Shown one piece after another: positions 1 through 30,406 of a stretch of 30,406 nucleotides of DNA (position 1 is the first letter of the stretch; the number at the start of each line of letters is the position of its first letter). Source of the DNA: a virus; the IMG/VR virus record IMGVR_UViG_3300033143_002380, positions 1-30,406 of that record. The stretch is one strand, 5' to 3'. The translations under genes and the position numbers were made by a program. The notes under the pieces are model-generated. The model had not been told where the DNA came from and did not search any database. It saw only the letters and a list, made by a program, of their open reading frames with translations.

Positions 1-1
1 C

Positions 2-178
2 GAGTATTGGGATGAATTCCTTAATCTTATGTTTGAAGTAATGAGTAATTATAAACATCCAATTCCAAATGATATAGAAAAGATGGGGAACTTATTCGCT
101 AGGAATGCACTTACTCATTATGGCGAAGAAGAAATTGTCGAAGAGATTTCTGATAACCAGAGAGATTATGGAGAATAA
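2..178 (+). CDS. Hypothetical phage protein, 5'-truncated by window edge
   Basis: The frame is open from the left edge to a TAA at 176-178 and gives the last 58 residues of a protein whose start lies outside the window. The visible part is acidic, with EEEIVEE near the C-terminus, and has no motif I recognise. The next gene starts two bases after the stop, and this gene's last codons (GGAGAA) supply its ribosome binding site, so the two are co-transcribed and probably translationally coupled. Function unknown. Confidence 0.7.
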   Translation, partial: EYWDEFLNLMFEVMSNYKHPIPNDIEKMGNLFARNALTHYGEEEIVEEISDNQRDYGE

Positions 179-180
179 AA

Positions 181-543
181 ATGAAAGTAATGTATAAAAT
201 TGACCCGACCGGCCATTTCACTAATCATATTGAGGATACGGAGGCTTTGCAAGAAGCAGAAAATGATATAATTGAAGCATGCGGCCTCGTAGCATATTGG
301 GCTATAAGCGATGATATTGATTTACCAATGCTAAAGATGCTAGAATATAATTATCATTTTCCGGTACCGGATTTAAAAGGCGCGACGTTAACAGATAATG
401 CAATTTGGCAATATCCAGGCGACCCAGACTTATATCCTTTAATCGAAATTGCTAGAGGTGACGAAATGTTGTATATCTATCAGCATGCCCTTATTGCTAT
501 ATTGCAAAAGGATGGCTCCTTATTTTGTTCGAGGATGGACTGA
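181..543 (+). CDS. Hypothetical phage protein, 120 aa
   Basis: A 120-residue soluble, acidic protein, starting at ATG 181 behind GGAGAA. It has no signal peptide, membrane segment or recognisable catalytic motif. Its TGA stop (541-543) shares a base with the ATG of the next gene at 543, typical of the coupled early-gene arrays in this window. I do not recognise the family and assign no function. The real-gene call rests on length, ribosome binding site and tight packing. Confidence 0.75.
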   Translation: MKVMYKIDPTGHFTNHIEDTEALQEAENDIIEACGLVAYWAISDDIDLPMLKMLEYNYHFPVPDLKGATLTDNAIWQYPGDPDLYPLIEIARGDEMLYIYQHALIAILQKDGSLFCSRMD

Positions 544-746
544 TGGAAGGGTATGTACAGAAACATAAAGAAACTGGGAAATATCTAACGAAGGAGAATG
601 TCATGCTAGAAGGAAAAGCATACATCAAATATGACTGGACGGAAAATATAAATAGAGCGTATTATGGGAATGAAATATTGGAATCCACTCGTTGCGTTTC
701 TGATACAGTAAAAGTTCAGATACTAGTAACGATAGCGGAATACTAA
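543..746 (+). CDS. Hypothetical phage protein, 67 aa
   Basis: A 67-residue reading frame starting at ATG 543, overlapping the previous stop by one base. The frame extends upstream to a TTG at 525, but the ATG fits the TGATG overlap style of this cluster better. It is a small mixed-charge protein (MEGYVQKHKETGKYL at the N-terminus) with no recognised domain and is probably translated by coupling to the gene before it. Function unknown. Confidence 0.6.
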   Translation: MEGYVQKHKETGKYLTKENVMLEGKAYIKYDWTENINRAYYGNEILESTRCVSDTVKVQILVTIAEY

Positions 747-758
747 CGGAGTTAAGCA

Positions 759-1085
759 ATGGCAACTTTAAGAGAATGGTTAACAGATGAAGAATTCGAT
801 TGGGGCAATGGCCAAATTATATATAAGGCATATAGCAGAGGGAATTTAAAATCCACACAGCTATTTAAAAACCTTAAAGATAATGATAGCGAGCAACTTA
901 TTCAGTTATTGGATAAGAGATTCACCCATGGTTTTGGCTTTCCTAATTGCCCACACATTATTGCTAAAGATTTAAAAAGAATCTATTTCCCAGGCCAATA
1001 CGACGGAATGACTTGGCTAGAATCTATCGAGTTAGATTTTATGTACTATATGACGAATGACACTCCGTATGTAGGAGGAGGCTGA
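759..1085 (+). CDS. Hypothetical phage protein, 108 aa
   Basis: A 108-residue protein starting MATLREWLTDEEFDW at ATG 759, behind a weak ACGGAG site at 748-753. The C-terminus ends in a glycine run (VGGG). It resembles small uncharacterised proteins often seen in phage early regions, but I cannot name a family and see no catalytic motif. It is the last gene before the structured non-coding segment at 1090-1190. Confidence 0.7.
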   Translation: MATLREWLTDEEFDWGNGQIIYKAYSRGNLKSTQLFKNLKDNDSEQLIQLLDKRFTHGFGFPNCPHIIAKDLKRIYFPGQYDGMTWLESIELDFMYYMTNDTPYVGGG

Positions 1086-1089
1086 TTTA

Positions 1090-1190
1090 CCACAAGAGGG
1101 AAGGTTACAGGCTAATCGTGGTGGAGTCTGAAAAGGTATACGGCGACCCCTTGTGGTGTTGCATATCTCTCGCCGTATACCGACCACCAT
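1090..1190 (+). ncRNA. Candidate structured RNA with nested stems and a pseudoknot
   Basis: This gene-free stretch (1086-1211) can fold compactly. A perfect 12-bp stem pairs 1135-1146 (GGTATACGGCGA) with 1170-1181 (TCGCCGTATACC) around a 23-nt loop. An outer 7-bp stem pairs 1118-1124 (GTGGTGG) with 1184-1190 (CCACCAT, one G-U). The loop bases CTTGTGG (1150-1156) are complementary to CCACAAG upstream (1090-1096), extended by CCC (1147-1149) with GGG (1098-1100) across one bulged A. This makes a pseudoknot or an alternative pairing. The element lies in the leader of the gene at 1212 and has no U-tract, so it does not look like a simple terminator. It could be a cis-regulator, a ribozyme or a stable small RNA. 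I could not match it to a known class. Confidence 0.55.
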
Positions 1191-1211
1191 ACTTAATTTT
1201 GGAGAACGAAG

Positions 1212-1436
1212 ATGTCTATATTAAAAAGATATTATAAAGAAGGATACAGAGCTGGCTTTAAATGGAAAGAAAAATACACTCCTGGTGGGCCAACTATTTA
1301 TTTCGCCGACCCATATCTTGATGAAGATGACGATTGGAAAGAAAAATGTAAACAATCGAGGCGAAATAATGAAAACTGGCATTACGGATTTGCTGATGGG
1401 CTTAAAGACCAGAAAATTATGGGGATATTGGAATGA
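1212..1436 (+). CDS. Small phage protein with ribosome-modulation-factor-like pattern
   Basis: A 74-residue basic/acidic protein at ATG 1212 behind TTTTGGAG. The N-terminus YYKEGYRAGFKWK and C-terminus WHYGFADGLKD resemble the spacing of small RMF-like proteins, which have an N-terminal GYxAG segment and a C-terminal W..GF..G segment. The known RMF family dimerises 100S ribosomes in Gammaproteobacteria. Whether this phage protein touches ribosomes is inference from a short pattern. It sits directly downstream of the structured RNA at 1090-1190, which is therefore its 5' leader, and overlaps the next gene by an ATGA junction. Confidence 0.65.
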   Translation: MSILKRYYKEGYRAGFKWKEKYTPGGPTIYFADPYLDEDDDWKEKCKQSRRNNENWHYGFADGLKDQKIMGILE

Positions 1437-1744
1437 AACAAAGAATAGTAGTATCCGCTGCCTGTATCACTTATGGCGTAGTCGGAGATAAATTCGGTCA
1501 TGGCCATAATGTATTATTATGTTCTGCTAGACATTGGGATCAATCTATGGATTACCAGTTAAAAGTTCTTGAAATAATAGGATTGGGTATTAGCTCAACT
1601 AGATTCGACCAAGGATTCATCGACCAACATGGAGTTTATATGGATAGGGAAGAAGCCATGATTGTAGCAAAAGCCGCCGGTCAAGTTTCTGAAGATTATG
1701 TTGGGATTAGCGCAACAAAATTAGATAGCGAGGGATTATACTAA
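1433..1744 (+). CDS. Conserved-type phage protein (RHWD/GFIDQ motifs), 103 aa
   Basis: A 103-residue protein starting MKQRIVVSAACITYG, with SARHWDQSM at about residue 31 and GFIDQHGVYMDREEAM at about residue 61. These match a pattern I associate with a widespread uncharacterised phage protein of early regions. It begins in an ATGA overlap with the RMF-like gene, and its TAA shares a base with the next ATG (TAATG at 1742-1746). The clustered Cys, His and Asp residues could suggest a metal site or enzyme, but no known catalytic signature is evident. Biochemical function unknown. Confidence 0.75.
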   Translation: MKQRIVVSAACITYGVVGDKFGHGHNVLLCSARHWDQSMDYQLKVLEIIGLGISSTRFDQGFIDQHGVYMDREEAMIVAKAAGQVSEDYVGISATKLDSEGLY

Positions 1745-1974
1745 TGAAAATGCTAACATTTGTAACATTCGGACAAGGGCATGTCCATATTATTTATGGG
1801 AAAACATTCGATAGAGACTGTATAGGTGTAATTGAAGCTAATGATTGTGAACACGGAAGGGAATTAGCCTTTGAGTATTTTGGCCCAAAATTCTGTTTTG
1901 AATACTGCGCTAAAGATTTTGATTTTAGAAAAACGAAATACTTTCCTGCTGGCTTTATTTCAGTAAACTTCTAA
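1744..1974 (+). CDS. Conserved-type phage protein (GKTFDRDC / FGPKFCFEY), 76 aa
   Basis: A 76-residue protein starting MKMLTFVTFGQGHVH. The motifs GKTFDRDCIGVI, FGPKFCFEY and KYFPAGFISV recall a small protein seen in many tailed-phage early regions, and I know of no function for it. It is joined to both neighbours by one-base stop/start overlaps, so it belongs to the same translationally coupled operon as the genes at 1433 and 1974. There is no signal peptide or membrane segment. Confidence 0.75.
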   Translation: MKMLTFVTFGQGHVHIIYGKTFDRDCIGVIEANDCEHGRELAFEYFGPKFCFEYCAKDFDFRKTKYFPAGFISVNF

Positions 1975-2240
1975 TGGAAAAATATTGGGATGGAGAATTA
2001 TATCACGAATTAAGCGAAAGAAAGAGAGCCAAAAAGATACAAAATAAAGAGTATTCGACAAATCTTTTGGAGAAAAATAAAATTTCGTTTGAATCAAAAA
2101 ATAATGGGAATCACTTAATTGTATCTGGATACTCTGTAGTTATAGATTTTTGGCCATCTACTGGAAAATTTATTACTAGAAGTGGATATACTGGTAGAGG
2201 CATTAACAACCTATTAGAATTTTGCGATTGGAGAAAATGA
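1974..2240 (+). CDS. Conserved-type phage protein (IDFWPSTGKF), 88 aa
   Basis: An 88-residue protein with a charged N-terminal half and a C-terminal core ISFESKNNGNHLIV, VIDFWPSTGKFITR and GRGINNLLE. This core resembles a common small phage protein with an iDFWPsTGk motif and no known function. Translation starts at ATG 1974, sharing its A with the previous TAA, and the stop overlaps the next gene's ATGA. It forms a conserved-looking trio with the two genes upstream. Confidence 0.75.
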   Translation: MEKYWDGELYHELSERKRAKKIQNKEYSTNLLEKNKISFESKNNGNHLIVSGYSVVIDFWPSTGKFITRSGYTGRGINNLLEFCDWRK

Positions 2241-2518
2241 TGGATAAAGAAGTTAGAGTTAGATATGCAGAATACATTGCCGAATGTATGAGAGAAGCGT
2301 TGACGGAAACAGGATTAAAGTCCTATCCAGACGATGTTATTCTTTGCGTTTCTAGGTACGTTGAACTTGCCGTATTGGATGATATCCTAGGAATGCCAAT
2401 TTATATTATTGATATTCCTAGCAGCTATGACGTAACTATCGCTATTTTATCTAAAAAGCGACAGTACCTCCCTTTAGTAAAGGCGTTCAGAAAAGCAACT
2501 GAGTATATTGACCTATGA
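2237..2518 (+). CDS. Hypothetical phage protein, 93 aa
   Basis: A 93-residue protein. I choose ATG 2237, which forms an ATGA overlap with the preceding TGA and has GGAG at 2230-2233. The frame also extends to a TTG at 2222. It appears mostly alpha-helical (VRYAEYIAECMREAL near the start; CVSRYVELAVLDDIL in the middle) with no recognised motif. It continues the coupled operon and its stop overlaps the next gene's start by four bases. Function unknown. Confidence 0.65.
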   Translation: MMDKEVRVRYAEYIAECMREALTETGLKSYPDDVILCVSRYVELAVLDDILGMPIYIIDIPSSYDVTIAILSKKRQYLPLVKAFRKATEYIDL

Positions 2519-2781
2519 TTATTCAAAAGTTTGTATTTTCACATAGTACCCTTAGCACGTTTAATTTGCCGCCAGACGCACCTATCCTTACCGTACAATT
2601 GCAGGATGACGATATTGTTCTTTGGGCTTTAATCGACAAAAGAAAGAAGAGAGTCAGTCGACATTTTGTTTTGATTTACGACGATATGGAAACGATGGAA
2701 AACGAGGATGACTTGATATATTTAAATACCGTACAAAATAGACGCACTACATATCACATATTTGAATTAGTGGAGAATTAA
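2515..2781 (+). CDS. DUF7352-like phage protein, 88 aa
   Basis: An 88-residue, probably all-beta protein with the pattern LPPDAPILTVQLQDDDIVLWALID, then RHFVLIYDDM, then YLNTV and a final TYHIFEL. This order matches a small phage protein family that I believe is annotated as DUF7352 (A.iLtVq.Q.d.ivLWAlvD...yHiFe). No function is known for it. It starts in an ATGA overlap with the gene at 2237 and ends one base before the ATG of a 56-residue gene at 2782. The family call is from memory of the motif, not from a search. Confidence 0.65.
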   Translation: MIIQKFVFSHSTLSTFNLPPDAPILTVQLQDDDIVLWALIDKRKKRVSRHFVLIYDDMETMENEDDLIYLNTVQNRRTTYHIFELVEN

Positions 2782-2952
2782 ATGACAAAGACAAGAGAAA
2801 AGAATATTCATCAAATGAAACTGCACGAGATAACAGAATTGAATACAGAAATTTCAATTCTAAGAGTCCCATGGGGTTGGATTTATATGACTTTTGAAGA
2901 TGGAGTAACTAGTACATTCGTTCCATTTCATAATGAGTTTATGTATGAATAA
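2782..2952 (+). CDS. Small conserved-type phage protein (RVPWGWIY..STFVPF), 56 aa
   Basis: A 56-codon frame runs ATG 2782 to TAA 2950-2952, filling the gap between the genes at 2515 and 2945. The sequence ILRVPWGWIYMTF followed by TSTFVPFHNEF matches the 'VPGGWIY...FVPF..EF' pattern of tiny uncharacterised proteins in many phage genomes. It starts directly after the upstream TAA with GGAG at 2772-2775. Its C-terminal codons overlap the next gene's start. Function unknown, but motif and placement make it a convincing gene. Confidence 0.7.
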   Translation: MTKTREKNIHQMKLHEITELNTEISILRVPWGWIYMTFEDGVTSTFVPFHNEFMYE

Positions 2953-3193
2953 GGACTTAGACGTTAGCGAAATCGAATATCAAGAGCTTTTAGACAAAGT
3001 TGGCCTAAGATCAATTTACGAATATCTTAGCGATTTTGGCTGCGGCGAATCGTCTATTTGCAAATTCGTAGACGAAAGAGGAAATTTTACAGAGAAGAAA
3101 TACAAAAGGGATTTAATCGCCGATTTGATATATAGTAAATTACCGGCTAAGCGCAAGATGATGATTCAATGGTATATATCGGAGTACGCATAA
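2945..3193 (+). CDS. Hypothetical phage protein, 82 aa
   Basis: An 82-residue acidic/basic helical protein starting MNKDLDVSEIEYQELLDKV at ATG 2945. An in-frame ATG at 2933 would add four residues and overlap the upstream gene more. It ends in a TAATG junction with the Sak4-like ATPase gene at 3193, so it is likely translated together with it. The C-terminal part (AKRKMMIQWYISEYA) is basic and hydrophobic. No recognised domain and no assigned function. Confidence 0.65.
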   Translation: MNKDLDVSEIEYQELLDKVGLRSIYEYLSDFGCGESSICKFVDERGNFTEKKYKRDLIADLIYSKLPAKRKMMIQWYISEYA

Positions 3194-3867
3194 TGCCAAT
3201 AGAGATAAAGAATACGAGAGGGTACAGAGTTGATGCTGTAAAGATGGTTGTTTATGGGATAGCTGGGTCTGGAAAGTCGGTTTTATGCTCTACAGCACCT
3301 AACCCTATTATAATATCCGCTGAGCATGGCTTGCTATCACTAGCAGATAAAGATATTCCATATATTGAGGTGAAAACATTAAAGGACATAAATGACGCAT
3401 TCAATTTAATTAAGAAATCGACCGAATTTCAGACGATATGTTTAGATTCCGTATCGGAAATATCAGAAGTTTTATTATCTGAGCTTAAAAAGGAAGCTAA
3501 AGATGCTCGTCAAGCCTACGGTAAACTAGCAGAATCGCTAGGCGCTATGCTTCGCAATTTTAGAAATTTACCTGGTAAGCATATCGTTATGACCGCAAAA
3601 AGGAAGTCAGTCGAGGACGAGATAGCGGGGACTGTTGAATATATGCCTTCATTACCAGGTAGGGTTTTGCCAGAATCTCTTCCATATATAGTTGACGAGG
3701 TTTTCGTAATGAAAATGGCTCTTAAAAAGGGAGCGGTAGTTAGAACGCTACAAACTCAACCAGATAGACAGTATACCGCTAAAGACAGGTCTGGGGCGCT
3801 TTTACAATTTGAAGAGCCAGACCTAACACAAATTTTTAATAAAATAATGGAACATAGTAAGAAATAG
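3193..3867 (+). CDS. Sak4-like single-strand annealing ATPase (AAA_24 family)
   Basis: A 224-residue RecA-fold ATPase. Walker A is GIAGSGKS at residues 22-29 and the Walker B strand is TICLDS at about residues 81-86. VMTAKRK lies at about 130 and a probable sensor region with MPSLPGRVLPESLP at about 150. This matches the phage Sak4/AAA_24 group, which promotes single-strand annealing and recombination on phage ssDNA, usually with a partner SSB. The start at ATG 3193 (TAATG overlap) is preferred because Walker A then falls at the usual distance; the frame also extends to 3169. The next gene encodes a DUF669 protein, the usual SSB-like partner, which supports the call. A promoter follows directly after the stop. 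Confidence 0.82.
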   Translation: MPIEIKNTRGYRVDAVKMVVYGIAGSGKSVLCSTAPNPIIISAEHGLLSLADKDIPYIEVKTLKDINDAFNLIKKSTEFQTICLDSVSEISEVLLSELKKEAKDARQAYGKLAESLGAMLRNFRNLPGKHIVMTAKRKSVEDEIAGTVEYMPSLPGRVLPESLPYIVDEVFVMKMALKKGAVVRTLQTQPDRQYTAKDRSGALLQFEEPDLTQIFNKIMEHSKK

Positions 3868-3868
3868 C

Positions 3869-3897
3869 TTTACTTATTTTCTATTATCCGATATAAT
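3869..3897 (+). promoter_or_regulatory. Sigma70-type promoter upstream of the DUF669 gene
   Basis: The -35 is TTTACT (3869-3874), the spacer is exactly 17 bp, and the -10 is TATAAT (3892-3897), a perfect consensus. It lies directly after the Sak4-like gene stop and about 70 bp before the DUF669 start. The same -35, spacer length and -10 recur at 8833-8861, strengthening both calls. It looks recognisable by host sigma70 RNA polymerase. Confidence 0.75.
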
Positions 3898-3902
3898 ATG
3901 GG

Positions 3903-3949
3903 CTTAGGATTTTAAATTAGGGCTAAGTAGCTTGCCCATTGAAAGCTAC
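3903..3949 (+). promoter_or_regulatory. Structured mRNA leader of the DUF669 gene
   Basis: Just downstream of the promoter, GTAGCTT (3927-3933) pairs with AAGCTAC (3943-3949) to form a 7-bp hairpin with a 9-nt loop. The loop begins GCCC (3934-3937), which can pair back to GGGC (3920-3923), a small pseudoknot-like contact. CTTAG (3903-3907) and CTAAG (3923-3927) offer an alternative stem. The hairpin ends just before the ribosome binding site AGGAGA (3956-3961), so it could tune translation or stabilise the mRNA. The pairing is visible; the role is inference. Confidence 0.4.
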
Positions 3950-3967
3950 AAGTTAGGAGACAAGAAT

Positions 3968-4417
3968 ATGGCTCAATTGCCAGGCGTATTTAATGATACT
4001 AAAGCATCAGAAGGATTTTCAGTACTTGATGCAGGGTGGTATTTAGCGCAAATTATAAAATCGGAAATCAAACCGACGGCGGATAAACAGGGGCTTCGGC
4101 TTAATTTTCAGTTTAAAGTTGTCGAAGGTGATAGCGATGGACGAATATTTTTCCTTGGCTTAAATATCAAGAATAAGTCTGAACAGGCAATGGCTATTTC
4201 TAAGCGACAATTTGACGATATTTGCGAAGCGGTCGCAATCGACGAAGATGAACGCTCTGACCCGGGATTTGATACATCGTCTATGCACGGCATTCCGTTG
4301 AAAGTTAAGTTAAAGGTTGTTGATGCTACTTCTCAATGGCCAGCTAAAAACGAACCAATCGCATTCGCTAGTGAAGACGAAGATATAAGTGAAGATGGAG
4401 ATTCAAATCCGTTTTAA
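3968..4417 (+). CDS. DUF669-family putative ssDNA-binding protein
   Basis: A 149-residue protein matching the DUF669 phage family: ending of FSVLDAGWYLAQIIKSEIKP at the N-terminus, a beta-rich core GLRLNFQFKVVEGDSDGRIFFLGLNI, and an acidic tail ending DSNPF. A C-terminal acidic tail closing in a hydrophobic pair is typical of single-stranded DNA-binding proteins. The family is usually encoded beside Sak/RecA-like ATPases, as here. I place the start at ATG 3968 with AGGAGA seven bases upstream, not at the in-frame TTG 3932, because that segment falls in the leader hairpin. It has its own promoter (3869-3897) and is followed by a strong hairpin (4426-4473), suggesting high monocistronic expression. 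Confidence 0.78.
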   Translation: MAQLPGVFNDTKASEGFSVLDAGWYLAQIIKSEIKPTADKQGLRLNFQFKVVEGDSDGRIFFLGLNIKNKSEQAMAISKRQFDDICEAVAIDEDERSDPGFDTSSMHGIPLKVKLKVVDATSQWPAKNEPIAFASEDEDISEDGDSNPF

Positions 4418-4425
4418 TTGATTTT

Positions 4426-4480
4426 CGGTCGCCCTGTCTTTCATTTTGGTCAATGCTTCAGATGGGGTGGCCGTTTTATT
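4426..4480 (+). terminator. Long G-U-rich hairpin with U-tract after the DUF669 gene
   Basis: 4426-4439 (CGGTCGCCCTGTCT) can pair along its whole length with 4460-4473 (AGATGGGGTGGCCG). That gives 14 continuous pairs, four of them G-U, around a 20-nt loop, followed by TTTTATT (4474-4480). The G-U pairs are only stable in RNA of the plus strand. It is likely an intrinsic terminator or partial attenuator, because the next gene begins 12 bases later. The loop is longer than in classic terminators. Confidence 0.6.
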
Positions 4481-4491
4481 GAGAATTTAAT

Positions 4492-4695
4492 ATGGCAAAA
4501 TTAGAATCGGAAAAGAAAATATCAGTTGAGAAAGTAGTTCATGACTCAATTACTGAAACTGTACAATATCTTTGGGATGAATATAAAATTAGAGTTGATT
4601 CGATAAATGTTGATTGGTTAGAAGTAGAGAGTAATCAAAATTCATCTATGCTGGCTACTAAAATTTATATTGACACAGTAACATTTACAGAGTAA
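4492..4695 (+). CDS. Hypothetical phage protein, 67 aa
   Basis: A 67-residue acidic protein starting MAKLESEKKISVEKVVHDSI and containing VQYLWDEYKIRVDSINVDWLEV, then IYIDTVTF. It reads as an alpha/beta small phage protein with no motif I can link to a function. It lies immediately after the hairpin at 4426-4473, so its expression may depend on read-through. The ribosome binding site (TTGAGAA) is weak. It precedes the second structured RNA candidate. Confidence 0.65.
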   Translation: MAKLESEKKISVEKVVHDSITETVQYLWDEYKIRVDSINVDWLEVESNQNSSMLATKIYIDTVTFTE

Positions 4696-4700
4696 AATAA

Positions 4701-4895
4701 GGCAGCCCGCAAAATCATAAAGATTTTGAAGTTGCTAGCTCCTTGCCCAGTGGGAGTTTGCCGAATAGATTGGGCAATAACTTAAAATGGCGATGAATCA
4801 GATATGGGGTTGAGGGCAAACTTAGTGAGACCGATACACTTCATGGTTATGTAACGCTGGCCAGCTCTGCACTGCTTTTAATAAGCACATCGCCA
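4701..4895 (+). ncRNA. Candidate structured RNA (about 195 nt) with loop-distal pseudoknot
   Basis: The 224-bp gene-free stretch 4696-4919 contains several mutually compatible pairings. GGCAGC (4701-4706) pairs with GTTGCT (4731-4736), with two G-U pairs, and encloses the hairpin CAAAATC/GATTTTG (4710-4716/4722-4728). TTGCCCA (4743-4749) pairs with TGGGCAA (4771-4777). Inside that loop, AGTTTGCC (4755-4762) is complementary to GGCAAACT (4815-4822), forming a pseudoknot across the following stem. TGGCGATG (4788-4795) pairs with CATCGCCA (4888-4895), enclosing TGCTT/AAGCA (4873-4877/4883-4887). A good ribosome binding site (GGAGG, 4907-4911) follows, so it is either a leader regulator of the gene at 4920 or a separate RNA. 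No known class recognised. Confidence 0.55.
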
Positions 4896-4919
4896 CCCTA
4901 TTAATGGAGGATATAGAAT

Positions 4920-5132
4920 ATGAATTTAGATGAGGCAAAGCTTGAGATATTAAAGTTCCTGGATATTCCTACTAAAAATGCAACAAAGGTAGAGATAGTC
5001 TATGATGCAAAGTCACCAATCGTAACTAAGGTGCTTTACGAGTTTGTTAATCCAGAGCATACCAAAATATATTATTCCGAACATGACTTTGTAACTATAC
5101 CGGTAACCAAACAGGAAGATGAAAATGAATAA
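4920..5132 (+). CDS. Hypothetical phage protein, 70 aa
   Basis: A 70-residue acidic protein (MNLDEAKLEILKFLDIPT at the N-terminus, QEDENE at the C-terminus) starting at ATG 4920 behind GGAGG. It is the first gene downstream of the structured RNA at 4701-4895, so if that element is a cis-regulator this is its target. It looks like a small alpha/beta protein with no recognised domain. Its end overlaps a 40-residue membrane protein gene by eight bases. Function unknown. Confidence 0.65.
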   Translation: MNLDEAKLEILKFLDIPTKNATKVEIVYDAKSPIVTKVLYEFVNPEHTKIYYSEHDFVTIPVTKQEDENE

Positions 5133-5247
5133 TTTCTTCGACGGGATGTGTGGGTTTCTTGAAATATCACTTTCGATACTAGCCATATCAATATCCGCGC
5201 TTGTATTGTTTTTGGGCGCTATGATGTTCTACTTAAAAGATAAATAA
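5125..5247 (+). CDS. Tiny single-span membrane protein, 40 aa
   Basis: A 40-codon frame, ATG 5125 to TAA 5245-5247, starting MNNFFDGMCGFLE. It then has one continuous hydrophobic helix (about residues 14-36, ISLSILAISISALVLFLGAM) and a basic end (YLKDK), which predicts a single membrane span with the C-terminus inside by the positive-inside rule. It overlaps the end of the gene at 4920 and has GGAAGA upstream. Phages often carry such tiny membrane proteins for host takeover or exclusion, but nothing here shows the role. Confidence 0.6.
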   Translation: MNNFFDGMCGFLEISLSILAISISALVLFLGAMMFYLKDK

Positions 5248-5262
5248 ACTTAGAGAGAAGGC

Positions 5263-5448
5263 ATGAAATTTAAAGCTGGAGACATCGTAAATTATAATCC
5301 GACAATCCTTTCCGATAAAAAGATGCATAGAGCTAGAATTGAAAGAATACTGGAAGCAGGAACACTTTTAAGGTTTGACTCGGCCATATTAGAAGGATTG
5401 GATCACTGGGTTCCTTGTCATGAATTGGAGAAAATAAATGAAATTTGA
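5263..5448 (+). CDS. Small beta-rich phage protein, 61 aa
   Basis: A 61-residue protein, MKFKAGDIVNYNPTIL at the N-terminus, then RARIERILEAGTLLRFDSA and WVPCHELEKI. The 'F..GD.V.Y' opening and alternating hydrophobic strands suggest a small SH3/KOW-like barrel, as in many phage accessory proteins. This is a fold guess only. It starts behind GAGAGAAGG (5252-5260) and overlaps the MazG-like gene by eleven bases, so the two are probably co-translated. Confidence 0.6.
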   Translation: MKFKAGDIVNYNPTILSDKKMHRARIERILEAGTLLRFDSAILEGLDHWVPCHELEKINEI

Positions 5449-5740
5449 AGAATTTGAAGATAACGTAGTAGAATGGGCTGCGGCTCACGGTATTTATAAA
5501 TATTCAGATGCTAAGGCTCAGACTTTAAAGGCTGTATCTGAAATGGGAGAGCTAGCGGATAATATTATTAAGGGAAAAGATGTCTCAGATGATATTGGTG
5601 ATATTATTGTTTGCCTTATTAATGTTGCATATCTTAAAAATGCCCTTATGGGAGATTGCTTTGACACGGCCTGGAATGACATCAAGGACAGAAAAGGATG
5701 TATGACGGAAAGTGGTGCATTCGTTAAGGACAGGGACTGA
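5438..5740 (+). CDS. MazG-like nucleotide pyrophosphohydrolase
   Basis: A 100-residue all-alpha protein with the MazG-type metal-binding signature. SEMGELADNIIKG carries E35 and E38, and SDDIGDIIVCLINVA carries D52 and D55, i.e. ExxE followed by DxxD. MazG-fold enzymes hydrolyse (d)NTPs to (d)NMP and pyrophosphate. Phage versions have been linked to lowering ppGpp, cleaning the pool or removing dGTP. The substrate cannot be read from the sequence. It starts at ATG 5438 inside the end of the previous gene, with GGAG at 5428-5431. With the HD, ThyX-like and NDT-like genes at 14.1-16.3 kb it points to nucleotide-pool remodelling. Confidence 0.78.
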   Translation: MKFEEFEDNVVEWAAAHGIYKYSDAKAQTLKAVSEMGELADNIIKGKDVSDDIGDIIVCLINVAYLKNALMGDCFDTAWNDIKDRKGCMTESGAFVKDRD

Positions 5741-6048
5741 TGAGTAAAATTAAAAATTGTCCGTTCTGTAATTCTAAAGCTAAATTAAATCGTTTATTAA
5801 GCAAAGTAGGTCATGGCGAGTACGAAAGAATGGTTGCTAGCGTTATAGTTGAATGTGAAAAGTGTCATTCTAAATCAGCGGAGGTAATGATAATGCCGCT
5901 TTGCGATTTCACCGAGCGTACAGTTTCTGATTTCAGGAATAACCCAATTCTTCAAGCTAAAGTGGAAGATGAATACGAAAAATATAAAGACGTTAGAAAG
6001 GAAGAGGCATTGAGGTTGTGGAATAACAGAGCAAATCAAAACGATTAA
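5740..6048 (+). CDS. Lar-like zinc-ribbon protein (restriction alleviation type)
   Basis: A 102-residue protein with CPFC at residues 7-10 and a second pair CEKC at about 39-42, making a zinc ribbon. It ends with EEALRLWNNRAN, the 'EAi.lWN.R' signature of the Lar_restr_allev family. The namesake Lar of the Rac prophage alleviates type I restriction by acting on the host enzyme. Most phage homologues are untested, so the anti-restriction role here is inference. The start at ATG 5740 shares a base with the upstream TGA. The domain looks complete, though the middle insert is longer than in the smallest family members. Confidence 0.72.
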   Translation: MSKIKNCPFCNSKAKLNRLLSKVGHGEYERMVASVIVECEKCHSKSAEVMIMPLCDFTERTVSDFRNNPILQAKVEDEYEKYKDVRKEEALRLWNNRANQND

Positions 6049-6063
6049 CGAAGAGCGATTAAC

Positions 6064-6243
6064 ATGACTTGGAATGAATTCAAAGAACACGTAGATAGAG
6101 AACTTATTTTACTCGGATGTGATAGTGATTACGAAGTCGAATATATAAATGTTATTGATCCAGAAGTTACAGATGATTTACATTATCCAGAAGTATACGT
6201 TATTTGTAACTTATTATTGGTGCGAACTAATGGCTTGTACTAA
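6064..6243 (+). CDS. Small phage protein, 59 aa
   Basis: A frame of 59 codons, ATG 6064 to TAA 6241-6243, starting MTWNEFKEHVDRELILLGCD and ending VYVICNLLLVRTNGLY. The opening resembles small phage proteins that begin 'MTW.EFK..VD..L', so I accept it as real. An alternative frame through the same region from 6149 lacks a ribosome binding site and is less protein-like until 6230. It overlaps the next gene's start by 14 bases. Function unknown. Confidence 0.6.
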   Translation: MTWNEFKEHVDRELILLGCDSDYEVEYINVIDPEVTDDLHYPEVYVICNLLLVRTNGLY

Positions 6244-6409
6244 ATCAAATTTTTTAGGCGTTTGCTCCATTCATAATAAAAGAACTGAATGGACTAACGA
6301 AGACGGGATTTGCTTCGTCGAAGACGACGAAGGGAATAAATGTCCAGATTTTAATTACATTGATATGAAAAATATGCCTAGTGTTATTAAGTATAGGAAT
6401 AGAAACTAA
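6230..6409 (+). CDS. Small Cys-containing phage protein, 59 aa
   Basis: A 59-residue protein from ATG 6230 (MACTKSNFLGVCSIHNKR). The frame is open further upstream, but the earlier part is hydrophobic shadow of the preceding gene. Cysteines at about residues 3, 12, 28 and 39 with a histidine at 15 could bind a metal. It ends in a one-base overlap with the Cas4-like nuclease gene at 6409. Nothing visible tells its function. Confidence 0.55.
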   Translation: MACTKSNFLGVCSIHNKRTEWTNEDGICFVEDDEGNKCPDFNYIDMKNMPSVIKYRNRN

Positions 6410-7230
6410 TGGCGAAATTACCGGAGCAGTCAATTGAATCGCAAATAATTGAAGAATTAAATGGGCCAACATTATCGAAAACCCCTCGCGGCTATCTTGG
6501 CTACTCTGGTTTAGGCGATAATTGCAATAGAAAAATATGGTACGGATTCCGCTGGGTGGTAAAGGGTGGGATAAATGGAAGAATCAGAAGGCTTTTTCAG
6601 AGAGGTCATGACGAAGAGGTCACGATTAGGAAAGAGTTTCAAAGATTCGGTGCTGATATAATTGACGACCAAAAGGAAGTGATTGGATTCGAGGGGCATG
6701 TTAGAGGGCATATAGATGGAGTCCTTGTAAATACGAAATGGTTTAACGAAGATATTTTAATAGAAATAAAAACGTATAATGCATCGAGATTTAAGACATT
6801 AGTTAAGAAGACAGTTAAAGAATCGGATTACACATATTATTGTCAGATGCAATCTTATATGGGTGGATTAGGGCTTAATAAAGCGCTTTTCATAGCCACT
6901 TGTAAAAACGACGATCATCGGTATATTGAAATCGTAAACTTTAATAAAGATGTATTCGATATGCTAGAACGAAAATCAGAAGAGATAATTGTTACCGATA
7001 ATCCACCAGAAAAGATAGGGTCAGGGCAATCTACTTGGTTTGAATGTCGTTTTTGCGGATTTAAGCCGATTTGCCATCATAGTAAACGCGTAGATGAAAA
7101 TTGCAGAACTTGTAAATACGGAACTATAAAGCCGAATAGCATTTGGAGCTGCGGAGATACTAAAGAAGAGCTGTCCGTAAATGATCAATTAAAAGGATGC
7201 AAAAACTGGAAATTATTGGAGACGTTGTGA
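6409..7230 (+). CDS. Cas4-like PD-(D/E)XK nuclease
   Basis: A 273-residue nuclease. The catalytic core is GHIDGV (D103), then IEIK (E119, K121), with CQMQSYM at about 143 acting as the QxxxY-type motif. A single Cys lies early (DNC at residues 37-39), and a C-terminal cluster ECRFCGFKPIC lies at about 213-223. One N-terminal and three C-terminal cysteines is the arrangement of the Fe-S anchored Cas4/AddB group. A further Cys-rich tail (CRTCKYG ... WSCGD) may bind zinc. Such phage nucleases process dsDNA ends for annealing or recombination, which fits the upstream Sak4-like ATPase and SSB-like protein. It overlaps the helicase gene directly downstream. Confidence 0.78.
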   Translation: MAKLPEQSIESQIIEELNGPTLSKTPRGYLGYSGLGDNCNRKIWYGFRWVVKGGINGRIRRLFQRGHDEEVTIRKEFQRFGADIIDDQKEVIGFEGHVRGHIDGVLVNTKWFNEDILIEIKTYNASRFKTLVKKTVKESDYTYYCQMQSYMGGLGLNKALFIATCKNDDHRYIEIVNFNKDVFDMLERKSEEIIVTDNPPEKIGSGQSTWFECRFCGFKPICHHSKRVDENCRTCKYGTIKPNSIWSCGDTKEELSVNDQLKGCKNWKLLETL

Positions 7231-8813
7231 TTGAATTAAGGCCATACCAAGAAAAGGCGGTGAAAGCCGCTATTGACTATATCAGGAATAATCCTGGTAA
7301 GCATCCAGTCATCGGTATGCCTACTGGTTCTGGCAAAACGATGGTAATCGGCGCTTTGGTCGAAAAATCTTTAAAATGGGGAATAAAAGTTGTTATACTT
7401 TCGCACAATTCGGAAATACTTGAGCAGGACTATACCAGTCTTAGCAAATATCTCGATGAGAATGCTTACACTGGCAGGATTGGCCTTTTTAGTGCTGGTC
7501 TTGGACGTAAGGATATTGGTGACGTCACTGTGGCTGGTATTCAGTCAGTATATAAGAAAGCTCACCTTTTCTCTGAGGCAAAACTTGTAATAATTGACGA
7601 AGCCCACACAATTAATAATAAAGATGGGTCTATGTATAGTAAGTTTTTCGCCGGAATGGATAACCCTACATATTTGGGATTAACGGCAACCTGCTATCGA
7701 CTTGGCACCGGATATATTTACGGTGAAGGGAGACTATTTGATGATATTCCTTATGATTTAACATCGATGCATAGCTTTAATAAGCTAATAAGAGACGGAT
7801 ATCTTTGTGATCTTCACTCTAAAGGCAGCGAATATGAAATGGATACTTCAAAGATTCGCGTTAGAGCTGGCGATTTTATAGAATCTGAAATGGATCATGA
7901 TTTTGTAAGAAGGGAGCTGACTAAGCAAATATTAACCGAAGTAATCGAAAAAGGCAAAGATAGAAAAGCCTGGCTAATATTTGCAATTAATATATCTCAT
8001 GCAAATATGATCGCTGAAATACTATTACAGCACGAAATAAGAGCAAATGTAGTTCACTCGAAAATGGAAGGGAATAGACGAAAGGTAATAGATGATTTCA
8101 AGAGTGGGAAATACAGAGCTATCGTAAACGTAAATGTTCTTACTACCGGATTTGACCATTCCGCCATAGACATGGTCGTTTTAATGAGGCCAACTAAATC
8201 TCCGGTGCTTCACGTTCAGATGATAGGAAGAGGGCTCAGAATAAGCCCGAATAAAAAGGATTGCTTAATACTGGATTACGCCGGGAACACAAAGCGAATC
8301 GGCCCAATTAATAACGTAACTCCAGAAATAAAAGGCAAGGGCAAAAAAGGCGGTGAGCCTATAATGAAGACTTGCCCAATATGTCAAGAGCTATCATATC
8401 CGGCAGTTAGGGTTTGCCCATCTTGCAAATATAAATTTCGATTTAAAACTGGGCTAGAAGTTGCTTCATTTGAAGATGATATTATTCTTAAATCTAAATC
8501 GAACTGGTACGACGTAGATAGTGTTTCATACCATACTCACAAAGGGAATAATTCCCCCGATAGTCTATTAGTTATGTATCACTGTGGAACGCAATATTTT
8601 AAAAGATGGATTTGCGTAAACCACAGCGGATACGCTAAGCACGTTGCTAACAATTGGGTTAGATTTAGAGGAGAGGAAATACCGGACATAGAGGACAGAA
8701 TAAATGACATAGACAGCATCATAGAAATATCGAAAAATTTGAAAATACCGAATCGAATAGAAATAAAGAAAGCCGGGAAATACCCGGAAATCACCGACGA
8801 GGATTTCAATTAG
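7227..8813 (+). CDS. SF2 DEAD/DEAH-type helicase with C-terminal zinc ribbon
   Basis: A 528-residue superfamily-2 helicase. In order it has IELRPYQEKAV (Q-like motif), GMPTGSGKT (Walker A, about residues 29-37), IIDEAH (motif II), GLTATCYRLG (motif III), NVLTTGFDH (motif V) and QMIGRGLRIS (motif VI, arginine finger). A zinc ribbon CPIC...CPSC and an alpha/beta C-terminal extension follow. I favour GTG 7227, which overlaps the previous TGA and has TTGGAG five bases upstream. An ATG at 7197 would overlap the nuclease by 34 bases. It likely unwinds or remodels DNA for replication and recombination with the adjacent nuclease. The exact polarity is not visible. Confidence 0.82.
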   Translation: MIELRPYQEKAVKAAIDYIRNNPGKHPVIGMPTGSGKTMVIGALVEKSLKWGIKVVILSHNSEILEQDYTSLSKYLDENAYTGRIGLFSAGLGRKDIGDVTVAGIQSVYKKAHLFSEAKLVIIDEAHTINNKDGSMYSKFFAGMDNPTYLGLTATCYRLGTGYIYGEGRLFDDIPYDLTSMHSFNKLIRDGYLCDLHSKGSEYEMDTSKIRVRAGDFIESEMDHDFVRRELTKQILTEVIEKGKDRKAWLIFAINISHANMIAEILLQHEIRANVVHSKMEGNRRKVIDDFKSGKYRAIVNVNVLTTGFDHSAIDMVVLMRPTKSPVLHVQMIGRGLRISPNKKDCLILDYAGNTKRIGPINNVTPEIKGKGKKGGEPIMKTCPICQELSYPAVRVCPSCKYKFRFKTGLEVASFEDDIILKSKSNWYDVDSVSYHTHKGNNSPDSLLVMYHCGTQYFKRWICVNHSGYAKHVANNWVRFRGEEIPDIEDRINDIDSIIEISKNLKIPNRIEIKKAGKYPEITDEDFN

Positions 8814-8832
8814 AAATTAAAGGAAATCAACC

Positions 8833-8861
8833 TTTACTTCCTAGTAAAAAGGGAGTATAAT
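8833..8861 (+). promoter_or_regulatory. Sigma70-type promoter upstream of the 198-aa protein gene
   Basis: TTTACT (8833-8838), a 17-bp spacer and a perfect TATAAT (8856-8861) are identical in -35, spacing and -10 to the promoter at 3869-3897. TTTACT also forms an inverted repeat with AGTAAA (8843-8848), four bases apart, which could be an operator overlapping the -35. The transcript would start near 8868 and carry a structured leader. Confidence 0.78.
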
Positions 8862-8868
8862 TCTATAT

Positions 8869-8916
8869 AAGGGTAGAGGATAACCCTTTTATCTATTCCT
8901 GGTCTAATCGTAGACC
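8869..8916 (+). promoter_or_regulatory. Two hairpins in the 5' leader of the 198-aa protein mRNA
   Basis: AAGGGT (8869-8874) pairs with ACCCTT (8883-8888). GGTCTA (8901-8906) pairs with TAGACC (8911-8916) around the tetraloop ATCG. The first sits at the expected 5' end of the transcript, where such stems commonly protect phage mRNAs from decay. The stems are visible; the stabilising role is inference. Confidence 0.45.
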
Positions 8917-8944
8917 TTAACCATAACCTACACAGGTGAACAGA

Positions 8945-9541
8945 ATGACCGAAGAAAATGTAATCGAAACTGAAGAAACCGAAGTTAAATCCGAAGAGTC
9001 TAATGAAGTTAAAGAGATTCGCGAAGCGTTTGATGCAGCCATCGATAGCGGCGAAGTCGATGATAGCGAAATTAAATTATCGATGATCTCAGCGGGGGCA
9101 ACCTTCAATAATGTCACTCGCTTTTATAATAAATTTATGGAAGCATCTGGGATGGCTTTGTCGAAAGAAGCTAAGACCACTCTTGCCGATACTGCGGTTA
9201 GTGAAAACGATGTGACTACCGAAGAAGGATTCGATATTGCAATTGAATACGTAGTTGCTAATAGCGATGGCAAAGTAAAAGAGCGCTCCGCCGGGGGATT
9301 GCTTCGTGCCGCAGCTAAACGTGTCGACGTTGTATGCTTTAAGAAAACAAAGGCTTCTGGTGCCCCGAGGACTAGCTTCCGCTCAAGGTTCTACGGTATG
9401 CTGATAGAGAATCCTTCTATGAGCGAAGCCGAAGTTGAAGAGTATGTTAAGGAGCAAGGGACTCCTAGTGCGAATAAGAATATCGCTATTCACCAGATGG
9501 TTCGCAAATTGGCCAATGATATTTACGCAAACGCCGCGTAA
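8945..9541 (+). CDS. Acidic 198-aa protein, own promoter and terminator
   Basis: A 198-residue protein. I place the start at ATG 8945 with AGGTG at 8934-8938; the in-frame GTG 8936 is part of that site. The N-terminus is very acidic (about 40 residues, rich in E). The middle is helical, and the C-terminal half is basic (GGLLRAAAKRVDVVCFKKTK, then TSFRSRFYGML) followed by NPSMSEAEVEEYVKEQGT. The segregation of acidic and basic halves suggests nucleic-acid binding or chaperone-like behaviour, but I recognise no family. It is the only gene between a strong promoter and a strong terminator, so it is probably an abundant protein. Codon use is richer in GC-type codons than its neighbours, in keeping with high expression. 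Confidence 0.75.
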   Translation: MTEENVIETEETEVKSEESNEVKEIREAFDAAIDSGEVDDSEIKLSMISAGATFNNVTRFYNKFMEASGMALSKEAKTTLADTAVSENDVTTEEGFDIAIEYVVANSDGKVKERSAGGLLRAAAKRVDVVCFKKTKASGAPRTSFRSRFYGMLIENPSMSEAEVEEYVKEQGTPSANKNIAIHQMVRKLANDIYANAA

Positions 9542-9564
9542 AAAGAAGTTGGTAGAATAAACAT

Positions 9565-9589
9565 AAACGCCCCGTAATGGGGCGTTTTT
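9565..9589 (+). terminator. Intrinsic terminator after the 198-aa protein gene
   Basis: AAACGCCCC (9565-9573) pairs perfectly with GGGGCGTTT (9579-9587) across the five-base loop GTAAT. The 3' arm runs into TTTTT (9585-9589). This is a textbook factor-independent terminator for plus-strand transcription, and it would separate the upstream unit from the sulfotransferase-polymerase block. Confidence 0.92.
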
Positions 9590-9619
9590 GTCTAAATGGG
9601 AAATTCATCGGTGACTAAA

Positions 9620-10378
9620 ATGAACTTTATATTTTTAGCCGGAGCACCAAAGGGTGGAACGACTACGATACATCGACTGCTAGGGCGTCATAACGATATA
9701 CATGCGAATGCAAAAAAGGAGAACGGATTCTTCGGATATGAATATAGCCTAGGTATGTATCATTATTTGAATACTTACGCCACGGGATACAAAAACCAGA
9801 AATTTATATTAGACTCGTCGACCAATAATATGATTGCGACGTTTATTCCAGAGCGAATCAAAATTCTCCTTCCTAATTCCAAAATTATTCTTAGCATACG
9901 CGAGCCAGCGGAAAGATTTATAAGTGATTTTTATTATTGGAAAAATATGAAACCTGGCAGATTATCGGGCAGCTTGTTAGAAAATATAATATCAGGAATG
10001 TATAAGTTTGACGTCAATTGCTTTAGTAACGAAGAAAAGTTTTGCTCGAATATGGATAGATGGGGGTACTCGTACGATTTAAGATTAATTGAGCGAGGCT
10101 ATTACCCCGATTACTATCGAATATGGAAGTCGGAATTCGATACGAAAGTTGTTCTATTCGACGATATAAAGTCAGATCAAAAATCAGTGTACGAATCCAT
10201 TTGCGATTTTTTATTAATAGACCATGACGGTTTTTCGGAAACTTTGCAAAATAAAGGGAAGCCTAAAAGTTTAAATCACGATACTGAAATCGAAATGTTA
10301 CGTGCATTCTATAGAGATAGTGTCTCGATGATGTCAGAATTGATCGACATAGATTTAATAGCGAAGTGGGGATATTAA
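9620..10378 (+). CDS. PAPS-dependent sulfotransferase (heparan/NodH-like Sulfotransfer family)
   Basis: A 252-residue enzyme. The 5'-phosphosulfate loop is GAPKGGTTT (P10-K11-G12-G13-T14-T15). The 3'-phosphate site is LSIREPAERFISDFYY, with R94 and S102. KENGFF (from about residue 33) and LDSST (from 64) match the substrate/catalytic strands of the family, and ERGYYPDYYRIW with FLLID near the end complete the fold. The family moves sulfate from PAPS to a hydroxyl or amine of glycans, lipids or proteins. I prefer ATG 9620 (GGTGA upstream); ATG 9596 would put the ribosome site inside the terminator. A sulfotransferase between a terminator and DNA-polymerase genes is unexpected. The acceptor could be host surface glycan or a virion component. 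Confidence 0.85.
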   Translation: MNFIFLAGAPKGGTTTIHRLLGRHNDIHANAKKENGFFGYEYSLGMYHYLNTYATGYKNQKFILDSSTNNMIATFIPERIKILLPNSKIILSIREPAERFISDFYYWKNMKPGRLSGSLLENIISGMYKFDVNCFSNEEKFCSNMDRWGYSYDLRLIERGYYPDYYRIWKSEFDTKVVLFDDIKSDQKSVYESICDFLLIDHDGFSETLQNKGKPKSLNHDTEIEMLRAFYRDSVSMMSELIDIDLIAKWGY

Positions 10379-10379
10379 C

Positions 10380-10670
10380 TTGTTAAATACCGAAGATTCG
10401 GGATTATCTTGCAATTATTATGAAATTTTGGTAAAAGCTCCACATCTTTTCGAGAAAACTAAAATCGAATATCTGGCCGAATGTGGAGAAATAGCAAGCG
10501 CGTTAAATTTGACAATAGAGGAGTCGAACATATTTAAAGAAATTTGGAGAAACGCTAACGCCAGACAAGGCAAGAAAAAATCGGGAAACACGCCGATAAG
10601 AGCCGCAGAAAAAATAAAATTTTATTCTGATAGGCTATACCATAAAGCGAAATTTCAAGAGGATAGATGA
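10380..10670 (+). CDS. Hypothetical phage protein, 96 aa (TTG start)
   Basis: A 96-residue basic protein with a likely TTG start at 10380, one base after the sulfotransferase stop. No ATG is available upstream of the conserved-looking part. It appears helical (FEKTKIEYLAECGEIASALN) and ends with a basic stretch NANARQGKKKSGNTPIRAAEK. It overlaps the exonuclease gene by four bases. The lysine-rich tail is compatible with nucleic-acid binding. The family is not recognised. Confidence 0.6.
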   Translation: MLNTEDSGLSCNYYEILVKAPHLFEKTKIEYLAECGEIASALNLTIEESNIFKEIWRNANARQGKKKSGNTPIRAAEKIKFYSDRLYHKAKFQEDR

Positions 10671-11227
10671 TGTCGTTAGAAATATTAGTATTTGATACGG
10701 AAACGACCGGGCTTTTAAAGCCTAGTCCTGCAGGAATAGAGAAACAGCCTAAAATTATTGAGTTATACGCTCGCGTTATGGACGAAGATTTTAATATTCT
10801 TCGCGAATATGAATCTTTATATCAAATCGACGCTCCACTTCCAGAAATAATTCCGAGAATAACAGGAATCACCGACGATATGCTAGAAGGTGAGCCGTTT
10901 TTTATGGACGAATACAAAAAACTCGCGGAATTCTTTACTGGCGTAGATATTATGGTTGCGCATAATTTAAATTTCGATTCATCTATGCTCGCTAACGAAC
11001 TAATACGAATTGATAAATTAATTAAGTTTCCTTGGCCAAGGCATCACATTTGTACCGTAGAAGCATCGATGAAAATAAAAGGCTATCGTTTAAAGCTATT
11101 AGATTTATATGATATTTTTGTCGGTGGAACATTTAATGCACATAGAGCGAAGGAGGATGTTACCGCCTTAGCGAAATGTTTCGAGGCAATGACGAATAAA
11201 GGAATTATAGATTTAAGCAACATTTGA
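10667..11227 (+). CDS. DnaQ-like DEDDh 3'-5' exonuclease (proofreading type)
   Basis: A 186-residue exonuclease with all DEDD motifs: ExoI VFDTETTG (D10, E12), ExoII VAHNLNFDSSML and ExoIII HRAKEDVTAL with its histidine, which defines the DEDDh (DnaQ/epsilon) class. PRITGITDDML in the middle is also typical. It removes 3' nucleotides and here probably proofreads for the DnaE-like polymerase encoded 37 bp downstream. The start at ATG 10667 (or the adjacent ATG 10670) overlaps the upstream gene. Its length is similar to the catalytic core of bacterial epsilon (about 186 residues), without a long polymerase-binding tail. Confidence 0.88.
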   Translation: MMSLEILVFDTETTGLLKPSPAGIEKQPKIIELYARVMDEDFNILREYESLYQIDAPLPEIIPRITGITDDMLEGEPFFMDEYKKLAEFFTGVDIMVAHNLNFDSSMLANELIRIDKLIKFPWPRHHICTVEASMKIKGYRLKLLDLYDIFVGGTFNAHRAKEDVTALAKCFEAMTNKGIIDLSNI

Positions 11228-11264
11228 TATTAATTGCCAAGGATGGCTTTCACGGGAAAAGCTA

Positions 11265-14117
11265 ATGATCCATATAGCATTACAAAGTGAGTATAGTTTT
11301 CAACAATCTTATTATCACCTTGAACAATTAGTGTTGGATGCCGTCGAGCGTGGAGATTCCGCTGTCGGTATAGCAGATACTAATAATACGTTTGCCCATA
11401 TTAAATTTCAAAGATTTTGCGAAAAACATAAAATTAAGCCTATTTTCGGCGTTAGGCTAATTGCAACGAAGGAAATAGAAAAGGCTCGATCATTTAGAAA
11501 AAGTTGCGATCAGCAAATATCCGTCATCCTTTTAGCTATAAATGCAAGAGGGCTAGAGCGCATATATGAAACGGTAAAAATTGCATTCGATAGATTTTAT
11601 TATGCACCGAGGCTATTATATCGCGACGTATTAGAAATATCCGATGACGTAATCGTCATAGGAAGCCATCAACCTAGCGACTCTAAGCTAGTAGCGCATC
11701 GGTTTGATTACCTAGAATCTAACGGGGCGAGGGAATACCCGGTAATATCGCCCGAAAATCGCGTAGAAAAGCCGAAAGTCCTCATTCCGTACGTTAAATA
11801 TTCAAAGCCGAGCGACGTTGACGTATTCGAGCTATTTACGCACAGAAAGGGCACCGATACTAGAACTTATGGTGGGCCGGTAAAATCAGACGGCCTTCTG
11901 CTGATGGATGGGGCGAATATAGGTGAAATCAATGAAGCTAAGAAGATAGCAGACTCTATAGACAACATATCTATCGCCAAATCGGATATGATAAAATTCA
12001 AAGAAAAGGTCGATTTCGATAGAACTTGTTTAAAAGGTGCTATTCGTAGGGAAGTAGACCTAGATGACCCGATATACAAGGAAAGGTACGATTTAGAGTT
12101 AAAATTGATAAAAGAGAAAAGCTACGTCGATTATTTTCTTATGGTGTCTGATATAATAAACTTCGCAAAATCGAAAATGCTAGTCGGCCCGGCAAGGGGA
12201 AGCTCCGCTGGGAGTTTGATATGCTATTGCTTAGGGATAACCGAAATCGATCCAATTCCATACGGGCTTTTGTTCAATCGCTTTATCGATATAAATAGAT
12301 TCGACTTACCGGACATAGATACGGACTTCGCGGATAATAAGCGCCAGCTTGTAATAAAATATATAGAGAAGAAATACGGTTCCGATAGAGTCGCATCGAT
12401 AGGAATTGTATCGACTATGAAGCCAAAATCGGCGATTGGCGAATTTGCATCTGCTCTCGATATTCCGGCATACGAGGTCGACGATGTAAAGAATTCTATT
12501 ATCGAGCGTCAAGGTGGAGATGCCAGATCGAAAATGTGCGTAGAGGATACACTCAGCGGAACGGATGCCGGATTAAAGCTGATTGAAGATCATCCGAATA
12601 TGTTATTGACTACGAAAATAGAAGGTCACGCTAGGCATTACGGAAAGCATGCCGCAGGTGTAATTGTGTCGAATGACCCTTTAACTAAATATTGCGGAGT
12701 TGATAGCAGAAGTGGTGTCATCATGATGAATAAATATGACGTTGATTATTCAAACATATTAAAAATAGATATTCTTGGACTAAGAACTTTATCAATATTG
12801 GAGGATACGGCAAATTTCGCAGGATTTGACAAAAACGAATTTTATAATCTTCCGCTGGACGATAGTGGTGCGATAGAGGTTTTGAATGAAGGACGTTTTT
12901 CCGGAATATTTCAATTTGAAGGGCAAGCTCTTCAAATCGTATCGAAAAGTATGGGGATAAAAGAATTTAGCGACATAGTTGCGATCACCGCGCTTGCTAG
13001 ACCTGGAGCACTGAACTCAGGTGGAACAGCGAAATATATAAAGCGCCACACAGGAGAGGAATTGCCAGTATATTACGGTGCTATACATAAAGAAGTGACG
13101 GAGGAAACGCACGGTACGGTAGTATATCAAGAACAGATGATGATGATAGCCAGAAGAATAGGGAACATGACTTGGGCACAAGTCGCGGAATTAAGACGTG
13201 CCACGTCAAAATCGCTCGGAGACGAATTCTTCGGAAAATACAAAAGGATATTCATAGAAGGAGCTGCAGAAAACGGAATCGACGAAAAAACTGCAGATGA
13301 AATTTGGAGAGCAATCTCTAGTTCTGGATCCTGGATGTTCAATAAATCGCACGCAGTAAGCTATGCGTTGATAAGCTATTTTACGGCCTGGTGTAAAGCT
13401 CACTATCCTTTAGAATTTGCAGCGGCTAATTTAAACCATGCGAAAGACGACGAGTCAGCTTTAAGGATTTTAAGGGACTTCGTGGTCAACGACGGAATTG
13501 AATATTCAACTATCAACCCCGACGAGTCTGGTATAAATTGGAGCATAGTGAACGGAAAATTATTGGGAGGGCTTACTCTTATCCACGGGATAGGAGTGAA
13601 GAAAGCCCAAAAAATAATAAAGACTAGAAACGAAGGCGGGGCGTATACGCCAGCTATCGCCAAATCGCTTCTTAGCTGCGAAACGCCGTTTGATATTCTA
13701 TTCCCTGCAGAGCACTATTTCGGTGGAATATATAAAAATCCGTCATCGATAGGAGTATTTGGAGAAATATCGAAGCTAGAAGATTGCTACGATCCCGGAG
13801 AATATATAATTATAGGGAAAGTGGCGAAAAGAGATTTAAGAGACAGAAACGATTATCAATCGGTAGTGAAAAGGGGGCATAAGGTCGATACGGATCAATT
13901 TTACTTGAACTTATTTATCGACGATGATACTGATTCGATAAAATGTACGATACCTCCGTTTAAATTTGAAGAGTTGAACGGAAAATATTGGTCTGAAAAT
14001 GCAATTCCAGGGAAAACGTGGCTAATTATTAAAGGCGAGATACGGGATAATTGGAGAAGCATATCAGTAAGTGGAATAAACGAATTGGACGAAAAAACCG
14101 GAGTTGTAAAATGTTAA
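11265..14117 (+). CDS. dnaE: DNA polymerase III alpha subunit (DnaE-like), phage replicative polymerase
   Basis: A 950-residue C-family polymerase, shorter than E. coli DnaE (about 1160). Domains in order: N-terminal PHP-like region (1-240); palm with VGPARGSSAGS (307-317) and PDIDTDF (349-355), the catalytic D352 and D354; third aspartate D502 in KIDILGLRTL; fingers with FQFEGQAL, LARPGALNSGG, VVYQEQMM and FNKSHAVSYA; helix-hairpin-helix GIGVKKAQKI; C-terminal OB-like domain from about 840. The PHP metal residues are degraded: HSEYS is QSEYS (residues 7-11) and TDHG is replaced by ADTN (37-40), so PHP activity is probably lost. It acts with the DnaQ-like protein just upstream. A clamp-binding motif is not evident. 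Confidence 0.92.
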   Translation: MIHIALQSEYSFQQSYYHLEQLVLDAVERGDSAVGIADTNNTFAHIKFQRFCEKHKIKPIFGVRLIATKEIEKARSFRKSCDQQISVILLAINARGLERIYETVKIAFDRFYYAPRLLYRDVLEISDDVIVIGSHQPSDSKLVAHRFDYLESNGAREYPVISPENRVEKPKVLIPYVKYSKPSDVDVFELFTHRKGTDTRTYGGPVKSDGLLLMDGANIGEINEAKKIADSIDNISIAKSDMIKFKEKVDFDRTCLKGAIRREVDLDDPIYKERYDLELKLIKEKSYVDYFLMVSDIINFAKSKMLVGPARGSSAGSLICYCLGITEIDPIPYGLLFNRFIDINRFDLPDIDTDFADNKRQLVIKYIEKKYGSDRVASIGIVSTMKPKSAIGEFASALDIPAYEVDDVKNSIIERQGGDARSKMCVEDTLSGTDAGLKLIEDHPNMLLTTKIEGHARHYGKHAAGVIVSNDPLTKYCGVDSRSGVIMMNKYDVDYSNILKIDILGLRTLSILEDTANFAGFDKNEFYNLPLDDSGAIEVLNEGRFSGIFQFEGQALQIVSKSMGIKEFSDIVAITALARPGALNSGGTAKYIKRHTGEELPVYYGAIHKEVTEETHGTVVYQEQMMMIARRIGNMTWAQVAELRRATSKSLGDEFFGKYKRIFIEGAAENGIDEKTADEIWRAISSSGSWMFNKSHAVSYALISYFTAWCKAHYPLEFAAANLNHAKDDESALRILRDFVVNDGIEYSTINPDESGINWSIVNGKLLGGLTLIHGIGVKKAQKIIKTRNEGGAYTPAIAKSLLSCETPFDILFPAEHYFGGIYKNPSSIGVFGEISKLEDCYDPGEYIIIGKVAKRDLRDRNDYQSVVKRGHKVDTDQFYLNLFIDDDTDSIKCTIPPFKFEELNGKYWSENAIPGKTWLIIKGEIRDNWRSISVSGINELDEKTGVVKC

Positions 14118-14680
14118 GAGATATAATATCGATAGGTATTGATACGGCGACTATAACGAGATATAGCCAATCGCATCTAATAAGAAACGAATCGGTGCTT
14201 GAGCACACAGGATTCGTGTCTATGTTCTGCCTTATTTTGTCTGATCGAATACCTGACGTAGATAAAACCGAATTGCTATCTAGGGCTATAGTTCATGATA
14301 TGGAAGAATCAATAGTCGGAGATATATCGAGGACTACAAAGTATTTCGATGCGGACGTTAGAAGTTCTATATTGAGAGTCGAAAAATATGCAATGAGAAC
14401 GATATCTTCTGAATTAGGAGGATCGAATTTCATGTACGATTTATGGGCTAGGTCAAAAGACGATTCCATAGAAGGAAGAATAGTGCAATTAGCCGACGCG
14501 ATATCAGTTTTACTAAAAGTGTACGAGGAAACGATAATCCTCAATAACAGATCGATTAAGACGCACGTCGAAAATCTTATTCAAACATTCGTCTCGATGA
14601 TAGATGACGATAATGAAGTAATATGTTCGATTGTAGCCGAAGCGCTCGAAATTTGTGAAGAAATAAAGGAGGCCGTATGA
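14111..14680 (+). CDS. YfbR-like HD-domain 5'-nucleotidase
   Basis: A 189-residue HD phosphohydrolase. The metal ligands are H32 (ESVLEHTG), H62-D63 (AIVHDMEE) and D129 (QLADAIS), in YfbR/OxsA/DatZ-type spacing. R17 and the N-terminal TRYSQS match the deoxynucleotide-binding start of YfbR, and IVGDISRTTKYF matches its 'tGD.ptp.Ky' segment. The family dephosphorylates deoxynucleotides; DatZ members of some phages remove dATP. Substrate here is unknown. The start is ATG 14111, overlapping the polymerase stop; an upstream in-frame ATG at 14051 would lie inside dnaE. It is coupled to the next gene by an ATGA overlap. Confidence 0.8.
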   Translation: MLRDIISIGIDTATITRYSQSHLIRNESVLEHTGFVSMFCLILSDRIPDVDKTELLSRAIVHDMEESIVGDISRTTKYFDADVRSSILRVEKYAMRTISSELGGSNFMYDLWARSKDDSIEGRIVQLADAISVLLKVYEETIILNNRSIKTHVENLIQTFVSMIDDDNEVICSIVAEALEICEEIKEAV

Positions 14681-15879
14681 ACAGAGTTAAATACAAATCA
14701 CCTTCGATAGTAGTCATGGACTCGTATGATGAAAAAATGAGCGCTTGGAAAATATCGAAGCCCCAATTGCTACACGATGATGAAAAAATAAAGGAAAAAG
14801 TGGAATCGATGGATTTGCCTCTTAACGGATTAGCATCGTATGTATTTCACATAAACTCTAGTATTATGTTCCGCGACCTTATATTCACTTTGCGACCGGC
14901 TGCTATGTGGGCAAAAAGTAATCGAATATCGAATATCGATTATGATAACATGTTTATATCGGGCGAATATGATATTGACGTACGAGATAGAAATATAGAT
15001 ATTGAACAATTATCGGAAGTGATTGATTCAATAGCAAACGGAGAAGAGCAGGAATTGGCAAAAAAGATGTTGCCGATGTCTTGTAATACCGAGTTCGTGA
15101 TATCCATAGATGATAGGACATTAGTGGCATTTTTGAAGACGCTGATGACTCACTCTATTGATGTATATAATATATATGGAAAATTATTTCTATCGGCTCT
15201 CGGCGTAGATAGTTCATATATCAAAAATAGGCATTGCGGGGATATATTTGATAAGCTAAGTATATCAAAATTGGAATTCGATAGCGTAAACAAAGTGGAA
15301 TTTGCACTAGATTCGATAGCTAGCGTCCATAAAGTATCGTCGAATCTTATGGCTCAATTTATAAGGCAGCACTATTCGACCGTAAAGAATCAACTATTCA
15401 ATATCGTAAAGGATACTAGCATATATGATTTATATTCAACTTGCAACGAGGATATTATAGTTGCAATGTACGCTAATCGAAAATCGTTCGATAGGACTAT
15501 AAGTGTAAGAACTTGTTGGTTCGCTCAATTCGACGACGACGATAATTCTAGCTGGTCTTATATTTTATCACCGTTTATAATAGACAAAACTCCTAGCGAA
15601 TTTGCGAGTATTTTACCTTGCAGAGGCGACGGTAAGAATTGCAAAATAAGGGAAGACATGATGGCGAAAATAGAATTAAGAGACAATCTGTATCCTTGCC
15701 CAATTTTAATCGAAGACCCAGCACTAGTGAAAAAGAGAAAACTGAGATATAGCTCGAATTCAATCGTCTCGAAGAAATGGGCCGATATGGTAATATCGGG
15801 AGAAATATCAAATAATGTAAACAATGATCTTCGCGTCGAATATGAATCAAACCTATTAAAGATAAGAGGTGACGAATGA
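14677..15879 (+). CDS. ThyX-like protein, possibly tandem (flavin-dependent thymidylate synthase related)
   Basis: A 400-residue protein in two parts that echo each other. Part 1 has SSIMFRDLIFTLRPAAMWAKSNR (about 61-83) then CNTEFVISIDDRTLVAFLK. Part 2 has SSNLMAQFIRQHYS (about 221-234) then CNEDIIVAMYANR and SVRTCWFAQ (276-284). ThyX has an equivalent order: 'SR...Q.vRHR..S...S.R', then 'NaRsl..fl.lR.c..AQwEI'. The canonical RHRxxS motif is degenerate (RPAAMWAKSNR), so substrate or activity may have changed. Its place between HD nucleotidase and deoxyribosyltransferase genes supports a dUMP/dTMP-type role. The call rests on distant pattern resemblance, not a clear match. An ATGA overlap precedes and follows it. 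Confidence 0.45.
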   Translation: MNRVKYKSPSIVVMDSYDEKMSAWKISKPQLLHDDEKIKEKVESMDLPLNGLASYVFHINSSIMFRDLIFTLRPAAMWAKSNRISNIDYDNMFISGEYDIDVRDRNIDIEQLSEVIDSIANGEEQELAKKMLPMSCNTEFVISIDDRTLVAFLKTLMTHSIDVYNIYGKLFLSALGVDSSYIKNRHCGDIFDKLSISKLEFDSVNKVEFALDSIASVHKVSSNLMAQFIRQHYSTVKNQLFNIVKDTSIYDLYSTCNEDIIVAMYANRKSFDRTISVRTCWFAQFDDDDNSSWSYILSPFIIDKTPSEFASILPCRGDGKNCKIREDMMAKIELRDNLYPCPILIEDPALVKKRKLRYSSNSIVSKKWADMVISGEISNNVNNDLRVEYESNLLKIRGDE

Positions 15880-16313
15880 GAAAAACATATATAGCGAGTC
15901 CATTCTTTAACGAGACAGAATTAGCGTTTGTAAAAATAATAGAAAATGCACTCGAATCGGTAGGGCAAAAGTTTTATAGTCCTAGACTTGACGGTGTTCT
16001 TATGGACATGACTCAAGAGGAAAGATCGAAATCAAAAAGGCTAATTTATGACACTAACGTAAATAATATAATTGAATGTGATTGTATGATTGCGGTTATT
16101 GATGGTCGCGATCAGGGAACTATTTTTGAAATTGGATACGCCGCAGCGTTAAATAAGCCTATTATTACAATAACTAATCAAAATTTCGGAGTCAATGTAA
16201 TGTTAGCGGAAGCTACATATTCGCATCTAACCTCCGTTCATGAAATCGTAAATGCGATAGAATCATCTAGGTTAGGAATTCCTTGGGCTATAGATAATAG
16301 GGATGTATATTGA
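15876..16313 (+). CDS. Nucleoside 2-deoxyribosyltransferase-family protein (NDT/DNPH1-like)
   Basis: A 145-residue protein with the NDT fold pattern: TYIASPFF at the N-terminus, CDCMIAVIDGRDQGTIFEIGYA (68-89) containing the likely nucleophile E85, then KPIITIT. The family either transfers deoxyribose between bases or cleaves the N-glycosidic bond of (hydroxymethyl) nucleotides, as DNPH1 and MilB do. Which one applies cannot be read from sequence. It overlaps the ThyX-like gene by ATGA and lies just before the ligase, so it belongs to the nucleotide-metabolism part of the replication block. Full-length by comparison with typical 140-160 residue members. Confidence 0.8.
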   Translation: MRKTYIASPFFNETELAFVKIIENALESVGQKFYSPRLDGVLMDMTQEERSKSKRLIYDTNVNNIIECDCMIAVIDGRDQGTIFEIGYAAALNKPIITITNQNFGVNVMLAEATYSHLTSVHEIVNAIESSRLGIPWAIDNRDVY

Positions 16314-16314
16314 A

Positions 16315-17370
16315 ATGGACACTAAATTCCAAGATTTATATATACAAGATAATAACGGCTCCATTAGACATTGGAGAATACGGGCTAACGGAAATAAAAT
16401 TATCCGCGAGCACGGGGTTCTAGGTGGTGCTATGCAAACAAAAGAAGAGGTGATAACGGAAGGAAAAGCTGGTAGGTCTATCAACGACCAGATGATGCTT
16501 ATGATGGCTAGCAAGATAAAGTCTCAGAGAATGAAAGGATATAACGCGGATATAAATTTAGCGAGTAAAGCCCCGGTAAATTTACTTAATCTTAAAAAAC
16601 CGATGCTTGCTAAGCCATTAAAAGGCGTTAAGAAAATAGATTTTTCTGGAGCTTACGTTCAGCCGAAATTCGACGGAAACAGGTGTATTATCACTAAGCA
16701 AAACGACGAAATGATGGCGTACTCTAGAAACGGCAAAATAATTGCTGCAAATCTTGATCATATTTTCATTGGCTTAGACTTAGATGAAGGTGATTATATA
16801 GACGGAGAATTATATCATCATGGGTCGTCTTTACAGACTATCGTTAGTTGGGTAAAAAGAAATCAAGATAATACTAGGAAGCTAAACTTTCACGCGTATG
16901 ATATTATGAGCAATACTCCGTATTCCGATAGATATGGGGAGCTTATTAGAAAGTGTGATGGTGCATCAGTTATTATCGCAACTACCGATAAAGTGGAAAG
17001 GATAGAAGAAGTTTGGGAGCTTCATAAACATTATACGACTAAAGGATATGAAGGAGCTATTATCCGCTGGTCTGAGGCTGGGTATGAAGATGGCAAAAGG
17101 AGTAATTCTCTCGTAAAGGTTAAGACTTTTTTAGACGATGTTTTTGCAGTTACTAATATATTGCCTTCTAAAGACGGATGGGCTATATTAGAATGTGCTT
17201 TGCCTAACGGTAGAAAATTTAGGGTATCAGCTCCTGGGTCGATGGAAGAAAAGTTGTACGTGATGAGTAATGCGGAGAACTTTATATTCTCGAAAGTTAG
17301 AGTAGAGTATATGAATATAACTAAGGATGGAATTCCATTTCACCCTGTAGCTACTAACTGGGTAGACTAA
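16315..17370 (+). CDS. ATP-dependent DNA ligase with N-terminal WGR-like domain
   Basis: A 351-residue ligase. The N-terminal WGR-like region (about 1-75) has HWRIRANGNKI, HGVLGG and the GRS..DQ pattern. The nucleotidyltransferase core has motif I KFDGNR with the adenylated lysine K118, motif III DGELYHHG, motif IIIa FHAYDI, motif IV EGAIIRW and motif V LVKVKTF. An OB domain follows (ILPSKDGWAILECALPNGRKFRV). It seals nicks using ATP, most likely Okazaki fragments of this phage. The start may be ATG 16315, two bases after the previous stop, or ATG 16303 in the same frame with an 11-base overlap. It ends in a TAATG overlap with the next gene. Confidence 0.9.
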   Translation: MDTKFQDLYIQDNNGSIRHWRIRANGNKIIREHGVLGGAMQTKEEVITEGKAGRSINDQMMLMMASKIKSQRMKGYNADINLASKAPVNLLNLKKPMLAKPLKGVKKIDFSGAYVQPKFDGNRCIITKQNDEMMAYSRNGKIIAANLDHIFIGLDLDEGDYIDGELYHHGSSLQTIVSWVKRNQDNTRKLNFHAYDIMSNTPYSDRYGELIRKCDGASVIIATTDKVERIEEVWELHKHYTTKGYEGAIIRWSEAGYEDGKRSNSLVKVKTFLDDVFAVTNILPSKDGWAILECALPNGRKFRVSAPGSMEEKLYVMSNAENFIFSKVRVEYMNITKDGIPFHPVATNWVD

Positions 17371-17591
17371 TGATATTGCCAACTACTACGCCGAGTTCAC
17401 TCAGAATCCTAGCGGATCAAATAGAAAGAGACGAAAATGTCGCTTTCGCAATAACGATAATCAACGCCGATGAGAGTATAAGTCAAATGTATGGAAGCGG
17501 CGATATCCCATATGTATTAGTAGGGGCGATTGAAACTATGAAAATAGATATAATCAAAGATTGTTTCGAGCAAACCGAATTTAACGATTAA
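17370..17591 (+). CDS. Small phage protein, 73 aa
   Basis: A 73-residue protein starting at ATG 17370 within the ligase stop (TAATG). It has SLRILADQIERDE, VAFAITIINADESISQMYGS and VLVGAIETMKIDII. This resembles small phage proteins that follow the pattern 'a..i..aDgsi...y.....y.llGale..k.di'. I know of no function for them. It appears to be an alpha/beta soluble protein co-expressed with the ligase. Confidence 0.65.
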   Translation: MILPTTTPSSLRILADQIERDENVAFAITIINADESISQMYGSGDIPYVLVGAIETMKIDIIKDCFEQTEFND

Positions 17592-17611
17592 TAGATACTG
17601 GAGAATAACGA

Positions 17612-17923
17612 ATGACCGACGCAGTACTTAATAATGCATTACAAAATATCGACGTTCTATATGATATCATTGGAGAGATTCAAAGACGACTGATAAAGCT
17701 AGAAAATCAAGATGTAATAGAATTACCCGATATAAGATTAGATTTAACAGTAGATACTCCGATATTGGTAAGGGATTATGAAGACGATGATTGGGACAGA
17801 AGATACTTCAAATGTTGGGATGATGGAAACTGCGTTTGTTTTACCAATGGAGGAACGTCATGGTCGAGGAGTCGTGCAATCTCTTGGAAGTATTGGAAAA
17901 TGCCAGAGGAGTACGACGAATGA
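17612..17923 (+). CDS. Phage protein with C-terminal RYFKCW domain (paralogue of gene at 18595)
   Basis: A 103-residue protein with a short helical N-terminus (possible coiled coil, IGEIQRRLIKLEN) and a C-terminal domain of about 60 residues. The domain has LPD, LTVDTPILVRD, DWDRRYFKCW, NGGTSW and YWKMPEE. The same domain ends the 132-aa protein at 18595-18993, so the two genes share a duplicated module. I associate the domain with an uncharacterised phage family of small, Trp-rich, probably beta proteins. Starts behind CTGGAG at 17597-17602 and overlaps the next gene by ATGA. Confidence 0.7.
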   Translation: MTDAVLNNALQNIDVLYDIIGEIQRRLIKLENQDVIELPDIRLDLTVDTPILVRDYEDDDWDRRYFKCWDDGNCVCFTNGGTSWSRSRAISWKYWKMPEEYDE

Positions 17924-18138
17924 AACTATCAGCAACGACGACATTTAACATTTACCTGTTTATAGCGATTTTGACGTTCGGATATACTACATCTGGCCTC
18001 GACGACCGAACCTACAAGGATTGCAATAATAAAGAGCAAGCACAATTTATAGCAGTATTAGCGGCTCCTATGTGGCCTTTATATTGGATGCATAAAGGAT
18101 TCTCCTGGGCAAGAAGCGTTAAGGTGACGGTGAAATGA
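17920..18138 (+). CDS. Small membrane or secreted protein, 72 aa
   Basis: A 72-residue protein from ATG 17920 in an ATGA overlap. A longer frame from 17836 exists, but its extra part lies inside the previous gene. It has two hydrophobic stretches: about residues 8-24 (FNIYLFIAILTFGYTT) and 43-57 (QFIAVLAAPMWPLYWM). Two membrane helices, or a signal peptide plus one helix, are possible. The region between them is polar with one Cys. It ends basic (SWARSVKVTVK). Role unknown. Confidence 0.6.
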   Translation: MKLSATTTFNIYLFIAILTFGYTTSGLDDRTYKDCNNKEQAQFIAVLAAPMWPLYWMHKGFSWARSVKVTVK

Positions 18139-18305
18139 CAACTAAAGTGCAAATAACCGTTGGTGATTTAACGGTTTCAATAGTACAAGTCAAGGAAGAT
18201 TTAACACTCAACGAGATATTGACGAAGATGGTTAAGCCAATTTTATTGGCTATTCAGTATTCCCCAAAACAAGTAGATGATTTGATACCGGAGATAGAAG
18301 AATGA
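18135..18305 (+). CDS. Small phage protein, 56 aa
   Basis: A 56-codon frame, ATG 18135 to TGA 18303-18305, that neatly bridges its two neighbours with four-base ATGA overlaps at both ends. It begins MTTKVQITVGDLTVSIVQV, probably two beta strands, and continues with a helix LNEILTKMVKPILLAIQYS. No family recognised. The double overlap makes it a convincing gene despite its size. Confidence 0.65.
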   Translation: MTTKVQITVGDLTVSIVQVKEDLTLNEILTKMVKPILLAIQYSPKQVDDLIPEIEE

Positions 18306-18598
18306 TGAATAATAAATTCGTGAAAAAGCCAATTATCGTCGAAGCATTCCAAATGACGAAAAGCCGTAGGTGGGATAATAGTGGATGGCCTAACTGGTTG
18401 CACAAAGCATGGCAACTTAGAGCTGGCGAAATGGGCGGGGTTTGGTGCGTAAACGGCAGTGAGCAACTATTTTGCGGAACGCTAGAAGGAAATGTACCAA
18501 TCTCTTTTAACGATTATATTATCCAGGGAGTGCAAGACGAAATCTATCCTTGCAAGCCCGATATATTTGAAATTACATACGAGAAGGTGGAAGGATGA
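18302..18598 (+). CDS. Conserved-type phage protein (YPCKPDIFEITYE), 98 aa
   Basis: A 98-residue protein with VKKPIIVEAFQMTK at the N-terminus, GTLEGNVPISFNDYIIQG in the middle and EIYPCKPDIFEITYE near the end. These motifs in this order mark a very widespread small phage protein of unknown function (KP..veAfq, TLEG, gDyii.Gv.GE.YPCKPdiFe.TYe). It starts at ATG 18302 or the adjacent 18305 and overlaps the next gene by ATGA. Confidence 0.75.
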   Translation: MMNNKFVKKPIIVEAFQMTKSRRWDNSGWPNWLHKAWQLRAGEMGGVWCVNGSEQLFCGTLEGNVPISFNDYIIQGVQDEIYPCKPDIFEITYEKVEG

Positions 18599-18993
18599 AC
18601 TTTCAAGTAGATGACAGAGTATTTGATATGCAATATGGCGAAGGCACGGTAACTGAAAGTGCTGGTACTGTATCATACCCAATAACAGTATGTTTCTTAG
18701 ATAATAGGGTAGAAACATATACAGTAGAAGGTAGAATTCTTAACTCTTTTGCTATGCCAACATTATATTTCGAGAAACCGTACATAGTAGATACTGAGCC
18801 TTGCAGACTGCCCGATTTAGCGGTTGATACACCCGTATTGGTAAAGCATTCCGCTTGTGATAAATGGAGGAAACGATACTTCAAATGCTGGTTTGGAGGC
18901 CGATGCGTAACCTGGGATGGTGGTGGTACAGCTTGGTCAGCAATGACTTCCACCAGTTGGACTAGATGGAAATTACCAGAGAATGAAGAATGA
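18595..18993 (+). CDS. Two-domain phage protein sharing RYFKCW module with gene at 17612
   Basis: A 132-residue protein. The N-terminal half (VDDRVFDMQYGEGTV, YPITVCFLDN, YTVEGRI) looks like a small SH3-like beta domain common in phage accessory proteins. The C-terminal 60 residues (LPDLAVDTPVLVK, WRKRYFKCW, DGGGTAWSA, WKLPENEE) are paralogous to the end of the protein at 17612-17923. The fusion suggests the C-terminal module can be shuffled onto different N-termini. Both junctions are ATGA overlaps. Biochemical function unknown. Confidence 0.72.
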   Translation: MNFQVDDRVFDMQYGEGTVTESAGTVSYPITVCFLDNRVETYTVEGRILNSFAMPTLYFEKPYIVDTEPCRLPDLAVDTPVLVKHSACDKWRKRYFKCWFGGRCVTWDGGGTAWSAMTSTSWTRWKLPENEE

Positions 18994-19178
18994 ATCAACT
19001 GCCGGTAGCTAGTAAAGAGGAGAGAAGAGGAGGTTGGGTGTATAGCCCCGCTATGTTGCACGCAATTTATGAAGAGTGTGATGCATCTGGAGTAACTGTA
19101 GATAGCACAGAAGGGGTGCAAGAAGTCCTACTTGCACTAGAGCGTAGGGGGATTATTAAAAGAGGAGAAAGAGAATGA
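18990..19178 (+). CDS. Small phage protein, 62 aa
   Basis: A 62-residue protein starting MNQLPVASKEERRGGWVYSP at ATG 18990 (ATGA overlap). The C-terminal part (GVQEVLLALERRGIIKRGE) could be the last helix and wing of a winged-helix domain, but it is too short to be sure. Its final codons include AGAGGAGAAAGAGA, which serves as the ribosome binding site of the next gene. Function unknown. Confidence 0.6.
   Translation: MNQLPVASKEERRGGWVYSPAMLHAIYEECDASGVTVDSTEGVQEVLLALERRGIIKRGERE
19161..19178 (+). repeat. 18-bp direct repeat, copy 1 (ribosome binding site and start)
   Basis: The 18-mer AGAGGAGAAAGAGAATGA here is repeated exactly at 19427-19444. In both places it supplies the Shine-Dalgarno sequence and the ATG of the following gene. 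It may mark a small duplication or a selected strong initiation site. Confidence 0.7.
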
Positions 19179-19351
19179 ATCTTAAATGGCCTAAAACTCC
19201 TGATAATGATGAACTCCCGTGGTACATCGTATTGTGGTGGGGATTTTGGTTCGTACCGGTGATGTTATCTCTATTCCTCTCGATGGGATTGATTTTTATT
19301 GCAGCAGGGAAAGAGAAAGCTATGCGTTTTTATGATGAGGTGATTTATTAA
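19175..19351 (+). CDS. Small membrane protein, 58 aa
   Basis: A 58-codon frame, ATG 19175 to TAA 19349-19351, coupled to its predecessor by an ATGA overlap. After a polar start (MNLKWPKTPDNDELPW) it has one or two hydrophobic helices (about residues 17-44), very rich in Trp and Phe (IVLWWGFWFVPVM), and then a charged tail (GKEKAMRFYDEVIY). Likely an inner-membrane protein. No family recognised. Confidence 0.6.
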   Translation: MNLKWPKTPDNDELPWYIVLWWGFWFVPVMLSLFLSMGLIFIAAGKEKAMRFYDEVIY

Positions 19352-19440
19352 AAGCACTCCCCGGCGTCAGCAGCCAGGGCTAACACCGCTCCGCTGGTAG
19401 TGGGTGCGAAACCAGCACTAATTTATAGAGGAGAAAGAGA
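19352..19440 (+). other. Short intergenic segment with possible hairpin
   Basis: This 89-bp gap is more GC-rich than its surroundings and holds no gene. GCTGGT (19393-19398) can pair with ACCAGC (19411-19416) around a 12-nt loop. It has no U-tract. It ends with the second copy of the 18-bp ribosome-site repeat. It may be the leftover of a lost gene or a small leader structure. Confidence 0.3.
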
Positions 19441-19444
19441 ATGA
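19427..19444 (+). repeat. 18-bp direct repeat, copy 2 (ribosome binding site and start)
   Basis: An exact second copy of the 18-mer at 19161-19178, here ending in the ATGA that starts the gene at 19441. The two copies are 266 bp apart with an unrelated small membrane gene between them. Confidence 0.7.
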
Positions 19445-19653
19445 TGCCTGAACAATTACAATCTGCGTCAAGACAGTACAGACACAACAACAAAGATGGA
19501 TTTGTAAGAGGTTTCGACTGGAACGAAACTATCCAAGTATTCGAGCTACTGGAGGACAGATTGAAGGTAGCGCTGTGGGGGCAGGAAGAACAGCAAAAAG
19601 AAATTAAACGTCTTAATAATGAAATAGAGGATATGCGAAATGACACCTGGTAA
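19441..19653 (+). CDS. Small helical phage protein, 70 aa
   Basis: A 70-residue protein starting at ATG 19441 (an adjacent ATG at 19444 is equally possible) behind a strong GAGGAG site. The second half (VFELLEDRLKVALWG, then QQKEIKRLNNEIEDMRND) forms a likely coiled coil. The N-terminus is basic and polar. The stop lies inside the start region of the next gene (14-base overlap). Function unknown. Confidence 0.6.
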   Translation: MMPEQLQSASRQYRHNNKDGFVRGFDWNETIQVFELLEDRLKVALWGQEEQQKEIKRLNNEIEDMRNDTW

Positions 19654-19924
19654 GTTAAGAGAAGCGGCTAAAGTGTTGCTAGCGACGGCGGACGGCAAAA
19701 TAATTCAAAGCAAAGAAATTTCACGAGATGACTGGGAAGATACTACTCCATGCTTTGATTTTTATAGGTACGATTATCGAGTAAAGCCTGAACCCTTAGA
19801 AGCATGGTTAGTTTTTAAGTCAGAAGAAGTTATTGCTTTTGCCGCTTGTGAGACAGAAGAAATAGCTAGTAAGTATATGAAAGAAGGATACTGTATGGTA
19901 CACATGAGAGAGGTAGAGGAATGA
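19640..19924 (+). CDS. Conserved-type phage protein (YDYRVKPEP), 94 aa
   Basis: A 94-residue protein with AKVLLATADGKIIQSKE, then FDFYRYDYRVKPEPLEAWLVF. The 'W......fd...YdYRikPeP' motif is common in small phage proteins of unknown function that often sit near the right end of early operons. The C-terminal third is a mixed alpha/beta extension (EEIASKYMKEGY). It overlaps both neighbours. No catalytic motif seen. Confidence 0.7.
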   Translation: MTPGKLREAAKVLLATADGKIIQSKEISRDDWEDTTPCFDFYRYDYRVKPEPLEAWLVFKSEEVIAFAACETEEIASKYMKEGYCMVHMREVEE

Positions 19925-20127
19925 GTGCAAGGGAGAAGCTACTTGACGCAGTAGACAAAAGTAAGCTAACCCCAGGTGAGTTCCTAGATGGGGCTGTCGA
20001 ATATATAGCTGAATACTCACTATTACATATGGATAAATTAGATGAGGATGGGATATTCTGGGATCTAAAATCGCTAGAAGAAGACATTCGGATAACTATA
20101 ACGAGGATTAAAAATGTACCAAGGTAA
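19921..20127 (+). CDS. Hypothetical acidic phage protein, 68 aa
   Basis: A 68-residue, predominantly helical acidic protein (MSAREKLLDAVDKSKLTPGE at the start, LKSLEEDIRITITRIKNV at the end), beginning in an ATGA overlap. It has no recognised domain. It overlaps the next gene by 14 bases, unusually long for this operon but with good coding character in both frames. Function unknown. Confidence 0.6.
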   Translation: MSAREKLLDAVDKSKLTPGEFLDGAVEYIAEYSLLHMDKLDEDGIFWDLKSLEEDIRITITRIKNVPR

Positions 20128-20308
20128 TGCGATAGACATGCTTGATATGTTACACGAAGGAATAGAGGACTCCTTAGGCAAAGCTGCAATAAATCTGGCC
20201 GTAGATGAAATCTTAAATTACCACAAGAGACTAAAAGGGCTAATGGATGACCCTAATTGTAGAGCCAATAGAGCAAAAGCGAAAGAGCTGTTGGAGAAGA
20301 ATTCATGA
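20114..20308 (+). CDS. Hypothetical helical phage protein, 64 aa
   Basis: A 64-residue helical protein starting MYQGNAIDMLDMLHEGIEDS at ATG 20114, with AGGAT upstream. The C-terminal half is charged (KRLKGLMDD, RANRAKAKELLEKN). It ends in an ATGA overlap with the tandem-repeat DNA-binding candidate at 20305. No family recognised. Confidence 0.6.
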   Translation: MYQGNAIDMLDMLHEGIEDSLGKAAINLAVDEILNYHKRLKGLMDDPNCRANRAKAKELLEKNS

Positions 20309-20793
20309 AAAGAAACGACGACATATATAAAATAATAAGAAAATATTATCCAGAAGGAGGATCGATTGAATGCGCAAAGTTTTTACCAAATATGTCTAAA
20401 GAACAAATAAGAAAATATGCTCATCGTTACGGTATAAAATGCACTCCAGAGACGGTACAAAATTTAGTTCAAGGTGGCTTGAAATACGGAAGTTGGATAT
20501 CGCCAGAAAACGACAAAATCATTAAAGAGTATTATCCTGAAGGCGGAGCAAAAGAATGTATGAAATATATAGACGAAGTGGAGCCGAATAAAATATGCTC
20601 AAGAGCCAATCGAATAGGGGTGAAGTTAAATTCAATGGGGAGGTCTGTAACTAGAAGGAATACATATAGGACTACCGTGAAAAAGGAAGAGCCGGTTCCA
20701 GAGAAAAAATCATTTGATAAGTTTATAAGTATGCCAGCTCCTTCTAAAGAGCTACAACGTCCTTATCCATATTATACCGGCGAGCTACGCTAG
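20305..20793 (+). CDS. Tandem Myb/SANT-like putative DNA-binding protein
   Basis: A 162-residue basic protein with two repeats of about 40 residues plus a spacer. Repeat 1 is IYKIIRKYYPEGGSIECAKFLP, then EQIRKYAHRYGIK. Repeat 2 is NDKIIKEYYPEGGAKECMKYID, then NKICSRANRIGVK. The pattern 'D..I...YpegG...c...l......i...A.r.Gik' is that of SANT/Myb-like helix-turn-helix domains found in phage proteins. The C-terminus is basic then proline-rich and probably disordered. It could regulate late transcription or bind phage DNA; the target is unknown. Two in-protein copies give it the look of a bipartite binder. Confidence 0.65.
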   Translation: MKRNDDIYKIIRKYYPEGGSIECAKFLPNMSKEQIRKYAHRYGIKCTPETVQNLVQGGLKYGSWISPENDKIIKEYYPEGGAKECMKYIDEVEPNKICSRANRIGVKLNSMGRSVTRRNTYRTTVKKEEPVPEKKSFDKFISMPAPSKELQRPYPYYTGELR

Positions 20794-20852
20794 ATTAGAA
20801 TCGAATAGCCGGGGATTATCCCCGAACTACTAGAAAATTAAGGAGATTTATA

Positions 20853-21215
20853 ATGAAAAAAGTAATTATTTTATTGCCTCTATTGTTAGTCGCTTGTAGT
20901 CATGCACCTAGAGTTGACCCTATGATCGGAGAGGATGATAGGCTAAACGATTGTATGGAGGAGCGCTGGAGCAAGGATTTAAAGACAAGAGGGTTGATGA
21001 AATCGCTTTGCATGTCTAGAGTAAATCATTCCGGGAAAAATTGCGTAATATCCGACGTTATTGATACAATAGAATGGGTTGATTTAGGCGATGGCTATCT
21101 TGGAATACCAGAAGATGTAGAACATTGTTTTCAAGGAGCGGGATACAGTTTATATTATAATGGGTTCTTCTATAATGATAGGAATGGAACTCTTAACTAT
21201 AGACACTATCCGTAA
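20853..21215 (+). CDS. Lipoprotein, 120 aa
   Basis: A 120-residue protein with a classic lipoprotein signal: basic start (MKKV), hydrophobic core (IILLPLLL) and lipobox LVAC with the modified C15 followed by Ser. By E. coli sorting rules this favours the outer membrane. The mature part is polar with several cysteines (about residues 34, 53, 64, 92) that could form disulfides. It starts behind AAGGAG (20840-20845) in a 59-bp gap that also holds a short GC hairpin (CGGGGA/TCCCCG, 20810-20824) without a U-tract. Phage lipoproteins often block superinfection or act as outer spanins; neither can be decided here. It overlaps a 27-aa gene. Confidence 0.75.
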   Translation: MKKVIILLPLLLVACSHAPRVDPMIGEDDRLNDCMEERWSKDLKTRGLMKSLCMSRVNHSGKNCVISDVIDTIEWVDLGDGYLGIPEDVEHCFQGAGYSLYYNGFFYNDRNGTLNYRHYP

Positions 21216-21298
21216 TGAAAATATTGACTAAATCTTTGTTAATTTCTTTTCTTTTTATATACATAATCTGGCTGATTATGTATTTAATTATTAGGTGA
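21215..21298 (+). CDS. Tiny single-span membrane peptide, 27 aa
   Basis: A 27-codon frame, ATG 21215 (one-base overlap with the lipoprotein stop) to TGA 21296-21298. After MKILTK it is almost entirely hydrophobic (LLISFLFIYIIWLIMYLI) and ends in Arg, so it would be a single membrane helix. It is wedged between the lipoprotein and another small membrane gene with only four bases to the latter. The size is at the limit of credibility; placement is the main support. Confidence 0.45.
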   Translation: MKILTKSLLISFLFIYIIWLIMYLIIR

Positions 21299-21302
21299 TA
21301 AA

Positions 21303-21494
21303 ATGAAAGTATTATTAGGCTTTTTCCTTGGTTTCATCGTTCCAGGCGCTTGTGCGTATGGCATATATCTTGACTTTGGCTCTATATCCGCTGCTATCTT
21401 GGCCTGGATGAATACCTCCTTGCTATTGCTTATGCTAGGGAACGTATATAATAAAATCGAAGAGATACGAAAAATTCTTTGGAGAGTAAAATAA
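21303..21494 (+). CDS. Small two-span membrane protein, 63 aa
   Basis: A 63-residue protein with two hydrophobic helices: about residues 3-21 (VLLGFFLGFIVPGACAYGIY) and 27-46 (SISAAILAWMNTSLLLLMLG). A basic helical tail follows (NKIEEIRKILWRVK). It starts at ATG 21303, close behind the 27-aa gene, and is the last gene of the rightward arm. Two helices with a basic C-terminus fit class II holins, but no endolysin lies nearby in the window, so this remains a possibility only. Confidence 0.65.
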   Translation: MKVLLGFFLGFIVPGACAYGIYLDFGSISAAILAWMNTSLLLLMLGNVYNKIEEIRKILWRVK

Positions 21495-21556
21495 TGTAGT
21501 TGGCGTATAGTTAGGTAGTGGCCTGGGTTTTCGCGTTTTCCCTAATAACCCTAACA

Positions 21557-21603
21557 GCCAGAGAGAGTGAGGACAACTTTTCCCACTCTGCTCTGGCATT
21601 TTT
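21557..21603 (+). terminator. Intrinsic terminator ending the rightward gene array
   Basis: GCCAGAGAGAGTG (21557-21569) pairs with CACTCTGCTCTGGC (21584-21597), 13 pairs with one bulged G at 21590 and a 14-nt loop. ATTTTTA (21598-21604) follows. It lies in the 130-bp space between converging plus and minus genes. In the opposite direction there is no U-tract, so it acts mainly on plus transcription. Just upstream, GTTAGG/CCTAAC (from 21518) may form another stem. Confidence 0.85.
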
Positions 21604-21624
21604 ACGCTGTAAAAATTAAATCTA

Positions 21625-24237
21625 TTACCCTATGCTAAATTTTGTTATTATTTTAGTCGCTTCGACGCTTTGATTTCCTAGTTGATTAATCGAACGAACC
21701 ATAAAATCATAACTACCGGCCGATAATCCAGATATGTCAGTGAGCTTAAAGTAATCCGGCCCAGTAGCGCTACAACCGGATTTTTTCGATGGCCAGCTTG
21801 ATCCGGCAGCCCAACCGTCACCAATATCGGAATATCTAGTTTCATAAGTAAATTCAGCCTGGTCGCAACAATCGTTACTGCCACACTGATTAGGTCTCCA
21901 AGTAAAAGCGTAACATTCAGTAGACCCAAAACCGTCGAAATTTGTAGGAGTTGGTGGTGCTAAATTATTACCATCGGCCGTAATAGTTTTAGTCGAAGTA
22001 GCACCATCTGCACTATTAAAGGTAGGTGTTATTTCGATTTTAACTACGTCGCCTGACGCTGTTACTGGAGATATTGCACTAATCCAATCCTGATTACTTG
22101 ACACAACTTGACTATCCCAAGAAGATCCACCCTTAAACCACTCGACCTTATACTGAAGCGTACCAGTCTCGAATGTAGGCTGTTTCCACTTCGCAATAGC
22201 TACTGCGTTTACCGTCGGAGAAGACGGATTAGGAATTTCACCTAAACAAAAAGTGACGTTTGGAATATCAGGATCTTCCGGCTCTGGCTCTGGCTCTGGT
22301 ATTGGAGGAATAGGCTCCGCTGAAATTGCGACTTGTATTTTAACCCCGATTGAATTGTTATCGTAACAATTAAACGCTCTTATTATAAAATCATAATTCC
22401 CAGCAATTGGCTTAGGATTCATAGTATAAGTAGTTGTAGTAATGTTATCGTCTAGAATGGCGGCGTCTTCCCAAGTAGTTCCAGTTGCACCCCATCTTAT
22501 TTTATAGTATACCCCTCCTTCGCATGGAGAACAAGCGGTGCTACTATAGCAACTAGCACCCCAAGTCAATGTTAATGTTCCGGTCGTTTGTGTAGATGAG
22601 AAGCTAGTCGGAGTAGTCGGGACAGAAACGGTACCTACAATCGTGTGATTCCCAGTATCAGGACTAGACTCTTCAACTGAAGTCTTTGCAGTAACCGTAA
22701 TTCCAACAGTATCGCCATCATCCATTGCTACACTAAGTGTATTTTTGGTTGAAATTGTATTGCCAGTTTTAACTGTAGCTCCTTTATGTATCCAGAAATA
22801 ATCATATGATACTGGCAAATTAGACGTCGGTTTAGTCCAAGTAGCTGTTGCTTTCGGTTCGCAGGTTTCACCGACGCATAAGCTGCCTACTGGATCTAGC
22901 CCTTCTGGATCTGGTGGCTCTACTACCGGCGGAGGCTCGCTTGCTGGATAAACCGCTTCTACATATTCAAGAGCTTTTATTTTATATCTACCCGGAGAAG
23001 CGGTAACGCAAGAAGTAACTCTAAACAATACTTCATCGAAACCAAGAGGGTACGATACCTTTATTACATCTCCTCTTTGAATCTGAACTCCTTCGTCGAA
23101 TGCGGTAAATGTTATTTCGGTATTTTGCCATCTATTTTTAGCAAGATTTTCATATGCCTCTCTTTCCGCCTGGGTTTTTCTCTGAATGCCAGGCATATCA
23201 ATTCGCTTTTCCCTAAATGTGACATTACTCTCGTCACTAATGTCCCCTACATATGAACGAGCATATCCAGTTTTCCAAACCGGAAGCTCTTCTCCATCAT
23301 AATCGTACATTTCAGTATAACTACAGACTACGGTAGAAACTAAATCTCTTCCAGTGCGCTTGCTAACTGAAAAAGAATTTACTACTATTCTATCTTCATC
23401 GAACACATATCCAGTATCCGCCTTCGCGTCTGGAACCATCTTATACTTTCCGTTTTGAAAAGTAAGAAAAACTGCGGCATATACGGCCATTTGGTCTATA
23501 TGGCTTTCCGTCTTTGCAACGTCATCTATTACATATCCGAATTCCCTAGTCTTTTCAGTATTGTCTCCGTCTATACCAATCATTTCGTTATTAGCATCTA
23601 TACATTCTAGAACGCTCGGGCCATTCAGCTCCATCTTCGCACCATAAGAAGGTGCGGAAATAAAATCAGCTAGACAATGTGACGGATTAGTAGAATAAAT
23701 TGGATTATTCCCAGAATACCTATCCATGCACTCCCATGCATATCCATTGGATGGATTAGGCTCTTTCTGGCATATTAGCATCCCTCGAAGCGTACATGTG
23801 AATTGAGGTATTGTATCTTCGTCAGCTATCTTAATAACTGAATACGCGACTCCTTTAACACCTCCAACTACATTTATTACTAAGTCATCGTCGTAGCCAT
23901 CGATATTAGCCGCTAGCCAGTCATCATAAGTTTGAGTTTCAGTTCCTAAGTAGTTATGTATATTAGCATCATCGACTTCATCATCTCCAATATTAACACG
24001 AATAATCTCTTGAATTTCACCAAGGCACCATAGGACGCCAACCGTATATCCTCCATCATCTCCAGGATTATGCCCGATCGCAAAAATCTTTCCCTTTACT
24101 TGCACTCTTCCGTAACAAATAGGTATCACTTCGCCATCCGCAGCTACCGTCAATTGTTGCTTATCTTCTATGTCGTCGGAATCATTTTCATCTTCGCCAT
24201 CACCAGGGATATAGTCGGGGTGTCTTGGGTAACTCAT
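21625..24237 (-). CDS. Tail tip / host-specificity protein, gpJ-like with fibronectin-III-like domains
   Basis: An 870-residue structural protein. Residues 1-430 follow the gpJ-like tail-tip plan: ICYGRVQVKGK near 41, GVLWCLGEIQEI near 67, an HCLADFISAPSYG segment near 187, and IQRGDVIKVSYPLGF near 385 before the central hub ends at about 430. After a proline-rich linker come four roughly 90-residue fibronectin-III-like domains. A PEPEPEPEDP linker lies near 648, and Cys-rich loops are frequent (STACSPCEGG, NQCGSNDCCDQ). The hub closes the tail tube and the domains likely contact the host surface. It starts with AGGAATT upstream. It lies last in the leftward tail operon. The cysteine clusters are unusual for a cytoplasmically made tail protein. 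Confidence 0.78.
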   Translation of the reverse strand: MSYPRHPDYIPGDGEDENDSDDIEDKQQLTVAADGEVIPICYGRVQVKGKIFAIGHNPGDDGGYTVGVLWCLGEIQEIIRVNIGDDEVDDANIHNYLGTETQTYDDWLAANIDGYDDDLVINVVGGVKGVAYSVIKIADEDTIPQFTCTLRGMLICQKEPNPSNGYAWECMDRYSGNNPIYSTNPSHCLADFISAPSYGAKMELNGPSVLECIDANNEMIGIDGDNTEKTREFGYVIDDVAKTESHIDQMAVYAAVFLTFQNGKYKMVPDAKADTGYVFDEDRIVVNSFSVSKRTGRDLVSTVVCSYTEMYDYDGEELPVWKTGYARSYVGDISDESNVTFREKRIDMPGIQRKTQAEREAYENLAKNRWQNTEITFTAFDEGVQIQRGDVIKVSYPLGFDEVLFRVTSCVTASPGRYKIKALEYVEAVYPASEPPPVVEPPDPEGLDPVGSLCVGETCEPKATATWTKPTSNLPVSYDYFWIHKGATVKTGNTISTKNTLSVAMDDGDTVGITVTAKTSVEESSPDTGNHTIVGTVSVPTTPTSFSSTQTTGTLTLTWGASCYSSTACSPCEGGVYYKIRWGATGTTWEDAAILDDNITTTTYTMNPKPIAGNYDFIIRAFNCYDNNSIGVKIQVAISAEPIPPIPEPEPEPEDPDIPNVTFCLGEIPNPSSPTVNAVAIAKWKQPTFETGTLQYKVEWFKGGSSWDSQVVSSNQDWISAISPVTASGDVVKIEITPTFNSADGATSTKTITADGNNLAPPTPTNFDGFGSTECYAFTWRPNQCGSNDCCDQAEFTYETRYSDIGDGWAAGSSWPSKKSGCSATGPDYFKLTDISGLSAGSYDFMVRSINQLGNQSVEATKIITKFSIG

Positions 24238-24284
24238 ATTTAATTCCTATGTTAATTGTGTAGTTTTAATTAAGTCGCTGGAGA

Positions 24285-27248
24285 CTAGCTACAGTCATAT
24301 CCCCATAAAGTCTCGTCAGAGCAATCGGCTCCACTCTCGCACTCTGGATAGCACATAATTGACATACCACGAATCTTCCCGGTGAAATTTTCTCCATCGA
24401 CAGGGGTCAAATCCATTGTATTTTTCGTATCGTCGTTATTGGTTATAATTCCTTCGTAAAAACCATCAGCGCTAATAATTATCGAATTATCTAAAGGTCT
24501 AACATCTAAAGACCCAGCAACATAATCAAATATCTCGAAACTATATTTATATTGATCCGTCATATTAGCTACGCCAAGAATTGAAGTAGCATGATGCTGG
24601 AATCCATATTCAAAATCTACTAGTGATAGTCCACCTTCTATAAGACTTGAACCATACTGCCCGCCATCCCACAGGTCATACCCAGCGCTAAAATCATGAT
24701 TTGAAATTAAATTATCACAAGCTTTATTGAATCCTCTTAATCTAAAATTATCCACAGTGAGTGTTTGATGCGCATTGCATTGGACTTCAAATGCAGTATA
24801 TACCGCGTTACTATCTGATCTAACGACGCCAAAATGAGTCCCTATACTATGCATTTGCGCTAGGCCGGAATCCGCTGCTAAAACAAAAGGATCTACCCCA
24901 CCAGTGGACATTGATATTATGTCGAAAGAAAAATAATAATTAGTATTTATGCTAATAGCGTCGATAAAGCCAATTGATTCTACATACCCCGCGTTCGTTC
25001 CATCGCCAAGGACTAGTTGTTCTCCAACAATATTTACCGCGGACGGGTTCGAGGATGTTGTCCAACCATTGGAAAAAACATCATTAAAACAACCGTTGAT
25101 AACCAAATCTTCACTTGGAGATGTTTTGATTACCTCCGTCATTAGTATGTTATCAATAGTTATAGCTGGCTCTCCCCAAAAATCCATACCTAAAGTGCTT
25201 GAATTATATTTACCATGTATTAAATCAAAAGTGTATTCCCCAATACCCGATAATTCTATCTCGACGGCTTCCTCAAAATCCCAAGCCTGGAAAAGTACAG
25301 TAGAAGCATTAGATGTATTAAATGCTATGACCTCAAAAGAAATCTGGTAAACTTTTCCAGGGACGGTACCTGGTAAGCTAGCTGTTTCAATATACTTTTT
25401 GCTACCAACAGTTTCAACTTTTGTTAGTTGATTCCCGACAATAACCCATTCAGGGTCTGCGGTAATCCACCCGGTTAAGTCACCGGTTTCAAAATCACCA
25501 TTTACAATTATGTTCGAGCCATATGAATATTCTGGATAACATATGCCACAAGGCGCTGGATCGTCAGGGCAAGAATAGCCCCAAAGAGCTTTTTCTGAAC
25601 AGTCAGCAACGCTGTCGCACTCAGGATATTGTTTAACGGTTAAGTTCCTTATTTTTCCAGTAAAACTAGATCCATAAAAACTTGTATCAAGACTAGCTTG
25701 GTCGTTCACTAAAATACCCGTCTTAATTCCATCTCCAGATAAATCAGCAGATCCATCGCCAGTTATATAAATTTTCACAGACCCAGATACATAATCAAAA
25801 ATTTCAAATGTATATTTCACTTCTATGCTAGCTAAAGTGGCGTTTTGTAAATTCGTAGTATTAACCGACGCGGTATCATTAGAATTAGTAGCTGCTAAAA
25901 CTCCTACGGTGGATAAGTCCCAGCCAGAGTCTATTCTCCATGTGCCAACGTTCTCATCCCACAAGCCAGTAGGGTCAAATACAAAGCCAGCATCGGGAAT
26001 TAAATTATCACAATTCGGATTGAATTCTCGCATATGTACATTATCTATTATTCCGTTAAATGGCGTTCTATTAGCTTGAAATAAAATCGATGGATTGAAT
26101 CCCCAATCGTAGCCAGGCAGGATAGTTCCTGTAAATGTTCCTTCTTTATTAATGGCTAATGTGTATAAACTGTCCATTTCTCCAAAAACAATAGTTAATT
26201 CTTGACCAGCCGGCATAGATACTATTTCAAAAGTATACACATATAGAGTATCCGGTTTCCATGGCCCACCTTCATTATATATTGTTGGCCAAGGATTTAC
26301 AATGTCGGTAAAGTGTAATTGTCCGTTTATTATTTCAACATCCGTACCGCCATTCATCCATCCATAATTTATGTCGTTATCAAAACAACCGTTTATGATT
26401 ATGTCATTTGTTGGCAGATTAAGCGGCTTAACCGAAACACCATTTATTTTAGCGTCTCCAAAAGCCTTAAAAAATACAACCTGTAGTTCTTCCTGCTCTC
26501 CAATATTTGCCCAAGAGCAAAAAGTAATCACACCGGTGCTAAATATTGCTTTGATACTAATTCCGGGACTTCCTACACCACCAAATGTATAAACGTACAT
26601 CCCACTTTGGTTTTCTGCTATATCAACCGTTATAGCATATAAAACTGCTGGATATGGAAGTAACTCAGGTATCGCTTCGACATAGGCAATTTCCGATCCT
26701 GTTCCTGTATGAATAATTTGTCCGTTAGATAACGTCCAATCAGCTCTAAGGTCTAAGCCTGTCGCATCATCGAAAGTAGTATTTAATACTAATTCGGCAC
26801 CATATGTATTTTTAGATATATCTGTTTCAGTACATAAATCGCAATCCCCTGGAGGAATCACTGGATCAATCGGCTCGCTAGGGGTACACGTATATATAGC
26901 CTGTTTATACGCGTACAACGTAGACTTAACTTGCCAATACGCATTCTTTATCCAGGTAGGAATAGGAGGAGAAATATACCAGCAATAGAACGGAAGATTA
27001 GTACTGCCTAATTGAACCTCCCAAGTAAAGCCATTTATAAGATTACCAGGGTCTGTATAGTGAGCCAGTATCGCTTCTTTTTGTTCGGTTGATAGGAAAT
27101 CATTAACACTAGTAATTTTATAAGCCTGTTGTTCCCCAGCGAAGTTAGCACCTTTGCCTATCCCATGAGTAGAGAAGCCAGCACTAGTATGCTCTATTGG
27201 CTCTATTTTAGTCCCTTGAGACCGGCAAGAATTTGGATAATTACTCAT
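24285..27248 (-). CDS. Minor tail protein (gpM-like N-terminus) fused to repeated binding-type domains
   Basis: A 987-residue protein. Residues 1-115 have AYKITSVNDFLSTEQKEAIL, NGFTWEVQ, YCWYISPP and AYWQVKSTLYAYKQAIY. This is reminiscent of the lambda gpM/phage_min_tail family that contacts the tape measure and tip. The rest is built of jelly-roll-like units that start with 'N(G/T).F......W' (LVLNTTFDD, IIVNGDFETGDLTGW, DLVINGCFND), as in carbohydrate-binding modules. A unit of about 432 residues is repeated: NGCF elements lie 1296 bp apart (near 26387 and 25091), and each copy closes with YPEC...DCS...LWGY.C. Start ATG has AAGAGG upstream. The linkage of minor-tail and sugar-binding-like domains suggests a receptor-binding side structure. 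Confidence 0.65.
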   Translation of the reverse strand: MSNYPNSCRSQGTKIEPIEHTSAGFSTHGIGKGANFAGEQQAYKITSVNDFLSTEQKEAILAHYTDPGNLINGFTWEVQLGSTNLPFYCWYISPPIPTWIKNAYWQVKSTLYAYKQAIYTCTPSEPIDPVIPPGDCDLCTETDISKNTYGAELVLNTTFDDATGLDLRADWTLSNGQIIHTGTGSEIAYVEAIPELLPYPAVLYAITVDIAENQSGMYVYTFGGVGSPGISIKAIFSTGVITFCSWANIGEQEELQVVFFKAFGDAKINGVSVKPLNLPTNDIIINGCFDNDINYGWMNGGTDVEIINGQLHFTDIVNPWPTIYNEGGPWKPDTLYVYTFEIVSMPAGQELTIVFGEMDSLYTLAINKEGTFTGTILPGYDWGFNPSILFQANRTPFNGIIDNVHMREFNPNCDNLIPDAGFVFDPTGLWDENVGTWRIDSGWDLSTVGVLAATNSNDTASVNTTNLQNATLASIEVKYTFEIFDYVSGSVKIYITGDGSADLSGDGIKTGILVNDQASLDTSFYGSSFTGKIRNLTVKQYPECDSVADCSEKALWGYSCPDDPAPCGICYPEYSYGSNIIVNGDFETGDLTGWITADPEWVIVGNQLTKVETVGSKKYIETASLPGTVPGKVYQISFEVIAFNTSNASTVLFQAWDFEEAVEIELSGIGEYTFDLIHGKYNSSTLGMDFWGEPAITIDNILMTEVIKTSPSEDLVINGCFNDVFSNGWTTSSNPSAVNIVGEQLVLGDGTNAGYVESIGFIDAISINTNYYFSFDIISMSTGGVDPFVLAADSGLAQMHSIGTHFGVVRSDSNAVYTAFEVQCNAHQTLTVDNFRLRGFNKACDNLISNHDFSAGYDLWDGGQYGSSLIEGGLSLVDFEYGFQHHATSILGVANMTDQYKYSFEIFDYVAGSLDVRPLDNSIIISADGFYEGIITNNDDTKNTMDLTPVDGENFTGKIRGMSIMCYPECESGADCSDETLWGYDCS

Positions 27249-27261
27249 TATAGCCTCTTGA

Positions 27262-30200
27262 TCATGGTGTACATTCTAAGCAATCCCCGGTAGCTGGAGT
27301 ATTAACGTAAGTTGCAGAGCCTTCAGACCTATCCTCATACCCATACATGGGTAGCCCTCCAGGATTTGAAATACAGATGTTTTCAAATAACTGATCTTGT
27401 CCGCCGTAGGTAGTTCCAATAAGAGCCCCCAGCATTGGTACACTAGAAGCTCCAAAGTCACTAGTGATAGAGATATTTTTATACGTTTCTAGCGAGCGCA
27501 CCCCAGGTGTTGTAGGCTCAGCATAAGTCACCCCTACCAAGTATCCCATAGCAGAGTCAGAATGAGCATCTTGAATATCATAATTGATAGCTAAGCAAAT
27601 ATCCTCAAAAACCTTAGCGCAAGCATCCCCGCCATGAAAATCTTGTGCATAAAGCCCCCCTATACCGTTTACGATATTCTCCGCGTGAGTCTCTGATACG
27701 TTAGCTTGTATATATATATTTTGCATTACTAGGGCTGGAATTGTGCGGGCGGCTTCAATATCTCCGTACATATAATTCACGATACCGCCAAAAGAGGTAG
27801 CTTGAGTGACGACCATATTAGATACACTGCAATCGCGGATAAAATTATAATCATTCGGCCAAGCAAATAAGGAGCATGTGCCAATTAACCCACCTACCCT
27901 AGTATCATTCGAGCCAGAACCAACGACGGTAAACCCAGAAACATGACAATTAGTAATTTCCAATTGAGCCTTAACTGCCCCACCAACGGATGCCCTCCCT
28001 AAAATACCACCACAAGCAGATATATCGTGAGCGTCGCTAAGGGTTAAATCTATAACCGAGCAATCATATATCGTAACAGAAGCCCAAGCATCACTAAAAA
28101 GCCCGGAGGCATACCCTAGAATGCTATCAGTGGTATTAAAAGCTTTTATTGTATTATCCCGAGTAGTTATATTGTATGCAACTATATATGTAACTATTTC
28201 ACCGACAATTGAAGGCTCATCAAGTAGAGGAGAATTTGTATGTCCGATGATACTAGAATTTTCTATCAAGATATTATGGATAATAGAATCGTACGCCTCG
28301 AAAAATAGTAGTCCCCCGCGACTAGATACCATATTCATATTGTCCATAGACAAGTTACATATCTCCGAATCGTATATATTTGTTATAAATTGGCCAAACT
28401 CACAATTTGAAATCGTATACCCACCACCGTTTATAGTGCCCTGGTTCCTTATCTTTAGGCATCCACTAGAAGTTTCTCCGGTAAAATCTAAATCTCCGGT
28501 TATATCAATATGAATACCGTCTAAATCATCGCCATTTATCGACATGTACGCTTTCCATTCAGCAATATTAGCTATCTCTACTATTATTTCTCCACCCGTT
28601 CTTGTAGTAACTGGATCAAGATTTATAGCGTCGTAGAACATAATATCATCCGGAGGGCACTGAGTACACTGCACGACTGGAGGTTCAGTTACCGTATCAC
28701 ATTCTAAGCAATCGCCAGTGGCTGGAGTATTAGTATATGTATGTGTGCCGGAACCTTCCTCTTTTCCTATATTTGGAAGAGTTCCTTGATTCGTTATACA
28801 TACATTTTCGAATGCGAAATTATTCTGCCCCCAATCGGCACCAATTAATAATCCAACGTTACCAGTTGAACTTTCTAATAGATTACCTGTAATTGATATG
28901 CCTTTATAAGTTTCAGCTTGATCGTCCGCTGAGTATGTCGATCCGACTAATCCACCAATAGTTCCATTTGCATCAATTGAACTAAACGTGCAATCTAAAT
29001 CGATACATATATCTTCATATAGCTGCGCTTCGTCATCTCCACCCATATAGTTACTGGCGATTAGCCCACCATACCCGTATGTAAACGCTTCGCTTAAAGT
29101 TATAATACCAGATATATAAATATCTTGAAAATGAACTCCTGGCTCGGCTCTTCCAGAATCGACACCTCCCCAAATAACTGCAATAATGCCACCAAAATCT
29201 GTGATATCAGTTGCATTTATGTTTTCAATAGAGCAATTTTTAATTACGTTCACTTTCCCAACTGGTGCACCATACCAAGAAGTCCCAACTAAACCACCGA
29301 TTATAGCTTCATTAGTAGTTCCGACTACAGTAAAGCCATCTGTATGGCAATTGATTAAACTAAAAGGATCGGTTGCAAAAATAGAGCCACCCGTAGAAAA
29401 TTCGCCAACTAAAGAAGCACAATAAACATATTCTCTAAAATTATCGTACTTGATATTAATTGCCGAGCAATCGTATATCTCCGCTGAAATTACGGCCTTA
29501 AATAACGCTCCTGCATATTCTAGGTCATCGGCGGCGCTATCTAATCCAGTTAGAGTTAAATCTTTTACTGTTATATTGTACGCCGTTAATTCATAAGCAT
29601 AAAATGCAACTCCTCCAAATACTCCGTTCGTGTAACTAAGAGAAGCGGATATATTTTCCAAAAATATATTATGAATGGTACTCGTATACACGTAACGGCA
29701 AAATGCGCTTTCTGCATCAATAAAGCTCATATCTTTTATCGCAATATTATATATTTCTGCCGAATCAACATTACCGAAAAAATTTCCAAAAGGGCAATTT
29801 ATAATAGAAAATCCATTTCCATTAAATGTAGCTCCACTTAGAACATCATAACAGCCACTATGCACTTCCCCGGTAAAATCTAAATCACCAGTTAGGTCTA
29901 CATGTTCTCCAGTATCAATAACGCTATTTACGGTGATGTACTCTTTCCATTCAGCTATATTCGCTATTTCTATTATTGTTTCCCCTCCAGTTCTTATAAC
30001 GGAGTCGTCTAATGAGGTTGCACTATAAAACATAATATTATCTGGTGGACACTGAGTACACTGTACAACTGGAGGTTCGGTCGTTGCGTCACATTCTAAA
30101 CAATCACCTATAGCCGGAGTATTAGTATAAGTTACTACCCCCGAAGCTGAATTATCAGTATGGATTAATGGTAATGCTCCTTGATTCGTTATACAAATAT

Positions 30201-30405
30201 TTTCAAAATTGTGGTCATCATAATCTTGCCGTTCACCTATTAGTAACCCAATAGCTCCAGTAGGATTACTTATTGATACGGTGCCAGTTATTGATATACC
30301 TTTATAAGCTAGAGTTTGAATAACACTACTAGACGATTGCGTAATTGCAATTAGCCAACCAAAGCCATCTACATAATTCGAGGAAGATGATGTGACATCC
30401 AAATC
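27262..30405 (-). CDS. Repetitive beta-helix tail protein, N-terminus cut by window edge
   Basis: At least 1,047 residues are read in one open frame that continues past the right edge, so no start is visible; the in-frame TTG at 30402 is not a believable start. The protein is a tandem array of units of 464-476 residues. Each begins CTQCPPD.IMFY, then IANIAEWK.Y, a long stretch of short 'I.NC...' turns typical of GLUG-like or parallel beta-helix repeats, and ends NTPATGDCLEC. Two full copies and the end of a third are present. It sits upstream of the gpM-like gene in the leftward operon. A beta-helix with conserved Cys pairs suggests a fibre or spike, possibly with glycan-binding or degrading action, but no catalytic residue is identified. 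Confidence 0.7.
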   Translation of the reverse strand, partial: DLDVTSSSSNYVDGFGWLIAITQSSSSVIQTLAYKGISITGTVSISNPTGAIGLLIGERQDYDDHNFENICITNQGALPLIHTDNSASGVVTYTNTPAIGDCLECDATTEPPVVQCTQCPPDNIMFYSATSLDDSVIRTGGETIIEIANIAEWKEYITVNSVIDTGEHVDLTGDLDFTGEVHSGCYDVLSGATFNGNGFSIINCPFGNFFGNVDSAEIYNIAIKDMSFIDAESAFCRYVYTSTIHNIFLENISASLSYTNGVFGGVAFYAYELTAYNITVKDLTLTGLDSAADDLEYAGALFKAVISAEIYDCSAINIKYDNFREYVYCASLVGEFSTGGSIFATDPFSLINCHTDGFTVVGTTNEAIIGGLVGTSWYGAPVGKVNVIKNCSIENINATDITDFGGIIAVIWGGVDSGRAEPGVHFQDIYISGIITLSEAFTYGYGGLIASNYMGGDDEAQLYEDICIDLDCTFSSIDANGTIGGLVGSTYSADDQAETYKGISITGNLLESSTGNVGLLIGADWGQNNFAFENVCITNQGTLPNIGKEEGSGTHTYTNTPATGDCLECDTVTEPPVVQCTQCPPDDIMFYDAINLDPVTTRTGGEIIVEIANIAEWKAYMSINGDDLDGIHIDITGDLDFTGETSSGCLKIRNQGTINGGGYTISNCEFGQFITNIYDSEICNLSMDNMNMVSSRGGLLFFEAYDSIIHNILIENSSIIGHTNSPLLDEPSIVGEIVTYIVAYNITTRDNTIKAFNTTDSILGYASGLFSDAWASVTIYDCSVIDLTLSDAHDISACGGILGRASVGGAVKAQLEITNCHVSGFTVVGSGSNDTRVGGLIGTCSLFAWPNDYNFIRDCSVSNMVVTQATSFGGIVNYMYGDIEAARTIPALVMQNIYIQANVSETHAENIVNGIGGLYAQDFHGGDACAKVFEDICLAINYDIQDAHSDSAMGYLVGVTYAEPTTPGVRSLETYKNISITSDFGASSVPMLGALIGTTYGGQDQLFENICISNPGGLPMYGYEDRSEGSATYVNTPATGDCLECTP
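27272..28699 (-). repeat. Beta-helix coding repeat, copy nearest the C-terminus (1428 bp)
   Basis: The unit is delimited by the shared CATTCTAAGCAATC stretch (encoding the CLEC region) at 27272 and at 28700. It encodes about 476 residues from CTQCPPD to GDCLEC. It is 36 bp longer than the next copy, all in multiples of three. The copies are diverged in the middle but conserved at their borders. Confidence 0.65.
28700..30091 (-). repeat. Beta-helix coding repeat, second copy (1392 bp)
   Basis: Between the CATTCTAA borders at 28700 and 30092 the unit is 1392 bp (464 codons). The same distance separates the ACTGAGTACACTG elements at 28659 and 30051, which encode QCTQC. A third copy begins to the right and is cut by the window. 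Confidence 0.65.
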
Positions 30406-30406
30406 A

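Follow-up and report, generated by a model that had tools for sequence, protein, structure and literature searches.

The closest described working principle for the RNA element reported here is the operator of gene 32 in phages T4 and RB69. In this operator a 5' pseudoknot borders on a less structured segment that contains UUAAA/UAAA repeats and the ribosome-binding site, and the structure is kept while the sequence diverges (PMC535899). The element in the window (the whole stretch of DNA that was analysed, a virus record of 30,406 bases) is alike in several respects: it belongs to a phage, a 5' pseudoknot is followed by an unstructured leader of the UUAA type with a ribosome-binding site, the sequence diverges under a kept structure, and an SSB gene lies in the same operon. 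However, the helices of the window element are much longer and include an additional enclosing stem (B), and the element does not stand ahead of the SSB gene and shows no sequence similarity to the operator. The ToxI-type antitoxin RNAs of type III toxin-antitoxin systems also resemble it, as pseudoknot RNAs beside small genes. They are tandem repeats of about 36 nt ahead of a toxN gene, whereas the window element is a single unit of about 100 nt with no toxN-like gene.

Like the element, the put RNA of phage HK022 is a structured cis RNA of an early phage operon that is indifferent to the gene behind it; it comprises two stem-loops of about 70 nt in all (PMC9378689). In contrast to put, the window element has no promoter close to it. 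The Pistol self-cleaving ribozyme is, in outline, a small RNA of three stems plus a pseudoknot (PMC4604425). Pistol and similar small pseudoknotted ribozymes share this three-stem format with the element, but Pistol has a highly conserved set of nucleotides and its Rfam model fails to match the window element. The loop of Pistol pairs downstream, whereas that of the window element pairs upstream. As what seems to be the same fold recurs, in almost entirely different letters, in two distantly related phages, the evidence points to a new, unnamed regulatory RNA, whose role is a guess.

A predicted pseudoknot between two small genes

The densely packed genes of the window are interrupted by a 126-base intergenic gap (1086-1211) between two small genes. 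This gap is occupied by a structured RNA element of about 100 bases (1088-1190, + strand; Table 1), which can form a three-helix pseudoknot. The helices of the original prediction were found at their given coordinates by direct reading of the sequence, helix A being even longer than proposed. Its core joins CCACAAG (1090-1096) and GGG (1098-1100), with the bulged A1097 between them, to the bases 1147-1156 (CCCCUUGUGG) of the 23-nt loop (1147-1169) that stem C encloses, and the pairs A1089-U1157 and U1088-G1158 extend it to 12 pairs plus the bulge. Stem B has 7 pairs, one G-U among them. Hairpin D (5 bp, 1103-1107/1113-1117) is a variable insert, a counterpart of which can form in one of the two further copies described below (L074) and is absent in the other (L053).

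Table 1. Coordinates of the element, its parts, neighbouring genes and further copies
Feature	Position	Strand	Sequence and remarks
Upstream gene	759..1085	+	108 aa; weak phrog_21631 match, E 0.004
Helix A, 5' strand	1088..1100	+	UACCACAAGaGGG; A1097 bulged; starts 2 nt past the stop codon of the upstream gene; pairs with 1147-1158
Small hairpin D	1103..1117	+	GGUUA/UAAUC; between A and B; from sequence and fold
Helix B, 5' strand	1118..1124	+	GUGGUGG; from sequence and fold
B-to-C linker	1125..1134	+	AGUCUGAAAA; 10 nt (9 nt in L074, 4 nt in L053)
Helix C, 5' strand	1135..1146	+	GGUAUACGGCGA; 12 perfect pairs
Helix A, 3' strand	1147..1158	+	CCCCUUGUGGUG; directly 3' of C; pseudoknot partner of 1088-1100
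A'-to-C' joining strand	1159..1169	+	11 nt (10 nt in L053 and L074)
Helix C, 3' strand	1170..1181	+	UCGCCGUAUACC; from sequence and fold
Helix B, 3' strand	1184..1190	+	CCACCAU; 2 nt (GA) after helix C
3' tail motif	1191..1198	+	ACUUAAUU; ACCUAAUU in L053, ACUAAUU in L074
Shine-Dalgarno	1201..1204	+	GGAG; 7 nt ahead of AUG 1212; in the unstructured leader 3' of the pseudoknot
Downstream gene	1212..1436	+	74 aa; without family match
Candidate SSB gene, DUF669-type	3932-4417		Window; same operon as the element
L053 element	9155-9237	gene direction	Intergenic; IMG/VR contig of ~32 kb
L074 element	9895-9986	gene direction	Intergenic

That such a set of helices is improbable by chance, as originally claimed, was borne out: a stem C of at least 12 perfect pairs together with a helix A of at least 8 pairs occurred in none of 641 shuffled windows (one strand each). 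Against the loop, just 4 of 5000 stretches drawn at random from the same phage paired as well as the true upstream sequence. Nested folding alone, which yields stems B and C, is only mildly unusual (z -2.25). For the window the pseudoknot is favoured over the nested MFE (-40.0 versus -35.2 kcal/mol), the former being a rough estimate in which helix A was added with a pseudoknot penalty of 9.6 kcal/mol and loop geometry was ignored.

None of the Rfam 15 covariance models matched at the gathering score and none was credible even at E<=10, the best sub-threshold matches being short and implausible. Membership in a known class of small ribozyme is unlikely: the Rfam models fail to match and the three copies show no conserved core nucleotides. 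With blastn and nhmmer no DNA-level relative of the element was found in the searched collections (phages and relatives), and the neighbour proteins used as bait retrieved no close relatives.

The original prediction had noted the lack of a U-tract and had named a terminator or an unannotated gene as grounds against it; neither was found. An intrinsic terminator was rejected, since the hairpin is followed by CCAUACUUAAUUUUGG with no U-tract, and no promoter or terminator pattern was found at the element, where GC skew shows no switch either. As for a protein gene, a 58-codon open frame (1061-1237, +) spans the element in frame -1 relative to the upstream gene, without ATG and preceded by a strong Shine-Dalgarno-like AGGAGGAGG (1073-1081). 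It has neither a family match nor a significant tblastn match (best E 0.3) and was rejected. The L053 and L074 elements contain one open frame each, and coding through all three copies has no protein support. Stop-codon read-through or frameshift was rejected as well, with the window read-through stopping after 9 codons and the frames differing among the copies. The gene behind the element had been called RMF-like, a name that could not be confirmed: its product lacks a Pfam match, and the single PHROG match is weak (E 0.059) and of unknown function.

Elements of the same architecture in other phages

The gene order of the window (Sak4, DUF669, Cas4-type exonuclease, helicase, PolIII alpha, ligase) is that of Cronobacter phage Ss1 and Vibrio phage VA-RY-3. 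The window phage is distantly related to these two, with a protein identity of about 43-50% for Sak4, PolIII alpha and helicase and 32-35% for the exonuclease. The element sits in a long co-directional operon. Other genes observed in the window include a sulfotransferase-domain gene amid the replication operon (9596-10378, +; PF00685, E 2.5e-13), a MazG-like pyrophosphatase and, behind it, a protein that has a Lar-like restriction-alleviation match (5438-6048, +; phrog_599), and a nucleotide-metabolism cluster (14096-16313, +) of a YfbR-like HD 5'-deoxynucleotidase, a Thy1-match protein and a nucleoside 2-deoxyribosyltransferase.

Relatives were collected via Sak4, helicase and exonuclease, and both strands of 292 loci (3.18 Mb, 7.4% intergenic) were scanned with a home-made structure descriptor. 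In the first scan the window and L053 were nearly equal (71.5 and 71.4), and L074 surfaced as the next member once the helicase search was added. With tight descriptor limits, which were chosen after the first members had been seen, the window (75.0), L053 (72.8) and L074 (70.1) came out on top of the 292 loci, followed by 63.0. The top three loci are intergenic and in gene direction, and the lower matches are nearly all coding. The tight descriptor reached at most 65.9 in 25.4 Mb of shuffled control (none reached 66), and its best match in an independent set of 80 bacterial loci (1.18 Mb) scored 66.9 in a coding region, with none clearly intergenic.

The comparison set consists of only three independent copies on fragmentary contigs, one copy per phage sequence; L055 bears a copy identical to that of L053. 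Neither close relatives of any of the three elements nor one of intermediate similarity were found. Matches at L195, L265, L154, L174, L249, L104, L327 and L369:2639-2739 were rejected, as they had the wrong spacing, lay in repetitive or coding DNA, or were expected by chance. No member was found in the examined stretches of Ss1, VA-RY-3, PVA7, Langgrundblatt1, BL5, JG054 and RHph_Y55, nor in those of AP22, IME284, Smarc2, Kp4864-1, Lumi, Itty13 and Vibrio 1.278.O. The occurrence is sporadic, and most relatives having the same genes are without the element. No accessory partner gene is common to the three phages beyond the replication genes, which are also present in element-free relatives.

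In all three copies the parts follow the order A-(D)-B-C-A'-C'-B'. In the window, L053 and L074 respectively, helix C has 12, 13 and 10-12 pairs, helix B 7, 7 and 6, and helix A 12, 11 and 13, with one purine bulged at the same position, two or three pairs off the C junction. The spacings are also close, with 0-3 nt from C to A', 10-11 nt from A' to C' and 1-2 purines from C' to B'. It turned out that 26 of 29 aligned pairs were changed on both sides and that 90 of 90 cells held standard pairs, a count that is partly circular because the members had been found by pairing. The same limit applies to the compensatory changes by which the original prediction would be supported, which are seen across the three copies. 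Its reading as a structured pseudoknot RNA without a family is supported by the lack of a credible Rfam match and by the recurrence of the architecture in two elements of related phages; the cis-regulator, ribozyme and small RNA that it offered are each only a candidate role.

Immediately 3' of the structure stands a motif AC(Y)UAAUU (at 1191 in the window, at 9230 in L053 and at 9987 in L074), of which L053 and L074 contain a single occurrence each. Among 454 motif occurrences the best upstream structures are those of the three copies (60.5, 59.0 and 52.5; next 41.0), although this test is not independent, as the motif was derived from these copies. In a fairer test with the window flank only, L053 ranked 44 and L074 217 of 9762 matches. 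We regard it as unlikely that the window RNA is real but alone, with L053 and L074 being look-alikes from a large scan. These ranks, the shortness of the motif and the missing intermediate relative would fit such partial chance, as would the looser descriptor, which by chance scored at or above 70 in shuffles and in coding or repetitive DNA. Because of these chance scores and the post-hoc tight limits, location and detail outweigh the score, and they argue against chance: all three copies are intergenic, in gene direction, within the Sak4-DUF669-Cas4 exonuclease-helicase module and followed by the tail motif, with tight spacing in common and with the shuffled and independent controls remaining below them.

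The copies differ in how readily the fold forms. For L074 a nested fold competes with the pseudoknot, whose estimated stability it roughly equals. In L053 helices A and B are linked by only 2 nt and B' shares bases with the tail motif, so the steric fit is doubtful and helices A, B and C may not all form together.

Possible roles of the element

Each copy ends shortly ahead of the next start codon, with an A/U-rich unstructured leader between. The gene that follows encodes the 74-aa protein in the window, a phrog_26384 protein in L053 and the helicase in L074. The tentative reading that we prefer is that the element may control translation in cis as an operator of the T4 gene 32 kind, to which the DUF669-type SSB of the phage perhaps binds. 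It was proposed from the T4 principle together with the finding that the DUF669 protein of the sak4 phage HK620 is an SSB (PMC5928155). The element would act in cis within the early/replication transcript, where the folded RNA may be a landing site for a phage nucleic-acid-binding protein. The bound protein would then spread over or block the A/U-rich leader and the ribosome site, and translation of the next gene would be lowered at a late stage of infection, in the way that T4 gp32 represses its own mRNA. By analogy, the DUF669-type SSB from the same operon is a candidate binder.

Several observations argue for this operator: in all three copies a pseudoknot is followed by a UUAAUU/UAAUU leader into the start codon, all lie in the module that encodes the DUF669 protein, and the best three of 292 loci under the tight descriptor are these intergenic ones. 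The architecture fits the T4 type, with a well-placed Shine-Dalgarno in the window copy only. In L053 and L074 the next gene has none, though most genes there do, which suggests that the element occupies the initiation region. The main arguments against the operator are that the next genes differ and in none of the three copies is it the SSB gene, and that the element is missing from most relatives with the same genes. Besides, it is far larger than the T4 pseudoknot (12 + 12 pairs versus about 28 nt in total), and the doubts about simultaneous helices in L053 and the equally stable nested fold of L074 also weigh against it.

In the two copies that lack a well-placed Shine-Dalgarno, the next start codon follows the structure at a distance of 3-14 nt, so ribosomes might be recruited or gated by the RNA itself. 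A new family of large pseudoknot RNAs, with almost no sequence conservation, that would stand in for the Shine-Dalgarno step of the following gene or control it is, however, quite improbable.

The variable downstream genes, against a constant operon and direction, also suit a transcript-level cis element, such as a processive antiterminator or an RNase-processing or stabilising structure that would separate or protect segments of the long early message whatever gene follows. We consider this less probable than the operator but plausible, and the long co-directional operon and the lack of a promoter or terminator pattern at the element are consistent with it. The comparison with put speaks against it: HK022 put has two stem-loops near early promoters and its structure paper mentions no pseudoknot (PMC9378689), while the window element is not a pair of stem-loops near an early promoter, none being found close upstream.

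In L074 two genes that overlap one another in the window, L053, L002 and L003 are set 103 nt apart, and the element takes up this gap almost exactly. Together with the sporadic occurrence at different gene junctions, this would fit a separate phage small RNA or an accessory, possibly mobile, cassette that acts in trans, a decoy or anti-defence RNA for instance. We think it rather unlikely, since the window copy has no promoter or terminator of its own, no flanking repeats or mobile genes were identified, and each phage sequence has a single copy. The two genes are those of exonuclease and helicase, and in L074 the helicase start at 10001 is without Shine-Dalgarno. A long imperfect hairpin was also observed at L074 7107-7197 (minus strand) between divergent gene blocks, likely a terminator or operator region.

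A new class of self-cleaving ribozyme or riboswitch is highly improbable. The compact pseudoknotted fold with long helices and its absence from Rfam would be compatible with one, but the three copies show no conserved core nucleotides beyond the helices, the bulged purine and the tail motif, and the following genes share no pathway.

If the element is real, it would represent an RNA family in which nothing but the lengths and spacings of the helices is kept and which routine sequence and covariance searches therefore miss, and pseudoknot control elements in phage replication operons would extend beyond T4. A concrete descriptor is now at hand for finding further such RNAs.
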